Source of the DNA: an uncultured Olsenella sp.
Lineage (GTDB): Bacteria; Actinomycetota; Coriobacteriia; Coriobacteriales; Atopobiaceae
Direction: 5' to 3'
Assembly: GCA_900314495.1 (NCBI GenBank)
Contig: OMVJ01000016.1
Location: 1-64,000 of the forward strand
Length of the DNA stretch: 64,000 bases
Notes under the pieces: model-generated
Told to the model about the DNA's origin: nothing
The model's database searches: none
What the model saw: only the letters and a program-made list of their open reading frames with translations
Program-made: the position numbers and the translations under genes
Shown here: piece by piece, positions 1 through 64,000 of the stretch
How the letters are laid out: each line of letters begins with the position of its first letter
Numbering within the stretch: the first letter of the stretch is position 1

Positions 1-1
1 C

Positions 2-1639
2 CGTGAACTTCCCGTCCCTCAAGGCCTCTCCTTTCCTCGGGAGAAGCCGGCTGTTGTTAAGCGGGGGTCGAGTGTCTACCTTCTGGGGTCCACATCACGC
101 CGCGTTGTGGTGCCCGTCGCCTCGGCCATGATCGCACTCGCCGCCACCGGTACCCCGGCCCTGGCCGAAGAGGTTGCCACCGACACCACCAATGCGGACG
201 CCCAGGCGAGCACCACCGCTGAGGCTCCGTCCACGCAGCAGGCCACGACCGTCACGGAGACGGTTAAGGAGGACTCCGGCACCTTCGACACGCAAGCGGA
301 CGCGCAGAAGTTCCTGGACGACGCCAAGGCAGACGCAGCCGCGAAGGACGCCGCGGACCCTGCCGCCACGTATGACGTGACGACCTCCGGACCGGAGAAG
401 GTCCAGACCGGCTCCCACGAGGAGACCACCACGGTCGCGACTAAGGAGGGCACCGAGAGGACCTTCGATACCGAGGCTGAGGCCCAGAAATACCTGGATG
501 ACGCGAAGGCGACGGCTGAGAAGGCTGGAAACAAGTTCGAGGGCAATGGCCCCACGGAGGTTCCCGCTACGACCAAGCACGACGGCGAGTCTACTACTAA
601 GGAACCAGTCAGCAAGGACGGGTTTGCTACCAGGGGAGAAGCCGAGAAGTGGGCGGCCGAGGAGAAAGCCAAGTATCAGAACACCGATGATGTCAAATAC
701 ACCGTGTCTGTTTCGGATGCCGTCAACAACCCAAAGCAGGTAGCGGATGGTGACCCTGTGGCTGACGGAGATCCCGTGACCACTACGTCTGACCAGTACG
801 ATACCTTGGCTGCAGCTGAGGCGGCGCTTGATCAGGCCAAGAAGGACTATCCTTCGACCGATTTGCATAAGGTGGAGTTCTCTGACATTGTCAAGAACGG
901 TGGCGGCTACATCATGGAGCCCGTGGATGACCGACTTGTGAAGATTGACCACTCACAGACCGAGTACAGCATTCCCGCTGGTAGCTTCATCGTGGTGAAG
1001 CAGTCTACCTGGTATGCGGTTTGGACGCCCGAGCCTGCGGATGCTAGCAAGTTCGCCTCCCTGTCCGGCGATTCGTCGCTTGATGGCAAGTCTTTTGCAG
1101 GAATGAACTCTGGGTTCAACAAGGACTTCGATAGGGTTGGGTCGCCCGCCGGTCGCTATTGGGTGACGGATGAGGGCACCAGTTATGTGCTTCACGTATC
1201 TAGCGCGGACAAGATTTCACATGCAGACTATGGCAAGCTGAAGACTGCTCCTGCAACGTACTACTTCACAAAAACGGTCCAGAACTACAAGCAGAACTAC
1301 AAGGACGTGGACAACTGGTCCATCTCTTACGCGGTGACCGAGACTCCTCAGGTGCTGGATGCTCCCACCTGGAAGGCTTTCTACACCGAGACGAGCACCA
1401 AGACGGTGCCCGACTACAAGTGGCAGGCCTCCTACAAGATGACCAAGACCACGACGTACGAGGTCCCCGAGACCCCGGCCACGCCGGCGAAGCCCACCAC
1501 CCCGAAGCACCTCTCGGTTGCCAAGACACCCGCTGCCGTGCCTCAGACGGGCGACAGCACCAACCCCGCGATTCCCGCCGCGATGGCAATCGCCGGCGCG
1601 GGCCTTCTCGCGGCGTCTCGTCGCAAGCGCAGCGAGTAG
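2..1639 (+). CDS. Repeat-containing cell-wall-anchored surface protein, 5' end outside window
   Basis: Secreted Gram-positive surface protein. The reading frame is open from base 2 with no convincing start inside the window. The first in-frame GTG (107) has no ribosome binding site and would give a signal peptide without a positive n-region, whereas the codons just upstream encode Lys/Arg-rich residues (KRG, SRR) before the hydrophobic stretch and an ALA-EE cleavage site. The true start is therefore probably beyond the edge. Four degenerate repeats follow, each with an FDTxAEAQKYLDDAKA-like helix (near residues 59, 119, 171 and 231 counted from the GTG). Tyr/Trp/Thr-rich sequence comes next. 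The end carries VPQTGD, a hydrophobic segment and an RRKR tail, i.e. a variant LPXTG sorting signal for sortase. The ligand is unknown. Confidence 0.8.
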   Translation, partial: RELPVPQGLSFPREKPAVVKRGSSVYLLGSTSRRVVVPVASAMIALAATGTPALAEEVATDTTNADAQASTTAEAPSTQQATTVTETVKEDSGTFDTQADAQKFLDDAKADAAAKDAADPAATYDVTTSGPEKVQTGSHEETTTVATKEGTERTFDTEAEAQKYLDDAKATAEKAGNKFEGNGPTEVPATTKHDGESTTKEPVSKDGFATRGEAEKWAAEEKAKYQNTDDVKYTVSVSDAVNNPKQVADGDPVADGDPVTTTSDQYDTLAAAEAALDQAKKDYPSTDLHKVEFSDIVKNGGGYIMEPVDDRLVKIDHSQTEYSIPAGSFIVVKQSTWYAVWTPEPADASKFASLSGDSSLDGKSFAGMNSGFNKDFDRVGSPAGRYWVTDEGTSYVLHVSSADKISHADYGKLKTAPATYYFTKTVQNYKQNYKDVDNWSISYAVTETPQVLDAPTWKAFYTETSTKTVPDYKWQASYKMTKTTTYEVPETPATPAKPTTPKHLSVAKTPAAVPQTGDSTNPAIPAAMAIAGAGLLAASRRKRSE

Positions 1640-1682
1640 TTGCTGACCCAACGGGTCGACGGACCAACAGCGTGACTTAGCT

Positions 1683-1712
1683 GGGCGGCCTCACCTTGTG
1701 GTGGGGCCGCCC
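1683..1712 (+). terminator. Hairpin after the surface-protein gene
   Basis: Arms GGGCGGCC and GGCCGCCC enclose a 14-base loop 44 bp after the stop codon. There is no good T-run, so factor-independent termination is only probable. Confidence 0.5.
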
Positions 1713-1884
1713 TACTTGTGCAGACTGCCGCGTCGCCTGCCGGTGTGCACGGGTGCCGTGTCGTGTACAAGTTTTCATGCGTGCACCAAAAGAACCGCAG
1801 GTCGAAGCCTTGCGGGGTTTCGTGGCTTTCAGCTTTTCTAACACGTGTGCCCCACCGTGTGCTGCTAGGGTTGTAGCGCCGCCC

Positions 1885-2697
1885 TTACCCCAGCGTCCCT
1901 GCAACAACCCGCAGGTCAAGCTCGTGCAGGAGCTCGTGCCAGCCGACGGCGGGCAGGCCCCCGCCCATGTTGGTGCGCATGGCATCATCCAGCCCGCGGA
2001 GCGTCCCGCCGAAGTCACGAAGGAATTCCTTGCCGTCGCGCCACTGGTCCGTGCGGCCCGCACAGATGTCGGCGTAGGCCATCACGGCATAGCGCACTTC
2101 TGGGAGGTGGGAGAGCTCCTGCAGCGTCATGTCCGCTAGGTTGGAATCTAGCGCCGCGCCGTCAGTGCTCTGCGCCCTTCCCGCCAGTTCGCGCGCCCAG
2201 CCGCGCAGGTCGGCGCGGACTTCCATCAGGGTCCAACCAAGGAGATTGGTTCCGAGCCAATTGCTGGGGTCCGCTATGCGCCGGTCGTCCAGCGCGAGCC
2301 CCACGCCCCAATTTGCGTCGCGCGGTGCTGCTTCCGCCAGCACGAGGCTGCCCGTCGCGAGCAATTGCCGCCGAAGGCCGTCATTCTGCAGGAACTTCTC
2401 GCGCAGGATGGGCCGCATGAGCTGGCGACGAACCCTACACCAGAGTTCGTCATCGTACCTTGGTACACCGTTGCGTCCTAGCCGCTTGATGGTACCTTGG
2501 TCGGCGATCCGCAAGATCCTGTCCGCGGTGTCATATGCGCCGAAGACTCGCGCCTTAGTCCACATCATGGCCTGCTCAGTACAGCAGAACTCTATGCCGA
2601 GGTAGGTGAACGTTGAGGCGTACCAGTTGCTGAGATATCCGTCCTCGTCGTACTCGTGGTAGAAGGCGAGGATGTTGCTGTTGTTTATGCGGGGCAT
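1885..2697 (-). CDS. NADAR-domain (YbiA/DUF1768-like) protein with C-terminal extension
   Basis: The N-terminal 160 residues match the NADAR fold. Visible signs are an early FYHEYDEDGYLSNWY stretch, then GIEFCCTEQAMMWTKA, and later a WGVGLALDD and NWLGTNLLG block. Characterised family members cleave N-glycosidic bonds, either in reactive riboflavin intermediates (YbiA type) or in ADP-ribose-modified substrates, and some NADAR genes sit in NAD/ADP-ribose conflict systems. Start chosen at 2697 because AAAGGAG lies just upstream; the longer frame has no ribosome binding site. About 110 residues follow the domain, mostly helical and unrecognised. No ADP-ribosyltransferase toxin is adjacent, so the substrate cannot be told from context. 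Confidence 0.8.
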   Translation of the reverse strand: MPRINNSNILAFYHEYDEDGYLSNWYASTFTYLGIEFCCTEQAMMWTKARVFGAYDTADRILRIADQGTIKRLGRNGVPRYDDELWCRVRRQLMRPILREKFLQNDGLRRQLLATGSLVLAEAAPRDANWGVGLALDDRRIADPSNWLGTNLLGWTLMEVRADLRGWARELAGRAQSTDGAALDSNLADMTLQELSHLPEVRYAVMAYADICAGRTDQWRDGKEFLRDFGGTLRGLDDAMRTNMGGGLPAVGWHELLHELDLRVVAGTLG

Positions 2698-2842
2698 GTG
2701 ATGGCTCCTTTCTGTTTGTGTTGTGCTGGGCGTGGCGAGAGCGTCCACTGACGATCTCCTTGATTGCAATCGGCTCGGGCGGGTAGAATACGACCGACGG
2801 TCGCCTGCGTCTGAGCTGCTCAGGCAGCACCGTTTTCAGTTC

Positions 2843-2874
2843 GTAGCCGCCGGTCTACTAAACCGGCGGCCTAC
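2843..2874. terminator. Strong hairpin between NADAR gene and small peptide ORF
   Basis: GCCGCCGGT pairs with ACCGGCGGC across a 7-base loop, and the stem extends through GTAG/CTAC with one bulge. It follows the end of the minus-strand small ORF and precedes no good T-tract on either strand. It may act as a bidirectional transcription stop. Confidence 0.4.
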
Positions 2875-2878
2875 TTGC

Positions 2879-3022
2879 CTAGATGACTGGGAGCTTTGGT
2901 CCGGCCCGGGGCTCCCCGTTGTCATCGCGACTCTCCTTTCGTGCGTCGATGAGCTTCAAGACCTTTCCGGCCAGCTCTAGCAGGGCTGTCGCTAACCTTA
3001 CGAGGAGAATCAGCAGATCCAT
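2879..3022 (-). CDS. Possible small amphipathic/membrane peptide (47 aa)
   Basis: An ATG at 3022 is preceded by GAGAGGTG six bases upstream. It opens a 47-residue peptide with a hydrophobic helix (MDLLILLVRLATALLELAG) followed by a charged tail rich in Lys, Arg and Asp. The layout of a short hydrophobic helix plus charged tail, with a strong hairpin just past the stop, resembles type I toxin or Fst-like peptides. There is no sequence match I can name. It could also be a chance ORF in a 570-base gap that otherwise holds little. Function unknown. Confidence 0.38.
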   Translation of the reverse strand: MDLLILLVRLATALLELAGKVLKLIDARKESRDDNGEPRAGPKLPVI

Positions 3023-3197
3023 GGGCATCACCTCTCTTGTGGAAAGGCACTGCCTGCGCACGCGGTGTGGCCGCCGGCCGTGGGGCGATTCTACTACGTG
3101 TGGCGCGAACGCGCTATGGGAGAATCACACGTATTATGGCCTTGACCTGCGGTTTATTGCACGAAACTTGCAGCTTGTGAGGCGGTCGGGTGCTTGT

Positions 3198-3228
3198 GTG
3201 TCAGAAGGGGACGTTTCCCTTTTGTCAC
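3198..3228 (-). repeat. REP-A palindrome upstream of the HipB-like gene
   Basis: One copy of the palindrome GTGACAAAAGGGAAACGTCC... on the minus strand. It has imperfect arms around a GGGACGTTTCCC core. Together with the copy at 3636-3666, which is in the opposite orientation, it brackets the antitoxin gene. Confidence 0.75.
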
Positions 3229-3239
3229 GTTCGTCGCGG

Positions 3240-3262
3240 TTGACAGCGGCAGAATATTGCCG
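3240..3262 (+). promoter_or_regulatory. -35-like box and palindromic operator before HipB-like gene
   Basis: A perfect TTGACA at 3240-3245 abuts CGGCAGAATATTGCCG (3247-3262), whose CGGCA/TGCCG arms form an operator-like palindrome. Antitoxins of the HipB type bind such sites to repress their own operon. The -10 is not obvious, so the exact promoter is uncertain. Confidence 0.4.
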
Positions 3263-3268
3263 TTGTCG

Positions 3269-3595
3269 ATGGTGGGATGTCTCTTGGATGCGACCTTACT
3301 TGTACGGCAGATTGGCGCGAAGGTTCGTGAGCGGAGACTTGCGCACGGGCTGACCCAGCGCGAGCTGGCCAAACGGGCGCGCGTTTCGGAGAGGCTGGTG
3401 CGCGACCTTGAGACTGGCGTCGCAATGGGCATTGGGATCGAGAAGCTCGTGGGCATACTCGACGTCCTGGATATCGGCCTTGTGCTTGAGGGCGAGGATG
3501 GCTTCGGTGCCTCGCCGGTGGATGACGGCTCGGCCTACACCGCCTTGCTCGAGCAGGCCATGAGTTCGTGGGATGGCATTGATGGGGGTGTGTGA
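3269..3595 (+). CDS. HipB-like XRE-family antitoxin/repressor
   Basis: A helix-turn-helix of the Cro/XRE type spans RERRLAHGLTQRELAKRA and VSERLVRDLETG, followed by a short helical region (GIGIEKLVGILDVLDIGLVL) typical of HipB-like regulators that partner HipA kinases. The ATG at 3269 gives the best length (108 residues). It has no clear Shine-Dalgarno site, and a TTG at 3284 is an alternative. The gene ends in a TGATG overlap with the start of a truncated hipA. It probably bound the palindrome just upstream and its cognate toxin. With the toxin gone it is an orphan DNA-binding protein. Confidence 0.75.
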   Translation: MVGCLLDATLLVRQIGAKVRERRLAHGLTQRELAKRARVSERLVRDLETGVAMGIGIEKLVGILDVLDIGLVLEGEDGFGASPVDDGSAYTALLEQAMSSWDGIDGGV

Positions 3596-3639
3596 TGAGT
3601 GCGGAACTTGCGGTTGCGATAGCTGGGAAGCTCGTGTGA
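3595..3639 (+). pseudogene. hipA-like toxin gene truncated after 14 codons
   Basis: An ATG overlapping the antitoxin stop (TGATG) opens MSAELAVAIAGKLV and then stops. The peptide looks like a HipA N-terminus, where a strand such as LxVxLNGKxVG is usual. The stop codon TGA at 3637 is the first three bases of a REP-A element, so the reading frame ends exactly where the repeat starts. No downstream sequence resembles the rest of HipA. HipA identity rests mainly on the neighbour and the overlap. Confidence 0.55.
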
Positions 3640-3666
3640 CAAAAGGGAAACGTCCCCCTTTGTCAC
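3636..3666 (+). repeat. REP-A palindrome truncating hipA
   Basis: The sequence GTGACAAAAGGGAAACGTCC continues into a pairing arm ending TTTGTCAC. It is inverted relative to the copy at 3198-3228 and supplies the stop codon of the hipA remnant. Confidence 0.8.
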
Positions 3667-3845
3667 GTTTGGCGCGGCTGGACCTTTTTTCCGCGCGAGG
3701 GCCGCGGTGCCAGCCCTTCCGCGTACCTCCCGACCAGCCGTTCCGCCCGCGCGGTAAGACCACCAGCCCGCAAGCTATCTTCATGCCAACAAGAAACCGC
3801 GAAGGCGGAGACCCCAAACCGGGGACCTCAACCAGGGGAGGAAGC

Positions 3846-4844
3846 ATGAAGCTTGCAGTCGTAGGAACGGGAATGATCGTCGACCTTCTGGGTGCGCACC
3901 TCAACGAGTGGGGCGCCACGGTGGCGGCCATCGTCGGCACGCCCAACACCATGGACCGCGTGAACGAGCTGGTGGAAGCCATAGGTGCGCCGGGCTGCCA
4001 GGGCTTCGCCGCCTACGCCGACATGCTGGCCCAAACCACGGCTGAGCAGATCGACACCGTCTACATTGCCGTGCCCAACTTCCTGCACTTCTCCTTCGCC
4101 AAGCAGGCGCTGGAGGCCGGCCGCAGCGTAATCGTGGAGAAGCCCATGTGCTCCAACTCCCGCGAGGCCGAGGAGCTCTCCATCCTGGCGCGCGACCGCA
4201 AGCTCTTCTTCTTTGAGGCAATCTCCACCCTCTACCAGCCCACCTACCTCAAGATTCGCGAGCTGGTGGCGCGCGTGGGCGACGTCAAGCTGGTCTCCGT
4301 CAACTACTCCCAGTACAGCCACCGCTACGACGCCTTCCGCGAGGGCACGGTGCTGCCCGCCTTTGACCCGGCCAAGTCCGGCGGCGCCCTCATGGACCTG
4401 GGCCTTTACTGCCTGCAGTGGATTACCGGCATCTTTGGCGAGCCCAAGGACGTGCGCTACGTGGCCAACGTGGAGCGCGGAATTGACACCTCGGGCGTGA
4501 CCACGCTGGACTACGGCAGCTTCAAGGCCGTGAGCGTGGCGGCCAAGGACTGCGCCGCCCCCTGCCAGACCCTCATCGAGGGCACCGCGGGCTACATCCT
4601 GCAGACCACGCCGCCCAACAACTGCGGCCCCGTTGAGCTGCACCTTCTTGACGGAACCGTGGAGAGCTACGACCTGAATCCGGCCCTGCAGTGGGAGAGC
4701 GAGTTCCGCGCCTTCGCGCGCATGATGGAAGCCGGCGACCTCGAGGGCTGCTACAAGATGCTGGACCAGAGCCTGCTGGTCTCCCGCGTGCAGACCCAGG
4801 CCCGCCTGGGCGCCGGCGTGGTCTTCCCTGCGGACAAGGCGTAA
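3846..4844 (+). CDS. Gfo/Idh/MocA-family NAD(P)-dependent oxidoreductase
   Basis: A soluble sugar or polyol dehydrogenase of about 332 residues. The N-terminal Rossmann fold shows VVGTGMIVD, and the family signature VEKPM is near residue 99. The C-terminal alpha/beta domain follows, with a DLGLYCLQW helix in the usual position for catalytic residues. ATG 3846 has AGGGGAGG upstream. Substrate is not predictable from sequence. A second family member lies at 7927 and a PTS permease and RpiR regulator lie between them, so both probably act on an imported carbohydrate. A promoter and hairpin follow the gene. Confidence 0.85.
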   Translation: MKLAVVGTGMIVDLLGAHLNEWGATVAAIVGTPNTMDRVNELVEAIGAPGCQGFAAYADMLAQTTAEQIDTVYIAVPNFLHFSFAKQALEAGRSVIVEKPMCSNSREAEELSILARDRKLFFFEAISTLYQPTYLKIRELVARVGDVKLVSVNYSQYSHRYDAFREGTVLPAFDPAKSGGALMDLGLYCLQWITGIFGEPKDVRYVANVERGIDTSGVTTLDYGSFKAVSVAAKDCAAPCQTLIEGTAGYILQTTPPNNCGPVELHLLDGTVESYDLNPALQWESEFRAFARMMEAGDLEGCYKMLDQSLLVSRVQTQARLGAGVVFPADKA

Positions 4845-4969
4845 GCCACAGCGAGCCACGGCGCAACCTGCGGCGAGCTGCGACACAGCCCGCGGCGTGG
4901 CTCGGGGCGTAACCCGGACGCGTTCCGGGGCGTAACCCGAGCCGTAAGTATCACCCGCCGAGGTCACCT

Positions 4970-5014
4970 TTGGCCCCCTTCTCTGGCCCCGCTACACTCG
5001 TGGCGGGGCTTTTT
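4970..5014 (+). promoter_or_regulatory. rpiR promoter overlapping a terminator-type hairpin
   Basis: TTGGCC (4970-4975), a 17-base spacer and TACACT (4993-4998) form a plausible sigma-A promoter. Arms GCCCCGC (4986) and GCGGGGC (5003) followed by TTTTT make a textbook terminator for the upstream gene. The two features overlap, so the terminator of one transcript doubles as the promoter of the next. Confidence 0.55.
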
Positions 5015-5036
5015 GTGTCGCGAGGGGGAGAAGACC

Positions 5037-5891
5037 ATGGCGGTTCTTGAGGTGTTGGAGCGCGAGGATGGGTTTACGGACATAGAGGCGGACCTGGCTC
5101 GCTACATCTGCGCGAACGCTGACGAGGTCTGTCGCATGACCATTTCGGACCTGGCAAAGGCGTCCTTCACCTCCAACGCCACGATCGTGCGCCTGTGCCG
5201 CAAGGTGGGCGTCAAGGGTTACCGCGACCTTCGCGTGGAGCTGGCGGCAGACCTGGAGAAGCGTCGCTCGCAGCGGGCGAATGTGGACGCGGATCACCCC
5301 TTCGTGGCCGGCCAAAGCGTGGACGACGTGATTTCCAGCGTGCTGACGCTCAAGCGCGAGGCCCTAGACACCTGCTACGCGTCCATCCACTCCGGCGAGG
5401 TGGAGCGTGTGGCCCGCGCCATACGCGACGCCAGCCAGGTCTACCTGTATGGCAACGGGGACTCCGAGATTACCGCCATGGCCTTCGCAAACCTGCTGAT
5501 AAAGGTGGGTGTGCGTGCCGTGGTGGCCAACCAGTTTGGGGAGAGCAGCTCCATGGCGCGCACCGCCCGCCGCGGCGACGTGGTGATTGCCGTGAGCTAC
5601 TCCGGGCAGATTCTGGATGCCATGGCCAACGTCATCCCCATCTACCAGGAGCGCAAGTGCAAGCTGGTGCTGCTCTCCGCCGCCAAGGCGCCCATGGGCT
5701 TCAACTACAGCTTCCGCATTCCCGCCAAGGAGAGTGGTATGGGAAAGGTGGCCACGTTCTACTCCCAGACCTGTTTCCGCTTCATTCTGGAGTGCATCTA
5801 CAGCGAGGTCTTCGAGCTGGATTACGAGGCCAACCAGACGCGCAAGGATGCGGGCGAGAAGTTCAACCCCAACATCGAGCTGCGCGCGTGA
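5037..5891 (+). CDS. RpiR-family transcriptional regulator (HTH plus SIS domain)
   Basis: A phosphosugar-sensing regulator of 284 residues. Residues 1-75 form the RpiR winged HTH (ISDLAKASFTSNATIVRLCR). A SIS domain follows from about residue 115, with YLYGNGDSEITA, the GES/S motif and VIAVSYSGQ, which bind phosphorylated sugars. ATG 5037 follows GAGGGGGAG. It lies between a Gfo/Idh dehydrogenase and a PTS EIIBC gene and most likely controls one or both in response to the sugar phosphate made by the PTS. The stop is fused to a 62-bp palindrome. Confidence 0.88.
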   Translation: MAVLEVLEREDGFTDIEADLARYICANADEVCRMTISDLAKASFTSNATIVRLCRKVGVKGYRDLRVELAADLEKRRSQRANVDADHPFVAGQSVDDVISSVLTLKREALDTCYASIHSGEVERVARAIRDASQVYLYGNGDSEITAMAFANLLIKVGVRAVVANQFGESSSMARTARRGDVVIAVSYSGQILDAMANVIPIYQERKCKLVLLSAAKAPMGFNYSFRIPAKESGMGKVATFYSQTCFRFILECIYSEVFELDYEANQTRKDAGEKFNPNIELRA

Positions 5892-5952
5892 CGTGACAGG
5901 GGGACGTTTCCCTTTTGTCATATGACAAAAGGGAAACGTCCCCCTGTCACGT
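5891..5952. repeat. Perfect 62-bp palindrome made of two REP-A elements
   Basis: Every base of 5891-5921 pairs with 5922-5952. The half-site reads ACGTGACAGGGGGACGTTTC onward to TGTCAT. It begins on the last base of the rpiR stop codon. The two head-to-head REP-A copies would form a long cruciform or RNA hairpin and can terminate or stabilise the rpiR mRNA. Confidence 0.9.
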
Positions 5953-6113
5953 ACAAAAAGTTCACGGCAATTGCCCCACCGCCGCGTGCCTCGGGACCTC
6001 GTTTCCCGGGTGTCTCGCGAGGCCCAGAACGCCCCTCTCCACCCTGTATTGTCTGCCTTGTCAAGAAGGAGCGCGCACCCAACGAAGGGGCGCTCTAAGA
6101 GAAGGGGAACAAC

Positions 6114-7547
6114 ATGGCAGACAACAAGCAAATCGCCACCGACGTGCTTGCGGCGGTTGGCGGCAAGGAGAACGTGAAGGCGGTCACCCACTGCATGACC
6201 CGCCTGCGCTTCAACCTCAAGGACGAGTCCATCGTGGACGACGAGAAGGTCAAGGCCGTTGACGGTGCCCTCGGCGTGGTGCGTCAGGGTGGCCAGTACC
6301 AGGTTATCATTGGCCAGAAGGTCCCGCACGTCTACAAGGAGCTCTGCGCCATCGGTGGCTTCGGCGAGCAGCCCGCCGTGGACGAGAACCTCGACGAAGC
6401 CACCGAGAAGAAGTCCTTCTCCTGGAAGGGTGTGGGCAAGGCCATTCTGGACTACCTCTCCGGTTCCATGGTGCCCATCGTCCCCATCATCACCGTGGCC
6501 GGCCTCTTCAAGGTCATCCAGGTCATCTTCGGGCCCACTATGCTGGGTATGATCGACGAGACCTCCGACATCTACTTCGTCACCAACATGGTGTACAACG
6601 CAGGCTTCTACTTCCTGCCCCTCTTCCTGGGCTACACCTCCGCCAAGAAGCTTGGTGTGCGCCCGGTGCTGGGTCTGATGCTTGCGGCAGTGCTGATCGA
6701 GCCCAGCCTGGTTGCGCTGGCAGGCTCCGAGAACCTCGCCCTCACGGTCTTTGGCATCCCTGCGCCGGTCGTGAATTACTCTCAGTCCGTCATGCCCATC
6801 CTGCTGTCCGTCTGGGTCATGAAGTACGTCGAGCGCTTCTTTGACAAGCACATCCCCGAAGCCCTCGTGACCGTCTTCGTGCCCTTCCTCACCATGCTCG
6901 TGATGGTTCCCGTCTCCCTCTGCGCCGTGGCCCCCATCGGCTACGAGCTCGGCAACATCCTCGGCAACACCCTCTACGCCCTCGGCAACTCTGGTGGCAT
7001 CGTCTCTGTGCTCGCCGTCATCGCGCTCATGATCCTGCAGCCCTTCCTGGTCATCACCGGCATGCACATGGCCCTTGTGACCCTTGCTCTTGCTGCGTTC
7101 GCCCAGAACGGCGTCGAGACCTATGCCCTCGTCTGCAACATCATCTCCAACTTCGCCGTGTGGGCCATGGCCCTCGCCGTTGCCCTGCGCGTCAAGGATC
7201 CCAACCAGAAGGGCGTGGCGCTTGGTGCCTTCATCTCCGGCATTATTGGCGGCGTGTCCGAGCCTACACTGTTCGGCGTCGGCTTCAAGTACAACCGCTG
7301 CCTCAAGTGGGTGGCAGTCGCCAACGCCGTCGTGGGTGTCTTTGTCGGTGTCACCCATGTCTACCTGTACAACCTGGGCGCAACTTCCATCCTGTCCCTG
7401 CTCAGCTTCATCTCGCCCGACAGGCCCACTAACGTGATCTTTGCCGCAATTGCTGGTGCCATCGGCTTTGGCCTCTCCCTGGTCCTCAACTACCTCTTCG
7501 GCCTGACCAAGGAGCAGATCGAGGAGGGCGCCCCCGCAGAGGCGTAA
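6114..7547 (+). CDS. PTS glucose/beta-glucoside-family transporter, EIIBC
   Basis: A 477-residue membrane permease that imports and phosphorylates a sugar. The EIIB domain (1-75) has the phosphorylated cysteine in THCMTRLRF at residue 28. The EIIC domain (about 105-460) has roughly ten membrane segments and the conserved GGVSEPTLFGVG motif. There is no EIIA domain, so phosphate must come from a separate EIIA, perhaps encoded elsewhere. ATG 6114 follows AGAAGGGG. Within the family it could serve beta-glucosides, trehalose, sucrose or MurNAc, and sequence alone does not decide. Neighbouring RpiR and dehydrogenases suggest an unusual sugar. Confidence 0.85.
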   Translation: MADNKQIATDVLAAVGGKENVKAVTHCMTRLRFNLKDESIVDDEKVKAVDGALGVVRQGGQYQVIIGQKVPHVYKELCAIGGFGEQPAVDENLDEATEKKSFSWKGVGKAILDYLSGSMVPIVPIITVAGLFKVIQVIFGPTMLGMIDETSDIYFVTNMVYNAGFYFLPLFLGYTSAKKLGVRPVLGLMLAAVLIEPSLVALAGSENLALTVFGIPAPVVNYSQSVMPILLSVWVMKYVERFFDKHIPEALVTVFVPFLTMLVMVPVSLCAVAPIGYELGNILGNTLYALGNSGGIVSVLAVIALMILQPFLVITGMHMALVTLALAAFAQNGVETYALVCNIISNFAVWAMALAVALRVKDPNQKGVALGAFISGIIGGVSEPTLFGVGFKYNRCLKWVAVANAVVGVFVGVTHVYLYNLGATSILSLLSFISPDRPTNVIFAAIAGAIGFGLSLVLNYLFGLTKEQIEEGAPAEA

Positions 7548-7599
7548 GCGCCAAAACGCGGCAGCACCGACCGCTGCAACAGTCACGATCCACCTTCCT

Positions 7600-7633
7600 G
7601 AGGCCCGCCAGGACGCGAACCCTGGCGGGCCTC
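7600..7633 (+). terminator. Terminator-type hairpin after EIIBC
   Basis: GAGGCCCGCCAG pairs perfectly with CTGGCGGGCCTC over a 10-base loop. It lies about 50 bases past the EIIBC stop and the downstream T content is modest. Confidence 0.65.
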
Positions 7634-7638
7634 GTCGT

Positions 7639-7717
7639 GTCACTTGGGGACGTTTCCCGATTGTCATTCGTGTTTGCCTAGAACGGGATGACAAACGGGA
7701 AACGTCCCGTTTTGTAC
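7639..7717. repeat. Diverged pair of REP-A palindromes
   Basis: Two inverted copies around GGGACGTTTCCC and GGGAAACGTCCC cores are separated by 20 bases. They carry substitutions relative to the copies at 3.6 and 5.9 kb. The remaining 200 bases up to the next gene hold only a weak CATACAAT-type -10 near 7826. Confidence 0.75.
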
Positions 7718-7926
7718 GTCTGTCGCGCGTGAACAAAAGGTTCAGCGCGGCGCGGTACGTGCGGCCAGGTGCGGAACTAGACTTCCCGCCTGCCCACGCA
7801 CGCCTCTTCTTGCGCTCCCGCCCCATACAATGACACCAACAAGCGAAAAGGGGCCTGCGGACCGCACCTGGCGACCGGGACCCGCGGGCCGCGCCCACGG
7901 CCCACGTCAGCAAGGGAGAGCACACC

Positions 7927-8961
7927 ATGTCCGACCGCATTCTCAACATTGCCTACATCGGCAACGGCAAGTCCGCCAACCGCTACCACATGCCCTACGT
8001 CCTGGCCCGCCCGGAGGAGTTCCGCATCAAGACCATCCAGGCCCGCCACATCAACCACGACGCGTGGGCGGCCGTCCCCGGCGCCGAGTACGTGACGGAC
8101 ATGGACGCCATGCTCGCCGACCCGGAGATCGACATCGTGGAGATCACCACCCCCTCCGCCCTGCACTACTCCATGGCCAAGCGCGCGCTGGAAGCCGGCA
8201 AGCACGTGACCGTTGACAAGCCCTTCTCTGCCACCTACGACGAGGCCGCGGAGCTCTTTGACCTGGCTGCCAAGAACGGCGTCACCGTCCAGTGCTACCA
8301 GAACCGCCGCTTTGACTCCGACTTCCTGACTGCCAAGAAGGTTCTGGAGTCTGGCAAGCTTGGCAACGTGTTCGAGGTCGTGACCAGCTACGACTACTAC
8401 CGTCCCGGCATGATGGGCGGCTGGAAGGCCAACCCCGTGGACAACGCCCCCTACGGCCACGGCACGCACTGCCTGGACCAGATCATCAGTTGGTTCGGCA
8501 CGCCCGACCGCGTGCACTCCGACCTGCGCCAGCTGCAGGGCCAGGGCATGGTCTGCGACTACTTTGACTACGACATGTACTACGACGAGCTGGGCCTGAA
8601 GGCCACCGTGCACTCCAACTACCGCATGGCCTTCCAGCGTCCAAGCTTCGAGATTTATGGCGACAAGGGTGCCTACATCAAGTACGAGAAGGACCAGCAG
8701 GAGCGCGACCTGAAGAAGTTCTACCTGCCTGCCGGTCACCCCGACTTTGGCCTGGACACGCCCGAGCAGTGGGGCACCCTGCGCTACTACGACGAGGACG
8801 GCATGCACGAGGAGCGCGTGCCCAGCGTGCGCAGCACCTACTCCCAGTGGTACGACGCCCTGTACCAGACGGTCGCCAACGGCGCGCCGCAGCTGGTGAA
8901 GCCGGAGGAGACCCTGGCGCAGATGCGCATTCTGGAGGACGGGATGAAGCAGCTGGCGTAA
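7927..8961 (+). CDS. Gfo/Idh/MocA-family oxidoreductase (MviM-like)
   Basis: A second NAD(P)-dependent dehydrogenase of 344 residues. The Rossmann domain starts at IAYIGNGKSANR, and the signature lysine is in VDKPF at residues 96-100 (Asp replaces the usual Glu). The C-terminal domain has GTHCLDQIISWFG with the conserved His. An AGGGAG site precedes ATG 7927. It is followed after 49 bases by the GltD-like gene, so the two are probably cotranscribed. Similar dehydrogenases epimerise or oxidise sugars and inositols, and the substrate here is unknown. Confidence 0.87.
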   Translation: MSDRILNIAYIGNGKSANRYHMPYVLARPEEFRIKTIQARHINHDAWAAVPGAEYVTDMDAMLADPEIDIVEITTPSALHYSMAKRALEAGKHVTVDKPFSATYDEAAELFDLAAKNGVTVQCYQNRRFDSDFLTAKKVLESGKLGNVFEVVTSYDYYRPGMMGGWKANPVDNAPYGHGTHCLDQIISWFGTPDRVHSDLRQLQGQGMVCDYFDYDMYYDELGLKATVHSNYRMAFQRPSFEIYGDKGAYIKYEKDQQERDLKKFYLPAGHPDFGLDTPEQWGTLRYYDEDGMHEERVPSVRSTYSQWYDALYQTVANGAPQLVKPEETLAQMRILEDGMKQLA

Positions 8962-9010
8962 GCGGCCGCGCCCGTCGTCCCGCGCGCATCGTACCCGGAA
9001 GGAGCTTCCC

Positions 9011-10249
9011 ATGCCCATCCACATTACCGAAGAGGCCAACCGCTGCCTCAACTGCAAGGTTCCCCAGTGCCAGAAGGCCTGCCCCGTGCACACGCCCATC
9101 CCCAAGGTCATCCAGATGTTCAAGCAGCACCAGGTGGCCGAGGCGGGCCAAATGCTGTTCGACAACAACCCCATGAGCGCCATGTGCTCCATCGTCTGCA
9201 ACCACGAGGCCCAGTGCCAGGGCCACTGCGTGCTGGGCCGCAAGGGAAGTCCCGTGCACTTCTCTGCCATCGAGAACTACGTGTCTGGCACCTATCTTGA
9301 CCGCATGAAGGTGCAGAAGGCTGAGCCCAACGGCAAGAAGGTCGCAGTTGTGGGCTCCGGCCCCGCGGGCCTGACGGCGGCCATTAAGCTGGCCGAGGCC
9401 GGCTGCGACGTTACCATCTTCGAGCGGTCTCAGTGCATCGGCGGCGTGATGGAGTACGGCATCCCCGACTTCCGCCTGCCGCGCAGCTACGTTGACCGCC
9501 TGCACCACCACATGGACGAGATGGGCATCCACGTGCGCGCCAACACCGACGTGGGCGACTCCATTCGCCTGCAGGACATGCTGAGCGACGGCTACGACGC
9601 CGTCTTCGTGGGCACTGGCGCCGGCCGCGCCCGCAAGCTGGGCACCCCCGGCGAGACCCGCGCCGACGTGCAGTTTGGCATCGACTACCTGGTGCACCCC
9701 ACGTCCACGCAGGTGGGCAAGACCGTCGCCGTGATTGGCGCGGGCAACGTGGCCATGGATGTGGCGCGCACCGTGCTGCGCCACGGCGCCGAGCAGGTCA
9801 CGCTGTACGCGCGCAGCAACCACATCTCCGCCAACTCGGACGAGGTGGAGTACACCGAGCTGGACGGCGCGGAGATCCTGTGCGGCTATGCCATTGCCGG
9901 CATCAACGACGAGGGACCCTACTTCCACGTGGCCGAGTTCGATGAGGAAGGGAACGTCACGGGCTACTCCGAGGACGTGGAGCAGCGCCAGGCCGACACC
10001 ACCATGATCTGCGTCTCTCAGATGCCAAAGAACCGCCTGGTCATAACCACGCCCGGCCTCGAGGCCGACGATCGCGGCCGTCTGGTGGTGGACGAGAACC
10101 TCATGACCACCATGCCCGGCATCTTTGCCGCTGGCGACGTGATCAGCGGGCCCAAGACCGTGGTGCACGCGGTGGACGGCGCCAAGCAGGCCGTGGCGGG
10201 CATGCTGCGCTACCTGGGCGTGGCGGAAGAGGCTGCAGTGGAGGCGTAG
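9011..10249 (+). CDS. GltD-like NAD(P)-binding flavoprotein oxidoreductase
   Basis: A 412-residue protein related to the small subunit of glutamate synthase, NfnB/SudA and the N-terminal half of dihydropyrimidine dehydrogenase. The N-terminal cysteine motif CLNCKVPQCQKACP (residues 12-25) and later CSIVCNHEAQCQGHC ligate Fe-S clusters. The FAD site is VVGSGPAGLTAA near residue 112, the NAD(P) site is VIGAGNVAMDVA near 240, and the FAD-binding GIFAAGD end is near 376. No large gltB partner is nearby, so it more likely passes electrons between NAD(P)H and ferredoxin or another acceptor than makes glutamate. AAGGAG precedes the start. Confidence 0.85.
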   Translation: MPIHITEEANRCLNCKVPQCQKACPVHTPIPKVIQMFKQHQVAEAGQMLFDNNPMSAMCSIVCNHEAQCQGHCVLGRKGSPVHFSAIENYVSGTYLDRMKVQKAEPNGKKVAVVGSGPAGLTAAIKLAEAGCDVTIFERSQCIGGVMEYGIPDFRLPRSYVDRLHHHMDEMGIHVRANTDVGDSIRLQDMLSDGYDAVFVGTGAGRARKLGTPGETRADVQFGIDYLVHPTSTQVGKTVAVIGAGNVAMDVARTVLRHGAEQVTLYARSNHISANSDEVEYTELDGAEILCGYAIAGINDEGPYFHVAEFDEEGNVTGYSEDVEQRQADTTMICVSQMPKNRLVITTPGLEADDRGRLVVDENLMTTMPGIFAAGDVISGPKTVVHAVDGAKQAVAGMLRYLGVAEEAAVEA

Positions 10250-10292
10250 GCCGCGACGGCGATATAGGCCCGCGGGGTGATCAGACGAACCG

Positions 10293-10332
10293 CGCCTGCT
10301 GCGCACGGGTAGGCTACCGTGCGCAGCAGGCG
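10293..10332 (+). terminator. 16-bp perfect hairpin after the GltD-like gene
   Basis: CGCCTGCTGCGCACGG and its exact complement enclose an 8-base loop, followed by ATTCTTCTTGTTC. One arm recurs at 10411-10424 (CCGTGCGCAGCAGG), suggesting a degraded paired-palindrome element over 10293-10430. The stretch 10333-10487 shows no gene. Confidence 0.7.
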
Positions 10333-10487
10333 ATTCTTCTTGTTCAGAAAGCCGCAGGTAAACGTCCCTGTCGTGCTTCTCGGCTTTCAGGTTGTCTTAC
10401 ACGGCAGGGCACCCGTGCGCAGCAGGTCGCTATCGCGTGGCTTCTTCGAGAACTTTATGTTGACTGCTTGGGCATTCGCAAAATGGG

Positions 10488-10566
10488 GTATACCAGAATT
10501 GCCGAAGCAAACAGCAGAGGCTCCAAGAGCCGGGGGCGTTCCCCCGGCGTTTTTTGTATAAGGAGG
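10488..10566 (+). ncRNA. Structured leader upstream of the DUF3800 gene
   Basis: GCCGGGGG-CGTT-CCCCCGGC (10529-10548) followed by GTTTTTT is a full intrinsic-terminator structure. It ends six bases before the AGGAGG of the DUF3800 gene. A weak -10 (TATACC at 10490) lies upstream. Conserved RNA motifs upstream of DUF3800 genes have been catalogued by comparative genomics (the DUF3800 RNA motifs). This position fits that class, but I cannot assign a subtype from one sequence. It may attenuate or time expression of the gene. Confidence 0.5.
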
Positions 10567-10570
10567 AAAT

Positions 10571-11245
10571 TTGGGTAAGGTGCTCTCTGTGTTCTTCGAC
10601 GAGGCGGGCCAACAGGACATGTCCGAGGGGTATTACCTGCTGACGTTAGTGCTACACGACCAGTCAACAAGTCTCATCCCGTACATCGAGGACTATGAAG
10701 AGAGTCTTTCTATAGGGGGCTTATCTGACGTTCCATTCCACATGGTCGATCTGCTTCATGGCCATGGCGACTATGAGGGTATGGATACTCACGAAAGGAA
10801 GAGTCTCCTTGCTCGATTCAATGCATTCGTGCGTGTGCTGCCGATTCAGTACCACACCTTTAAGTACTCTTCATTTGACGTTGCAACCAAGGATGATCTC
10901 TCGACACGGATGCGCCGGGATATCGTTGACTTCATTTATGCGAATCTTGAATCATTCTTGTCGTGCGATACCATCGCCGTCTACTACGATGATGGCCAGC
11001 AGGCTGTAACGCGAGCGGTGCATGATGCCTTTGGCTACATGCTGGGTGGGGTAGTCGTTAGGTACAAGCAATACGGATATCAGGACCGCCGACTTTCACA
11101 GGTTGCCGACTATCTGTGTTCGATTGAGCTGGCCTCGATTCGCTACGTGCGAGGTGAAGAGTCATCCACGTATCATAAGTTTTTCGGAATGCGCGGAGAC
11201 TTCAAACGCAACTACCTCAAACAGGCTCATCGCAAGCTGATGTAG
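10571..11245 (+). CDS. DUF3800 domain protein
   Basis: 224 residues starting at TTG 10571, with a perfect AGGAGG (10561) at correct spacing. It shows the DUF3800 landmarks: an early acidic FFDEAG, a central DTIAVYYDDGQQAV and a C-terminal DRRLSQVADYLCSIEL with conserved Asp. The family is predicted to have an RNase H-like fold and is common in mobile and defence-rich regions, but its activity is not settled. Base composition is visibly lower in GC than the neighbours, which suggests horizontal arrival. It stands alone, behind a hairpin leader. Confidence 0.82.
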   Translation: MGKVLSVFFDEAGQQDMSEGYYLLTLVLHDQSTSLIPYIEDYEESLSIGGLSDVPFHMVDLLHGHGDYEGMDTHERKSLLARFNAFVRVLPIQYHTFKYSSFDVATKDDLSTRMRRDIVDFIYANLESFLSCDTIAVYYDDGQQAVTRAVHDAFGYMLGGVVVRYKQYGYQDRRLSQVADYLCSIELASIRYVRGEESSTYHKFFGMRGDFKRNYLKQAHRKLM

Positions 11246-11291
11246 TGCGAGGTATGCGGTCGATTGGGATATGGGTCCGTCGATTGGTCCC

Positions 11292-11627
11292 CTACAGCTC
11301 CGTGTACTTCTTCGAGCTGCCGCGTGCCTTCTCCACGGGGTACTTCGCCGCGTTCTGGTCGATCTTCGCGCTCATGGCGTCTGGGATGCTGATGCTCAAC
11401 TCCTCAGCCATGTACACGCTGTAGATGAGCACGTCGGCGAGCTCGTCCTGCATCTGGCAGCGGCGTTCCGGCACGTCGGTGCGGTCACCGGACCACTGGA
11501 AGCACTCCAGCAGCTCCGCCGCCTCCAGGCTGATGGAGATCGCCAGGTCCTTGGGGTTGTGGAACTGCTCCCAGTCGCGCTCGCGCCTGAACTGCAGTGC
11601 CTTCTGGCGCGCGTCCTCAAAGTCCAT
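11292..11627 (-). CDS. MazG-like nucleotide pyrophosphohydrolase
   Basis: A small all-alpha NTP pyrophosphatase of 111 residues. The metal-binding pattern is visible as SLEAAELLECFQW (residues 33-45) and then DELADVLIYSVYMAEEL. Such enzymes hydrolyse dNTPs or damaged nucleotides to monophosphates. ATG 11627 is chosen because GAGGAGG sits seven bases upstream; the longer frame reads through a repeat array. It is a single-gene unit, convergent with the DUF3800 gene, and the 10-bp array upstream may be its control region. Confidence 0.85.
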   Translation of the reverse strand: MDFEDARQKALQFRRERDWEQFHNPKDLAISISLEAAELLECFQWSGDRTDVPERRCQMQDELADVLIYSVYMAEELSISIPDAMSAKIDQNAAKYPVEKARGSSKKYTEL

Positions 11628-11675
11628 TGGGTACCTCCTCGTGTTGGCTGCCGCGCGTGGGACGTGCGGCATACC

Positions 11676-11730
11676 GTACATAACAGTGCATAAGAGTACA
11701 TAACGGTGTATAAGAGTGTATTTTGGTGCA
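11676..11730. repeat. Tandem 10-bp repeats phased to the DNA helix
   Basis: Five successive 10-base units fit TAA(C/G)(A/G)GT(G/A)(C/T)A: taacagtgca, taagagtaca, taacggtgta, taagagtgta and a degenerate ttttggtgca. They lie 50-105 bases upstream of the MazG-like start. The AT-rich units on one helical face could be iterons for a DNA-binding protein. Confidence 0.7.
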
Positions 11731-11776
11731 CTAGGTGGTCTTTGGTGCGTTAGACGGCGGCCCCGTGCACCGCTGC

Positions 11777-11903
11777 CCAGTCCCCAGGTTCGGGGGTGGG
11801 GACTGGCGCCTTGGGGTAGCAATTCATAAAAGTGCAGGTCATAGGCCTGTAACGGATAGAGTCCGGGAGAAAACGAGTCCCCAGCCCCCTAGGTGGGGAC
11901 TGG
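11777..11903. repeat. Paired-palindrome element with CCAGTCCCCA arms
   Basis: Palindrome 1 uses CCAGTCCCCA/TGGGGACTGG (11777-11806), and palindrome 2 uses AGTCCCCA/TGGGGACT (11876-11901). The spacer ends in GAGAAAACG just before the second palindrome. This is the same architecture as the elements at 28.2, 45.4 and 52.3 kb. No gene is visible in 11628-11956. Confidence 0.65.
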
Positions 11904-11956
11904 GGTCCATAGTTTGATTCGTGCCGCGCGGGGGTCAAGCCCCAGCGGCCACCTCG

Positions 11957-12979
11957 CTACTCTTCGCGCGTGATGGCGTAGAGCCGCGGCGCATTGGCGA
12001 GGACTGCCCCGCACTGCGTGTACTCCTCGCTCTCGGCGTCGTCCTCATGGCCGCTGGCACGAAGCTGCACCTCGGCGTCAGTGCAATCGGCCAGGTACGT
12101 GCCGTAGACGGCGGCCAGGTCGTCGATGGGGGCGATGCGGTAGCGCTGCTCCTGCGTGGTTCCGTCGTCAAACGTGACCGTGACGACGAGGGTGGTCTGC
12201 GAGACGGCCTCCGCGTACAGGGTCTCTGCCGTCAGCGTTACGCGATTCCCAGTCTCAAGGTACGTGCGATAGTTGTCGATGTCGTTGTAGTCGTTGCTGA
12301 GAACATTGCCTTTCTCTAACACTTCCTTGAGCGCCGCGCTGAGGTCGGCTGGAGCAAACAGGTTTACGATCAGCACCGCCATAGCTGTGACCTGGGCGTC
12401 CACGGCATCGACTGAGTTGCCAGCACTGCCGATGAAGCCGCTGTCGGGCTCGGCCTCAAAGCTCGTGACGCTGCCCCTATGGGTCCTGCCCTGATCGTCG
12501 GAATCGTCCCGGATCACGGCGTCAGGCTCGAAGAACACGCAGGCCGTTGAGATGCCGGTGGAGGTGTCGCTCGCATGAAACTCCCTGCCAACACGGGCGA
12601 AGTCACCTTCGAGCGAATAGACCACGGACTTGATGCCGTTGCCCGTGCAACTGAGGTTGAAGGTGTGCCCCGTTTGGAAGATACCGTTTTCGCCTTCCGA
12701 CCAGCCGCTGCCAAGAATTACAAAGTCATCGGCGGAGAGGAGCGTGGCGTCTCCCTCGGGGACAGCGTCGGCGTACGCGGTGAGCACGAATGAATTGCTA
12801 TTCAGAGGGGTTGCCAGTTGGTTTTGCCCTGCTGGCTGGTCTTTTCCCGCCGGCTGCCCAAGGATCGAGAGTCCCAGGAAGGCGGCCCCGGCTGCCGCGG
12901 CGACTGCGCCAACTCGGACGAACGTGCGGCGAGAGAGGGGCCTCGGGGCGGGAGCGGTGTCGAAGAGTGGAGGTTCCAC
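11957..12979 (-). CDS. Membrane-anchored anti-sigma-type protein lacking its sigma-binding domain
   Basis: A short N-terminus is followed by SRRTFVRVG and a hydrophobic anchor (about residues 20-40). An extracytoplasmic domain of about 290 residues follows, beginning NSNSFVLTAYADAV, of the kind found on ECF-linked anti-sigma proteins in Coriobacteria and Clostridia. The usual cytoplasmic sigma-binding domain is absent, and the frame upstream is the antisense-looking shadow of the sigma gene. GTG 12979 is the first usable start, but no ribosome binding site precedes it. It probably survives only as a remnant of a deletion that also removed sigma region 4. Confidence 0.5.
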   Translation of the reverse strand: MEPPLFDTAPAPRPLSRRTFVRVGAVAAAAGAAFLGLSILGQPAGKDQPAGQNQLATPLNSNSFVLTAYADAVPEGDATLLSADDFVILGSGWSEGENGIFQTGHTFNLSCTGNGIKSVVYSLEGDFARVGREFHASDTSTGISTACVFFEPDAVIRDDSDDQGRTHRGSVTSFEAEPDSGFIGSAGNSVDAVDAQVTAMAVLIVNLFAPADLSAALKEVLEKGNVLSNDYNDIDNYRTYLETGNRVTLTAETLYAEAVSQTTLVVTVTFDDGTTQEQRYRIAPIDDLAAVYGTYLADCTDAEVQLRASGHEDDAESEEYTQCGAVLANAPRLYAITREE

Positions 12980-13389
12980 GTCATCATGTGGTGCCGCGTC
13001 AGCGCGGCAACGGCTGCGGCTTCCACCGGGGACTCGGGCGTGGGTCGGTACGCTTCCGAAGAGCCAGGAGGCTCGTCGGAAGAGGTATCCGCTACGTTGT
13101 CTACCTGCGACGCATTGCTCGTGACGTTCTGCGACCACCACGAGCGCCTCAGCTCGTGGCACCGGTTGACGGCGCAGCGTATGAGCCACGCCATGAGGTG
13201 TTCGGAGCTTGTGAAACACATCTTGCTGGTGAGCAGGCGCATGAACACATCCTGTGCGACATCTTGTGCGTCGTGGTATGAGTGGGTGTAAGAGAGGGCT
13301 ATGCGGACCACCATGTCGCCATAGGCGTCCATGGCTTGCCGCATGAAGTCGGGCGTGCGGGTGGGTTGTTCGGGACTTGACGTTGCCAT
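12802..13389 (-). pseudogene. ECF sigma factor with region 2 only
   Basis: A perfect AAGGAGGTGATC precedes ATG 13389. Residues 14-75 are a clear sigma-70 region 2 (DAYGDMVVRIALSYTHSYHD, then AQDVAQDVFMRLL and HLMAWLIRCAVNRCHELRR). After the linker, near SPVEAAAVAALTRHH (about residue 130), the expected region 4 helix-turn-helix is missing. The frame instead runs through the anti-sigma gene in a wrong frame for about 60 Pro/Ser/Arg-rich residues. A deletion joining the two genes out of frame explains both broken products. Unlikely to direct promoter recognition. Confidence 0.72.
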
Positions 13390-13657
13390 GCGATCACCTC
13401 CTTACCCATAACATGCGGCGGGGCGGGCGAACGTTCCCGAATGCGGGAAAATCCCTTGGATGGAGGCCCGAATAGGGCGAAATGGGCCCACACGTAACGC
13501 GATTATCGATGAGAAAAGTTCGGTAGTAAATCGGTTTATGTGTGGACTGATTTTGGTACCGATATCGTTGAGAAGCGTCCTCGCGGGCGTCAGGAGGGAC
13601 GAAAGGCATTCGGCGAGCTTACAACCACTCGGCAAACTCGACATGCGCGCCGAGAAA

Positions 13658-13715
13658 ACGTCGAGAACTCGACGTCGCGTCGTCCGTTGGCTACAGCAGT
13701 GGGGCCGTGTATCCT
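13658..13715 (+). promoter_or_regulatory. Promoter and palindromic operator of the MBL-fold gene
   Basis: TTGGCT (13687-13692), 17 bases, TATCCT (13710-13715). Just upstream is the exact 18-bp palindrome ACGTCGAGAACTCGACGT (13658-13675), a likely regulator site. The rest of 13390-13657 shows no gene; it also carries the promoter region of the divergent sigma gene. Confidence 0.55.
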
Positions 13716-13755
13716 CTTGGATTGGTTGATACGCCGCGTGAAGCAAGGGAATCAC

Positions 13756-14385
13756 ATGATCGTCACGGTGCCAGTTCAAAGCCAGTTTGCTGAGAACTGC
13801 TATTGCTATATAGATGATGCGACTGGCCACGGGTTTCTCATTGACCCTGGCGCGGAAGCAGGGAAGATTGCGGCGGTTGTGGAGAGCCACGGCTGGATTG
13901 TCGAGAAGATTCTGCTCACGCATGGGCACTTCGACCACTTTGGTGCGGCGGACGAGCTGCGCACGCGGCTTGGCGCGCCTGTCTACGGCTTCGTGCGCAC
14001 GGACGAGGTGCTGCTGAACCCGGAGCTCAACCTGTCTGCCCTCTTCAACCTGCGCGCGACGTTGCACCGCGTGCGCCACCTGTGGGACGGCGACCTTGTG
14101 ACCCTTGAGGCAAATACGGCCTTTGACCTGCGGGTTATTCACACACCGGGCCACAGCACGGACTCCGTCACGTACTACAGCGAGCGTGACCACGCGGCCT
14201 TTGTGGGTGACCTCATTATGAAGGGGGACCTGGGTTCGCCCAAGTACCCCGGCGGAGACGAGTTTGCGTTGGAAGAGAGCGTGTACGAGCGCGTACTGAC
14301 ACTGCCAGCAGAAACTGTGCTCTACCCAGGCCATTCCGAGCCGACCACCGTTGCGGCAGAGCGTGCCCGATTGGGCGTCGAGTGA
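13756..14385 (+). CDS. MBL-fold metallo-hydrolase (glyoxalase II-like)
   Basis: A 209-residue metallo-beta-lactamase fold enzyme with the zinc motif THGHFDH at residues 55-61, IHTPGHSTDS supplying the next His, VGDLI supplying the bridging Asp, and a final YPGHSEPTT. Family members of this size are often hydroxyacylglutathione hydrolase-like thioesterases. AAGGGA precedes ATG 13756. It is followed after 11 bases by the U32 gene, an arrangement suggesting one transcript. Confidence 0.85.
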   Translation: MIVTVPVQSQFAENCYCYIDDATGHGFLIDPGAEAGKIAAVVESHGWIVEKILLTHGHFDHFGAADELRTRLGAPVYGFVRTDEVLLNPELNLSALFNLRATLHRVRHLWDGDLVTLEANTAFDLRVIHTPGHSTDSVTYYSERDHAAFVGDLIMKGDLGSPKYPGGDEFALEESVYERVLTLPAETVLYPGHSEPTTVAAERARLGVE

Positions 14386-14396
14386 GGGGATGCGCA

Positions 14397-15661
14397 TGAA
14401 GAAGATGAAGTTGCTCGCCCCAGCTGGCGGCATGGAACAGCTGCAGATGGCGCTGCATTTTGGTGCAGACGAGGTCTACCTCGCGGGTCACGAGTGGGGC
14501 ATGCGTGCACGCAGCAAGAACTTCTCTCGCACGGAACTGCAGCAGGCGGTGGAGTTGGCCCACGCGATGGGCGCGGCGGTTCACCTGACGCTCAACACGC
14601 TGATGCTGGATTCCGACCTCGCGCGCATGGCCGATTACCTGCGGTTTGTTGACTCCATTGGCGTGGACGCGGCCATTGTGGCGGACTTGGGCGCGATGGC
14701 CATGCTGCGTGAGAATGCCCCGCACGTGCAGCTGCACGTCTCCACGCAGGCATCGGTCATGAATGCACGCGCGGCGGAAGAGTATGCGCGCTTGGGGGCC
14801 ACGCGCGTGGTTCTGGCGCGGGAGCTCACGCTGCAGCAGATTGCGGGCGTGCGGCGCCAGCTGGACGCGGACGGGTTTGCCAGCCTTGAGCTTGAGGTCT
14901 TTGCCCACGGCTCCATGTGCATGGCGGTGTCTGGCCGCTGCCTGCTCTCGTCCGAGCTGGTGGGGCTGGACCGTGCGGCCAACTTCGGCGCGTGCACGCA
15001 GCCGTGCCGCTGGAACTGGACCCTGGTGGAGGAGGAGAAGCCCCAGGCTCGCCGCATGCCCGTGGAGCAGGATGGCCGCTTCAGCTACATTCTGAGCAGC
15101 AACGACCTGGAGATGCTGGATCACCTGGACGACCTTGCGGCCGCGGGCGTGGACGCCATCAAGCTTGAGGGCCGCGCCAAGGGCGCCTTCTACACGGCCA
15201 TGGTCACCAACGCGTACCGCCACGTGCTGGATGGCGAGCCTGCGGACGCGTGGATGGGCGAGCTGGAGACCACGAGCCACCGGCCCTTCTCCAACGGATT
15301 CTTCTATGGCAACCCCACGCAGAACCCCGGCAACGTGGATTATCTGCGCGAACGCCTGATGGTGGCGACTGTGGAGAGGTGCCGTCCGGCGTCGGAGGTG
15401 TACGGCGCGGGAGCCGCGGGTACCGGCAAGCCCGCCCCCGGCTACGTGGCTGAGGTCCTCTGCCGCAACAAGGCTGAGGTTGGGGATGAGCTTGAAGCCG
15501 TTTGCCCCGATCAGCCCGTGCGCAAGCTGACGCTTGAGGGCTTGGAGCACTGGGATGCGCTGGCTGGCTGGGAGCCCGTGCGGACCATCTCCCGCGCGAT
15601 GGAGCGCTACCGGCTGCGCGTGCCGTTTCCCATGCAGAGGCTGGACATCCTGCGGAAGTGA
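14397..15661 (+). CDS. U32-family peptidase-like protein
   Basis: 421 residues with the U32 family landmarks: MKLLAPAGGMEQLQMALHFGADEVY at the start, VSTQASVMNA, the ELEVFAHGSMC(M)A...SGRC signature near residues 165-183, and CTQPCRW cysteines near 205. U32 proteins include collagenase-like proteases and the UbiU/TrhP/RlhA group of O2-independent hydroxylases that use Fe-S clusters, so RNA or cofactor hydroxylation is an equal possibility to proteolysis. Start at 14397 rather than 14391 because GAGGGG is then properly spaced. Confidence 0.85.
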
Positions 15662-15747
15662 ATTGGGACGCGCGTAAACAAGAAGCGACCCCCGCGGCCG
15701 ATGGTGACCACGGGGGTCGTGCGCGTTCGCGAGTGCGTCGGCAGGCG

Positions 15748-16554
15748 TTAGCTCAGCAGCATGCGGTCGTTGGCAAGCTCGCCGCCAGAGACCTCCTCGA
15801 ACTTCTTCAGCAGGTCAGGCACGGTGAGTTTTGCCTTCTCCTCGCCGCGCACGTCGTAGATGATGTTGCCCTCGTGCATCATGATCAGGCGGTTGCCCAG
15901 TCGGATGGCGTCGTGCATGTTGTGCGTGACCATGATGGTGGTGAGCTGGCGCTCGTTCACAATCTTCTCCGTCAGGTAGAGCACCTTGGCGGCCGTCTTG
16001 GGGTCAAGCGCGGCGGTGTGCTCGTCTAGCAGCAGCAGCTTGGGGTTGGTCAGCGTGGCCATGAGCAGGGTCAGGGCCTGGCGCTGGCCGCCGGAAAGCA
16101 GGCCCACCTTGGACTCCATGCGGGTCTCGAGCCCCAGGTCCAGCTCCTTCAGCAGGGTGGGGTACTCGGCCTTCTCCTGCTTGCTGATGCCCCAGGCCAG
16201 CGTGCGGCGCTGGCCGCGACGACGGGCAAGGGCGAGGTTCTCGTCAATCTGCATGTCCGGCGCGGTGCCGCGCATGGGGTCCTGGAAGACGCGGCCCAGG
16301 TACTTGGCGCGAGCGGGCTCGCTGAGACGGGACACGTCCTCCCCGTCCAGCGTGATGGTGCCGGAGTCCAGCGGGAAGACGCCGGCGATCATGTTGAGCA
16401 GCGTGGACTTGCCGGCTCCGTTGCCGCCGATGACGGTGACGAAGTCACCGGGCGCGAGCTCCAGGTTGACGCCGGTGAGGGCGCGCTTCTCCGTGACGGT
16501 GCCCTTGTTGAAGGTCTTGGTCACGCCGCGCATGGAAAGCATTGCTTCTGCCAC
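15748..16554 (-). CDS. ABC transporter ATP-binding protein (TrpXYZ-like)
   Basis: Cytoplasmic ATPase of 268 residues. Walker A is GGNGAGKST near residue 43, the signature LLSGGQRQAL near 153, Walker B LLLLDEHTAALD, and the H-loop VTHNMHDA. GTG 16554 overlaps the permease stop by one base (TAGTG) with a GGGGGG site upstream, so the two are translationally coupled. With the permease and binding protein it forms a complete importer of the tryptophan/tyrosine (TrpXYZ) type. The DEHTAALDPKT sequence is typical for this subfamily. Confidence 0.87.
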   Translation of the reverse strand: MAEAMLSMRGVTKTFNKGTVTEKRALTGVNLELAPGDFVTVIGGNGAGKSTLLNMIAGVFPLDSGTITLDGEDVSRLSEPARAKYLGRVFQDPMRGTAPDMQIDENLALARRRGQRRTLAWGISKQEKAEYPTLLKELDLGLETRMESKVGLLSGGQRQALTLLMATLTNPKLLLLDEHTAALDPKTAAKVLYLTEKIVNERQLTTIMVTHNMHDAIRLGNRLIMMHEGNIIYDVRGEEKAKLTVPDLLKKFEEVSGGELANDRMLLS

Positions 16555-17468
16555 TACTGCTCGCCCCCCTTGTTGTAGGCGCGGCGGCGTTGCACGCGCT
16601 CCGTCACGACCGGCACGCTGAGTGCCAGCGCAACGATGATGGCCGAGAGCAGCTTCATGTCGTTGGCGTCCATGCCCATCTGCAGAACGATGGCGCGAAT
16701 CAGGAAGTAAACTATGGAGCCCACGACTGCGCTGATCAGGCGGGACGAGAAGCTGGACAGCTTGCCAGGGGTCATGCGGCCCAGAACCTCGCCGATGACG
16801 ATGGCGGCAAGGCCGATGACGATGGCGCCCGTGCCCATGCCGATGTCCGCGTACTTCTGGCTCTCGCAGATGAGGCCGCCGGAAAGGCCCACCAGCGCGT
16901 TGGAGATGGTCAGGGCAATCATCTTGGTGACGTTGGTGTTGACGCCCAGGGCGCGGATCATGTGCTCGTTGTTGCCGGTGGCGCGCAGGGCGGATCCGAT
17001 CTCCGTACCGAAGAACCAGTACATGATGGCGATTGTCAGCACGGCCACGATGACGCCCACGATGATGGCGCTCGCGTTGGACTGCAGCCCCGTGAGGTCG
17101 CTGATCTTGGAGAAGACCGTGTCGGACGTGAGCAGGGGCGTGTTGGACTTGCCCATGATTCGCAGGTTGATGGACCAGAGGCTGATCTGTGTGAGGATGC
17201 CGGCGAGAATGGCCGGAATCTCCAGCACGGTGGTGAGGAAGCCGGTCACGGCGCCGCAGACGGCACCCGCCAGCATGGCAACCAGGATTGCCACGGCCGG
17301 GTCCACGCCAGCCACCACCAGGACGGCGCAGACCGCGCCGCCCGTGGCGAAGCTTCCGTCCACCGTCAGGTCGGGAATGTCGAGCAGCTTGTAGGTGATG
17401 AATACGCCAAGCACCATGATGCCCCAGAGAATGCCCTGGGAAATGGCGCCCAGCAGTGCGTTGAGCAT
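16554..17468 (-). CDS. ABC transporter permease (TrpXYZ-like)
   Basis: Membrane subunit of about 304 residues with eight or nine hydrophobic segments, belonging to the branched-chain amino acid/ribose permease superfamily. The N-terminal YKLLDIPDLTVDGSFATGGA and central ALRATGNNEHMIRALGVN motifs (the ATPase-coupling loop) are typical of the TrpY-type permeases. It lies between the binding protein gene (27 bases upstream) and the ATPase gene (1-base overlap). The substrate is probably an aromatic amino acid or a related small molecule. Confidence 0.85.
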   Translation of the reverse strand: MLNALLGAISQGILWGIMVLGVFITYKLLDIPDLTVDGSFATGGAVCAVLVVAGVDPAVAILVAMLAGAVCGAVTGFLTTVLEIPAILAGILTQISLWSINLRIMGKSNTPLLTSDTVFSKISDLTGLQSNASAIIVGVIVAVLTIAIMYWFFGTEIGSALRATGNNEHMIRALGVNTNVTKMIALTISNALVGLSGGLICESQKYADIGMGTGAIVIGLAAIVIGEVLGRMTPGKLSSFSSRLISAVVGSIVYFLIRAIVLQMGMDANDMKLLSAIIVALALSVPVVTERVQRRRAYNKGGEQ

Positions 17469-17495
17469 GCTGTGGTACCTCCAGATGACGGGTGA

Positions 17496-18482
17496 TTACG
17501 CGTCCAGGACGGAGAGGTCGATGCCCAGGGCCTCGGCCATGTCCTCGTTCTTGACCACGGTGAGCTGGGCGGTCTCCTCGTGCTCGATGGCCATCTCGGC
17601 GGGTTTCTTGCCCTCGGTCAGGATCTCCACACCCATCTGGCCGGCCATCTTGCCCAGCTCCTTGTAGTCGATGGAGAGGGTGCAGATGCCGCACTGCATG
17701 CACATGTTCTCCTCGCCGGCGATGATGGGGAGCTTGCCCTCCTTGGCGATCTGGCCAACCTGCGCGGCACCGGCGGCGATGGTGTTGTCGGTGGGGGCGT
17801 AGACGGCGTCCACCTTGCCGACCATGGACTCGACCACGGACTGGATTTCGTTGGAGCTGGAGACGGTGTAGCGGTCGTGGGTGAGGCCCGCGGCGTCGCA
17901 GGCGGCCTCGGCCATCTCCACCTGGATCACGGAGTTGGCCTCGGCGGTGCAATAGAGCATGCCTACGTGCTTGGCCTCGGGCAGGACCTTCTGCAGCATG
18001 GCGATCTGCTCGTCCACGGGGTTCATGTCGGAGGAGCCGGTAAGGTTGCCGCCGGGGGCGTCGTTGTCGGCCACCAGGCCGGAGGCTGCGTAGTCGGTGA
18101 TGGCGGTGCCCACGATGGGGATGTCCTGTGTGGCGGCGGCCACGGCCTGGGCAGCCGGCGTGGCAATGACGAAGATGAGGTCGTCGCCGTCACCGACCAG
18201 CTTGGAGGCGATGGTGGCGCAGGCGGACTGGTCGTTCTGGGCGTTCTGCTGGTCAATCTCGTACTTGATGCCAGAGTCATCCAGCGCAGCCACGATGCCC
18301 TCGTTGGCGGCATCGAGCGCGGGGTGCTCGGTCAGCTGGAGGACGCCGATCTTGTAGGTCTTGTCGCTGCTTGCGGCGGAACCGGATTCAGAGCTAGCGC
18401 TCTGCGAGCCGCTGCAGCCTGCGAGTGCCATGAGGCCAAGGGTGCCACCAGCGATGAAAGAACGCCTAGAGATGTTGCTCAT
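17496..18482 (-). CDS. ABC transporter substrate-binding lipoprotein (TrpX-like)
   Basis: The N-terminus SRRSFIAGG plus lipobox ALAGC (Cys 23) indicates a twin-arginine-type lipoprotein signal. A Ser-rich linker then leads to a periplasmic-binding fold (KIGVLQLTEHPALDAANEG, IVGTAITDYAASGLV, NMNPVDEQ-like region) of the ABC_sub_bind/TrpX family. ATG 18482 has GGGAGGC upstream. It is the first gene of a three-gene operon with permease and ATPase, and captures the ligand on the outer membrane face of the cell. An unusual CMQCGIC cluster appears near residue 262. Confidence 0.85.
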   Translation of the reverse strand: MSNISRRSFIAGGTLGLMALAGCSGSQSASSESGSAASSDKTYKIGVLQLTEHPALDAANEGIVAALDDSGIKYEIDQQNAQNDQSACATIASKLVGDGDDLIFVIATPAAQAVAAATQDIPIVGTAITDYAASGLVADNDAPGGNLTGSSDMNPVDEQIAMLQKVLPEAKHVGMLYCTAEANSVIQVEMAEAACDAAGLTHDRYTVSSSNEIQSVVESMVGKVDAVYAPTDNTIAAGAAQVGQIAKEGKLPIIAGEENMCMQCGICTLSIDYKELGKMAGQMGVEILTEGKKPAEMAIEHEETAQLTVVKNEDMAEALGIDLSVLDA

Positions 18483-18504
18483 GATTGCCTCCCAAACATC
18501 ACAA

Positions 18505-18573
18505 CTGGGGCAGATACGCCCCAGTCTCATTAGTGTGGGAATGATTTTATCTGCCCTTCGGCGAGTCTGTTCA
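18505..18573 (-). promoter_or_regulatory. Candidate promoter and leader hairpin of the TrpXYZ-like operon
   Basis: On the minus strand TGAACA, 18 bases, TAAAAT form a weak promoter. Between it and the start, CTGGGGC/GCCCCAG makes a 7-bp hairpin. No T-box or trp leader peptide features are visible. Confidence 0.35.
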
Positions 18574-18786
18574 GTTTTGATTTATGTGGGAACACGTGTG
18601 TCACGAGTTCGAAACTTTTGGACGGCCCGCGTCGCGTTGCTCGTGCCGCGCAGCGCGGGGATTGCCGCGGTTTGTAAGCTGTCAGCTAACCACGAGACGG
18701 CCTTGGAAGGGTATTCTTCCCGGACAACTTTGGTTTCAGAGCCTTGCGTCGCAGTTGGGCTCGCTGAGTTCGGAGGAGATGGTTCC

Positions 18787-19158
18787 ATGAAGGTCTGGAA
18801 GCTTGTGTCGGGCATTCTCTCTATCGTTCTGACTTTGATCGTGATGATGCAGTCGTGCGCCGCCGGCGCCTACAATGCCCTGGAAGAGAACGGCGAGGTC
18901 AGCGGTAGTGCGGGCTTCGTTGTTGCGATCATGCTGCTGGCGGGCGGCATCGTCTCAATCGTGACCAGGGAAAGCGCCGGCAAGGGCGGCAACATTGCGA
19001 TGATCGTGCTGTTCGGCCTTGGCGCGCTGCTTGGCTTCACGATGGCGGGCTCCTACTCAGACCTGAACATCTGGGCCGGTTGGTGCCTGATCTGCGTGGT
19101 CATTGGCGTGGTGTCCCTGGTCAAGGGCGGAAAGGCCGAGAAGCCCAAGACGGAGTAA
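18787..19158 (+). CDS. Small four-helix membrane protein of unknown function
   Basis: 123 residues with four hydrophobic segments (about 6-26, 43-60, 70-87 and 94-112) and a Lys-rich cytoplasmic end. GGAGG precedes ATG 18787. It is not a recognisable family member; the pattern resembles small DUF-type membrane proteins found near stress genes in Actinobacteria. It stands between the divergent ABC operon and an orphan antitoxin-like gene. Confidence 0.7.
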   Translation: MKVWKLVSGILSIVLTLIVMMQSCAAGAYNALEENGEVSGSAGFVVAIMLLAGGIVSIVTRESAGKGGNIAMIVLFGLGALLGFTMAGSYSDLNIWAGWCLICVVIGVVSLVKGGKAEKPKTE

Positions 19159-19264
19159 CGGCTAAACTTGAGCGAGCAAGTCTTGGTGTGAACGAAGGCG
19201 GCTCCGCAAACGCGGGTCGTCTTCGCTGTGCGCAATTCGATCAGCTGGATGCTGGCATACCGAG

Positions 19265-19504
19265 GTGATAGAGGTGCCAACAGAAGAGCTCGAGAAGCTC
19301 ATTGCAGGCCTGAGCGAGGAGAACTATGCGGCGGTCGTTAAGTTTGCGCAGTATCTCTCCAGTCAGCAGCAAGAGGATTCGTTACATTCGCAAGATCCGC
19401 AAGATGTATCAAAGCGGATTGGTGCTGGAAAGGGTCTGTTCACGGCGCCCGAAGACTTCGACGCATGTAACGATGAAGTGGCCACTCTGTTTGGTGCCGT
19501 GTAG
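19265..19504 (+). CDS. Orphan antitoxin-like small protein
   Basis: 79 residues, GTG start at 19265 (weak ribosome binding site; GTG 19274 is an alternative). The N-terminal EELEKLIAGLSEENYAAVVKFAQYLSSQQ helix and a C-terminal ACNDEVATLFG tail are the layout of DUF2281/Phd-type antitoxins, where the tail wraps a toxin. No toxin gene follows: the helicase gene ends nine bases downstream on the other strand. Either the toxin has been lost or the protein acts alone. Confidence 0.55.
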   Translation: MIEVPTEELEKLIAGLSEENYAAVVKFAQYLSSQQQEDSLHSQDPQDVSKRIGAGKGLFTAPEDFDACNDEVATLFGAV

Positions 19505-19513
19505 GCCCTGTTA

Positions 19514-21928
19514 TTAGTACTCCAACTCCGGGTAGCTTCCTGGATCTAGTGCCGCGCTGTCCATGGGCACGCTGGGTGCGTCCGGCCAACTGAGCACGCG
19601 GTCCAGCATGCCCGGCACATCCAGGACCGCGTAGGCAAAGCCCTTGCGAATGAGCTCCTCCGGCACGAACTCGTCGTACTTGTCGAAGTAGGGGACCTCC
19701 TGCGGGTAGAGCAGGTCCAGCGGGTCGAAGGGTGTGGCAGCTTCCTCCTTCAACACGCGGTAGAACGTCTCCGCATCGGCACGCATGGTGAACTGCATGA
19801 AGTAGGGGCGTGACGAGTCTAAGCCCTTAAGGCCCAGTCTGTCGGCGCACTTGATTTTGAGAAAGCGCTCCAGAGCGAGGAAGGCATAGCTGCCCAGCCA
19901 CGGGAAGAGGCACCAGGAAGTCCCGCCCAGGCGGATGAGGGGCTCGGTCGCCACGTGCGCGTTGGCCGCCACGTGGCGGGCCTGCCGGATGCGTGCCACC
20001 GCGTTGTGCTTGAGGTAGGGGTAACCGCGTTCCTCCTGCAACGCGGTGCGCATGCGCTCCAGGATCTTGGTGTTGATGTCACCGGCGACCATGCCAAAGA
20101 ACGCGGGCACCTTGCCCTTGACCTTGGTGCACTCGATGAGGTGGCGCTTGTAATCAATCTCCTCGATGACCCAGACGGCGCCAGCGATGGCGATGCGCTC
20201 ACCCACGGGTGGCGGTTGCACGATGGTGCCCAGTTCCTCGGATTCGCTACGGACCGTGAACTCCTCGTCTTCAGAGAAGACCGCATAGAACTTGAAGTTG
20301 TTCGTCACGCGCTCACCCGCGAGGCCCACGATGAGGCCGCCCTCGTCTGTGCGCTGGATGTGGTCAATCTCCAGCAGGTGTTGCAGCAGGGTACGGAAGT
20401 CATCGGTGGTAACGCGGTGGAAGGGCGTGAGCGTGAGCACGCGCCGGGCAAGCTCGGCGGGGGTCAGTTCGCCGGAGCTTGCCAGCGTGGCCATGGTCTG
20501 ATGGTAGAGGAGGCTGTAGGGAAGGCCGTCCAGCCTCGGGGGTTCCACCCAGCGCTCCTCCAGGTACAGCTGAACCAGGGCGATTCCCTGCAGCAACTTC
20601 CAGGGGATGGTCTCCGGCATGAGGGCACGGGCCTCTGGCTCCTCCTCGCGCATCAGAAACCACATCTCCGGCGGCTGGCCGCGACGTCCGGTGCGGCCCA
20701 TGCGCTGCAGGAACGAGCTTACCGTGAAGGGGGCGTCAATCTGGAAGGCGCGCTCAAGGCGGCCGATGTCTATGCCCAGCTCAAGCGTGGCGGTGGTGAC
20801 GGTGGTGAGGTTCATGTCCTCGTCACGCATGAGCTCCTCGGCAGACTCGCGCAAGCTTGCGGAGAGGTTGCCGTGGTGAATGAGGAAGCGGTCGGGCTCA
20901 CCCTCTGCCTCGCAGTACTGGCGCAGCGTGGTGGTAACGGATTCCGCCTCCTCACGCGAGTTGGCAAACACCAGGCATTTGCGTCCACGCGTGTGTTCGT
21001 AGACGTAGGCCAGGCCTGGGTCGGCAAAGACGGGCGCCTGGTCCGTTGGTGCCTCTGGGGCAGGCTGTTCTGGGTCTGGCATGGGGTCTGCGTCCGTCGC
21101 GTTGAGGTCTCGCGGCGGAACCCTCTCCTCCTGGGGCGATGCGTTGGGCGTGGGTGCCTCGTACGTGGGCTCGTCGGGCGCGGGCCCACGGCTGATGCCA
21201 TCCTCGCCGCGTTCGGGGGCCTGCGGTCCCGTGATGTAAAAGTGCTCCATGGAGAGGCGCCAGCGCTCCTTGGGCGCATCCATGCGCGGAATGATGCAGG
21301 AGCGTCCCGTGCCCATGCTGAGATATGCGCCCGTTGCCTCTGGGTTGCCGATGGTGGCCGAAAGGCCGATGCGCCGGGGGTTCACGCCCGCAAGGCGCGA
21401 GAGCCTCTCGATGCAGCAGAGCGTCTGGTCGCCTCGGTCCCCGCGCAGCAGCGAGTGCACCTCGTCGATGACAACGAAGCGTAGGTCACCGAATATGCGC
21501 CCGATGGCGGAGTGACGGTGCAGGAGCATGGACTCAAGCGATTCCGGCGTGATCTGCAGGACGCCGGAGGGATGCTTGAGCATCTTCGCCTTATGCGACT
21601 GGGAGACGTCACCGTGCCAGTGCCACACAGGAATGTCCCCCATGGCGCAAAGGTCTTCTAGGCGAAGGAACTGGTCGTTGATGAGGGCCTTCAGCGGGCC
21701 GATGTAGATGACCCCCACCGACGAGGGTGGGTCCTCCCAAAGCTCAGTGAGGATGGGGAAGAAGGCTGCCTCCGTCTTGCCGGAGGCAGTGGATGCCGTG
21801 AGGAGCACGTTGTCATCTGTGTTGAAGATGGCGTCCGCGGCTGCGACCTGCACGGAGCGCAGGTTCTCCCAGTCGTGCTCGTAAATGAAGTCCTGTATGA
21901 AGGGCGCGTAGCGGTCGAACACTCCCAT
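19514..21928 (-). CDS. SF2 DEAD/DEAH-box helicase, Lhr/BrxHI-like
   Basis: 804 residues. Motif I is TASGKTEAA (residues 45-53), motif II VIDEVHSLL, motif III GLSATIGNP, and motif VI QRMGRTGRRG. A Pro/Glu-rich insert of about 50 residues (near 235-290) separates the two RecA domains. A winged-helix and Lhr-core-like region follows to the end. Size and layout fit the BrxHI group of Lhr-like helicases known from BREX-type phage-defence islands rather than the 1,500-residue Lhr. It starts 16 bases after the stop of the BrxD-like ATPase gene, so both are in one operon. Likely remodels nucleic acid using ATP. Confidence 0.88.
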   Translation of the reverse strand: MGVFDRYAPFIQDFIYEHDWENLRSVQVAAADAIFNTDDNVLLTASTASGKTEAAFFPILTELWEDPPSSVGVIYIGPLKALINDQFLRLEDLCAMGDIPVWHWHGDVSQSHKAKMLKHPSGVLQITPESLESMLLHRHSAIGRIFGDLRFVVIDEVHSLLRGDRGDQTLCCIERLSRLAGVNPRRIGLSATIGNPEATGAYLSMGTGRSCIIPRMDAPKERWRLSMEHFYITGPQAPERGEDGISRGPAPDEPTYEAPTPNASPQEERVPPRDLNATDADPMPDPEQPAPEAPTDQAPVFADPGLAYVYEHTRGRKCLVFANSREEAESVTTTLRQYCEAEGEPDRFLIHHGNLSASLRESAEELMRDEDMNLTTVTTATLELGIDIGRLERAFQIDAPFTVSSFLQRMGRTGRRGQPPEMWFLMREEEPEARALMPETIPWKLLQGIALVQLYLEERWVEPPRLDGLPYSLLYHQTMATLASSGELTPAELARRVLTLTPFHRVTTDDFRTLLQHLLEIDHIQRTDEGGLIVGLAGERVTNNFKFYAVFSEDEEFTVRSESEELGTIVQPPPVGERIAIAGAVWVIEEIDYKRHLIECTKVKGKVPAFFGMVAGDINTKILERMRTALQEERGYPYLKHNAVARIRQARHVAANAHVATEPLIRLGGTSWCLFPWLGSYAFLALERFLKIKCADRLGLKGLDSSRPYFMQFTMRADAETFYRVLKEEAATPFDPLDLLYPQEVPYFDKYDEFVPEELIRKGFAYAVLDVPGMLDRVLSWPDAPSVPMDSAALDPGSYPELEY

Positions 21929-21944
21929 GGTGGATCACCTGCGA

Positions 21945-23336
21945 CTATATCTCGAACTCGGTGAAGTCGTCGTCACGTGGGGCCGTGCCTGCGGCGCGGG
22001 TGGTTGCCGCGGCATGCGCCGTCGCGGCAGTTTCACGTGCTGCGACGGGCGACTCCACCGGCTGCGAGAACTTGTCCGAGCCGAGTAGGTCCGACAGCTT
22101 TAGCTGCGGATTCTGCGCCAGGATGTCCAGCATCTCCACGAAGTCACGAATGACCTCACGTGGGGTGAGGTGCGTGTCGGCCCCCACACGGCCGTACTCC
22201 ACCTGCAGGAAGGTGACGAGGTCGTCCTGCGTGATGGTGCGCTCGTAGCCAAAGAGTCCGGCATGGATGTTGGCGAGCTTTTCTATGAGCACCAGCAGCT
22301 CCTCATGCGTGAGCGGCTGCAAGCGAATGACGGGGGCCAGCATGTCCACGAGCCCCTCCTGTGCAAAACGGCCCTGTGTCAGGCGAGAGCGCAGCGCCTC
22401 GTAGGAGTAGAGCCCGCGCCGGCGGTCCTCAATGGACTGCGGTGTGCCGCCCATGATGATGCCCAGGTAGTGCGCCTTGCCCTGCAGGGTGTCGTTGTAC
22501 ATGGTGAGGATCTTCTCGTAGTTGTACTGGCGGCTGATGGCGTTGGGAATCTTGTACAGGTTCACCAGCTCGTCCACAAGGACGATGAGGCCCGCGTAGC
22601 CAGCCCCCTTGAGGAAGGTGGCAAAGAGCTTGAGATAGTCATACCAGTCGTCGTCTCCGATGGCGATGTTCACGCCAAGCTCCTGACGCGCCTCCGTCTT
22701 GTTGCGGTACTCGCCGCGGAACCACTTGGTGACGCTTGCCATGGTCTCGTCGTCGCCCTCCAAGTGGGCGCGCCAGTACAGCGTGAGCAGGCGGGCGAAG
22801 TCGTAGCCATGCACCAGCTCCTGCAGCGAGCGGATGGTCTGGAGGATGCGCCGTTCTACGGCATCGGCGAATCCGGGGTCGTCGCGCGTGATGCCTTCAT
22901 CCAGCGTGACCTCTGACTCGACGTTGGAGATCCAGCGGTCGAGAATGAGGTTGAGCGCGCCGCCCTCCGGACGCGTCTTGGTGGAAAGGTTGCGGATGAG
23001 CTCGCGGTAGGTGGCCAGGCCCTGACCGTTACCACCCTGGAAGCGGCGTTCGGGCGAGAGGTCTGCGTCGCACACAACGAAGTTGTTGCCCATGGCGTGA
23101 TTGCGGATGGTCTGCAGCAGGAAGCTCTTGCCGCTGCCGTAGCGGCCCACCACAAAGCGGAAGCTGGCTCCGCCGTCCGCCACGAGTTCCAGATCGTGCA
23201 GGAGGGCGGCAATCTCCTTCTCGCGCCCGACGGTGATGTACGGCAGGCCGATGCGCGGCACGACGCCACCCTTGAGCGAGTTGATGATGACCGACGCGAT
23301 GCGCTTGGGTACGCGCGGGCTGTCCTGCTTCGCCAT
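21945..23336 (-). CDS. BrxD-like ATPase (DUF2791/BrxC_BrxD family)
   Basis: A 463-residue AAA-type ATPase. Walker A is GRYGSGKSFLLQ (about residues 64-75), Walker B GLIVLVDEL near 245, and the family hallmark ISRQYNYEKILTMYNDTLQG follows. The helicase-side end is Ala/Thr-rich and disordered. ATG 23336 is preceded by AGGAAGG. BrxD proteins occur with Lhr-like helicases in BREX type 2-like systems. Here the classic PglX methyltransferase, PglZ and PglY are absent. A LexA-type box overlaps its promoter, suggesting DNA-damage control. Confidence 0.87.
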   Translation of the reverse strand: MAKQDSPRVPKRIASVIINSLKGGVVPRIGLPYITVGREKEIAALLHDLELVADGGASFRFVVGRYGSGKSFLLQTIRNHAMGNNFVVCDADLSPERRFQGGNGQGLATYRELIRNLSTKTRPEGGALNLILDRWISNVESEVTLDEGITRDDPGFADAVERRILQTIRSLQELVHGYDFARLLTLYWRAHLEGDDETMASVTKWFRGEYRNKTEARQELGVNIAIGDDDWYDYLKLFATFLKGAGYAGLIVLVDELVNLYKIPNAISRQYNYEKILTMYNDTLQGKAHYLGIIMGGTPQSIEDRRRGLYSYEALRSRLTQGRFAQEGLVDMLAPVIRLQPLTHEELLVLIEKLANIHAGLFGYERTITQDDLVTFLQVEYGRVGADTHLTPREVIRDFVEMLDILAQNPQLKLSDLLGSDKFSQPVESPVAARETAATAHAAATTRAAGTAPRDDDFTEFEI

Positions 23337-23417
23337 GGTCTGACCGTCCTTCCTGTGAGTGCGTGCGGGCACCAGGTGGGATGCCGCACCGAAGCTCCTA
23401 AGTCTCTTGGAGCACAT

Positions 23418-23458
23418 ATGGTACACCCTTGCGGATGTGGGAACAAGTGTTCTATACT
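23418..23458. promoter_or_regulatory. Divergent promoters with LexA-type box
   Basis: GAACAAGTGTTC (23441-23452) fits the Gram-positive LexA box (GAAC-RNRY-GTTC). On the minus strand it overlaps the -35 of TTGTTC-17-TACCAT, which faces the ATPase-helicase operon. On the plus strand it fills the spacer of TTGCGG-18-TATACT (23429-23458), which faces the acyltransferase. Bound LexA would block both. Confidence 0.6.
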
Positions 23459-23580
23459 AATTCGCGGAACTCAGAGTTGTTGCAAGTGAGGACTGGGTTG
23501 CGCGCAGAGGTTCGGCGCGTCAGCTGCCGTAGTACCATTGCGTAACGTTTCTATCGCTCATTATGCATAGAGGGGGTCCC

Positions 23581-25839
23581 ATGACTTCAGGCCCACATTC
23601 CTCCTCGCGTATGCGGGGAGGGGTCCCGCGCACAGCATCAAATGGAGGCCGGCCCACTGGGTCTGGCAAGCGCTACGTAGCCTCGCTCGACGGGTTGCGC
23701 GCCATTTGCTGCATTGGCGTGGTGCTGTACCACATTGGCCTGAGCCATTGCCAAGGCGGGCTGCTGGGCGTGACCGTCCTCTTTGTGCTTTCGGGGTATC
23801 TGGCAACCGCTGGCCTTTTGCGCGAGCTCGCCACCACCCGCACCATCAAGGTCTGGAGCTACTGGAAGCGCCGCCTGTGGCGTCTCATGCCGCAGGTCAT
23901 AGCCTTCCTGGTGGTCACGGCCTGCCTCACCGCCACCCTGAACCAAGTATTGTTCACCAAGCTGCGGCAGGATTTCTTGCCCGCCCTCCTGGGCTACCTC
24001 AACTGGGCCAAGATCTTTGGGAATGAGTCCTATTTTGCCGCCGCTGAGGCCCCGTCGCCCGTCACTCACTTCTGGTCTTTGGCCATAGAGGCCCAGTTCT
24101 TCCTGGTTTGGCCACTCGTCCTTCTGCTCTTGCGGCGTCTTCGCGTGCGCATGAAGTGGACCAAAATCGGGACCTTGGCGGCGGTCGTCGTGTCTACCGG
24201 CCTCATGGCGGTGCTCTACACCCCTGGTACCGACCCCTCACGTGCCTACTACGGCACCGACACTCGTGCCCAGAGCCTGCTCTTGGGAGCCTTTGTTGCC
24301 ATGGTGTGGCCAATGCGGAAGCGCTCCAGCAAACCGATGGCTGCCTATCGCAACCCGCGAGATCGCGCCCTGCTCAATGCGGGGAGCGTCGTCGCACCCC
24401 TGGCAATAGTTGTTTTGATGGTCGCCACCAACGGCTACTCCAGCTTCTCGTACTGGGGCGGAACGCTGCTCGTCTCCGTTGTTGCCGCCGTCGCCCTTGA
24501 GTCCTTGCTGGTGCCGGGCACCGTGGGCAACAGGGTCCTGTCCCTTGGGCCGCTGGCATGGGTTGGCAAGCGCTCCTACGCCATCTACCTCTGGCACTTT
24601 CCTATAGTCGAGCTGCTGAACCCGCGCAACGCCACCGTGCCCCTGGCCTGGTGGCAGGTCTTGCTGCAGCTGCTGCTGGTGATCGCGGTGGCGGAGCTTT
24701 CGTACGTGCTGGTGGAGCAGCCCTTCTCGCACGGGCACAGGCAGGTTGTGGACTGGTTCCGGCAGGCGGGAGGCGTAGGCCACGGTTCTGGCCAGCACGA
24801 TGAGCCGTCTGGTTTGCTTCGCTCGTCCCGGGTTCCGCGCGTTGCGGCCGCCGTTGCATGCTGCGTCCTTGTTGCCTGGGCTGGCGTTGCCATGGCGGTG
24901 GTTCCCGATGCGGGTGCCGCCGCTGAAGCCGACCAACCCAAGGTGATGCGCGCCAACCTTAAGAAGCCCCTCGTGGATGGGGTGTACGACGTGGTGCTCA
25001 TCGGTGACTCGGTCTCGCTGGGGGCACACGACAACTTGTCGGCAGAGTTCCCGCATGGCCTCATGGATACCGAGGGTAATCGCGAGATTGACGCTGGCAT
25101 GCAGAACTTGCAGAGCTACCTCGACGAGGGCGTGGTGGGCGACACCGTCGTCATCTCGCTGGGCACCAACGGCGTTCTGTCTGAAGAGGACCTGGAGAAG
25201 ATTCACCAGATGGTGGGGAACGATCGGCAGCTGTACTTCGTGAACCTGCGTTCCCCCAATGCCAAGGACATAGACAACAACGAGCTCATAAACAGCTTTG
25301 TTGCCAAGTATGACAACGTTCACCTCATCGACTGGCATGGGGCAACGGAGGGTCACAGCGAGTACCTCATAGAGGATGGCATCCACCTGACCGAGGAGGG
25401 GCGCGACGCCTACGCCACGTTGGTAAGGGACACCATTGGCTATGAGGAGCCCAATGAGGAGAACACCCATTACAGCCTGGCCTTCGTCGGCGATGACGTG
25501 GCCTTGGATGCGGCCAGCCAGCTTGCGGCAGCCTACCCCATGGGTGCAATCGACACGGCAGACCGTACCCCGGACGAGATTCTAGAGGCACTCAAGTCCT
25601 ACACCGACGGTGATTTGATAGGCAGCAACGTTGCCGTGTCGGTGGGCTGCAAGCAACCTTTGCAGAAATCGACGGTCGAGCAGATTGTTGCCGCGGCGGG
25701 AGAGAAGGGTGTGGCTGATCAACACCCGCACGGCCTCCAGCTTCTGCGCCGACACCAATGCCACCCTGCAAGAGGTGGCGGACGAGCACGACAACGTCCA
25801 GCTGGTGGATTGGTACGGTGCCTCCGCGGGTCACAGTGA
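23581..25839 (+). CDS. OafA-type acyltransferase with SGNH domains, frameshifted
   Basis: A membrane O-acyltransferase (acyltransferase 3 family) starting SLDGLRAICCIGVVLYHIGL with about ten membrane segments to residue 390, including the conserved RRLWRLMPQ region. It is followed by an extracytoplasmic SGNH esterase domain with GDSVSLGA (near residue 475), SLGTNG and the DGIHLTEEG His motif. Such enzymes O-acetylate peptidoglycan or surface polysaccharide. ATG 23581 follows GAGGGGG; the earlier ATG at 23563 has no site. A second SGNH copy begins near 637 but has GDD in place of GDS, then the frame breaks at 25707-25709 and ends in an unrelated tail. Inserted between genes of the defence-like cassette. 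Confidence 0.85.
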   Translation: MTSGPHSSSRMRGGVPRTASNGGRPTGSGKRYVASLDGLRAICCIGVVLYHIGLSHCQGGLLGVTVLFVLSGYLATAGLLRELATTRTIKVWSYWKRRLWRLMPQVIAFLVVTACLTATLNQVLFTKLRQDFLPALLGYLNWAKIFGNESYFAAAEAPSPVTHFWSLAIEAQFFLVWPLVLLLLRRLRVRMKWTKIGTLAAVVVSTGLMAVLYTPGTDPSRAYYGTDTRAQSLLLGAFVAMVWPMRKRSSKPMAAYRNPRDRALLNAGSVVAPLAIVVLMVATNGYSSFSYWGGTLLVSVVAAVALESLLVPGTVGNRVLSLGPLAWVGKRSYAIYLWHFPIVELLNPRNATVPLAWWQVLLQLLLVIAVAELSYVLVEQPFSHGHRQVVDWFRQAGGVGHGSGQHDEPSGLLRSSRVPRVAAAVACCVLVAWAGVAMAVVPDAGAAAEADQPKVMRANLKKPLVDGVYDVVLIGDSVSLGAHDNLSAEFPHGLMDTEGNREIDAGMQNLQSYLDEGVVGDTVVISLGTNGVLSEEDLEKIHQMVGNDRQLYFVNLRSPNAKDIDNNELINSFVAKYDNVHLIDWHGATEGHSEYLIEDGIHLTEEGRDAYATLVRDTIGYEEPNEENTHYSLAFVGDDVALDAASQLAAAYPMGAIDTADRTPDEILEALKSYTDGDLIGSNVAVSVGCKQPLQKSTVEQIVAAAGEKGVADQHPHGLQLLRRHQCHPARGGGRARQRPAGGLVRCLRGSQ

Positions 25840-26032
25840 GTACCTGCAGGAGGACGGGGCCCACTTGACCGAAGCCGGTGCCCAGGCCTATGCAAAGACC
25901 CTGCTCGATGCGACGGGGGATCTGACCAGTGGCAGCGAATCTGGCAAGGGGACGGCCGACTCGGAGGAAGCCACTGACGAGGACGCTGCTGCTGGCGATG
26001 GAAGTGACGCCGCTTCGACGGAAGAGGCCTAA
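25710..26032 (+). pseudogene. Displaced C-terminal part of the acyltransferase's second SGNH domain
   Basis: The +1 frame from about 25710 continues the second SGNH domain: VWLINTRTASSFC, WYGASAGHSEYLQEDG and AHLTEAG, parallel to WHGATEGHSEYLIEDG and IHLTEEG in the first. A single extra G in the AAGGG run (25705-25709) explains the shift: without it the sequence reads GEKVWLINT. The end is an acidic, low-complexity tail. It may be a real mutation, a phase-variable tract, or a sequencing error. Confidence 0.75.
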
Positions 26033-26059
26033 CGCGCCGGCCTGCGCTCTTTGCTCCCG

Positions 26060-28087
26060 CTACGACCCCAGAATTTCCCGCACGTCGTCGGCGTAGTCTT
26101 CGATGAGCGTCGGTCCGTCATCGCCGAATTCGATGACGGCATCGCCAATCTCGTCGAAGAGCTTCTCGTTGATGGAGTCGACGAGAACGGATTCCAACGG
26201 CTTGCCGGGGCCAAGGAGGTCCTGGTAGGGCTCGCTGGCGACGATTCGCCGCGCGACTTGGAGCTCGAGGTCGGTGAGCCCGCAAGGGTTGTGGCTGGGC
26301 GGCGCGGGCTGGCTCGTGACGGCTGCGGCTGCTGGCACTGCCGGAACGGCCTGGGCAAGTGGAGCCTTTGCCTGCGGCTTCTTTCGCGCGTAAGAGGTTT
26401 CCATGCCAGGCAACTGGGGTTGCTCGGCCGGTTGGGGCTGCGTCGCCTGCTCCATGCCCGGCACATAGCCCTCGCGCTCCTCGTCTATGAGGAGCGCCTC
26501 GCGCGTGGCCGCGGCGGCGGTGCGAATCTGCTTCAGCTGGGAAAGGTCGATGGTGATCTTGCGCTTCTCTGCCTCCACCTGGCGCTCATGCACGGCCGCG
26601 CTTTCCTTCGCGATCATCGTGCGCAGGTATTTTGGCAGCTCGCGCTCCTTGAGCGGCCGGTTGTACTGCCAGTCTGCACGCATCTGCTGGTCGATGGCGC
26701 GCAGCAGCTTGCCAAGCTCGCGGTTGCGCGCGGCGCGCTCGTAGCCGCGCTTGATGTTCCACCGTCCGAAACGGAACGAGACCGTCTCGCAGGCGGTCAG
26801 TCGTACGGTGACCTGCCCGTGGTCCTTGTCTTCCACGAAGGGTGCGCCGAGGAACGGCGTGTACTGGTAGCTCTCCTCGGGGCCAAGCAGGCCGTCCACG
26901 TAGTTGACCTTGCGTCGCTTGCCGCAGTGTGACGCGAGCTTGCGGAAGACTGCCGCGCCAACCGCCGCCGCCTCGTCCGGATGCTCGCGGAAGAAGGGCG
27001 AGCGGTCCAGCGGATAGGTTGAGACGGCACCCATGGCAGCCCAGAGCTGGGCGTCGGTCGGCAGCGTCTGCGGGGAGTCCGCGGGTGTCAGCCCGCGGAG
27101 GGACTCCTGGCACAGAACCGCGCGCTCTGCCGTGCGCAGCGCCGCCACGGCCTGCGCGTACGCGCGCTCGTCCTCCGTGGTTGCAAGCTTGGGGTCCAAG
27201 CCGTAGTAGATCACGAAGTCTCGGACCCAGCGGTTGAGGTCCAACAGCAGGTTCGCGCCAAGGTCCTGGGTGCCAAGCTCCTCGCAGCGCTGCCTCATGC
27301 GCCTGAGCTCGTCAAAGTGCGCGAGTTCGTCACCTGGCCCGATGTTGTTCACGAGCTCGCTGGCCAGCAGGTGGGCGTAGGTGTAGGGGAGCTCGTAGGC
27401 CGTGCCCGCGCGCCAGCTTGTGCGCCAGGTGAAGTAGCCCCGAAGCTCGCGGTCGGAAAGCTCCTGGTACGTGGGCAGGTAGCGATACCGCGGCGTTCCC
27501 ACCAGCGGCTGGTTGTCCTGGAAGTCCGCCGCAAGTCGCGCCTGCTGCAGGAACAGCCTGATGCCGCGCAAGGGGTGGCCGTCGGCGTCGTTGGACTGCT
27601 CCAGCGCGCGCAGCTGGCGTAGGGTCTCCGGAAGTTTGACCGGGATGACGTTCTCCTTCGCACGCAGACGGTCCTGCAGCCAGTTCCAGGTGGAGGTGGC
27701 CACGCGTTGCGCACCTTGGCTGCGCTGCGCGCTCTGGTCCTGGCGCGCCGGGGAACCCTGCGTGGCAGATGCTCCGCGCTGGGCGACGGCGTTCCGCCAT
27801 GCCGCCACGTCCCGCTGCTCGTCCTCGCCCTGTTGGCGGTAGGCCGCCTCCCGCGCGCGGCGCTTGCGCTCGAACTCGCTGCGGCTATGCGCGCTCGCGG
27901 CCGCACGTCTGTCCGCCGCGCGCTGCTGCGCGCGCTCCCGCTGAAGGTCTGCCCCGGTGCGCAGGATGGGTTCGTCGCTGTAAGAGCGCTGGGAGAATGC
28001 GGAGCTCTCGCGCATGCGGTCGCTGCCAAGAATCTGCTGGATGATCCTCTCCACGCGATCGTGATTCTCGTCGGGCTGCCCTGCCAT
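26060..28087 (-). CDS. TerB_N/TerB_C domain protein
   Basis: 675 residues. The N-terminal 170 are Arg/Gln/Ala-rich, probably coiled coil. TerB_N is recognised at about residues 195-260 (RYRYLPTYQELSDRELRGYF, TWRTSWRAG, PYTYAHLLASELVNNIG). The end (about 600-675) matches TerB_C (SVLVDSINEKLFDEIGDAVIEF, EDYADDVREIL). These two domains recur in proteins linked by gene neighbourhood to helicases and AAA ATPases. It is on the same strand as the ATPase and helicase, and only the opposite-strand acyltransferase separates them. AAGGGAGGTG precedes ATG 28087. Likely scaffold or sensor of the same system; function unproven. Confidence 0.8.
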   Translation of the reverse strand: MAGQPDENHDRVERIIQQILGSDRMRESSAFSQRSYSDEPILRTGADLQRERAQQRAADRRAAASAHSRSEFERKRRAREAAYRQQGEDEQRDVAAWRNAVAQRGASATQGSPARQDQSAQRSQGAQRVATSTWNWLQDRLRAKENVIPVKLPETLRQLRALEQSNDADGHPLRGIRLFLQQARLAADFQDNQPLVGTPRYRYLPTYQELSDRELRGYFTWRTSWRAGTAYELPYTYAHLLASELVNNIGPGDELAHFDELRRMRQRCEELGTQDLGANLLLDLNRWVRDFVIYYGLDPKLATTEDERAYAQAVAALRTAERAVLCQESLRGLTPADSPQTLPTDAQLWAAMGAVSTYPLDRSPFFREHPDEAAAVGAAVFRKLASHCGKRRKVNYVDGLLGPEESYQYTPFLGAPFVEDKDHGQVTVRLTACETVSFRFGRWNIKRGYERAARNRELGKLLRAIDQQMRADWQYNRPLKERELPKYLRTMIAKESAAVHERQVEAEKRKITIDLSQLKQIRTAAAATREALLIDEEREGYVPGMEQATQPQPAEQPQLPGMETSYARKKPQAKAPLAQAVPAVPAAAAVTSQPAPPSHNPCGLTDLELQVARRIVASEPYQDLLGPGKPLESVLVDSINEKLFDEIGDAVIEFGDDGPTLIEDYADDVREILGS

Positions 28088-28170
28088 ACGCACCTCCCTT
28101 GTCATGCCATCTAACCTGACCCAATAAACTGTAGGGCAAATTCTGGCCTGCTTGGTCAGAACGAGCGAAA

Positions 28171-28265
28171 GGTCTCGCGGCATTAGAGACTTCAAACGCC
28201 GCGAGACCTGCTGGAAAGTCAGTTGAGACGAGAAAGCGCGGCATTTGAGAGTCCAAATGCCGCGC
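28171..28265. repeat. Paired-palindrome element with CGCGGCATT arms
   Basis: Hairpin 1 pairs GGTCTCGCGGC with GCCGCGAGACC (28171-28208), and hairpin 2 pairs GCGCGGCATTTG with CAAATGCCGCGC (28236-28265). Their cores are homologous (CGCGGCATT-n-GAGA). The spacer ends ACGAGAAA. It lies between purL's end and the TerB gene and can terminate purL. Confidence 0.75.
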
Positions 28266-28303
28266 CGTTGGGGTTGTCAGGCTGTGCGTCCGACGCGCGT
28301 GCC

Positions 28304-31300
28304 CTACTCCGTGAAGTAGCTCACGCCGCCCTGGAAGAGGGGCTGGTAGGGGTTGCCGGGAACGTTCTGGTAGGTGCCCGCCGTGTAGCGCTCCGTGTGG
28401 CCCATCTTGCCCAGCACGCGGCCGTCCGGGCTGGTGATGCCCTCGATGGAGAGCACGGACCCGTTGGGGTTCACGCCCAGGTCCATGGAGGGGACACCGG
28501 CCTCATCCACGTACTGCGTGGCAATCTGGCCGCCGGCGCGAAGCTGCGCCAGCACCTCGGGCGAGGCCACGAAGCGGCCCTCGCCGTGGCTGATGGCCAC
28601 CGTGTGGATGTCACCAACCTGGCACTTGCTGAGCCAGGGGGAGAGGTCGCTGGCCACGCGCGTGCGGACCAGGCGGCTCTGGTGGCGGCCGATGGTGTTG
28701 AAGGTGAGCGTGGGGCACTTGTCCGTCATGGGCACGATGTCGCCGTAGGGCACCAGGCCCAGCTTGACCAGGGCCTGGAAGCCGTTGCAGATGCCCAGGA
28801 TCAGGCCGTCGCGGTTCTGCAGCAGGTCGCGCACGGCCTCCGTGACGGCGGGCGCGCGGAAGAAGGCCGTGATGAACTTGGCGGAGCCGTCGGGCTCGTC
28901 GCCGCCGGAGAAGCCGCCGGGGATCATGATGATCTGCGACTTGTTGATCTGCTCAACCAGGGCCTGGGTGCTCTGTGCCACGTTCTGCGGGGTGAGGTTG
29001 TTGACCACCAAGGTGGTGACGTCGGCGCCGGCGCGCTCGAAGGCGTGGGCGCTGTCGTACTCGCAGTTGTTGCCGGGGAAGACGGGGATGACCACGCGCG
29101 GCCGGGCCAGGTGCGCGTGGGCGCACACGGCCGGGGCCTCGCGGTGGAAGCTGACCTGCTCAACGGGCTCGCCCGCCTCGCGGTAGGGGAAGACGGGCTC
29201 CATGCGGGCCTCCCAGGCCTCCTGCAGCGGGGCCAGGTCCAGGGTCTGCCCAGCAACGGCAAGCTGGTAGGCCTGCGTGGTGGTGCCCAGCTCCTGCACG
29301 GTAACGCCCTCGGGCGCTGCGGGCAGGTCCGCTCCGTCGGCAAGCTCAACCAGGAAGCTGCCGTAGGCGGGGGCGAACAGGGCATCTGCGTCCGCGACGC
29401 CGCTCAGGTCCACGCCAATGCCGTTGCCCACGCACATCTTGAACAGGGCCTCCGCGGTGGCGCCGTAGCCCGGCGTGCTGACGGCGGCGGCAGCCTTGCT
29501 GGCGGCGAGCTGGCTGGCCAGGTCGCAGGCGGCCAGCAGGCTGGTGGCGTCTGGCGTGATGCCGTCCTCCCTGTAGCTGGGGGCAATCCGCACCACGCGG
29601 TGGCCGGCGGCCTTGAACTCCGGGGACGTGACGTTGGCCACGTTGCCCAGCGCAACGGCAAAGCTGACCAGGGTGGGCGGCACGTCCAGGTCCTCGAAGG
29701 AGCCGGACATGGAGTCCTTGCCGCCAATGGAGCCAATGCCCAGGTCCACCTGGGCCATGAGGGCACCCAGAACCGCCGCCGTGGGCTTGCCCCAGCGCTC
29801 GGGCTCGTCGCGGAGCTTCTCGAAGTACTCCTGGAAGGTCAGGTACATGTCCTCGTGCCTGAAGCCTGCCGCGACCAGCTTGGCCACGGACTCGACGACG
29901 GCCAGGTAGGCGCCCGTGAACTGGTTGGCGGAACTGAGGTAGGGGTTGAAGCCCCAGGCCATGCCGGACACCGTGGTGGTCTCGCCCTCAACGGGCAGCT
30001 TGGCCACCATGGCCATGCTGGGCGTGAGCTGGTTCCTGCCGCCAAAGGGCATGAGCACCGTGGCCGCGCCGATGGTGGAGTCAAAGCGCTCCGAGAGGCC
30101 CTTGTTGGAGGCCACGTTCATGTCCGTCACCAGGGAGTGCATCTTCTGCGCGAAGGTGTTGCCCTCCCACTCCGGCTTCCACTCGCCCTGGTGCTCGATG
30201 CGGACGATCTGGTGCTTGGGGGCGCCGTTGCTGGCAAGGAACTCGCGCGAGATGTCCACTATGGTCTCGCCGTCCCACACCATGCGCAGGCGGGGCTCCT
30301 CGGTCACGCGGGCAACGACGGTGGCCTCAAGGTTCTCCTCGTGGGCGTAGCCAATGAACTCGTCCACGTCCTCCGGCGCCAGGGCCACGGCCATGCGCTC
30401 CTGGGACTCGCTGATGGCCAGCTCCGTGCCGTCCAGGCCCTCGTACTTCTTGGGCACGCGGTTGAGGTCAATGAAGAGGCCGTCCGCCAGCTCGCCAATG
30501 GCAACGGAGACGCCGCCTGCGCCAAAGTCGTTGCAGCGCTTGATGAGGCGGCAGGCGTCGCCGCGGCGGAACAGGCGCTGCAGCTTGCGCTCCGTGGGGG
30601 CGTTGCCCTTCTGGACCTCCGCGCCGTCCTTCTCCAGCGACTCCACGTTGTGGGCCTTGGAGGAGCCGGTTGCGCCGCCAATGCCGTCGCGACCGGTGCG
30701 GCCGCCGAGCAGGACGATCTTGTCGCCGGGGGCCGGGGTCTCGCGACGCACGTGGTCCGCCGGGGTGGCACCCACCACGGCGCCGATCTCCATGCGCTTG
30801 GCCACGTAGCCGGGGTGGTACAGCTCGTTCACCTGGCCGGTTGCGAGGCCAATCTGGTTGCCGTAGCTGGAGTAGCCCGCGGCGGCCGTGCGCACAATCT
30901 GGCGCTGAGGCAGCTTGCCCTTCATGGTCTGGCTGACGGGGGTGAAGGGGTCGCCGGCGCCGGTGACGCGCATGGCCTGGTACACGTAGCTGCGGCCGGA
31001 CAGCGGGTCGCGAATGGCGCCGCCGATGCAGGTTGCCGCGCCACCGAAGGGCTCAATCTCCGTGGGGTGGTTGTGGGTCTCGTTCTTGAAGAGGAAGAGC
31101 CAGTCCTGCTGCTCGCCGTTCACGTCCACCTTGCACTTGATGGTGCAGGCGTTGATCTCCTCGGACTCGTCCAGGTTCTTGAGGATGCCCTTGGCGCGCA
31201 GGTACTTGGCACCGATGGTGCCCATGTCCATGAGGCAGACGGGCTTCTTGGTGCGGCCCAGCTCCTCGCGCATCTTAAGGTACTGGTTGAAGGCGTCCCA

Positions 31301-32026
31301 GACCACCTGGTCGTCAACTTTGACCTGCTCAAGCTGGGTGCCGAAGGTGGTGTGGCGGCAGTGGTCGGACCAGTAGGTGTCGATCATCTTTATTTCCGTG
31401 ATGGTCGGCACGCGGCCCTCGCCGGCAAAGTACTTCTGGCAGAACTTGATGTCCGCCAGGTCCATGGCCAGGCCGCGGTCGTCAATGAACTCCTGCAGCT
31501 GGGTGTCCGTAAGGTCCAGGAAGCCGGCCAGCTTCTCCACCATGGGAGGCTCGGGCTGGACAGTCTTGAGGGTCTGGCGGGGCTCCAGCGAGGCCTCGCG
31601 TGCCTCAACCGGGTTGATCACGTAATGCTTTATGGCCTCCACGTCTGCCGGGGCCAGCTGGCCGGCAATGGCGTAGACCTTGGCGGAGCGGACCAGCGGG
31701 CGCTCGCCCTGGCTTATGAGCTGCACGCACTCACTGGCGGAGTCTGCGCGCTGGTCAAACTGGCCGGGCAGGTACTCCACGGCAAACACGAGGTCTTGGC
31801 CAAAGTCGGGCAGGTCGTAAAGGACGTTGTCCGACTGCGGCTCAGAGAAGACCGTGGGGACGCACTGGGCGAAGAGCTCGTCCGAGATGCCCTCCACGTC
31901 GTAGCGGTTGAGCAGGCGCAGGCCGGTGATGCCGGCGATGCCGAGCGTGTGGCGCAGCTCGTGCGAGAGCTGGCGCGCCTCGACGTCGAACCCGGGCTTC
32001 TTCTCCACGTAAACGCGAGAGACCAT
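28304..32026 (-). CDS. purL: Phosphoribosylformylglycinamidine synthase, single-chain PurL-PurQ
   Basis: Converts FGAR, glutamine and ATP to FGAM in de novo purine synthesis. About 1,240 residues, the clostridial type. The ATP-grasp-like PurL domains lead (HCRHTTFGTQ near residue 212; the THNHPTEIEPFGGAATCIGG motif). The C-terminal glutamine amidotransferase has nucleophile Cys in GICNGFQAL (about 1080) and the His/Glu region SHGEGRF. ATG 32026 follows AAGGTAGGA. It is transcribed alone, and the 3' side carries two hairpins. No purine riboswitch is visible upstream. Confidence 0.95.
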   Translation of the reverse strand: MVSRVYVEKKPGFDVEARQLSHELRHTLGIAGITGLRLLNRYDVEGISDELFAQCVPTVFSEPQSDNVLYDLPDFGQDLVFAVEYLPGQFDQRADSASECVQLISQGERPLVRSAKVYAIAGQLAPADVEAIKHYVINPVEAREASLEPRQTLKTVQPEPPMVEKLAGFLDLTDTQLQEFIDDRGLAMDLADIKFCQKYFAGEGRVPTITEIKMIDTYWSDHCRHTTFGTQLEQVKVDDQVVWDAFNQYLKMREELGRTKKPVCLMDMGTIGAKYLRAKGILKNLDESEEINACTIKCKVDVNGEQQDWLFLFKNETHNHPTEIEPFGGAATCIGGAIRDPLSGRSYVYQAMRVTGAGDPFTPVSQTMKGKLPQRQIVRTAAAGYSSYGNQIGLATGQVNELYHPGYVAKRMEIGAVVGATPADHVRRETPAPGDKIVLLGGRTGRDGIGGATGSSKAHNVESLEKDGAEVQKGNAPTERKLQRLFRRGDACRLIKRCNDFGAGGVSVAIGELADGLFIDLNRVPKKYEGLDGTELAISESQERMAVALAPEDVDEFIGYAHEENLEATVVARVTEEPRLRMVWDGETIVDISREFLASNGAPKHQIVRIEHQGEWKPEWEGNTFAQKMHSLVTDMNVASNKGLSERFDSTIGAATVLMPFGGRNQLTPSMAMVAKLPVEGETTTVSGMAWGFNPYLSSANQFTGAYLAVVESVAKLVAAGFRHEDMYLTFQEYFEKLRDEPERWGKPTAAVLGALMAQVDLGIGSIGGKDSMSGSFEDLDVPPTLVSFAVALGNVANVTSPEFKAAGHRVVRIAPSYREDGITPDATSLLAACDLASQLAASKAAAAVSTPGYGATAEALFKMCVGNGIGVDLSGVADADALFAPAYGSFLVELADGADLPAAPEGVTVQELGTTTQAYQLAVAGQTLDLAPLQEAWEARMEPVFPYREAGEPVEQVSFHREAPAVCAHAHLARPRVVIPVFPGNNCEYDSAHAFERAGADVTTLVVNNLTPQNVAQSTQALVEQINKSQIIMIPGGFSGGDEPDGSAKFITAFFRAPAVTEAVRDLLQNRDGLILGICNGFQALVKLGLVPYGDIVPMTDKCPTLTFNTIGRHQSRLVRTRVASDLSPWLSKCQVGDIHTVAISHGEGRFVASPEVLAQLRAGGQIATQYVDEAGVPSMDLGVNPNGSVLSIEGITSPDGRVLGKMGHTERYTAGTYQNVPGNPYQPLFQGGVSYFTE

Positions 32027-32110
32027 GTTGGTCCTACCTTCCTCAAGAAGGGAAACATTCCGCAGGCGGAACGTGCGGCAATACCCCTCCATCATAGGCG
32101 AGAAGCGCGC

Positions 32111-32170
32111 ATGACAGAGGGGGACGTTTCCCTTTTGACATGAGACAGGGGGACGGTTCTCGCGTCTCAT
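32111..32170. repeat. REP-A and REP-B elements side by side
   Basis: ATGACAGAGGGGGACGTTTC...TTGACAT is directly followed by TGAGACAGGGGGACGGTTCT...TCTCAT. The two arm families (TGACA and TGAGAC) abut here, which shows that they are one related element group. Confidence 0.75.
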
Positions 32171-32281
32171 GCCAGAGGGCGCGGCCGTTCGCACGTGCGT
32201 TGCATGGTTGGCTCCCTTGCCTAATGATTGCCTCTGATTACCGCCAAAACATTACCGCCATTGGCGGCAATGAGAGAAGGG

Positions 32282-32345
32282 GAGACAGAGGGACATACCT
32301 TTTGTCTCATTCAAATGAGACACGAGAACCGTCCCCCTGTCTCAC
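32282..32345. repeat. REP-B palindrome pair ending at the ecfT stop
   Basis: A GAGACAGAGGGACATACCTT...GTCTCATTC half and an inverted GAATGAGACACGAGAACCGT...GTCTCA half. On the minus strand the element's first three bases, TGA, are the ecfT stop codon. The adjoining stretch 32171-32281 has an imperfect ACCGCC/GGCGGC repeat and no gene. Confidence 0.75.
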
Positions 32346-33127
32346 ACCAGGACGATGATGTAGGCGACGGCGATGGCTGCGGCCAGCCAGTCCTGCCAAC
32401 GCATGCGCAGAGGGTGCCAGTGGGACCGGTCGGCGCCGCCCTCGTAGCAGCGGGCGTCCAGCGCGCGGGCCAGGCCGTTGGCGTGCCGCATGGAGCTAGC
32501 CAGCAGCGCCACAATCACGGGGATGATGGCCTTCACGCGATGCGCGAGCGACCCCTCACCCAGCGCGCCGCCGCGCGAGGCCTGCGCGTCCAGAATGGCC
32601 GAGGCCTCGTCGCCCAGCGTGGGAATGAAGCGCAGCATAAGCGAGAAGATCATGGCAATCTCGTGCCCAGGCAGGCCAATGCGAGAAAGCGGCGAGAGAA
32701 GCGCGTCCGCCGCGTCAGTCAGCTCCGTGGGCGTGGTGGTGAGCAGCATGAGCGCACAGATGACTATGGCCACGACCAGGCGCAACGTGTAAAGGAAGGC
32801 ACCCCAGAGGCCGCCCGTGGTTATGCTGAGCGGTCCCAGCCAGACGAGCGTCTGGCCGGACTTGATGGCGAACATGTTGAAGACGGAGAGCACGGCCAGG
32901 ACGATGACGATGGACTTGATGGAGCCCAGAACCTCCCTGGCGGGGATGCGCGAGAGCGCCATCAGCGCGAACATGGCAACGTAGCCCAGTGCCAGCTGCG
33001 GCAGCGAGCGAATGAAGAAGACGGAAATCATGAGCGCCAGGCCGCAGACGACCTTGACGCGCGGGTCCAGCCGGTGGATGGGCGACTGGGCGGGGTAGTA
33101 CTGGCCTATGGAGATTCGCAGCGCCAT
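32342..33127 (-). CDS. ecfT: ECF transporter transmembrane subunit EcfT
   Basis: Membrane coupling subunit of 261 residues with about six membrane segments and the two ATPase-coupling motifs: the first ASRGG near residue 184, the second ARALDARCY (about 222-230). It joins the ATPases to the substrate-binding RibU. The start shares an A with the EcfA stop (TGATG), so translation is coupled. The stop codon is the leading TGA of a REP-B element, and the protein ends directly at the repeat. Confidence 0.9.
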   Translation of the reverse strand: MALRISIGQYYPAQSPIHRLDPRVKVVCGLALMISVFFIRSLPQLALGYVAMFALMALSRIPAREVLGSIKSIVIVLAVLSVFNMFAIKSGQTLVWLGPLSITTGGLWGAFLYTLRLVVAIVICALMLLTTTPTELTDAADALLSPLSRIGLPGHEIAMIFSLMLRFIPTLGDEASAILDAQASRGGALGEGSLAHRVKAIIPVIVALLASSMRHANGLARALDARCYEGGADRSHWHPLRMRWQDWLAAAIAVAYIIVLV

Positions 33128-35028
33128 CAGCGGGTCGCCTCCTTGGGGGCCGCCGGGTTGCCGGCGGCGTCGCGCTCGGTCGCCGCGACGATAGCGTTGG
33201 CCAGCTCCGTCGACGTCAGCGGCTCACCCATGTCTGGCGCGCCCAGTGCCTCCAGCTCGTGCGCCCAGCGCAGGGGCCGGGGCAGGCCCAGGCCACACGC
33301 GTTGAGCTGCGCCTCGTTGCCGCGCGAGAAGACCTGCGCCGGCGTGCCCTGCATGAGCAGGCGCGACTGGTCCAGCACGATGACCTGCTGCGCGTGGGCG
33401 GCGTCCTCCATGGAGTGCGTGACCTGTACCACGGTGACGCCGCGCGCGTGGATGCGCTCCAGAATGCGTCGCAGGTCAAGGCGGCCCTGCGGGTCCAGGC
33501 CCGCAGTGGGCTCGTCCAGCACCAGGGTCGCGGGCTCCATGGCCAGCACGCCGGCGATGGCGCAGAGGCGCTTCTGTCCGCCGGAAAGCTCGAAGGGGGA
33601 GGCGTCGCGCTTGTGCGAGAGGCCCACCAGATCCAGCGCGTGGTCCACGCGGCGGGCGACCTCCTCGGCGGGCAGCTTCATGTTGGTGGGACCGTATGCC
33701 ACGTCCTGCGCCACGGTCTCCGCAAAGAGCTGGCGCTCTGGGTGCTGCATGACGTAGCCGATGGTCCCGTGGATGCGCCTGCGGCCCTTCTTGCTACCTG
33801 TGTCCGTGCCGCCGATTAGCACCTTGCCGGAATCTGGCACCTCCAGCGCGCAAATCAGGCGCAGGAGGGTGGATTTGCCGGAGCCCGTCTGCCCCACAAT
33901 GGCTGCCGCCGTGCCGGGTGCGATGGAGAACGACACGTCGTCAAGAGCGCGCCGGGAGGGGACGCCGCGACGAGGTCGCCCGTAGGAGAACGAGACGTGG
34001 TCCACGCAAATGGCAGGCGTTGCGCTTGCGGTTGGCGTGCGTGAATCTGGCATGGCGCTGGCGGGTTTCTCGCCGTTAGCGGGCAGGGTGCTGGTGCTCT
34101 GCGCGGCATCCCCGCGCGGGAGCTTTCCTGCGATGGCCGCGAGCATGACTTCCTTGCGGCCCGCCCAGGGCACGTCCATGCCGCGCGCACGGAGCTTCTC
34201 GGCCAGGCGGGTGCCGAAGGGCTTCTCCAGCCCAAGGTCGCGCAGCTCGTCCCCGTGGGCGAAGACCTGCTGAGGCGTGCCTTCCAGCACGATGCGCCCC
34301 TGGCTCATGACTAGCACGCGGTCCGCCTGGAAGGCCTCCTCCATGAAGTGCGTGATGTGCACGACCGTGGTGCCAGCTTGCTGCAACTTGTCCATCACGT
34401 GCATGATGGAGCGGCGCCCGCGCACGTCCAAGAGGGCGCCGGGCTCGTCCAGCACCAGGACCTGGGGCTCCATGGCAAGGGCCCCCGCAATGGTCACGCG
34501 CTGCTTCTGCCCGCCGGAAAGGCGGGTTGGGTCGGCCTTGGCGTAGTCGTCCAGGGCAACGCGGTGCAGCTCACGGGCCACGCGCAGGCCAATCTGGTCC
34601 GAGGGAACGCCCAGGTTCTCCGGGCCAAAGGCCACGTCGTCCTCCACCACGGAGGTGACAATCTGGTCGTCCGGGTTCTGGAAGACAAGGCCCAGCTCGC
34701 GCCGGGCACGGCGGTAGGCCTCGAAGTCCGGCCCGCCGTCAGCGTAGACCTTCTGGCCCACCAGCGTGACCTCACCGGCGTCGGGCGCGAGCAGGCCGCA
34801 CAGCACGGAGGCCAGCGTGGACTTGCCGGAACCGTTGGCGCCCAGCACGCAGATGCGCTCGCCGGCAGCGACGCTGAGCGAGACGTCGTCCAGCGCGCGG
34901 ATGTCGTGCTCGTACTCCAGCGTGACGTGGCTGAGCAGAAGGACGGGCCGAGCCGCCTGCGTGGCGGACTCGGCCTCGTTGGTTTGTGCGTTGGCGTGCG
35001 GCGCGCCTGCCGCCGGCTTGCTGGTCAC
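33127..35028 (-). CDS. Fused ECF transporter ATPase EcfA-EcfA'
   Basis: Two ABC ATPase domains in one chain (about 633 residues). Domain 1: GANGSGKST, LSGGQKQRV, VLVLDEPGALLD. Domain 2: GQTGSGKST, LSGGQKRLC, TLVLDEPTAGLD. The linker is Pro/Ser/Thr-rich. Normally EcfA1 and EcfA2 are separate; here they are fused. GTG 35028 is chosen because AGAAGG sits at good spacing and just after the ribU stop. A TTG at 35055 is possible but overlaps ribU. Drives vitamin import with EcfT and RibU. Confidence 0.9.
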   Translation of the reverse strand: MTSKPAAGAPHANAQTNEAESATQAARPVLLLSHVTLEYEHDIRALDDVSLSVAAGERICVLGANGSGKSTLASVLCGLLAPDAGEVTLVGQKVYADGGPDFEAYRRARRELGLVFQNPDDQIVTSVVEDDVAFGPENLGVPSDQIGLRVARELHRVALDDYAKADPTRLSGGQKQRVTIAGALAMEPQVLVLDEPGALLDVRGRRSIMHVMDKLQQAGTTVVHITHFMEEAFQADRVLVMSQGRIVLEGTPQQVFAHGDELRDLGLEKPFGTRLAEKLRARGMDVPWAGRKEVMLAAIAGKLPRGDAAQSTSTLPANGEKPASAMPDSRTPTASATPAICVDHVSFSYGRPRRGVPSRRALDDVSFSIAPGTAAAIVGQTGSGKSTLLRLICALEVPDSGKVLIGGTDTGSKKGRRRIHGTIGYVMQHPERQLFAETVAQDVAYGPTNMKLPAEEVARRVDHALDLVGLSHKRDASPFELSGGQKRLCAIAGVLAMEPATLVLDEPTAGLDPQGRLDLRRILERIHARGVTVVQVTHSMEDAAHAQQVIVLDQSRLLMQGTPAQVFSRGNEAQLNACGLGLPRPLRWAHELEALGAPDMGEPLTSTELANAIVAATERDAAGNPAAPKEATR

Positions 35029-35044
35029 TGGCAGCCTTCTGGCA

Positions 35045-35635
35045 CTAGTCTGCAAGCGCCTTGGTGACGGGCTTGTAGATGAGGGCGGTCACGACGCAGT
35101 TGACTGCAATCTTGATGATGTTGAAGGGCAGCAGGGCGGGCACGATGAGCGCGACCACGGCCTCCACGGGCATGCCGGCGAAGAAGGGGGTCACGACCAG
35201 GTTGCCCACGATGCAGGCCGCCAGGCACACGACGGCACCAACGACCATGCCGATGACGGCGCCCTTGAAGGTGGTGTTGCGCTTGTAGATGAGGGAGGCG
35301 GGCATGACCAGGCTGAACGTGGCGAGCACGGCCATGATGACGCCGTAGACGCCGGTTGCCGTGGCGAAGTGCACGCAGTAGGGCAGGATGGAGACGATGG
35401 CGCCCACCGCCGGGCCAAACGCGAAGCCCGCGACCAGGGCGATGATGCCGGACGGGTCGTACTTCAGCCACTCCACACCGGGGAGGAGCGGGAACTCCAG
35501 GAACAGCGTGCAGATTGCTGCCAGCGCGCAGAAAAGCGCGGTGACGGCGATGCGCTTGGTGGTCCACGTGCCGCCCTGAGCGGTGGTGGAGTGGGTGTCG
35601 TGCCTGTTGATGCTGGTGCTGGAAGCGTTTGCCAT
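35045..35635 (-). CDS. ribU: Riboflavin ECF transporter S component RibU
   Basis: Membrane substrate-binding subunit of 196 residues. After a Ser/Thr-rich cytoplasmic N-terminus it has about six membrane helices. LEFPLLPGVEWLKYDPSGI and the following ALVAGFAFGP match the RibU pattern (Pro-rich loop and Asp preceding the helix). Riboflavin specificity is strongly supported by the FMN riboswitch directly upstream. CGGAG precedes the ATG. First gene of a ribU-ecfA-ecfT operon. Confidence 0.92.
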   Translation of the reverse strand: MANASSTSINRHDTHSTTAQGGTWTTKRIAVTALFCALAAICTLFLEFPLLPGVEWLKYDPSGIIALVAGFAFGPAVGAIVSILPYCVHFATATGVYGVIMAVLATFSLVMPASLIYKRNTTFKGAVIGMVVGAVVCLAACIVGNLVVTPFFAGMPVEAVVALIVPALLPFNIIKIAVNCVVTALIYKPVTKALAD

Positions 35636-35647
35636 GGCGGCATCTCC

Positions 35648-35815
35648 GTTTCTTCCATCCGGACTGTAACCGTTGGTCCCGGAATCTCACCGGGTCAGCC
35701 GCTCTTTTCTGCGCGGGTCGCGGACTCCGAGCGTGGCCGTGCGCAGCGTCGCAACGCCGCGGCAGGAATGCCATCTCGATACCGCCAGTGGGGAATTGCA
35801 CCCCGCCCTGAAACT
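35648..35815 (-). promoter_or_regulatory. FMN riboswitch (RFN element)
   Basis: On the minus strand the conserved RFN blocks appear in order: GGGCGGGGTGCAATTCCCCA, then CTGGCGGTA, a variable stem, GACCCGGTGAGATTCCGGGA and ACGGTTACAGTCCGGATGG. It ends about 15 bases before ribU. FMN binding represses the operon, most likely by blocking translation initiation because no terminator follows. Confidence 0.95.
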
Positions 35816-35959
35816 GTCGCGGGCTAGCGTAGCACGGTGCGGGGTGGCGTGCAACCTGCATTGCTGACTGGCGTGCCGGTGTAGTGCGGTTGGGCTCGGC
35901 GCTTCTCTGCTACCCTTTGGTGACCCTGACCGTCCTGTTTGTATCCCTTTGGAGGCCCC

Positions 35960-36667
35960 GTGATTCGCGCAGTTCTTCTGGACATAGACGACACGCTGCT
36001 CAGCTTCCAGGGCTGCGTGCGCCAGACCATGCGCGAGGGCTTCCCGCTCTTTGGCCTGCCGGCGTACACGGAGGACATGCTGCCGGTGTTTGACCAGGTG
36101 AGCGGCGGTCTGTGGCGGCAGATCGAACTGGGGCAAATCACGCTGCCGGAGCTGGAGCAGGTGCGCTGGAGCCGCGTGTTCGCCGCGCTGGGGTTCAAGA
36201 GCAAAGACTCGCAGCTTGGCCTGCGCTTTGAAGAGTACTTCCGCAAGCAGCTGTACGTCAGTGCCATCCCCGTGCCAGGTGCGGGGGAGCTTCTCGCGTA
36301 CCTTGCCCCGCGCTACGTGCTGTGTGCCGCAAGCAACGGGCCCAGTGGCCAGCAGATGAACCGCCTGCGCGTTGCCGGCATGCTGCCCAGCTTCGCGCAC
36401 GTGTTCATCAGCGAAGACATTGGCGCGCAGAAGCCGAGCCGGGAATTCTTTGATGCGTGCTTCTCTGAGTTGCGCGCAAGCGACTGCCCGGGGCTGGCCC
36501 CCGCAGAGGTCATGGTGGTGGGCGATTCCCTGACTTCAGACATGGCGGGCGGCGCAGCGTACGGCATGCGTACCTGCTGGTACCACCCCGCGCCCGCCGA
36601 CGGCGAGCGCCCCGCTGGCGTGGACCACGTGGTCGCGTCGCTCAGGGATGTGGAGCGCGTGCTGTAG
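35960..36667 (+). CDS. HAD-family hydrolase (YjjG-like)
   Basis: A 235-residue phosphatase with motif I DIDDTLL (Asp nucleophile at residue 8), motif II AASNGP near 115, a Lys in QKPSREFF, and motif IV VVGDSLTSDMAGG. YjjG-like HADs dephosphorylate nucleotides. GTG 35960 has GGAGG upstream; the TTG at 35939 is weaker. Diverges from the riboswitch operon and precedes murB. Confidence 0.87.
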   Translation: MIRAVLLDIDDTLLSFQGCVRQTMREGFPLFGLPAYTEDMLPVFDQVSGGLWRQIELGQITLPELEQVRWSRVFAALGFKSKDSQLGLRFEEYFRKQLYVSAIPVPGAGELLAYLAPRYVLCAASNGPSGQQMNRLRVAGMLPSFAHVFISEDIGAQKPSREFFDACFSELRASDCPGLAPAEVMVVGDSLTSDMAGGAAYGMRTCWYHPAPADGERPAGVDHVVASLRDVERVL

Positions 36668-36700
36668 GCTCGCGCGCATGTCCTGTGTGCGATAAACTCA

Positions 36701-36730
36701 ATGGTTGGCTTTGGTTGGCTTTAGTTGGCT
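36701..36730 (+). repeat. Three 10-bp tandem units before murB
   Basis: atGGTTGGCT, TTGGTTGGCT and TTAGTTGGCT form a short in-register array 35 bases upstream of murB. It includes TTGGCT, which resembles this genome's -35 hexamer. It may vary in copy number. Confidence 0.6.
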
Positions 36731-36764
36731 GGCGTTAGCGTCGGCGTCGCGGAGGAGGAGCAAC

Positions 36765-37694
36765 ATGCCGGAGACCGAGAAGACCTTTGACCCGCAGCTG
36801 CTGCGGATGCGCCTCGTTGCCACGCTTGGCGCCGAGAACGTGCTAACGAACGAGCCCATGAGCGCTCATACCACCTTTGGGTGCGGTGGTCCCGCGGATC
36901 TGTACGTGATTCCGCACACGGCAGACGAAGTGCGCGCCTGCGTGGAGCGCTGCCGTGAGTCCGGGGCTCCCTACTTCTTGCTCGGTTGCGGCTCTGACCT
37001 GCTGGTCTCTGACGCCGGCTACCGCGGCGTGATCATCGCCATCGCCGACGGCCTGCGCGGCATGAGTGCGGACGGCACGCGCCTGACCTTCGCCGCGGGT
37101 GTCACCCTCAAGGACGCGACGGCCAAGGCCTGCGAGCTGGGCCTGACCGGCTTCGAGTTCGCGTGCGGCATCCCCGGCAGCATCGGCGGCGCCTGCTTCA
37201 TGAACGCCGGCGCCTACGACGGCCAGATGGCCGACGTGCTGGAGTCCGTGGAGGTCATCATGCCGGACGGCGAGTACGCGACCATTCCCGCAAGCGAGCT
37301 CGCTCTTGGCTACCGAACCAGCCGCGTTCGCACGGACGGGCTGGTGGTGCTTTCGGCCACGGTGGCGTTGGCCCCGGGCGACCCCGTGCAGATCCAGGCC
37401 AAGATGGACGACCTCAACGCTCGCCGCGCGGAGAAGCAACCGCTGGAATACGGCAGCGCCGGCTCCACCTTCAAGCGTCCCACCGGCTACTTCGTGGGCA
37501 AGCTGGTTACGGACGCCGGGCTCAAGGGCTACCGGGTGGGCAACGCGGCAGTCTCCACCAAGCACGGCGGCTTCGTGGTCAACCTGGGCGGTGCCACCGC
37601 GGCGGACGTCCATGCCGTGATCGAGCACGTGCAGGCCGAGGTCAAGCGTCTGTACGGCGTGGACTTGGAGCCGGAGGTCCGCTTCCTGGGGTAG
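36765..37694 (+). CDS. murB: UDP-N-acetylenolpyruvoylglucosamine reductase
   Basis: FAD- and NADPH-dependent reduction of UDP-GlcNAc enolpyruvate to UDP-MurNAc in peptidoglycan synthesis. 309 residues with the FAD-binding signatures TTFGCGGPADL, LLGCGSDLLVSD, GIPGSIGGACFMNAG, the YRTSR region and the catalytic Ser/Glu in YGSAGSTFKRP near 235 and the EPEVRFLG end. Lacks a C-terminal extra motif, the type II form. Strong GGAGGAGGAG precedes ATG 36765. Confidence 0.95.
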   Translation: MPETEKTFDPQLLRMRLVATLGAENVLTNEPMSAHTTFGCGGPADLYVIPHTADEVRACVERCRESGAPYFLLGCGSDLLVSDAGYRGVIIAIADGLRGMSADGTRLTFAAGVTLKDATAKACELGLTGFEFACGIPGSIGGACFMNAGAYDGQMADVLESVEVIMPDGEYATIPASELALGYRTSRVRTDGLVVLSATVALAPGDPVQIQAKMDDLNARRAEKQPLEYGSAGSTFKRPTGYFVGKLVTDAGLKGYRVGNAAVSTKHGGFVVNLGGATAADVHAVIEHVQAEVKRLYGVDLEPEVRFLG

Positions 37695-37851
37695 CTCCGC
37701 GCGTATGTGATACCTGCGTGGTCCGTCCCGCCGACATTGTGCGCCGACTGCCAACCGGCCCCTCCAGAACCGTAATTTCCGCGTTATGGTTGCGTTAGGA
37801 CGCCGTGTAGGGCGTGAGGTGCACCAAGCGAGGGTCAGGGGGGAGGCCGCG

Positions 37852-38892
37852 ATGTGGCACAAGAGCAAGTCATCGGGCGCTGCGGCGAAGCCCCGGAGCG
37901 GCGCGCCGGCAGCTACGGACCCGGCGCCGGCTGCCGGGCCCACGCTGGCAGCTACGGGCCCCGCCCCAGCCGCTGAGCCCGCCCCCATCCAGGGCATGCC
38001 CATACCGACCAAGCTGCGTGGTCCGGTGGACTTTGGCTTCCGTGTCTTCATGAAGTGTACGCAGGAGAAGGTCGGCGCATGCGCGGCGCAGATTGGCTTC
38101 TTCACGCTCATGTCCGCCTTCCCCTTCGTCATCCTGTTCATGCAGCTCATCCGCATTGCCCCGGTGAGCCAGGAGAGCATCCTCTTCCTGGTGGACAGCA
38201 CGTTCCCGAGCTACATCCTCACCACAGTGCACGGCATTCTTCAGGAGGTGTATTCCACGTCCTTCGGCCTGGTGCCGCTGACCATCATCACCATGCTTTG
38301 GACCACCTCAAAGGTCATGCATGCCATGGCCGCCGGCCTGGATGCGCTTTGCACCACGGAGCGGCCGCGCAACTGGTTCGTGGTGCGCGGGTGGTCGCTC
38401 TTGTGCACCCTCCTGCTGGCCTTCGTTCTGGTGCTGATTGCGGGCACCGTGGTTGTGTGGCGGCCGTTCAGGACCCTGTTGATTCGCTACCGCCCGCCGG
38501 GAGTCTCGCTCTCTGGCTACTCCAACTTCACGCGCAGCATCTACACCATAGTGGTCGGGACGCTGGCGCTGACCGTCCTGTACAAGGTGCTGCCCCGCCG
38601 CCACCTGCGCTTCACCGACCAGCTGCCCGGTGCCTTCCTGGGCATGCTGGGCGTGTACTTCTTCTCGATCTTCGTGGCCGTGTACGTGGACAAGTTCAAC
38701 GGCTTCTCCGCCTATGGCAGCCTGACCATCCTGACGCTCATCATGTTTTGGCTGTACTTCAGCTCGTACATCGTGATGATTGGCGCTGCCGTCAACGAGG
38801 TCATGCGGGAAGACCGGCTGGCAGCGGCGGCGCGCGCCGAGGAGGCCTGCCCGGCGCCGGCGCATCAGGAGGCCGAGTCGCCTGGGTTGTAG
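37852..38892 (+). CDS. YihY/BrkB-family membrane protein
   Basis: 346 residues. After a Pro/Ala-rich cytoplasmic N-terminus (about 55 residues), six membrane segments with the family's AAQIGFFTLMSAFPFVILF start and the conserved LPRRHLRFTDQLPGAFLG motif. Family once called ribonuclease BN in error; now regarded as integral membrane protein of unclear role, perhaps transport. GGGGGAGG precedes ATG 37852; the longer frame has no site. The stop overlaps the convergent binding-protein gene by 28 bp. Confidence 0.87.
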   Translation: MWHKSKSSGAAAKPRSGAPAATDPAPAAGPTLAATGPAPAAEPAPIQGMPIPTKLRGPVDFGFRVFMKCTQEKVGACAAQIGFFTLMSAFPFVILFMQLIRIAPVSQESILFLVDSTFPSYILTTVHGILQEVYSTSFGLVPLTIITMLWTTSKVMHAMAAGLDALCTTERPRNWFVVRGWSLLCTLLLAFVLVLIAGTVVVWRPFRTLLIRYRPPGVSLSGYSNFTRSIYTIVVGTLALTVLYKVLPRRHLRFTDQLPGAFLGMLGVYFFSIFVAVYVDKFNGFSAYGSLTILTLIMFWLYFSSYIVMIGAAVNEVMREDRLAAAARAEEACPAPAHQEAESPGL

Positions 38893-40025
38893 ATGGAGTA
38901 GGGAATGTACACCTTGCGCTGCAGGTGGTTGACGTTGTCGCGCGCGTAGTCGTCAAGGCCCTCCAGCAAGTCGTGGCCGTCGCGTGCGTTCTGGACCATG
39001 GAGCATACGCAGCCGGCCATACCCGCCGCGTCCTGGGCCACCGTCCCCGTCATGACCCCCTGGGCAATGAGCTGGCGGCCGGCATCCGTCGCGTCGACGC
39101 CGAAGACGGGGATGGTGGGGGAGTTGGGTTCGCCGGTGTTGTAGCCGTGGGCCTGCAAGGCGGAGATTGCGCCTCCGGCCATGGCGTCGCTGTTGGCAAT
39201 GACGAGCTCGATCATGTTGTCGTTCTCGTCGTTGTAGTGGATGAGGTCGTTCTCCATGTAGTCCTTCACGGAGCTCGCGGACCACGAGCCCGTGAGGTCC
39301 AGCTGGAACTTGTCAATGCTGTCGGGCTCAAAATAGGCCAGGTCTGGGTAGCCGTTGGCTTCAAGGATGGTGTTCGCGTCGTCCACGGAGTACAGGGTGC
39401 GGTAGATGGCCTCTGGGTTGGAGGCCTGGCCCTTGAACAGCACGTAGGAGATGCTGCCGTCGCGGTTGAGGTCGCACTCGTGGAAGTGCTGCGCAATGTA
39501 GGTGCCGATCATCTGCCCCTGCAGGTGGCTCGCCTCCGCGGGGTCCGTGCCAACGAAGGCGACGTCGTCGTAGTAGTCCAGGATGGCGCCCTCGTCGCCC
39601 ACTCCCTCGACGGGGCGGTTGAAGAAGACCACCGGTATCTTGGCACCGAGCGCCTTGCGGCAGATGGCATCGGATATCTCGGCGTTTCCGCTGGTCACAA
39701 TGTTGACCACAAGCACGCTGGCCCCCGCCTGAATGGCCTGGTCAATCTGCGTGTCCTGGGTGCTCTGGTTGTTGCCGGAGTCGTACTCATGGTAGGGAAC
39801 GCCGGCGGCGGCCAGGTCGGCCGAAAGCGCCTCGCGCACGGACCCAATGTAGGAGTCCTCGTAGCTGTAGTAGAAGACCGCGGCGTTGAAGGGCACGTCC
39901 GACGTGCGCGTTTGCGAGATGATGCTGGTGGGCAAGTAGGAGCAACCTGCCAGCGCGAGCGCCGAGCCAGAGGAGAGAATGGCCGAAACTGCGGCGCGAC
40001 GTGTGATGCAACGTTCGTCTCCCAT
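38865..40025 (-). CDS. Galactose-type sugar-binding lipoprotein (MglB-like), orphan
   Basis: Periplasmic-binding-protein fold (LacI/RbsB type), 386 residues. Signal peptide ends in LALAGC (lipobox, Cys 28), so it is membrane-tethered. Conserved patterns: FFNRPVEG, GTDPAEASHLQGQM, IELVIANSDAMAGGAISAL, VFGVDATDAGRQLI and VMTGTVAQDA. Close in pattern to the glucose/galactose binding protein MglB, including the Asp-rich region DLNRDGSISY that binds calcium. No permease or ATPase is nearby, so it may feed a distant transporter or act as a chemosensor. AAGGAGG precedes ATG 40025. Confidence 0.85.
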   Translation of the reverse strand: MGDERCITRRAAVSAILSSGSALALAGCSYLPTSIISQTRTSDVPFNAAVFYYSYEDSYIGSVREALSADLAAAGVPYHEYDSGNNQSTQDTQIDQAIQAGASVLVVNIVTSGNAEISDAICRKALGAKIPVVFFNRPVEGVGDEGAILDYYDDVAFVGTDPAEASHLQGQMIGTYIAQHFHECDLNRDGSISYVLFKGQASNPEAIYRTLYSVDDANTILEANGYPDLAYFEPDSIDKFQLDLTGSWSASSVKDYMENDLIHYNDENDNMIELVIANSDAMAGGAISALQAHGYNTGEPNSPTIPVFGVDATDAGRQLIAQGVMTGTVAQDAAGMAGCVCSMVQNARDGHDLLEGLDDYARDNVNHLQRKVYIPYSIYNPGDSAS

Positions 40026-40170
40026 GCCCCAAACCTCCTTTGGCCGAGATTTTGCCGTAGAGCTCAGTATGGCACAGGGTCGGGCGACCCCCGCAGCCAT
40101 CCCCGCCAGCGGTTTTCTTGGCACCGACGGGGCAGAGATGGCTTCCGGAAGAACTCAGCTACTCGGAGGG

Positions 40171-40260
40171 CTCGAAAAACTTGACAAGAATGAGGCATCG
40201 CGATTCTTGCGAACTGGGGTTTTACAAACTGGATGCCTCATATGTGTCAAGTTTTTCGAG
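40171..40260. repeat. 90-bp long inverted repeat before phosphoketolase
   Basis: Arms CTCGAAAAACTTGACA (40171) and its exact complement (40245-40260), then equal 5-base internal loops, then GAGGCATC/GATGCCTC. The apical part is 32 bases. A MITE-like or structural RNA element. The rest of the 494-base gap 40026-40519 shows no gene or clear promoter. Confidence 0.8.
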
Positions 40261-40519
40261 ACCCCAAAGTAGTGGAAGGCGGGCGTCTGCCATTTTTGTC
40301 AAGACAAGCGCCTCGATGACACTCCTTGTCGCGCCAGGGGTATCTGGGCGGGCGAATTCAGTAAAGAGCTCAACGTATTTAGTAAATGCCAGGGCTTACC
40401 GTCTTGTTGCATTAATGCGGGCCTTCAACTCCTAGACTTCCAATCAGAAGCAGGTCAGAGGTGGTAATAAAGATTCAGTGGGCTCGCTGAGGCGGGCCTC
40501 CAAACAGAAGGAGAACCCA

Positions 40520-43042
40520 ATGGCAGAGCAGTTTGGCACCCCTTGGAAGAAGCTCAACGCGGCAGTTCCGATGGAGGAGATTCGCTGGGTGGACCGCTAC
40601 TGGCGCGCTGCGAACTATCTTTCCGTGGGCCAGATCTACCTGCGCAGCAACCCGCTCATGCGGGAGGACGGGTTTGCCGCCAACGGCCAGGGCTTCTCGC
40701 GCGAGGACGTGAAGCACCGCCTGGTGGGCCACTGGGGAACCACGCCCGGCGTGAACTTCCTGTTTGGGCACGTCAACCGACTCATCCACGACCACAACCA
40801 GAGTACCGTCTTCCTTATGGGCCCCGGCCACGGCGGACCGGCCGGCACGGCGCAGTCTCTGCTGGACGGCACGTACAGGGAGGTGCGGCCGGACATCACG
40901 GACGACGAGGCGGGCCTGCAGAAGTTCTTCCGCCAGTTCTCGTATCCCGGCGGCATCCCCAGCCACTACGCGCCGGAGACCCCGGGCTCCATTCACGAGG
41001 GCGGCGAGCTGGGTTACGTGCTCAGCCACGCCTACGGTGCCGTGTTGGACAACCCCAGTCTGCTGGCAGTGGCCGTTGTGGGCGACGGCGAGGCGGAGAC
41101 CGGCCCGCTTGCAACCAGCTGGCAGACCAACAAGTTCATGGACCCCCTGACGGACGGCATTGTGCTGCCAATCTTGCACCTGAATGGCTACAAGATTGCC
41201 AACCCCACCATCCTGAGCCGCATCTCGGACGGCGAGCGCGACGAGTTCTTCCGCGGCATGGGCTACCACCCCTACAACTTCGTGGCGGGCTTCGACGACG
41301 AGGACTTCCTCTCCATCCACAGCCGGTTTGCCGCGCTGCTGGAGGCGGTTTTTGACGAGATTTGCAGTATCAAGGCCCGCGCGGCCGCGGGCGAGGCGTC
41401 GCGGCCCTTCTACCCCATGATCATCTTCCGCACGCCCAAGGGCTGGACCTGCCCCAAGCAGATTGACGGAAAGAAGACCGAGGGCAGCTGGCGCGCCCAC
41501 CAGGTGCCGCTGGCCTCCGCGCGCGACACCGAGGCCCACTTCCAGGTGCTGAGGGGTTGGCTGCAGAGCTACCGGCCGGAGGAGCTGTTTGACGAGCGCG
41601 GCGCCATTCGCCCGGAGGTAACGGAGTTCATGCCCGCCGGCGAGCTTCGCCTGGGTGCCAACCCCAACGCCAACGGTGGCAAGCTGCTGCGCGCGCTCGA
41701 CCTGCCCCGCTTTGAGGACTACGCCATCGACCTGACCCAGGCGGGCCGTGGCTCTGGCGCCACGGAGGCCACGCGCGTGCTGGGCGAGTACACGGCCGCG
41801 CTCATAAACCGCAACCGTCGGGATTTCCGCATCTTCGGCCCGGACGAGACCGCCTCCAACCGCCTGCAGCCCTCCTACCAGGTGACGGACAAGCAGTGGT
41901 TCGGCGAGAGCCCCTACGACGACCCCGCCAACGACGAGCACCTGGCGCCCGTGGGCAACGTCATAGAGCAGCTGTCTGAGCACCAGTGCGAGGGCCTGCT
42001 GGAGGGCTACCTGCTGACCGGCCGCCACGGCCTGTGGTCCAGCTACGAGAGCTTCGTGCACATCGTGGACTCCATGGTGAACCAGCACGCCAAGTGGCTT
42101 GAGGCCACGGTGCGCCACATCCCGTGGCGTGCGCCCATCGCCGGCCTGAACATGCTGCTTTCCAGCCACGTGTGGAGGCAGGACCACAACGGCTTCTCCC
42201 ACCAGGACCCCGGCTTCGTGGACGTGCTGCTGAACAAGTGCTTCAACAACGACCACGTGGTGAACATCTATTATCCGGCGGACGCCAACTTGCTGCTGGC
42301 CACGGCCGAGCGCTGCTACCAGTCCACCAACTGCATCAACGCCATCTTTGCCGGCAAACAGCCCATGCCCACCTGGCTGAACTTGCAGGAGGCTCGCGCG
42401 GAGCTGGCGGCTGGCGCGGCCGAGTGGAAGTGGGCCTCCAACACGGCCGAGGGCGAGGAGCCGGACATTGTGCTCGCGAGCTGCGGAGACATTCCCACGC
42501 AGGAGGCGCTGGCTGCGCTGGAGCTGCTGGATGCGCTTGGCGTGAAGGTGCGCTTCGTGAACGTGCTGGAGCTGCTGGCCATTCAGAACAGCGCGGAGAA
42601 CGACCGTGCCCTCAGCGACGAGGCCTTCGAGCAGCTGTTTACCGCCAACAAGCCTGTGCTGTTTGCCTTCCACGCCTATCCGGGTACCATCCACCGGCTG
42701 ATTTGGGCGCGTCCCAACCACGACAGCTTCCGCGTGCACGGCTACCAGGAGCAGGGCTCCACGACCACGCCGTACGACATGCTGCGCCTGAACAGCATGG
42801 ACCGCTGGGCGCTGGCGTCGGACGCCCTGCGCATGCTGGACGAGCGCGCGGCTGCCACTGGCGGCCAGGCGCGCTGGGCTGGGCAAATTGCCGAGTGGAC
42901 GCAGTTCCGCGAGGATGCCTTCCAGTTTGCGGTTGACAACGGCTACGATCACCCGGCCTTTACCGACTGGAAGTGGCACGAGGCCAAGGATGCCGGCGAG
43001 GCCATCAGCGCGACCAAGATGACCGCGGGCGACAACGAATAA
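40520..43042 (+). CDS. xfp: Xylulose-5-phosphate/fructose-6-phosphate phosphoketolase
   Basis: TPP enzyme cleaving xylulose-5-P (and often fructose-6-P) with phosphate to acetyl phosphate plus GAP or erythrose-4-P. 840 residues. N-terminal [34 protein letters not shown] site GDGEAETGP...TNKFMDP and HLNGYKI; C-terminal [12 protein letters not shown] and FHAYPGT. All key family residues seen are intact. AGAAGGAG precedes ATG 40520. Monocistronic. Points to a phosphoketolase route for pentoses or hexoses, giving acetate or ATP. Confidence 0.95.
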
Positions 43043-43104
43043 CGCGGGTTGCGCGACCTGAGGACCGCTTCTTGCGCGGCGAGTGTGGCTATCGATAACG
43101 GGTT

Positions 43105-43131
43105 GCGGGGCTCCTACTTGAGGAGCCCCGC
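43105..43131 (+). terminator. Hairpin after phosphoketolase
   Basis: GCGGGGCTCCT and its exact complement with a 5-base loop: an 11-bp stem, 63 bases past the stop. The downstream tract is AAAGTTG, so termination depends on the stem. Confidence 0.7.
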
Positions 43132-43243
43132 AAAGTTGTACACCTTTACTGTGTTTGTCGTACTTTATTGGCAAATCTTTGATATGCCAACTGCGGAAAC
43201 GCAGGCCTCTCGAATGAGTCCTCGGGTTCAGGTGTACAACTTT
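43132..43243. repeat. 112-bp inverted-repeat element with TGTACA-type ends
   Basis: AAAGTTGTACACCT (43132) and the perfect complement ending at 43243, with an inner TTGGCA/TGCCAA pair. Ends recall GTGTACAAGTTTT at 1762 and the arms of the 40.2 kb repeat. The gap 43043-43567 also has a short TCGCTAT/ATAGCGA hairpin and no gene. Confidence 0.75.
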
Positions 43244-43567
43244 TGAGGGTTGGTCTGGTATCGCTTTGCCAGGGGTCCTGCTGGTGTGAATCTGGAAGGA
43301 TTTCGCTATCGGTTTTATCAATAGCGACTACAATTCTGACCCGCCGAGAGGCTACATTTGTCATTTGCGCCGAGCATTGGCCCTGGGTATTCGCGCCTCA
43401 CGCAAGAAGTGGATGGCAACAGCCCCCACGAGCCCTATACGCAAAGGGGCATTTTGTTCCCACTTGTCGTATGCTCTAGCAGATGCCGTTGATTTGGCAT
43501 GTTGTTGGCGTGCGGCTGGCGGCGAACTTGCACCCAGCTGCTTTCCACTGTTGCGTGAGAGGAATCC

Positions 43568-45349
43568 ATGGCACGCAAGCTTACAGATGAAGAGAGGGCG
43601 AACCTCGAATTCCTGAGGGACGCCATGAGCGAGGGGGTCGAGCCCTCGCTGAAGAATTCCATCGCCGCCGTTGCGAGTTCGCTGGTGCGTATTCAAGCGG
43701 ATGTGGTGACGCAGGCGGACGTGAGCCGCATCCTGCGGCGTCGCGGGGAGCAGCGCCCTGCGTTGGAGGCGGCAATGATGGCCCACGCGTTGGATCCCGT
43801 CCCTGGCAAGGAGGGCGTGTGGACATTGCGCGTGCCGAAGCACGCTTCTAATGCGGATGAGCCTGCGGAGGGCGCGGCCGAGGAACCGCTCGCGACGGAT
43901 GAGCCGCAGGCGGAGGCCGCGCAGCCAGAGGCTCAGCAGAGTGCGGGCGAAGAGGCGCAGAGCGCGCAGGGCAAGCAGGCTGCGCCGGTAACAAAGCCGA
44001 GGACGCGCCGCCGTCGCCATGCCGCAAACAAGGCCGAGGGTTCGGAGAAGCCAGCCGCGGCGGCATTGCCAGCAAAGGAGCCTACGGCTGGCGCCTTGCC
44101 CGCGGCTGAGGCTGTGGCCGCGCTGCCTGCGCAAACGGAAGCTTCGTCCGAACCAGCTACCGTACAGGCTGCTCCGGTTGATGTGACCCAGGTTGATGCT
44201 GTTTCGGCAGAAGCTGTGACGGACGAGTCTCGTGTGGCTGAGGGGGCTGCTGAATCCGCTGCGAGCGAGGGTGCGGAAGCTGCGGCGATCGCAGAGCTTG
44301 TGCCCGTGCCCGCATCCGACGCCGATCAGCCAGGGGACGTCGCATCCGAGCCAGCCAAGTCCGCAGAAGCCCCCGACCAGCTGGTGCATGGCCGCAAGTT
44401 GCACGTGCGCGGTCGGCGTCGCGGCAGGCAGGGCAAGGCGAATGGCCAGGACAAGCAGGGCGAGGCCGGCGCGGAGCAGGCTGCTCCCGCGGGTCCCTCT
44501 CGCCTCTCGGACGTGCCCTACGTGCGTCGTGCTACGCCCGACGAGGACGAGCTCCGTACCAAGATCCTGAAGCTGGATCAGCGCTTCTGGATCAATGGCT
44601 GGCTGCTCAGCCACCCTGGTGCCTATGCCCTGTACGAGCACGAGATCGAGGGCATGAACGACGCGCTGACCGAGGACGGCCTGCCCGGCGACATCACGCG
44701 CCGGCAGCTCGCCTACCGCATGGGCGGTGACGAGAAGTTCTTCGAATACGGCTCCGACGGCCACAAGCTGCTGCGCGCCATGGGCATGGACGACGTCATC
44801 CGCCACCGGCCCATGCCCAAGGCGGACCTCCTGTACTTTGCCCCGCGCCGCCGCAAGCACATGCGCGTGCTGGTGACCGAGAACCTGGACCCCTGGCTGG
44901 ACGTGCACGACCTCATGTACGAGGACGGCCGCAGCACCGTGCTTGGCGAGCGCATCCACGCCGTGGTGCTGGGTGGCGGCACCCCCGTGCTGGAGCGCAA
45001 CCGCCTGGCCCTGCTGCTGGACACGCTGGGCGCGGAGTCCGTGGAGGTGCTCTACTGGGGCGACATCGACCGCGCGGGCGTGGACCTTCTGGTGCGCCTG
45101 CGCGAGGTCCTGGGCGAGAAGTACCCCTTCGCGCCCTTTGCCCCAGCCTACCAGCTGATGGTCGAGCGGGCACGCGAGCGCTACCCCGAGCCGCTGGACA
45201 ACGAGCAGACTGGTCAGGTAAACCTGGACATGCCGGACATGGGCATGCTCTGCGCGGGGCTCTCTGAGGAGGACGCCGCGTACGCGCGGGCCGTGGTGGA
45301 AGGCTGCCGCCTGGTGCCGCAGGAGATCCTGACGCGGCGGGATTTGTAG
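43568..45349 (+). CDS. Protein with JetD/DUF2220-like Toprim C-terminus
   Basis: 593 residues in three parts. Residues 1-90 are helical. Residues about 95-310 are Ala/Glu/Pro-rich low complexity, probably unstructured. Residues about 325-590 carry a Toprim-like arrangement: VLVTENLDPWL near 433 with the catalytic-type Glu, HAVVLGGGTPVLERN, and a YWGDIDRAG motif near 495 with the DxD pair. This arrangement is what Wadjet JetD and DUF2220 proteins show, which nick or cut plasmid DNA. JetA, JetB and JetC are not nearby. It has no close ribosome binding site beyond GAGAGG. Orphan nuclease-like protein; family call is a pattern match. Confidence 0.55.
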   Translation: MARKLTDEERANLEFLRDAMSEGVEPSLKNSIAAVASSLVRIQADVVTQADVSRILRRRGEQRPALEAAMMAHALDPVPGKEGVWTLRVPKHASNADEPAEGAAEEPLATDEPQAEAAQPEAQQSAGEEAQSAQGKQAAPVTKPRTRRRRHAANKAEGSEKPAAAALPAKEPTAGALPAAEAVAALPAQTEASSEPATVQAAPVDVTQVDAVSAEAVTDESRVAEGAAESAASEGAEAAAIAELVPVPASDADQPGDVASEPAKSAEAPDQLVHGRKLHVRGRRRGRQGKANGQDKQGEAGAEQAAPAGPSRLSDVPYVRRATPDEDELRTKILKLDQRFWINGWLLSHPGAYALYEHEIEGMNDALTEDGLPGDITRRQLAYRMGGDEKFFEYGSDGHKLLRAMGMDDVIRHRPMPKADLLYFAPRRRKHMRVLVTENLDPWLDVHDLMYEDGRSTVLGERIHAVVLGGGTPVLERNRLALLLDTLGAESVEVLYWGDIDRAGVDLLVRLREVLGEKYPFAPFAPAYQLMVERARERYPEPLDNEQTGQVNLDMPDMGMLCAGLSEEDAAYARAVVEGCRLVPQEILTRRDL

Positions 45350-45388
45350 CAGCGGACGGCACAGGTCCTGACGGGCAACTCAAGGAAA

Positions 45389-45511
45389 CGAAGCTACCCC
45401 ACAACCGTCACGTGTCGGTTGTGGGGTAATTCGTGACTAAGGCGTTTACCTGCGGAAACGCGCCGAAAAGGCGCTACCCCACAACCGAAAGCCGACGGTT
45501 GTGGGGTAGCG
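45389..45511. repeat. Paired-palindrome element with CTACCCCACAACC arms, copy 1
   Basis: Two tandem palindromes (CTACCCCACAACC/GGTTGTGGGGTA and the same again) with a spacer ending GCCGAAAAGGCG. It is about 88% identical to 52270-52391. Located between convergent genes. Confidence 0.88.
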
Positions 45512-45547
45512 GTAATCTGGGGGGCGTCCATCTGGGCTACCTAACCC

Positions 45548-47005
45548 CTACTTCCACTCATCGTAGCCAAGTTCCTCGCCGTTGGTGGCGATGACGCGCT
45601 GGTACCAGTAGAAGGAGTCCTTGCGCACGCGCTTGCACTCCTTGGGGTCGTCGTCGGTGCGGTCCACGTAAATCAGGCCGTAGCGCTTCTTTACGCCGTT
45701 GGAGGTGCTCAGCAGGTCGACGGCGGACCAGGGGCAGTAGGCGATCATCTCCACGCCCTTGTCCATGGCGCGCTCCATGGCGGCGATGTGCTTGCTCAGG
45801 TAGTCGATGCGGTAGGGGTCGTGGATCTTGCCGTCCTCGGTGAGGGTATCGTAGGCGCCCAGGCCGTTCTCGGTGATCATTAGGGGCACGTTGTAGCGGT
45901 TGTAGAGGTCGCGCAGCATGTACTCCATACCGATGGGGTCGATAGCCCAGTCCCAGTCCGTCGTGTCGAGGTTGGGGTTCTTGCACATCTCGTAGAAGCC
46001 GGGGTGGGTCTCGTAGCCAGACATTTCGCCCTTCTTGCCCGAGCGGTTGACACCGCTCCAGCGCATCTCGTGTGTGCCGTCGTCGGGGCACCACTTGGCG
46101 CACTCGGAGGCGTAGTAGTTGACGGCCATGAAGTCGGACTTGCCGGAGGCGATGAGCTCCATGTCGCCGGGCTCGATCTTGGGCGCCAGGCCGTGCTGCT
46201 CGAGGTAGGTCTGGGCGGCCTTGTTGTAGAAGCCCTTGAAGTAGATGTCCGTGTAGTAGTCGTTGCGCAGGGCCTGGGCGTTCTGGGCCGCCATGACGTC
46301 CTCGGGCTTGCCCGTGAGCGGGTAGACCGGCGCGTAGCCCAGCGGCGCGCCCACCAGGCCGCCGGGCACCAGCTCGTGCACCAGGTTGCAGGCGATGGCG
46401 TGGGCCAGGTTCATGTGGTGGTTGATCTGGTAGCGGAGCTGGTTGTGCTTGCCGTCCAGGTACTCCTCGGGGATGTAGCACTTCTGGGTCCAGTACTGCA
46501 CGATGATGGACTGCTCGTTGATGGTGGTCCAGTACTTGACCTGGTCCTTGAACTCGTTGATCACGAAGCGGGCGAAGTACTCGAAGTCGGCTACCACCTG
46601 GCGGTCGATCCAGCCGTCGTAGCGCTCCACCAGGGCCCAGGGCAGGTCGTAGTGGTAGAGGGTCACGATAGGCTCGATGCCCGCGGCCTTGAGCTCGTCG
46701 ATCAGGTCGTGGTAGTACTGCACGCCCTCGGGGTTGGGCTCGCCCGTGCCGTCGGGGAAGACGCGCGACCACGCGATGGAGAAGCGGTAGGACGTGAAGC
46801 CCATCTCCTTCATGAGGGCCACGTCCTCCTTGTAGTGGTGGTACTCGTCGGAGGCGATCTCCGCGGTGGCAAAGCCGAACTCCTTGTAAGAGTCCTTGTT
46901 GATCACGTCCTGCTGGGAGGGCTTCTTGCCGTTGGTGGTCGCAGCGCCCTCGACCTGGTAGGCGGAGGTGGCGGCGCCCCAGAGGAAGTTATTCGGAACC
47001 TTCAT
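45548..47005 (-). CDS. GH1 6-phospho-beta-glucosidase/beta-glucosidase
   Basis: 485 residues. GH1 signature: NFLWGAATSAYQVEGA at the start, acid/base Glu in TTINEQS (about 164) and nucleophile Glu in MITENGLGA (about 375). The neighbouring EIIA, EIIC and EIIB genes supply a phosphorylated beta-glucoside, so 6-phospho-beta-glucoside hydrolysis is the likely reaction (cellobiose-6-P to glucose plus glucose-6-P). AGGAGGCC precedes the ATG. Last gene of the operon. Confidence 0.92.
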   Translation of the reverse strand: MKVPNNFLWGAATSAYQVEGAATTNGKKPSQQDVINKDSYKEFGFATAEIASDEYHHYKEDVALMKEMGFTSYRFSIAWSRVFPDGTGEPNPEGVQYYHDLIDELKAAGIEPIVTLYHYDLPWALVERYDGWIDRQVVADFEYFARFVINEFKDQVKYWTTINEQSIIVQYWTQKCYIPEEYLDGKHNQLRYQINHHMNLAHAIACNLVHELVPGGLVGAPLGYAPVYPLTGKPEDVMAAQNAQALRNDYYTDIYFKGFYNKAAQTYLEQHGLAPKIEPGDMELIASGKSDFMAVNYYASECAKWCPDDGTHEMRWSGVNRSGKKGEMSGYETHPGFYEMCKNPNLDTTDWDWAIDPIGMEYMLRDLYNRYNVPLMITENGLGAYDTLTEDGKIHDPYRIDYLSKHIAAMERAMDKGVEMIAYCPWSAVDLLSTSNGVKKRYGLIYVDRTDDDPKECKRVRKDSFYWYQRVIATNGEELGYDEWK

Positions 47006-47007
47006 TG

Positions 47008-47394
47008 CTAGGCCTCCTTGTTGGCGTAGACGATGTGCAGGACGTCGATGAGCTCGCGGGACAGGTTGAGCTCGGTCTTGATGGTCATCAAGGTGTCCTG
47101 CGCGTGGGAGAAGAGTATGGAGTAGGGGTAGGACTCGCCGCCCATGGCGCGCTGGATGATGTCGGTCTGAGCGTGGTGGGCTTCCAGGATTTGCGCGTCG
47201 GCTTGCTTCATGAGGTCGTCGGCCTGGGCAAAGTCGCTGATCTTGGCGGCCTTGAGGGCGTCCTTGGCAAAGTTGCGGGCATCGCCGGCGTGCAGGATGA
47301 TCTGCATCGCCACCTCGATGAGGGCCTCTTCCTCCTCGGGGATTTCTGGTTCGTCCATGACGTCGGTCTCGACGTTGCTGGTTGTGGTTTCCAT
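47008..47394 (-). CDS. PTS lactose/cellobiose-type EIIA
   Basis: Cytosolic phosphotransfer subunit (128 residues) of the LacF/CelC type. All-helical, with the active His in LEAHHAQTDII (about residue 74) and SHAQDTLMT near 95. Takes phosphate from HPr and gives it to EIIB. The N-terminus has an acidic stretch (EPEIPEEEE). GGAGACC precedes the ATG. The stop is two bases from the GH1 start. Confidence 0.9.
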   Translation of the reverse strand: METTTSNVETDVMDEPEIPEEEEALIEVAMQIILHAGDARNFAKDALKAAKISDFAQADDLMKQADAQILEAHHAQTDIIQRAMGGESYPYSILFSHAQDTLMTIKTELNLSRELIDVLHIVYANKEA

Positions 47395-47508
47395 GTTCAG
47401 GTCTCCTGCCTGTGGGGTTTGTTGAATCAGAGTCTTACACGTGCGGTGCAGTGGGGTGGCAGCGCATCGGCGTTGCGGTGCGCCGCCAAGTCGTGCGGTT
47501 GAGTGGCG

Positions 47509-48753
47509 CTATTTGGCCTCTGCAGCTTCGGCCTCCTCGGCCAGCTTGCCCTTCTCGTACACCTTGAAGAAGGGGAACCAGATGGCGGTGTAGATCACCA
47601 GCAGGATGGCCCACCAGAGGATGGCGCGCAGGTCCTGGGTCACCATGACGGAGGTGATGGGAGCCGGAACCTGCCCGACCTGGATGATGGTGGAGGGTAT
47701 GTTCAGGAGGCCGGTGCTCTCCAGAATCCACACGTAAATGGGGCCGACAATGGCGTTGATCCAAGCGGGGAGCATGAGGATGGGGTTGAAGACGACCGGT
47801 GCGCCAAACATGACAGGCTCGTTGATGTTGAAGATGGAGGGGACGATGAACACGCGACCCAGGAGCTTGACCTGCTTGGACTTGGAGAAGCACATGAGGA
47901 TGTTCAGGCCCAGCGTGGCGCAGACGCCGCCCATGGTGATGAAGGCAAGGGTAAAGAAGGACTCGGAGGTGACGATGTTGGTGGCGGGCAGGCCAGCGGC
48001 GACGGCGGCCACGTTCTCGTTGATGGCGGCCATGAAGATGGGGGTGGTGATGGCGCTCCACAGCCAGGTGGAGATGCCCAGGGTGTAGAAGAAGGCGTGC
48101 AGGAGCGAAATCACGATGAAGCCGGGCAGAGTCTGCGCGATGGCGCTGACGGGCATGAACATGTCGATGATGATGTCGTACAGGCGGACGCCCAGGCCGT
48201 CGACGAGGATCATCGTGGCGAGCAGGCTGATGAAGGCGGGGATGATGTTGTTGATCCAGGAAGTTACGAAGTCGGGGATGGAGGAATCAGCAAGGAAGTC
48301 CAGCTTGGCCCAGGCGTTGTAGATTGCCGCGACAAGCAGGCCTACGATGATGCCCACGGCCATGCCGGAGGGGCCGAGGTTGGAGAGGAAGGCGTCGAGG
48401 CTACCCTCGTTCTCGCCCACGGGGATGGCGATCATCATCAGGACGCCAATGGCGGTGAGGCCAGAGTTGATGACGTAGGCGGGGTGCTTGAGCTTCTCCA
48501 TCACCTGGTTGCAGACCACGAAGGTGACGATGAGGGTGATCAGGCCAAAGCTGAAGTTGGCGATTGGCATGATGCTGGGCAGGACCGGCACGTAGGACTG
48601 GATGACTTTATAGAGATAGACGACGGAGCCGGTGAGGATGAACGGGATGATCTTTTGCATCGAGGATGCGACGGCCGAGATCCACGGGCGGGCGAAGAGC
48701 TTTTGGGCGGCTGGGGCAAAGCTGTTGCTCAGCCAATTCATAAACTTATCCAT
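47509..48753 (-). CDS. celB: PTS cellobiose-type EIIC permease
   Basis: 414 residues, about ten membrane segments of the lactose/cellobiose (Lac) EIIC family. Conserved INENVAAVAAG, NINEPVMFGAPVVFNP and LPAWINAIVG patterns, the substrate-binding glutamate being in NEP. Imports a beta-glucoside; EIIB and EIIA are separate genes. A hairpin (GGCCGCC/GGCGGCC) lies between it and the upstream EIIB. Confidence 0.9.
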   Translation of the reverse strand: MDKFMNWLSNSFAPAAQKLFARPWISAVASSMQKIIPFILTGSVVYLYKVIQSYVPVLPSIMPIANFSFGLITLIVTFVVCNQVMEKLKHPAYVINSGLTAIGVLMMIAIPVGENEGSLDAFLSNLGPSGMAVGIIVGLLVAAIYNAWAKLDFLADSSIPDFVTSWINNIIPAFISLLATMILVDGLGVRLYDIIIDMFMPVSAIAQTLPGFIVISLLHAFFYTLGISTWLWSAITTPIFMAAINENVAAVAAGLPATNIVTSESFFTLAFITMGGVCATLGLNILMCFSKSKQVKLLGRVFIVPSIFNINEPVMFGAPVVFNPILMLPAWINAIVGPIYVWILESTGLLNIPSTIIQVGQVPAPITSVMVTQDLRAILWWAILLVIYTAIWFPFFKVYEKGKLAEEAEAAEAK

Positions 48754-48857
48754 AGGTAACCCCCTGGGCCGCCGCGTGGGCGGCCTTCAATCAAAAATTG
48801 TCTGGATTGTACGGTGGGTGCGGGGCGGGCGTTCGTGGCGTCCGCCCTGCGGTCAAC

Positions 48858-49172
48858 TTACGCCTGGGCGGTCTTCTGCGCGAACTCAATCACGCGTTTG
48901 CCGTCCAGCGCGCCGTAGATGTCGGCGGGGATGACGGCGACCTTGACGCCGAAGGGCTCGGCCATGGACTTGTAGCTGTCCAGCTCTGTGGCGTAGTGGG
49001 GGCCAAGCAGGAGGACGTCGATGGAGCTGAGGTAGTCGGCGACCTCGGCGTGGCTGCGGGCCTCCACCTGCACGTCGAGCTTGCCCTTCTTGACGGCCTT
49101 GCGGGCGTTGCTGGCCAGGAAGCCGGAGGACATGCCAGCGCCGCAGCAGAGCATCACGTTCAGAGTAGCCAT
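48858..49172 (-). CDS. celA: PTS cellobiose-type EIIB
   Basis: Cytosolic EIIB of 104 residues. The phosphocysteine loop is MLCCGAGMSSG (Cys 9/10), with the GPHYATELDSYK region following. First gene of the operon on the minus strand, divergent from the licR-type activator across a 285-bp region with three palindromes. AAAGGATC precedes ATG 49172. Confidence 0.9.
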   Translation of the reverse strand: MATLNVMLCCGAGMSSGFLASNARKAVKKGKLDVQVEARSHAEVADYLSSIDVLLLGPHYATELDSYKSMAEPFGVKVAVIPADIYGALDGKRVIEFAQKTAQA

Positions 49173-49279
49173 TGTGAGATCCTTTCTCTTGGGCGGCCGT
49201 TTTCCTTTGTTGTTTTGGCCGCTCCCCTTTCGCTTGACTGCATAGTACGACGCAGGAATTTGCCCCCTCAACTTGCCGT

Positions 49280-49369
49280 TTGCACTCTTGGGTGCACCGC
49301 GGTTGGTTACGAGCTTGCACCAATTGGGGGCAAGTGGAGCACCCGCGAGCTTGCCCCCTTGGGGGCAGA
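49280..49369. promoter_or_regulatory. Three phased operator-like palindromes of the cel/licR region
   Basis: Sites: TTGCACTCTTGGGTGCA (49280), CTTGCACCAATTGGGGGCAA (49314) and CTTGCCCCCTTGGGGGCAG (49350). All fit TTGC(A/C)CC-n-GG(G/T)GCA and start 34-36 bases apart. They lie between the EIIB gene and the divergent PRD activator, the expected binding region of that activator. Confidence 0.65.
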
Positions 49370-49457
49370 CGGCCGTTTGACTACGTGGGGCACATCTGCG
49401 AATGTCTTGATGCTCACAGACAAGCCAGGGCCGCAATGGCCCAGAGGGGACGGACGC

Positions 49458-51380
49458 ATGAAGCGCAAGGAAGAGGAGCTCATAAGCGTGCTCTTGCAGC
49501 AGAACGAGCCCATGAGCGCCAAGGACCTTTCCGAGCGGCTGGGCGTCTCCCTGCGCTCTGTAAAGAACTACGTTCGCGGGATTAACGACGGGTACCAGCA
49601 GAAGGTGGTGCTGTCCTCGCGCGCGGGCTATTCCGTGAGTCCCCATGCCATCCCTGTGCTGGGGTCGCGCCGCGCGCCGCGCGTGCAGGTGCCCCAGACG
49701 CCCGAGGAGCGCATGCGCTACATACTGAAGCTGCTCACCAGCAGCCACGAGAAGGCCGTCAGCCTCTTCGACCTCTCCGAGGATCTGTGCGTGAGCTATT
49801 CCACCGTAAAGTCGCTGGTGAACCGCATGAACACCACATATGCCCCCTTCGGCGTGCGCTTTGTGACCAGAAGTGACATGCTGACCATGGAGGGTGCGGA
49901 GGAGAACAAGCGCCGCTTCATCAGCGCCGTGATTAGCGACGAGATGACCAGCACCTCCACCAGCCTGGCGGCCATGGACGAGTACTTTGAGTACGTGGAC
50001 GTGCGCAAGCTGGCGGGCGTCGTGCGGCGGGAGTTCCGAGAAGGCGGTTACTACCTCAACGACTTTGCGGCTACCAACATAGTGGTGCACCTGGCGATTA
50101 TTCTGGACCGCGCGAAGTCCGGCAACGCGCTGACCTCCGACGACTCACCGACCGTTCCGGCTGACGAGCGTGAGATCGCCTTCATGGACTCCCTGGTTGC
50201 AGCCTTGGAGAATGGCTTCGGCGTGACGCTGGCCCCCGCCGAGTGCGGTGAGGTCTATGTGCTCTTCAAGTCCAACGCCAACTACGCGGGTATCTCGTCC
50301 GACGAACAGCTGGCCCAGATAGTGGGCACCGAGGTGGTGGAGCTCACCAACTGCTACGTAGCGGAGATTCGCGAGCGCTTTCTGGTGGACCTCTCCAGCG
50401 ACGCCTTCCGCACGGCCTTCGCCGCGCATCTCAAGAACCTGATTGTGCGCGCTACGCACGGGCGTGAGACGCAGAATCCGCTGGCGCACTCCATCCGATA
50501 CGACTCGCCCGTGGTGTTCGACATCGCCGTCTTTGTGGCGCTTGACCTGGCCAGCCGCTACAACGTGACCATCAGCGAGGGCGAGGCGGCCTTCCTCGCT
50601 ATGCACGTTGGAGCCGAGATTGAGCGGCAGAACCTGAACCAGTCCAAGGTGGCGGCGGTGCTGCTTTGCCCGGAATACCTGGACCTGCCCGCACGCCTGC
50701 TCAACGAGCTCATGCTGGGCTTTGGCAACCAGCTGGACATTCGTCACACCGTGCACGACCAAGAGGAGCTGCAGGCACTGCTCAAGGCGGGAGAGGACGT
50801 TCAGCTGGTGATTACCACGGTGCCCGTGTGTTTGCCGCCAACTTGCCGTGTGCTCCAGGTTTCCCCGGTATCAGTGAACCGCCAGTTTAGTGCCATTCAG
50901 GACATGGTGGACGAGCTTCAGGAAGCCCGCCGGACGGACACGCTGCGGGCCAATTTTGCCAACTACTTTGAGGAGGACCTCTTTGTGGTGGACCCGCCGC
51001 TGACCACGCGTGATGAGGTGCTGACCTACCTGTGCGACCTCTTGGCCACTCGTGGCTATGTGGGCGCGGAGTTCGAGCGCGACGTACGCCACCGTGAGGA
51101 GGGTGCCTCCACGGCCTTTGGTCGCATTGCGATTCCGCACTCCAACAACATGGATGCGGCAAAGACCAGCGTAGCCGTGGCGGTGAGCGACCGTGGCTTC
51201 GACTGGGGAGGCGAGAAGGTGAATATGGTGCTGCTCGTGGCAATCAATAGCCTTGGTCGCCAGGTCTTCCGTAACCTGTACGAGTCGCTGATTCAGATGT
51301 TTGGCGACGAGAAGTTCCTTTCGCGCGTGGTGACGTGTGCGACGTTTGACGAGTTCCGCGGCGTGGTTCTGGGGCAATAA
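49458..51380 (+). CDS. licR: LicR-type PTS-regulated transcriptional activator (PRD)
   Basis: 640 residues: two N-terminal HTH domains (1-60, 80-165), two PRDs (about 175-290 and 295-410, with phosphorylatable His in NIVVHLAIILD and FLAMHVGAE), an EIIB-like domain (LLCPEYLDLPA near 400-420) and a C-terminal EIIA-2-like domain (FGRIAIPHSNN near 560). Phosphorylation by the PTS sets activity. The divergent cellobiose operon is the obvious target. ATG 49458 with AGAGGGGA is chosen; the long upstream extension runs through the operator region. The gene symbol is by analogy. Confidence 0.85.
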   Translation: MKRKEEELISVLLQQNEPMSAKDLSERLGVSLRSVKNYVRGINDGYQQKVVLSSRAGYSVSPHAIPVLGSRRAPRVQVPQTPEERMRYILKLLTSSHEKAVSLFDLSEDLCVSYSTVKSLVNRMNTTYAPFGVRFVTRSDMLTMEGAEENKRRFISAVISDEMTSTSTSLAAMDEYFEYVDVRKLAGVVRREFREGGYYLNDFAATNIVVHLAIILDRAKSGNALTSDDSPTVPADEREIAFMDSLVAALENGFGVTLAPAECGEVYVLFKSNANYAGISSDEQLAQIVGTEVVELTNCYVAEIRERFLVDLSSDAFRTAFAAHLKNLIVRATHGRETQNPLAHSIRYDSPVVFDIAVFVALDLASRYNVTISEGEAAFLAMHVGAEIERQNLNQSKVAAVLLCPEYLDLPARLLNELMLGFGNQLDIRHTVHDQEELQALLKAGEDVQLVITTVPVCLPPTCRVLQVSPVSVNRQFSAIQDMVDELQEARRTDTLRANFANYFEEDLFVVDPPLTTRDEVLTYLCDLLATRGYVGAEFERDVRHREEGASTAFGRIAIPHSNNMDAAKTSVAVAVSDRGFDWGGEKVNMVLLVAINSLGRQVFRNLYESLIQMFGDEKFLSRVVTCATFDEFRGVVLGQ

Positions 51381-51410
51381 AGGTGCGGCTGACGGTGCCA
51401 GGTTACCATG

Positions 51411-51449
51411 AGCTACCTCACAACCGAAAGGAGCCGGTTGTGAGGTAGC
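51411..51449 (+). repeat. Single palindrome of the CTACCCCACAACC family
   Basis: CTACCTCACAACC pairs with GGTTGTGAGGTAG over a 10-base loop beginning GAAAGGAG. It is a half element, with C-to-T changes that preserve pairing. It lies just after the activator gene and can serve as its terminator. Confidence 0.75.
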
Positions 51450-51635
51450 GGTGTCTAGGGGCAAGAGCGGTGTGAACGTTGCTTTTTTCGTTCGTGAATC
51501 GTCTTAGGGACAAAAGTGCACAAAATCGGGATGTTCGCGCACTAATCGGCACTTATGTGGGTACACTTGACTCCAAGATATACCCAGATGTCGACGCTTT
51601 TCTTCAGCGTCTGGCTTCTCGCTCAGGAGGGCAAC

Positions 51636-51911
51636 ATGACAACCGCGTCACAGTCAAGCTACAAAGTGACGGACGACCAGCAGGTCATTGACGAGTTCAC
51701 GCGCACTGCCCGCGCGCTTGGCCTATCGCGTTCGGCGGTGGTCAGCGTATTCATGCGTCGGTTCAACCAGGTTGGTGGTTTCCCGTTCGACGTCCGCGTT
51801 GGGCGACATGCGGTGCCGATCGTGCCCCGTCGCAACGCGGACGGCGTGATGGTGATGCCCAGCGACTGGGACGACCCTGAGGACGAGGGGCTTTACGATG
51901 ACCTCGGTTAG
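51636..51911 (+). CDS. RelB/DinJ-like antitoxin
   Basis: 91 residues. The N-terminal part (VTDDQQVIDEFTRTARALGL, SRSAVVSVFMRRFNQVGG, FPFDV) has the ribbon-helix-helix arrangement of RelB/DinJ antitoxins. The acidic end (SDWDDPEDEGLYDDLG) is disordered toxin-binding material. CAGGAGG precedes ATG 51636. The downstream toxin gene overlaps by 14 bases. A TGGGTA/TACCCA inverted pair at 51558-51586 could be the operator. Confidence 0.75.
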   Translation: MTTASQSSYKVTDDQQVIDEFTRTARALGLSRSAVVSVFMRRFNQVGGFPFDVRVGRHAVPIVPRRNADGVMVMPSDWDDPEDEGLYDDLG

Positions 51912-52233
51912 TCCTTTCGATGTCTGCACGGTGTACTTCGCATTCGAGGACAGGCCGAACGAGGGTAAGATTCGCCCCGTCGTGGTCAGCTCTGTGACAA
52001 CTGATCAGGTGTACTTCGTTGGCATCAAAGTGACATCCCATGCGCCTCGCGAGTGGTGCGTGGGGGAGGTTGTGCTGCAAGACTGGGCTGAGGAGGGCCT
52101 GAGAAAGCCGTCGGTGGTGCGGTGCACCAAACGTGCTTCGATGCCGACCTCAGAGGTCCGTCGCGTGATTGGCCACCTGACCCAGCGGGACGTCGATGCC
52201 GTACTGATGGGCATGCTAGAGGTTGACGGATAG
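51898..52233 (+). CDS. MazF/PemK-like toxin
   Basis: 111 residues with the PemK/MazF SH3-like core: FDVCTVYFAFEDRPNEGKIRP followed by VVVSSV, the usual site of catalytic Arg and Thr/Ser (Arg in KIRPVVV). Family toxins cut mRNA at short motifs. Starts inside the antitoxin gene in another frame, a normal coupling. The pairing of a RelB-type antitoxin with a MazF-type toxin is a mixed arrangement. Confidence 0.75.
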   Translation: MTSVSPFDVCTVYFAFEDRPNEGKIRPVVVSSVTTDQVYFVGIKVTSHAPREWCVGEVVLQDWAEEGLRKPSVVRCTKRASMPTSEVRRVIGHLTQRDVDAVLMGMLEVDG

Positions 52234-52269
52234 GGCGAAATTGCGGGCACAGCTCGCAATTCAACGTAA

Positions 52270-52391
52270 CGAAGCTACCCCACAACCGTCAGGCGTCGGT
52301 TGTGGGGTAATTCGTAACTAGGTCGTTTACCTGCGAAAACGTTGCGAAAAGGTACTACCCCACAACCGAAAGGTGACGGTTGTGGGGTAGT
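52270..52391. repeat. Paired-palindrome element with CTACCCCACAACC arms, copy 2
   Basis: Same order and spacing as copy 1 at 45389-45511. Differences cluster in the loops and spacer while arms are exact. The spacer ends GCGAAAAGG. It lies between the toxin gene and the broken beta-lactamase-fold gene. Confidence 0.88.
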
Positions 52392-52451
52392 GCCGAGTCA
52401 TTGAATGGTGCCAATCGCCTTCGTTGCGACCCAACTGCAGCCCGATCCCCG

Positions 52452-53610
52452 CTACACCAAATCCGCCCGCGCGGCGTCGAGGCCCTCCATCACGTTGGCC
52501 AGACCATCCAGATCGCCTGGCGCATCGGAGAGGACCGCCACCAGGTAGGGGCCGGTCTCCGCGAAGACGATGCCGCCCTCGGCCGTTGCCGGCGCGGAGT
52601 TGAGGCCGTCCTCGGAGTAGTACCAGCCGGCCTTGCCCCAGCTTTAGTAGCGGTCACCCACGGCGGTCTTGATGGGGGAGGTCGTGCGCGCGGCCAGGAA
52701 CCCCGCGACGGTGTTCGCCCCGTCGGTTCCGCTGGTCAGGTAGCTGTACATTTGCGTCCACATTGCCGCCAGCTGGGAGGCGGAAACAGGCGGGTAGTGG
52801 TAGTTGGTTCTTGGCGCCCGTGGAGGTGGCACCGCAGTCTTCCGCCCACTGTCGGAAGTCCTTCTCGCCACGGGGCTCGCCAAAGCGCTTGTGAAGTGCA
52901 ATGTAGGCGTCATTGTCGGAATTGACGATGGCCGCCTCGGCCAGCTTGTGGAGGTCTGACTCCTGGACTTGGCCCGTGTCAACGAGCGTCTGGTACAGGC
53001 AGGCAACGTAAGGGCCCTTTATGCTGCTTGCCGGGTAGAAAACTTGCTCCTGGTTGTAGGAAATCTGCGCGCCGGTGGTCAGGTCTCGCAAGACGAAGCC
53101 CACCTGGTGGCCAGCCTCGTGCCAGGCATTCACCTGATACAGCAGCTCCTGGAAGCCGACGCTGTCCGCGAAGGTTTCTGGCTCGCCGCTGACGGAAATC
53201 TGCGGGGCCAGCTGGTCCATGGCGGCAAGCTGTTCCGGCGTGGGGTCATCGTGCGCACCACAGCTTGCGGCAATGATGACGGACTCCTTGGCCTGCTCCA
53301 GGGAGTTCTGGTTTGCGGCGACCATATCGGACGTGTCGTCGGGAATGGTCGTGACGGAGGAGGGCTGGGGGTCTGGCACGCCGCGTGCCCCGTTGAGGGA
53401 CGCCACGCCAGCTACCGCCAAGGTAAGTGCAAGACAACCGCCCACGATGCCTATGGTCGTGCGGCGATAGAAGCGCTCCAGGTCTGAGTCCACCAGGGTG
53501 GGGACGGGGACGTCGGCGGAGTCCTGTTTGCCGTCTTCCCTGCGCTCATCTTGCAGCGCGGCTTCCCACTCTGCCGCGTTTGCGTGCTTTGGCGTCTTGC
53601 CTTCTGCCAT
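52452..53610 (-). pseudogene. Serine beta-lactamase-fold protein, broken by frameshift and stop
   Basis: Membrane-anchored (helix near residues 52-72), with the class A-like motifs SSIK (SxxK, near residue 193), SDN (VNSDNDAY) and KTA (KTG-like, SPIKTAVGD). A single extra base near 52806 shifts the frame at the residues AKN. Removing it restores NYHYPPVSASQLAAMW. Farther on an in-frame TAA after VGDRY is followed by SWGKAGWYYSEDG and an orderly C-terminus ending at 52452. Two independent lesions show an inactive gene. Start ATG 53610 with AAAGGCACG. Likely a former penicillin-recognising or cell wall protein. Confidence 0.82.
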
Positions 53611-53661
53611 GTACGTGCCTTTGCTCTGCCGGCGCGCAGCCATGTGCGCGCCGGCTACCTG

Positions 53662-55026
53662 CTAGTTCTTCAGCGAGTTCAGCGGTGCCGGGAAGCGGCC
53701 GCCGCGGTGGGCGAACACGTTGCCAGCGAACTGGTTCACGGGCATGACGGGTGCGGAGCCAAAGAGGCCGCCAAACTCCAGCACGTCGCCCTCCTTGTGG
53801 CCGATGGCGGGAATCAGGCGCACGGCCGTGGTCTTATTGTTGATGACGCCAATGGCCATCTCGTCCGCGATGATGCCGGCGATGGTCTCCACGGGGGTGT
53901 CCCCGGGAATGGCAATCATGTCCAGGCCCACGGAGCATACGCAGGTCATGGCCTCGAGCTTCTCGATGGAGAGGGCGCCGTCCACGGCGGCGCGAATCAT
54001 GCCCGCGTCCTCCGAGACGGGGATGAAGGCGCCAGAGAGGCCGCCCACGGAAGAGGAGGCCATGACGCCGCCCTTCTTCACACAGTCGTTGAGCAGGGCG
54101 AGGGCGCAGGTGGTGCCGGGGCCGCCGCACTCGCCGACGCCGATGACCTCAAGGATCTTGGCCACGGAGTCGCCCGCGGCGGGGGTGGGCGCCAGCGAGA
54201 GGTCCACGATGCCCTTCTCCGCCCCCAGGCGGTGCGCGGCCTCGCGGCTCATGAGCTCGCCGGCGCGGGTGATCTTGAAGGCGGTCTTCTTGATGGTCTC
54301 GGCTACGGTCATGAGGTCCGCGGACTCCGGCAGCTCCTCAAGGGCGGCGGCCATGACGCCGGGGCCGGAGACGCCCACGTTGATGACGGCGTCCGTCTCG
54401 CCGGAGCCGTGGATGGCGCCGGCCATGAAGGGGGAGTCCTCCACCATGTTGCTGAAGACGACCAGCTTGGCGGCACCGTAGCAGTCTATGTCCGTGGTGG
54501 CCTTGGCCGCGTCGATGATGGTCTGCGCCATGAGGAGCACGGCATCCATGTTGATGCCGGCGCGCAGGGAGGCCACGTTCACGCTGGAGCAGACGCGCGT
54601 GGTCGTGGAGAGGGCGCTGGGAATGGAGTCGATGAGGCGACGGTCCGTGGCGCCCATGCCCTTCTGCACCAGCGCGGAGAAGCCGCCCATGAAGTCGATG
54701 CCAAGGGTCTCCGCCGCGCGGTCCATGGCGTGGGCCAGGGGGGTGAGGTCCTTGTTAGGGCAGGCGGCCGCAATCTGCGCAATGGGCGTGACCGAGACGC
54801 GCTTGTTGGCGATGGGGATGCCATACTCGCGCTCCAGCGCATCGGCAACGGGCACGAGGTTCTGCGCCGTCTTGGTGATGCGGTCGTACACCTTGGTGCA
54901 CATGCGGGTCATGTCCTCGTCGGCGCAGCCGAAGAGCGAGATGCCCATCGTGATGGTCCTGAGGTCGAGGTGCTGCTGGGAAACCATGCTCAGGGTTTCG
55001 GTTACCTCTTCCAGGGTGATTGCCAT
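53662..55026 (-). CDS. UPF0210/PFL-family (DUF711-like) protein
   Basis: 454 residues, nearly full length family match: [20 protein letters not shown] near the start, the [13 protein letters not shown] and [11 protein letters not shown] regions, [20 protein letters not shown] and the [22 protein letters not shown] end. The fold is related to glycyl-radical enzymes but the glycyl radical motif is absent. An ACT-domain protein usually sits upstream in other genomes, but not here. No known activity. GGAGGA precedes ATG 55026. Confidence 0.9.
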
Positions 55027-55131
55027 GGGGTTCCTCCGTTCGTTCGCGCGAGGTCCGCGCGGTTACGTCGCGCTCCATTATGCGCTACCGTTTAGGTCGT
55101 TGGGTGGCGGATTGGTTACGAAGGGGGAGAC

Positions 55132-55770
55132 ATGGACGCTACCGATTTGGATGTCATAACCGAGGAGGCCCTGCGGCTGGGCTCTTCGTGCGACCTGCAC
55201 TACTTTGATGCGCTGACGGGCCCGCAGCGCGGCATGTACCTGCGGCTTTCCACGGTGTACCGCGCGTTCTTGAACAAGTACGTGGCATTCATGGGCGTTG
55301 GCAAGTACGACCTGGCGCTGGCCAAGAGCCCCGTGGCGGTGGAGCCCGTGCCCAGCCAGGCGCGGGACTTCTACCAGCGCTACGCCAACTGCCAGCTGCG
55401 CTACTACCACGTGGCCAACAACACCTACATTGAGCGGCTTACCCCCGACGAGCTGCAGTTTCTGCGCGACCGTGCCCAGGAGCAGAACTACTCGCTGGAC
55501 TTGGACTCCCTGCACTTCACGGAGGACACGTACCGGCGCGTGATCCTGGAGGTGGCCGGTGGCCAGGGTGCTGCGGGCGCGGATTCGGGCGAGGACGCCA
55601 CGGGCGCGGGCGAGCCTGACGAGTTGCCGAGGGACGCGCTGGTGATTGGGTGCCGCGTGGCCATGGGTCAAGGTCGCGAGGCGGTGCAGCAGCTGCTGGA
55701 ATGCAACGCCCTGCTGCGCGACGTCCTGTCGGAGCGCCTTGCCGCGCCTACCGCGGTGGAGATTCGCTGA
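55132..55770 (+). CDS. Uncharacterised acidic soluble protein
   Basis: 212 residues, mostly helical with two regions: 1-140 (YFDALTGPQRGMYLRLSTVY, NKYVAFMGVGKYDLAL) and a shorter C-terminal helix pair (REAVQQLLECNALLRDVLS) joined by a Gly/Ala/Asp-rich linker. No family recognised. AAGGGGGAG precedes ATG 55132. It diverges from UPF0210. A REP-A copy begins six bases after its stop. Confidence 0.72.
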   Translation: MDATDLDVITEEALRLGSSCDLHYFDALTGPQRGMYLRLSTVYRAFLNKYVAFMGVGKYDLALAKSPVAVEPVPSQARDFYQRYANCQLRYYHVANNTYIERLTPDELQFLRDRAQEQNYSLDLDSLHFTEDTYRRVILEVAGGQGAAGADSGEDATGAGEPDELPRDALVIGCRVAMGQGREAVQQLLECNALLRDVLSERLAAPTAVEIR

Positions 55771-55772
55771 GT

Positions 55773-55855
55773 GTGTCAAAAGGGGACGCTTCCCTTTTGT
55801 CATGCCTTTTGTCACATTTGAATGAGACAAAAGGTGCGTCCCCGTGTCTCATTCA
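55773..55855. repeat. REP-A plus REP-B between gene ends
   Basis: GTCAAAAGGGGACGCTTCCC...TTGTCA then AATGAGACAAAAGGTGCGTC...GTCTCATTC. On the minus strand the galM stop codon TGA is the start of the REP-B copy. Confidence 0.75.
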
Positions 55856-56919
55856 AAGGAGAAGGTCGTGGTGCTGGCAAATGGGCGGTCTGGCGTGAAA
55901 ACGGGGTTCGTGACCTGCGGAAACTCCGGGTGATGCACGGCGTCGGGAAAGAGCTGCGTCTCCAGGGCGACGCCCGCGTACGGCCCGTAGGCCGCGCCGT
56001 CCTTGCCGTGCCCCTCGTTCAGGCCCGACGCGGTGTAAACCTGGAGCCCCGGCGCCGTGGTAAGGACTCGCATGCGGACGCCGCTCTTGTCGCCAACCAG
56101 CGTCGACGCGGGACGCTCGGCGCCGTCCGCGCCGTCGCCGTCCAGCACGAAGTTGTGGTCAAAGTTGTCGAACCCCTCAAACCCCGGGAGCCCCGCGCCG
56201 AACTGGCTCCCAATGCGGTGAGGTTCACGCAGGTCAAGCGGGGTGCCCGCGACGCTAGCAAGCTCGCCCGTGGGGATGAGGTAGGCATCCGTGGGGGTGT
56301 AGCGCGAGGCGCGCACGCAAAGCTCGTGGTCCAAGGCGCTGCCGGAGGCGTGCCCGTTCAGGTTCCAGTAGGCGTGGCAGGTCAGGTTGACGAGGGTCGG
56401 CTCGGAGGGCACCGCGCGGTAGCGAACGCGCAGCTCGTTGGCCTTGCCCAGCTCGTAGGTCACGCGGACGTCCAGGTTGCCGGGGAAGCCCTGGTCGCCG
56501 TCGGGGGAGGCCAGCGCAAACGTCACGCTTGCGGCCGCGTCGTCCGTCTCGCCGCAAATGGCGTCCACGGCCCAGGGGCGCTGGAACCACATGTCTCGGC
56601 CGCCGTGCAGGCAGTTGCCCTGCAAGTTGGCGGTGAGGCTATAGGTGCGGCTGGCCAGCTGGAAGCGCGCGCCGGCAATGCGGTTGGCCACGCGGCCGAC
56701 GAGCCCGCCCATGGTCATGATGTTGTCCGCGTAGCGCGTGGCGTTGTCGAAGCCAAGAACCACGTCCGGGGAGTTGCCATGGCCGTCCGGCACACGGCAG
56801 CTGACCAGGCAGGCACCCAGGTCTGTGACGCCGACGGTCATGCTTCCGTTGCTCAGGAGGAAGAGCCGGGCGCGGAAGCCGGACGGCGTGGTGCCAAAGG
56901 GAATCGAGGTCACGGGCAT
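55849..56919 (-). CDS. galM: Aldose 1-epimerase
   Basis: 356 residues, galactose mutarotase. Interconverts alpha and beta sugars. Conserved GACLVSCRVPD, VVLGFDN, GRVANRIAG (Arg/Asn), NCLHGG (His), TCHAYWNLNG (His, the catalytic pair), and a terminal Glu region ALETQLFPDA. The stop is the first codon of a REP element. Not with other galactose genes; may serve the orphan MglB-like protein's sugar. Confidence 0.9.
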   Translation of the reverse strand: MPVTSIPFGTTPSGFRARLFLLSNGSMTVGVTDLGACLVSCRVPDGHGNSPDVVLGFDNATRYADNIMTMGGLVGRVANRIAGARFQLASRTYSLTANLQGNCLHGGRDMWFQRPWAVDAICGETDDAAASVTFALASPDGDQGFPGNLDVRVTYELGKANELRVRYRAVPSEPTLVNLTCHAYWNLNGHASGSALDHELCVRASRYTPTDAYLIPTGELASVAGTPLDLREPHRIGSQFGAGLPGFEGFDNFDHNFVLDGDGADGAERPASTLVGDKSGVRMRVLTTAPGLQVYTASGLNEGHGKDGAAYGPYAGVALETQLFPDAVHHPEFPQVTNPVFTPDRPFASTTTFSFE

Positions 56920-56940
56920 GGCTTGCTCCTTTGCGCGAGA

Positions 56941-57029
56941 TGAGACGGTTGGGGCCTGACCCCAAGTGTCTCACAAGATGAGTCGCGAGAACCGGCCCCC
57001 TGTCTCGCGAGAACCGGCCCCCTGTCTCA
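56941..57029. repeat. Tandem REP-B units next to the acyl-CoA synthetase
   Basis: A TGAGAC...GTCTCA copy (56941-56973) is followed by two direct copies of CGAGAACCGGCCCCCTGTCT (about 56986-57028). The synthetase stop TGA on the minus strand is the first three bases. Confidence 0.75.
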
Positions 57030-58790
57030 GGCGGCGCGGCGGGCGTCCTGCCGGCGAATCTCCGCACGACGAATCTTGCTGCTGAAGGTCCTGGGCAGCG
57101 AGTCCACGAACTCTATCACGCGCGGGTACTTGTACGGCGCGGTCTTGTCCTTGGTCCAGCGCTGCAGCTCGCGCTTGAGGTCGTCCGTGCCGGCCACGCC
57201 GGGCTCAAGCACCACGGTTGCCTTCACGGCGAAGCCGCGCAGCTTGTCGGGGACGCCGGTCACGGCGCACTCGCGCACGGCGGGGTGCAGGTTGAGGGCG
57301 CTCTCCACCTCAAAGGGGCTGATGCGGTAGCCGCTGGACTTGATCAGGTCGTCGTTGCGGCCGCAGTAATAGTAGTAGCCATCCTCATCCGCGTATGCGG
57401 TGTCGCCGGTGTGGTACCAGCCGCCGCGGAAGGCGTCGGCAGTCTTCTGCGCGTTGTTGAAGTACTCCTTGAGGATGCCGTCGGGCCGCGGGTCGCACCT
57501 GATGCAGATCTCGCCGGGCTCGTGCGGGGCGCACTCTGTGAGGTCTGGGCGCAGCAGGCGAATCTCCGCAAAGGGGACGGGCTTGCCCATGGAGCCAGGC
57601 CGCGGCTCCATGCCGTCGATGTTGGCAATGATCACGGGGCTCTCGGTCTGGCCAAAGCCCTCGTAAATCTTGTGGCCGGTGTGCTGCAGCCAGAAATTGA
57701 ACTGGTCGGGTGGCAGTGCCTCGCCGGCGGTGGTAAAGCGCTTGATGCTGCTGAGGTCGTAGGAGTCCACATCCTCGCGGCTGAGCAGGCGCCACATGGT
57801 GGGCGGGCAGCAGAAGGTGGTCAGGTGGTAGTCCTGAATGAGCTGCAGAATCTCGTTGCCGTGAAAGCGGTCGTAGTCGTATACCAGCTGGCAGGCCTCC
57901 ATGAACCACTGGCCGTAGAACTTGCCCCAGGTGCACTTGGCCCAACCGGTGTCCGCTACGGTCAGGTGCACGCCCTCGGGGTCAACGCCGTGCCAGTACT
58001 TGGCGGTGGAGAGGTGCGCGGCCGCGTAGCCATGGTCGTGCAGGGCCATCTTGGGCTCGCCGGAGGTGCCGCTGGTGAAGTAGATGAGGAAGGGGTCGCG
58101 CGTGTTATTGGGAATGCGGCGCAGCTGGTCGGGGGCAACGTGGATGCCGGTGGATGCGTCGGTCCAGCCGTCGCGCGCGCACGGGGCGGCGAAGAGGCCG
58201 GCTGGGCCGGAGAGGCGCTGGCCGAAGAGGCTGGGGTCCCAGCGGCAGGCGTCTGAGGAGGGCACGTCGGGCTGGGCGCCGTTGATGAGGAAGCGCTTGG
58301 GGGTCGGCTGTCCGGCGGCTGCCAGCTTGGTGCAAGACTCGTCGATCACGTCCGAGATGGTGCCCACCGTGGTGGTCACGATTGCGGCAAGCCCCGCGGC
58401 CTGGATGCGGTAGGTGACGTCGTGCTCCTTCAGCATGAACGTAGCTGGCACCACGATGGCGCCAATCTTGGTCAGCGCGAGCGAGACGATCCAGAAGGAG
58501 TAGTGGCGGCGCAGGATGACCATCACGCGGTCGCCCTTGCGGATGCCCTGGCTCAGGAAGAAGTTTGCTGCCTTGTTGGACCAGCGCGCGAAGTCAGAGA
58601 AGCGCAGGTCGTGGGCCTCGCCCTCGGGGTTGCGCCAGATCATGGCGCGGCGCTCGGGCTCGCCCGCGCCAATTGCGTCCATCACGTCGTACGCGAAGTT
58701 GAAGTGGTCGCCGCACCTGGTGCGGAAGTACGTGAGGTTGCCTTTGGCATCGAACTTCTCGGTGCAGTACTGCTTGTGGATGTTGAGCAT
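57027..58790 (-). CDS. AMP-forming acyl-CoA synthetase
   Basis: About 587 residues of the ANL superfamily. Activates a carboxylate with ATP and CoA. The P-loop-like YFTSGTSGEPKMA is near residue 227, the adenylation A5 region EGFGQTE, A7 YHTGDTAYAD, the A8 hinge GRNDDLIKSSGYRIS and the catalytic Lys near the end (FSSKIRRAEIR). Looks closest to medium-chain acyl/acetyl-CoA synthetases. ATG 58790 is used; an upstream TTG (58811) is weaker. The stop is at a REP element. The substrate could be an organic acid made by fermentation. Confidence 0.87.
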   Translation of the reverse strand: MLNIHKQYCTEKFDAKGNLTYFRTRCGDHFNFAYDVMDAIGAGEPERRAMIWRNPEGEAHDLRFSDFARWSNKAANFFLSQGIRKGDRVMVILRRHYSFWIVSLALTKIGAIVVPATFMLKEHDVTYRIQAAGLAAIVTTTVGTISDVIDESCTKLAAAGQPTPKRFLINGAQPDVPSSDACRWDPSLFGQRLSGPAGLFAAPCARDGWTDASTGIHVAPDQLRRIPNNTRDPFLIYFTSGTSGEPKMALHDHGYAAAHLSTAKYWHGVDPEGVHLTVADTGWAKCTWGKFYGQWFMEACQLVYDYDRFHGNEILQLIQDYHLTTFCCPPTMWRLLSREDVDSYDLSSIKRFTTAGEALPPDQFNFWLQHTGHKIYEGFGQTESPVIIANIDGMEPRPGSMGKPVPFAEIRLLRPDLTECAPHEPGEICIRCDPRPDGILKEYFNNAQKTADAFRGGWYHTGDTAYADEDGYYYYCGRNDDLIKSSGYRISPFEVESALNLHPAVRECAVTGVPDKLRGFAVKATVVLEPGVAGTDDLKRELQRWTKDKTAPYKYPRVIEFVDSLPRTFSSKIRRAEIRRQDARRAA

Positions 58791-58891
58791 TGTTGTTGCC
58801 TGCTTCCCCAAAATGGAGTGGGGGTGCCGCGATGATTGTTGCTGGCCATGGCGAGTTCTTCTCGCGAAACGTCCCCACAGTGAATACGGAC

Positions 58892-58911
58892 ACGCGGGCT
58901 CTGGCCCGCGT
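58892..58911. terminator. Hairpin upstream of the synthetase
   Basis: ACGCGGGC-TCTG-GCCCGCGT, an 8-bp perfect stem on the leader side of the synthetase gene. Apart from this hairpin and the small ORF at 59057, the 685-base gap 58791-59475 shows only the tetR operator region. Confidence 0.4.
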
Positions 58912-59056
58912 TTGGCCGAATGATGCTGGCTGCTGTCTTCTGCGATGGGGTTCTTGGAGCTATGCCCACGCGAGAGACCTCGCGCACGAGATCCACAGCC
59001 GAGCTACCGGCCTGCAAATGGGGTTATTGGCGCGACCGCGCTGCTAGCGGAGGCGC

Positions 59057-59161
59057 CTAGGCAACTACGACGCCGGAAACGAGGGAAGCCGATACAACGA
59101 CGAGCTCTCCGAACAGGTCATGGTTGGTCATGTGTGCCTGTGCGTAGGAACCCATAGTCAT
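59057..59161 (-). CDS. Possible 34-residue peptide
   Basis: ATG 59161 follows GGAGAGGAG at a workable distance and opens a 34-codon frame. The second half (FGELVVVSASLVSGVVVA) is strongly hydrophobic and ends at the terminal Ala. No family known. It may be a leader peptide for the synthetase mRNA, a signal peptide-like pheromone, or chance. Confidence 0.35.
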   Translation of the reverse strand: MTMGSYAQAHMTNHDLFGELVVVSASLVSGVVVA

Positions 59162-59404
59162 AGTGAAGGCTCTCCTCTCCGTGAAATCGTGCCAGCCTTG
59201 CGCGGCCGGCGGACGTCGTTGACGGGTATTCAAACACGCTGTGGCCGGCGTGGAACAGAACGTCTTCGAGTGGAAACAATTGCGGCGCGAACGGTGTTGG
59301 GGTTGGGCCTGCCTGGTGGTTCGGGCGGCCGCCACCAAGCGAATGTGGACGCTGCGTGGCGAATGCATCTTGCAGCCAAATGCGCGAATAGTCTTTCTCA
59401 CCTT

Positions 59405-59418
59405 GTGCAATACTGCAC
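59405..59418. promoter_or_regulatory. Palindromic operator upstream of tetR-like gene
   Basis: GTGCAATACTGCAC is a 14-base sequence with exact GTGCA/TGCAC arms. A second half TACTGCAC lies 20 bases on at 59430-59437. Placed about 60 bases before the TetR start, a usual autoregulation position. Confidence 0.5.
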
Positions 59419-59475
59419 GGGATGAGAAGTACTGCACATTCTGTGTAAGTATTCGGTAAGCCGGTGGGGAGTCAG

Positions 59476-60183
59476 ATGCAACAAGCTTTGCGCGAAGAGG
59501 TGGCACCCGCGCCACCAAGCACGGACCGTCGCAGCGTTCGCACGCGTCTTGCCCTGCGTGACGCGCTCGCGGCGGAGATCATTGCCACGGGCGACCTCAG
59601 CCAGGTCACGGTGACTGCCGTAACGGATCGGGCGGGCGTCACGCGGCGCACGTTCTACTCGCACTACCGTGACATCCCGGATCTGGTGAACCAGATTGAG
59701 GACGAGACCACGGCGGAGATCCAGCCCTACCTGCAGGGTCTGGTTGCCGTGGACCTGGCCGGCTTGGAGCGTGCCCTTAACGACTGCGAGCCCTGCCCGG
59801 GCGCGGCCGAGCTGCTGGGCTACTTCAAGGAACGTAGCAGCTACCTGGCGCCCCTCTTGGGCGAGGGCGGAGACCCTGCCTTCCGCAACAAGCTCACGGC
59901 TGCCGCGCACGACGTCGTGTACGCCCGCGCCGCCGACGGCCTGGCCCTTGGCGTTGCCCAGGAGCTGCTGGAGTACTACCTCTCGTTCGCGCTTTCCGCC
60001 GAGGTTGGCGTTTTGGTGCGCTGGCTCACCACCGGCATGCACGAGAGCGTGGACGTCATGGCCCGCCTGGCAACGGGCCTCATGTTCGTGCGCCCCGGTG
60101 ACCTATACAACCACCGCATAGACTTCAACGTTCCCGCGTTCGGCCTGACCCTGCTTGCCCTGAAGGAGAAGAACAATGACTAA
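59476..60183 (+). CDS. TetR/AcrR-family transcriptional regulator
   Basis: 235 residues. HTH: TVTAVTDRAGVTRRTFYSHY near residues 40-60, preceded by a variable N-terminus; the remaining ligand-binding domain is helical and unspecific. ATG 59476 follows GGGGAG; the GTG at 59464 is weaker. Its stop overlaps the start of the activase-like gene (ATGACTAA), so the pair is translationally coupled. Likely represses its own operon. Confidence 0.87.
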   Translation: MQQALREEVAPAPPSTDRRSVRTRLALRDALAAEIIATGDLSQVTVTAVTDRAGVTRRTFYSHYRDIPDLVNQIEDETTAEIQPYLQGLVAVDLAGLERALNDCEPCPGAAELLGYFKERSSYLAPLLGEGGDPAFRNKLTAAAHDVVYARAADGLALGVAQELLEYYLSFALSAEVGVLVRWLTTGMHESVDVMARLATGLMFVRPGDLYNHRIDFNVPAFGLTLLALKEKNND

Positions 60184-63100
60184 CAACGTAACCTCGCCCG
60201 CGGCGCAGAAGGCAGCGCGCCACGCCCTGAAGCTCAAGCAGAACGGCGCCGAGCTCAGCCCCGCCGAGAGGGCGGACTTCTCGCACGCGCACCTGCGCCT
60301 GGGCATCGACGTGGGCTCCACCACCGTCAAGCTGGCCGTCATCGACGACAACGACAACCTGGTCTACGCCAACTACGAGCGTCACCACACCGACGTCAAG
60401 GCCACCGCGCGCGAGGTCTTCGTCAAGGCGCAGAAGGTGCTGGGCAACGCGCAGATGCGCGTCTCCATCACCGGCTCCGGCGGCATGCTGCTGGCCCAGT
60501 GGCTGGACGTGGAGTTCGTGCAGGAGGTCATTGCCTCCAAGCGCGCGGTGGAGACACTCATTCCGCAGACGGACGTGGCCATTGAGCTGGGCGGCGAGGA
60601 CGCCAAGATCATCTACTTTGATAACGGCATTGAGCAGCGCATGAACGGCACCTGCGCCGGCGGCACGGGCGCCTTCATCGACCAGATGGCCTCCCTCATG
60701 GAGACGGACGCTTCCGGCTTGAACGAGCTGGCCAAGGACGCGCAGCACATCTACCCCATAGCCAGCCGCTGCGGCGTCTTTGCCAAGTCCGACGTGCAGC
60801 CCCTGCTGAACGAGGGCGCCGCCCGCGCGGACGTGGCCGCCTCCATATTCCAGGCCGTGGCCAACCAGACCATCTCTGGCCTGGCGTGCGGCCACCCCAT
60901 CCGCGGCTACGTGGCCTTCCTGGGCGGCCCGCTGCAGTACCTGTCCGAGCTTCGCCACCGCTTCTACGTGAGCCTCAAGCTGGACGAGGAGCACCGCGTC
61001 ATTCCGCAGAACGCCCACCTCTTCGTGGCCACGGGCGCGGCGCTGGCCGGCGAGTCCCAGAAGTACGTGACCTTCGCTGACGTCATTTCTCAGCTGGACG
61101 GCCTGGGTGACACCCAGGGCTCCGAGGTCGCGCGCCTGGACCCGTTGTTTGCCACCGAGGCCGACTACCAGGAGTTCAAGACCCGCCACGACGCGCAGGT
61201 GGTTCCCAAGGGTACGCTTGACGGCTACCACGGCCGCGTCTTCATTGGCCTGGACGCCGGCTCCACCACCATGAAGGCCGCCGTGGTGGGCGAGGACGGC
61301 GAGCTCCTGTACACCTGGTACGACAACAACAACGGCGACGTCCTGGGCACCGCGCGCAAGATCATGGACGACATCTACGACCACCTGCCCGCGGACTGCA
61401 CCATCGGCCACGTTACCACCACGGGCTACGGCGAGGGCATCCTCATCGAGGCCCTGCAGGCGGACTCCGGCGAGATCGAGACAGTGGCACACCTGCGCGG
61501 CGCCAAGGCCTTCGTGCCCGACGTCAACTTCATCCTGGACATTGGCGGCCAGGACATGAAGTGCCTGCAGGTCAAGAACGGCATCATCGAGCACATCAGC
61601 CTGAACGAGGCCTGCTCCTCCGGCTGCGGCTCCTTCGTGGCAAACTTCGCGGACTCCATGGGCATGACCGTGCAGGAGTTCGCACAGGCTGCCGTGCGCG
61701 GCGAGCACCCCGTTGACCTGGGCTCCCGCTGCACCGTCTTCATGAACTCCCGCGTGAAGCAGGCCCAGAAGGAGGGCGCCACCATTGGCGACGTGGCGGC
61801 CGGCCTGTCCTACTCCGTCATCAAGAACGCCCTGTTCAAGGTCATCAAGCTTCGCGACTACGACCAGATTGGCCAGTACGTGGTGGTGCAGGGCGGCACC
61901 TTCATGAGCGACGCCACCCTGCGCGCCTTCGAGCTGCTGACCGGCCGCCAGGTCATCCGGCCCGACATCGCGGGCACCATGGGTGCCTACGGTGCGGCGC
62001 TCCTTGCGCGCGACCGCGCGGGCAAGGACGGCACCTCAACCATCCTCAGCCGCGACGCCATAGACAACCTGCAGGTAAAGCACACCAACGCCCACTGCGG
62101 CCGCTGCTCCAACAACTGCCTGCTCACCATCAACTCCTTTGGCAACGGCCGCCGCTTCATCACGGGCAACCGCTGCGAGAAGGGCTCCGGCAAGCCGGCC
62201 AAGGAGCAGTCCAAGGCGCCCAACCTCTTCGAGTTCAAGAACAAGCTGCTGTTCGACCGCGAGTCCCTGCCGGCGGAGTCCGCGCCGCGCGGCACCGTGG
62301 GCATTCCCCGCGCGCTCAACATGTACGAGAACTACCCCTTCTGGCACACCTTCTTCACCAAGCTGGGCTTCAGCGTGGTCCTCTCCGACAAGACCACCCG
62401 CAAGACCTACGAGGCGGGCACCGAGTCCATGCCGTCAGAGTCCGTGTGCTACCCGGCCAAGCTCTCCCACGGCCACATCATGAACCTGCTGAAGAAGGAC
62501 ACGGACTTCATCTGGATGCCCTGCGTGCGCTGGGAGCGCCAGGAGGACGACGGTGCCACCAACCACTACAACTGCCCCATCGTCATGAGCTACCCGCAGG
62601 CGCTGGGCCTGAACATTGACGAGCTGGCCGCCCCCAACGTGGAGTACCTGGACCCCTTCGTGCCGTACGACAAGAAGGACGACCTGAAGAAGCGCCTGTT
62701 CCAGATTCTGCAGACGCAGCGCAAGGCGGACGCGGAGGCCGGCCACGGCCGCTTCACCGGCCCGGACCTGACCAGGCGCGAGGTGGACGAGGCCGTGAAC
62801 GCAGCATGGGCCGAGGACCAGGCCTTCAAGCAGGCCATGCACCAGGCCGGTGACGACGCCCTGCGCTGGATAGAGCAGAACGACGCCCACGGCATCGTGC
62901 TGGCGGGCCGCCCCTACCACAACGACGGCGAGATCAACCACGCAATTCCCGAGATGCTGCACGGCTTTGGCTTCGCCGTGCTGACGGAGGACTCCGTGGC
63001 CCACAAGATGGAGCCCGAGCGGCCCATTCGCGTGGTTGACCAGTGGATGTACCACAGCCGCCTGTACCGCGCGGCGCGCTTCGTGGCCACCCGCAACGAC

Positions 63101-64000
63101 CTTGACCTCATTCAGCTTCAGTCCTTTGGCTGCGGCCTGGACGCCCTGACCACCGACGAGGTGCAGGAGATTCTGGAGAAGTCCGGCAAGATCTACACCG
63201 TGCTGAAGATTGACGAGGTCTCCAACCTGGGTGCCGCGCGCATTCGCGTGCGCTCGCTCATGGCGGCCCTGAAGGAGGAGCGCGCGGAGCTGGAGCGCGA
63301 GGCTGCGGCCGGCCTGGTGACCGAGGTGGCGCCGGAGCGCGTGCACCTGGCCGACGGCTCGCTGGAGCACGCGCGTCACACGGACCTGGCGCGCCGCACG
63401 CCCGTGTACCGCAAGGCCCAGAGCGCCGCCTTCAAGAAGGTGCGCTACACCAAGCAGATGCAGGACGAGGGCTACACCATCCTGGCGCCGCAGATGAGCC
63501 CCGTCCACTTTGAGCTGGTGGAGCCCCTGCTTCGGTCCGCGGGCTACAACGTGGTGCTGCTACCGGCCGTGGACCACAAGGCCGTGGACACGGGCCTGAA
63601 GTACGTGAACAACGACATCTGCTACCCCTCCATCCTGGTCACGGGCCAGCTCATGGAGGCCGTCCTCAGCGGCAAGTACGACCTTTCGCGCACGGCCGTG
63701 CTCATCAGCCAGACGGGCGGCGGCTGCCGCGCAACCAACTACATCGCCCTCATCCGCAAGGCGCTCAAGGACTCCGGCCACGGCGACATCCCCGTGATCT
63801 CGCTCTCCGCCGCCATGGGCCTGGACGAGGACAACCCCGGCTTCAAGCCGCTGGCCAACCCCAGCCTGCTGGTCAAGGCCGTGTGGGCTCTGCTGTACGG
63901 CGACATCATGATGAAGTGCCTGTACCGCACCCGTCCCTACGAGGCCGTGCCCGGCTCGGCCGACAAGCTGCATGACACCTTCATGGCGCGCGCCAGGGTG
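60176..64000 (+). CDS. Acyl-CoA dehydratase activase-like protein, 3' end outside window
   Basis: At least 1,275 residues and still open at the edge. Two BadF/HgdC-type ATPase domains: GIDVGSTTVKLAV near residue 44 and GLDAGSTTMKAAVV near 359. The second also has the Fe-S motif CSSGCGSF (about 481). A Cys cluster (CGRCSNNC) near 641 and a large DUF2229/HgdB-like part follow, with PSESVCYPAKLSHGH and the FGCGLDALTTDE stretch. The long form is annotated as activator of 2-hydroxyacyl-CoA dehydratase, whose real substrate is not fixed. Oxygen-sensitive, ATP-driven electron transfer is expected. Coupled to TetR by eight bases. Confidence 0.88.
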   Translation, partial: MTNNVTSPAAQKAARHALKLKQNGAELSPAERADFSHAHLRLGIDVGSTTVKLAVIDDNDNLVYANYERHHTDVKATAREVFVKAQKVLGNAQMRVSITGSGGMLLAQWLDVEFVQEVIASKRAVETLIPQTDVAIELGGEDAKIIYFDNGIEQRMNGTCAGGTGAFIDQMASLMETDASGLNELAKDAQHIYPIASRCGVFAKSDVQPLLNEGAARADVAASIFQAVANQTISGLACGHPIRGYVAFLGGPLQYLSELRHRFYVSLKLDEEHRVIPQNAHLFVATGAALAGESQKYVTFADVISQLDGLGDTQGSEVARLDPLFATEADYQEFKTRHDAQVVPKGTLDGYHGRVFIGLDAGSTTMKAAVVGEDGELLYTWYDNNNGDVLGTARKIMDDIYDHLPADCTIGHVTTTGYGEGILIEALQADSGEIETVAHLRGAKAFVPDVNFILDIGGQDMKCLQVKNGIIEHISLNEACSSGCGSFVANFADSMGMTVQEFAQAAVRGEHPVDLGSRCTVFMNSRVKQAQKEGATIGDVAAGLSYSVIKNALFKVIKLRDYDQIGQYVVVQGGTFMSDATLRAFELLTGRQVIRPDIAGTMGAYGAALLARDRAGKDGTSTILSRDAIDNLQVKHTNAHCGRCSNNCLLTINSFGNGRRFITGNRCEKGSGKPAKEQSKAPNLFEFKNKLLFDRESLPAESAPRGTVGIPRALNMYENYPFWHTFFTKLGFSVVLSDKTTRKTYEAGTESMPSESVCYPAKLSHGHIMNLLKKDTDFIWMPCVRWERQEDDGATNHYNCPIVMSYPQALGLNIDELAAPNVEYLDPFVPYDKKDDLKKRLFQILQTQRKADAEAGHGRFTGPDLTRREVDEAVNAAWAEDQAFKQAMHQAGDDALRWIEQNDAHGIVLAGRPYHNDGEINHAIPEMLHGFGFAVLTEDSVAHKMEPERPIRVVDQWMYHSRLYRAARFVATRNDLDLIQLQSFGCGLDALTTDEVQEILEKSGKIYTVLKIDEVSNLGAARIRVRSLMAALKEERAELEREAAAGLVTEVAPERVHLADGSLEHARHTDLARRTPVYRKAQSAAFKKVRYTKQMQDEGYTILAPQMSPVHFELVEPLLRSAGYNVVLLPAVDHKAVDTGLKYVNNDICYPSILVTGQLMEAVLSGKYDLSRTAVLISQTGGGCRATNYIALIRKALKDSGHGDIPVISLSAAMGLDEDNPGFKPLANPSLLVKAVWALLYGDIMMKCLYRTRPYEAVPGSADKLHDTFMARARV

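What the first reader, a model, noticed from the sequence alone, without database searches (positions are those of the whole stretch)
23418..23458. LexA-type box shared by divergent promoters of the helicase cassette and the acyltransferase
GAACAAGTGTTC exactly fits the Gram-positive SOS box. It overlaps the -35 of a TTGTTC-17-TACCAT promoter for the ATPase and helicase genes, and fills the spacer of a TTGCGG-18-TATACT promoter for the acyltransferase. DNA damage would turn on both arms at once, tying a defence-like module and a cell-surface enzyme to the SOS response.
Basis: partly seen in the sequence, partly recalled or inferred. Interest (0 to 1): 0.7.

Follow-up and report, generated by a model that had tools for sequence, protein, structure and literature searches.

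The report
DNA-damage switch on Shango defence genes
A binding site for LexA, the repressor that bacteria release when their DNA is damaged, sits in front of two of the three genes of the Shango anti-phage system, and the link is conserved across a class of gut and oral bacteria even where the genes have been pulled apart, so this defence is probably switched on by the SOS response.

Summary
The box GAACAAGTGTTC is real (23441-23452). The 'helicase cassette' is the Shango anti-phage system: SngC, SngB and, beyond the acyltransferase, SngA. A LexA matrix built only from lexA and recA promoters scores the box 16.7 bits. That is the best site in the 64 kb (next 7.9), between this genome's own ruvC (16.3) and recA (19.1) boxes. 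Alone it is only suggestive: 6% of simulated 64-kb sequences hold one as good. Conservation settles the Shango arm: 36 of 40 related Shango loci have a LexA site upstream of sngA or between sngA and sngB, against 0.7% of random windows. Where other genes separate sngC from sngB, sngC has its own box 35-39 bp upstream in five of eight loci. The acyltransferase arm is unproven. The box fills its promoter spacer as at two other boxes of this genome, but none of 29 acyltransferase homologues has a box, and the gene looks like a private insertion beside the Shango box. I found no report linking Shango to LexA. Shango copies from an E. coli and an Arthrobacter plasmid lack the control; Bacilli are mixed. 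Binding and induction remain untested.

The parts
23441..23452 (.). LexA (SOS) box GAACAAGTGTTC
   Evidence: 16.7 bits with a matrix from lexA/recA promoters, best in the window; boxes at the same sngA-sngB junction in several relatives
23418..23446 (-). promoter of sngB-sngC: -35 TTGTTC inside the box, 17-nt spacer, -10 TACCAT
   Evidence: sequence; three relatives have TACAAT 18-20 nt after the box half-site GTTC
23429..23458 (+). putative promoter of the acyltransferase: TTGCGG, 18-nt spacer ending with the box, TATACT
   Evidence: sequence; same GTTC-TATACT junction at own-genome boxes in L003 and L068; not conserved at acyltransferase homologues
21945..23336 (-). sngB, BrxC/BrxD-type AAA ATPase of Shango; likely start ATG at 23336 with AGGAAGG upstream
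   Evidence: PF10923 E 2e-169, PADLOC SngB E 2e-191
19514..21928 (-). sngC, superfamily 2 DEAD/DEAH helicase of Shango
   Evidence: PF00270 and PF00271, PADLOC SngC E 2e-272
26060..28195 (-). sngA, TerB_N/TerB_C protein of Shango, separated from sngB by the acyltransferase; true start may lie further in; no LexA box upstream
   Evidence: PF13208 and PF15615, PADLOC SngA E 5e-66; best site near 28100-28400 scores below 0
23563..26032 (+). acyltransferase gene (Acyl_transf_3 plus C-terminal SGNH/GDSL-like domains) inserted between sngA and sngB; reading frame broken near 25710
   Evidence: PF01757 E 6e-28; homologues have open frames of about 770-980 aa; frame change seen

Best explanation
The site is an operator for LexA, the SOS repressor. 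LexA bound at 23441-23452 covers the -35 region of the sngBC promoter and keeps the ATPase and helicase of Shango low. When DNA damage or stalled or foreign replication makes single-stranded DNA, RecA filaments make LexA cut itself, the site is freed and sngB-sngC are transcribed. This adds the motor proteins to SngA, which in this genome has no detectable LexA box. The arrangement is an old one in Coriobacteriia: the box heads the sngABC operon or the sngBC part of it, and where sngC has been split off it often heads sngC too. In the window genome an acyltransferase gene was inserted, facing away, between sngA and the box; its promoter uses the same operator from the other side and may be repressed with it as a by-product. 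Shown: the match to the LexA motif, the presence of lexA and recA with boxes, and the conservation. Inferred: LexA binding, induction, and what Shango does during SOS.
For: Own-genome LexA targets carry the motif: lexA, recA, uvrA, ruvCAB, dinB. recA promoters of 23 of 26 related genomes have an exact GAACN4GTTC box, and their lexA promoters carry two or three boxes including GTACN4GTTC, GAACN4GTTT and GAACN4GTAC, the same one-base variants found at Shango promoters. In 36 of 40 Shango loci a site of at least 12 bits lies upstream of sngA (29) or of sngB (9), against 0.7% of random 250-bp windows. A second, partly overlapping set gives 14 of 16 upstream of sngA and the other two in the gap before sngB. 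In L041, L043, L045, L046, L047 and L052, where sngC is apart from sngB, a box of 17.7-25.4 bits sits 35-39 bp before sngC. In L040 another gene is inserted between sngA and sngB and the box stays with sngB, as in the window.
Against: No binding or expression data. Taken alone, the score is reached by chance in 6% of 64-kb sequences. Three loci with genes between sngB and sngC have no box before sngC (L036, L048, L055), nor do several loci with gaps of 50-175 bp. sngA of the window has no box, so the whole three-protein system is not obviously induced together. Relatives share ancestry, so the 36 of 40 are not independent events.
Confidence: 0.85

Rival explanations
1. True shared operator: LexA controls both the Shango genes and the acyltransferase, and joint SOS induction of a defence module and a cell-surface enzyme was selected.
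For: The box fills the 12 bp directly before the acyltransferase -10 (GTTC-TATACT), the same junction as at own-genome boxes in L003 and L068, and like GTTC-TATCAT in L076.
Against: 29 acyltransferase homologues have no box upstream (best score 9.3); no other relative examined has the acyltransferase at this place; its reading frame is broken near its end.
Confidence: 0.3
2. The site is a chance palindrome with no LexA function.
For: Two GAACN4GTTC matches in the window with 0.86 expected; a best score of 16.7 or more arises in 6% of simulated windows.
Against: Boxes at the same junction in L017, L019 and L032, at the operon head in most other relatives, and again before split-off sngC genes.
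Confidence: 0.06
3. The conserved Shango site is bound by another regulator with a similar palindrome, not by LexA.
For: Many Shango sites deviate from the perfect palindrome by the same base within a clade (GTACN4GTTC, GAACN4GTTT).
Against: The same deviations occur in the boxes of the lexA promoters of the same genomes, and the matrix built without any Shango site finds them.
Confidence: 0.08
4. In Coriobacteriia the three genes serve mainly DNA repair rather than phage defence, which would explain both SOS control and apparently vertical inheritance. This concerns the role of the genes and is compatible with the best explanation.
For: SngB is in 136 of 298 Coriobacteriia genomes and 34 of 125 genera; the same neighbour purL is seen in several genera; the operon appears to be in the SOS regulon.
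Against: Shango of Pseudomonas aeruginosa and E. coli blocks phages (PMC10250203); about half of the class lacks it; no repair phenotype is known.
Confidence: 0.25

Closest known systems
Shango (SngABC) anti-phage system
   Same: All three proteins match the PADLOC models with E from 5e-66 to 2e-272; same domains as the tested system: TerB-like protein, ATPase, helicase (PMC10250203).
   Different: An acyltransferase gene separates sngA from sngB; the promoter carries a LexA box. A plasmid Shango from E. coli has no CTGTN8ACAG box and an Arthrobacter plasmid copy no good box.
LexA/SOS regulon of Gram-positive bacteria
   Same: Same operator type GAACRNRYGTTC as at recA, lexA, uvrA, ruvC and dinB of this genome.
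   Different: The target is an anti-phage system; I found no paper linking Shango with LexA control. The one paper with both words mentions them separately.
BREX BrxD/BrxC ATPase and BrxHI helicase
   Same: SngB falls in the BrxC_BrxD Pfam family and SngC scores against BrxHI.
   Different: PADLOC scores for BrxD and BrxHI are far below those for SngB and SngC; the third partner is a TerB protein, as in Shango.

Membership tests
LexA operator (Gram-positive SOS box) | palindrome matching the motif derived from lexA and recA promoters of the lineage | tested here: met
   16.7 bits, within the range of known targets of this genome
LexA operator (Gram-positive SOS box) | position overlapping a promoter of the target gene | tested here: met
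   box covers the -35 of the sngB promoter; -10 TACCAT here, TACAAT in three relatives; promoters judged from sequence only
LexA operator (Gram-positive SOS box) | genome encodes LexA and RecA | tested here: met
   lexA at C54:55972, recA in L071
LexA operator (Gram-positive SOS box) | LexA binding and damage-induced transcription | not testable with these tools
   needs gel shift and RNA measurements
Shango | SngA, SngB and SngC all present | tested here: met
   PADLOC SngA E 5e-66, SngB E 2e-191, SngC E 2e-272
Shango | three genes in one contiguous A-B-C operon (usual, not strictly required) | tested here: not met
   order kept, but an acyltransferase gene lies between sngA and sngB; most relatives are contiguous
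Shango | anti-phage activity | not testable with these tools
   shown for P. aeruginosa and E. coli systems only (PMC10250203)
SOS control of the acyltransferase | box conserved upstream of orthologues | tested here: not met
   29 homologue loci, best score 9.3

The most novel reading that the evidence does not exclude
In Coriobacteriia Shango is a built-in part of the SOS response. LexA holds it back until DNA damage or invading replication produces single-stranded DNA, and selection rebuilds a LexA box in front of the pieces when the operon is broken up. Shango would then be an inducible genome-integrity device rather than a constitutive defence.
Probability: 0.55. Interest if true: 0.75.

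Novelty: new variant of a known kind. Interest (0 to 1): 0.58.

Why it matters
How most anti-phage systems are switched on is unknown, and Shango's mechanism is, as far as I could find, unsolved. A conserved LexA operator points to single-stranded DNA or DNA damage as the trigger. It predicts that phages or drugs that raise the SOS response prime this defence, and gives a simple test: mitomycin C induction in culturable Olsenella or Parafannyhessea.

Tried and rejected
A box upstream of sngA in the window genome: none (best score near 28100-28400 below 0). Conserved SOS control of the acyltransferase: 29 homologue loci, none. Generality outside Coriobacteriia: E. coli plasmid copy has no CTGTN8ACAG, Arthrobacter plasmid copy nothing convincing; in Bacilli about 6 of 26 testable loci have a site in the top 1-2% of background, about ten share a weak site GGATACACTTGTTCGT or a close variant, the rest have none. 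Phage-borne Shango: no match in the phage collection. The aligner misplaced the window row in the promoter alignment, so promoter spacings were counted by hand from the sequences. My first SngB query was one base out of frame and was redone.

Full report
What is there. The palindrome GAACAAGTGTTC lies at 23441-23452 in the 226-bp gap between a minus-strand ATPase gene starting at 23336 and a plus-strand acyltransferase gene starting at 23563. The window belongs to a 2.8-Mb genome whose SngB is closest, among named records, to those of a Coriobacteriaceae MAG (88%) and of Parafannyhessea umbonata (84%), so it is a member of the Atopobiaceae or close to it.

What the genes are. The ATPase and helicase match Shango SngB (E 2e-191) and SngC (E 2e-272), and the minus-strand TerB_N/TerB_C gene at 26060-28195 matches SngA (E 5e-66). 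Shango is a three-gene anti-phage system tested in Pseudomonas aeruginosa and E. coli (PMC10250203). In most relatives the genes are contiguous in the order A-B-C. In the window genome the acyltransferase gene sits between sngA and sngB, pointing the other way and ending tail-to-tail with sngA.

Is it a LexA site? The exact pattern alone is weak evidence: 2 in the window against 0.86 expected, 35 places in the genome. I read the surroundings of the genome's places. They include the expected SOS genes: lexA, recA, uvrA, ruvCAB and dinB; the lexA box also faces a LysM gene. A matrix was then built from lexA and recA promoter boxes of related genomes and of this genome, without any Shango sequence. 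The window site scores 16.7 bits; the next best in 64 kb scores 7.9; own ruvC and recA boxes score 16.3 and 19.1. Simulated sequences of the same length and dinucleotide content reach 16.7 somewhere in 19 of 300 cases, so the single site would not be convincing without conservation.

Conservation. One scan of GTDB genomes brought 40 Shango loci, nearly all from Coriobacteriia. In 36 of 40 a site of at least 12 bits lies upstream of sngA (29) or within 170 bp upstream of sngB (9, two of them also in the first group and probably coincidental matches in coding sequence); random 250-bp windows of the same loci reach this in 0.7%. A second, partly overlapping set of 16 gives 14 upstream of sngA and 2 in the sngA-sngB gap. 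The near relatives L017, L019 and L032 have exact boxes at the same junction as the window, and G002, of the same genus, has one upstream of sngA instead. Many Shango boxes deviate by one base (GTACN4GTTC, GAACN4GTTT, GAACN4GTAC); the lexA promoters of the same genomes carry these same variants, which speaks for LexA rather than another regulator.

Boxes follow the transcription units. In L043, L045, L046, L047 and L052 sngC lies 1.2-5.2 kb from sngB with other genes between, and in L041 a 93-bp gap separates them; each time a box of 17.7-25.4 bits lies 35-39 bp before sngC. Three loci with larger separations (L036, L048, L055) have none, and several loci with gaps of 50-175 bp have none. In L040 a different gene is inserted between sngA and sngB and the box stays in front of sngB, as in the window. 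This argues that LexA control has often been kept or regained when the operon broke up.

The acyltransferase arm. The box fills the 12 bp before TATACT, the same junction as at own-genome boxes in L003 and L068, so repression of this promoter by LexA is plausible. But 29 homologue loci have no box upstream (best 9.3), and no relative examined has the gene here. The gene's frame is broken near 25710, leaving its last part out of frame, while homologues are open over about 770-980 codons. I read this arm as a probable by-product of insertion next to an existing operator.

How it likely works. LexA sits on the -35 of the sngBC promoter. Single-stranded DNA from damage, or from phage or plasmid replication, activates RecA, LexA cuts itself, and the ATPase and helicase are made (established SOS biology; the application to this promoter is inferred). 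That SngC belongs to a helicase clade of anti-phage systems (PMC12278908) fits a function on unusual DNA structures. Binding and induction are not shown.

How general. SngB is in 136 of 298 Coriobacteriia genomes and 34 of 125 genera, in several genera beside the same chromosomal gene (purL), which suggests long vertical inheritance. The plasmid copies tested from E. coli and Arthrobacter lack the control and Bacilli are mixed, so SOS control is a feature of the lineage, not of Shango as such. The library search found no paper linking Shango and LexA; most subscription papers are not covered.

Noticed in passing
L077:1501-2626 (G000 C61): A gene for an Abi_2-type abortive-infection protein has two LexA-like boxes upstream (23.6 and 14.3 bits), a second defence-like gene apparently under SOS control in this genome.
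   Followed up: partly
window 25690-25730: Reading frame of the acyltransferase gene changes near 25710, putting the last SGNH-like part out of frame; real or a sequencing error.
   Followed up: partly
L018, L022, L023, L025, L026, L029, L030 at about 9830: In Olsenella/Tractidigestivibacter a further strong LexA box lies directly after sngC, before a small gene (about 190-200 aa) with no Pfam match where tested.
   Followed up: no
lexA promoters L106-L131: Coriobacteriia lexA promoters carry two or three LexA boxes, mostly about 23-29 bp apart, with position-specific one-base deviations conserved across genera.
   Followed up: partly
L003, L068 (G000 C17 and C53): Two similar small genes of 82 and 88 codons have LexA boxes with the same GTTC-TATACT junction; no Pfam match for the 82-aa protein, the only one tested.
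   Followed up: no
L063:1501-2574 (G000 C43): A gene with an ORF6N domain, common in phages, has a 22.4-bit LexA box directly upstream.
   Followed up: no
L168, L171, L173, L176, L185 and L183-L195: Some Bacilli Shango loci share weak LexA-like sites (GCGAACAAATTTTCGG, GGATACACTTGTTCGT) upstream of sngA.
   Followed up: partly
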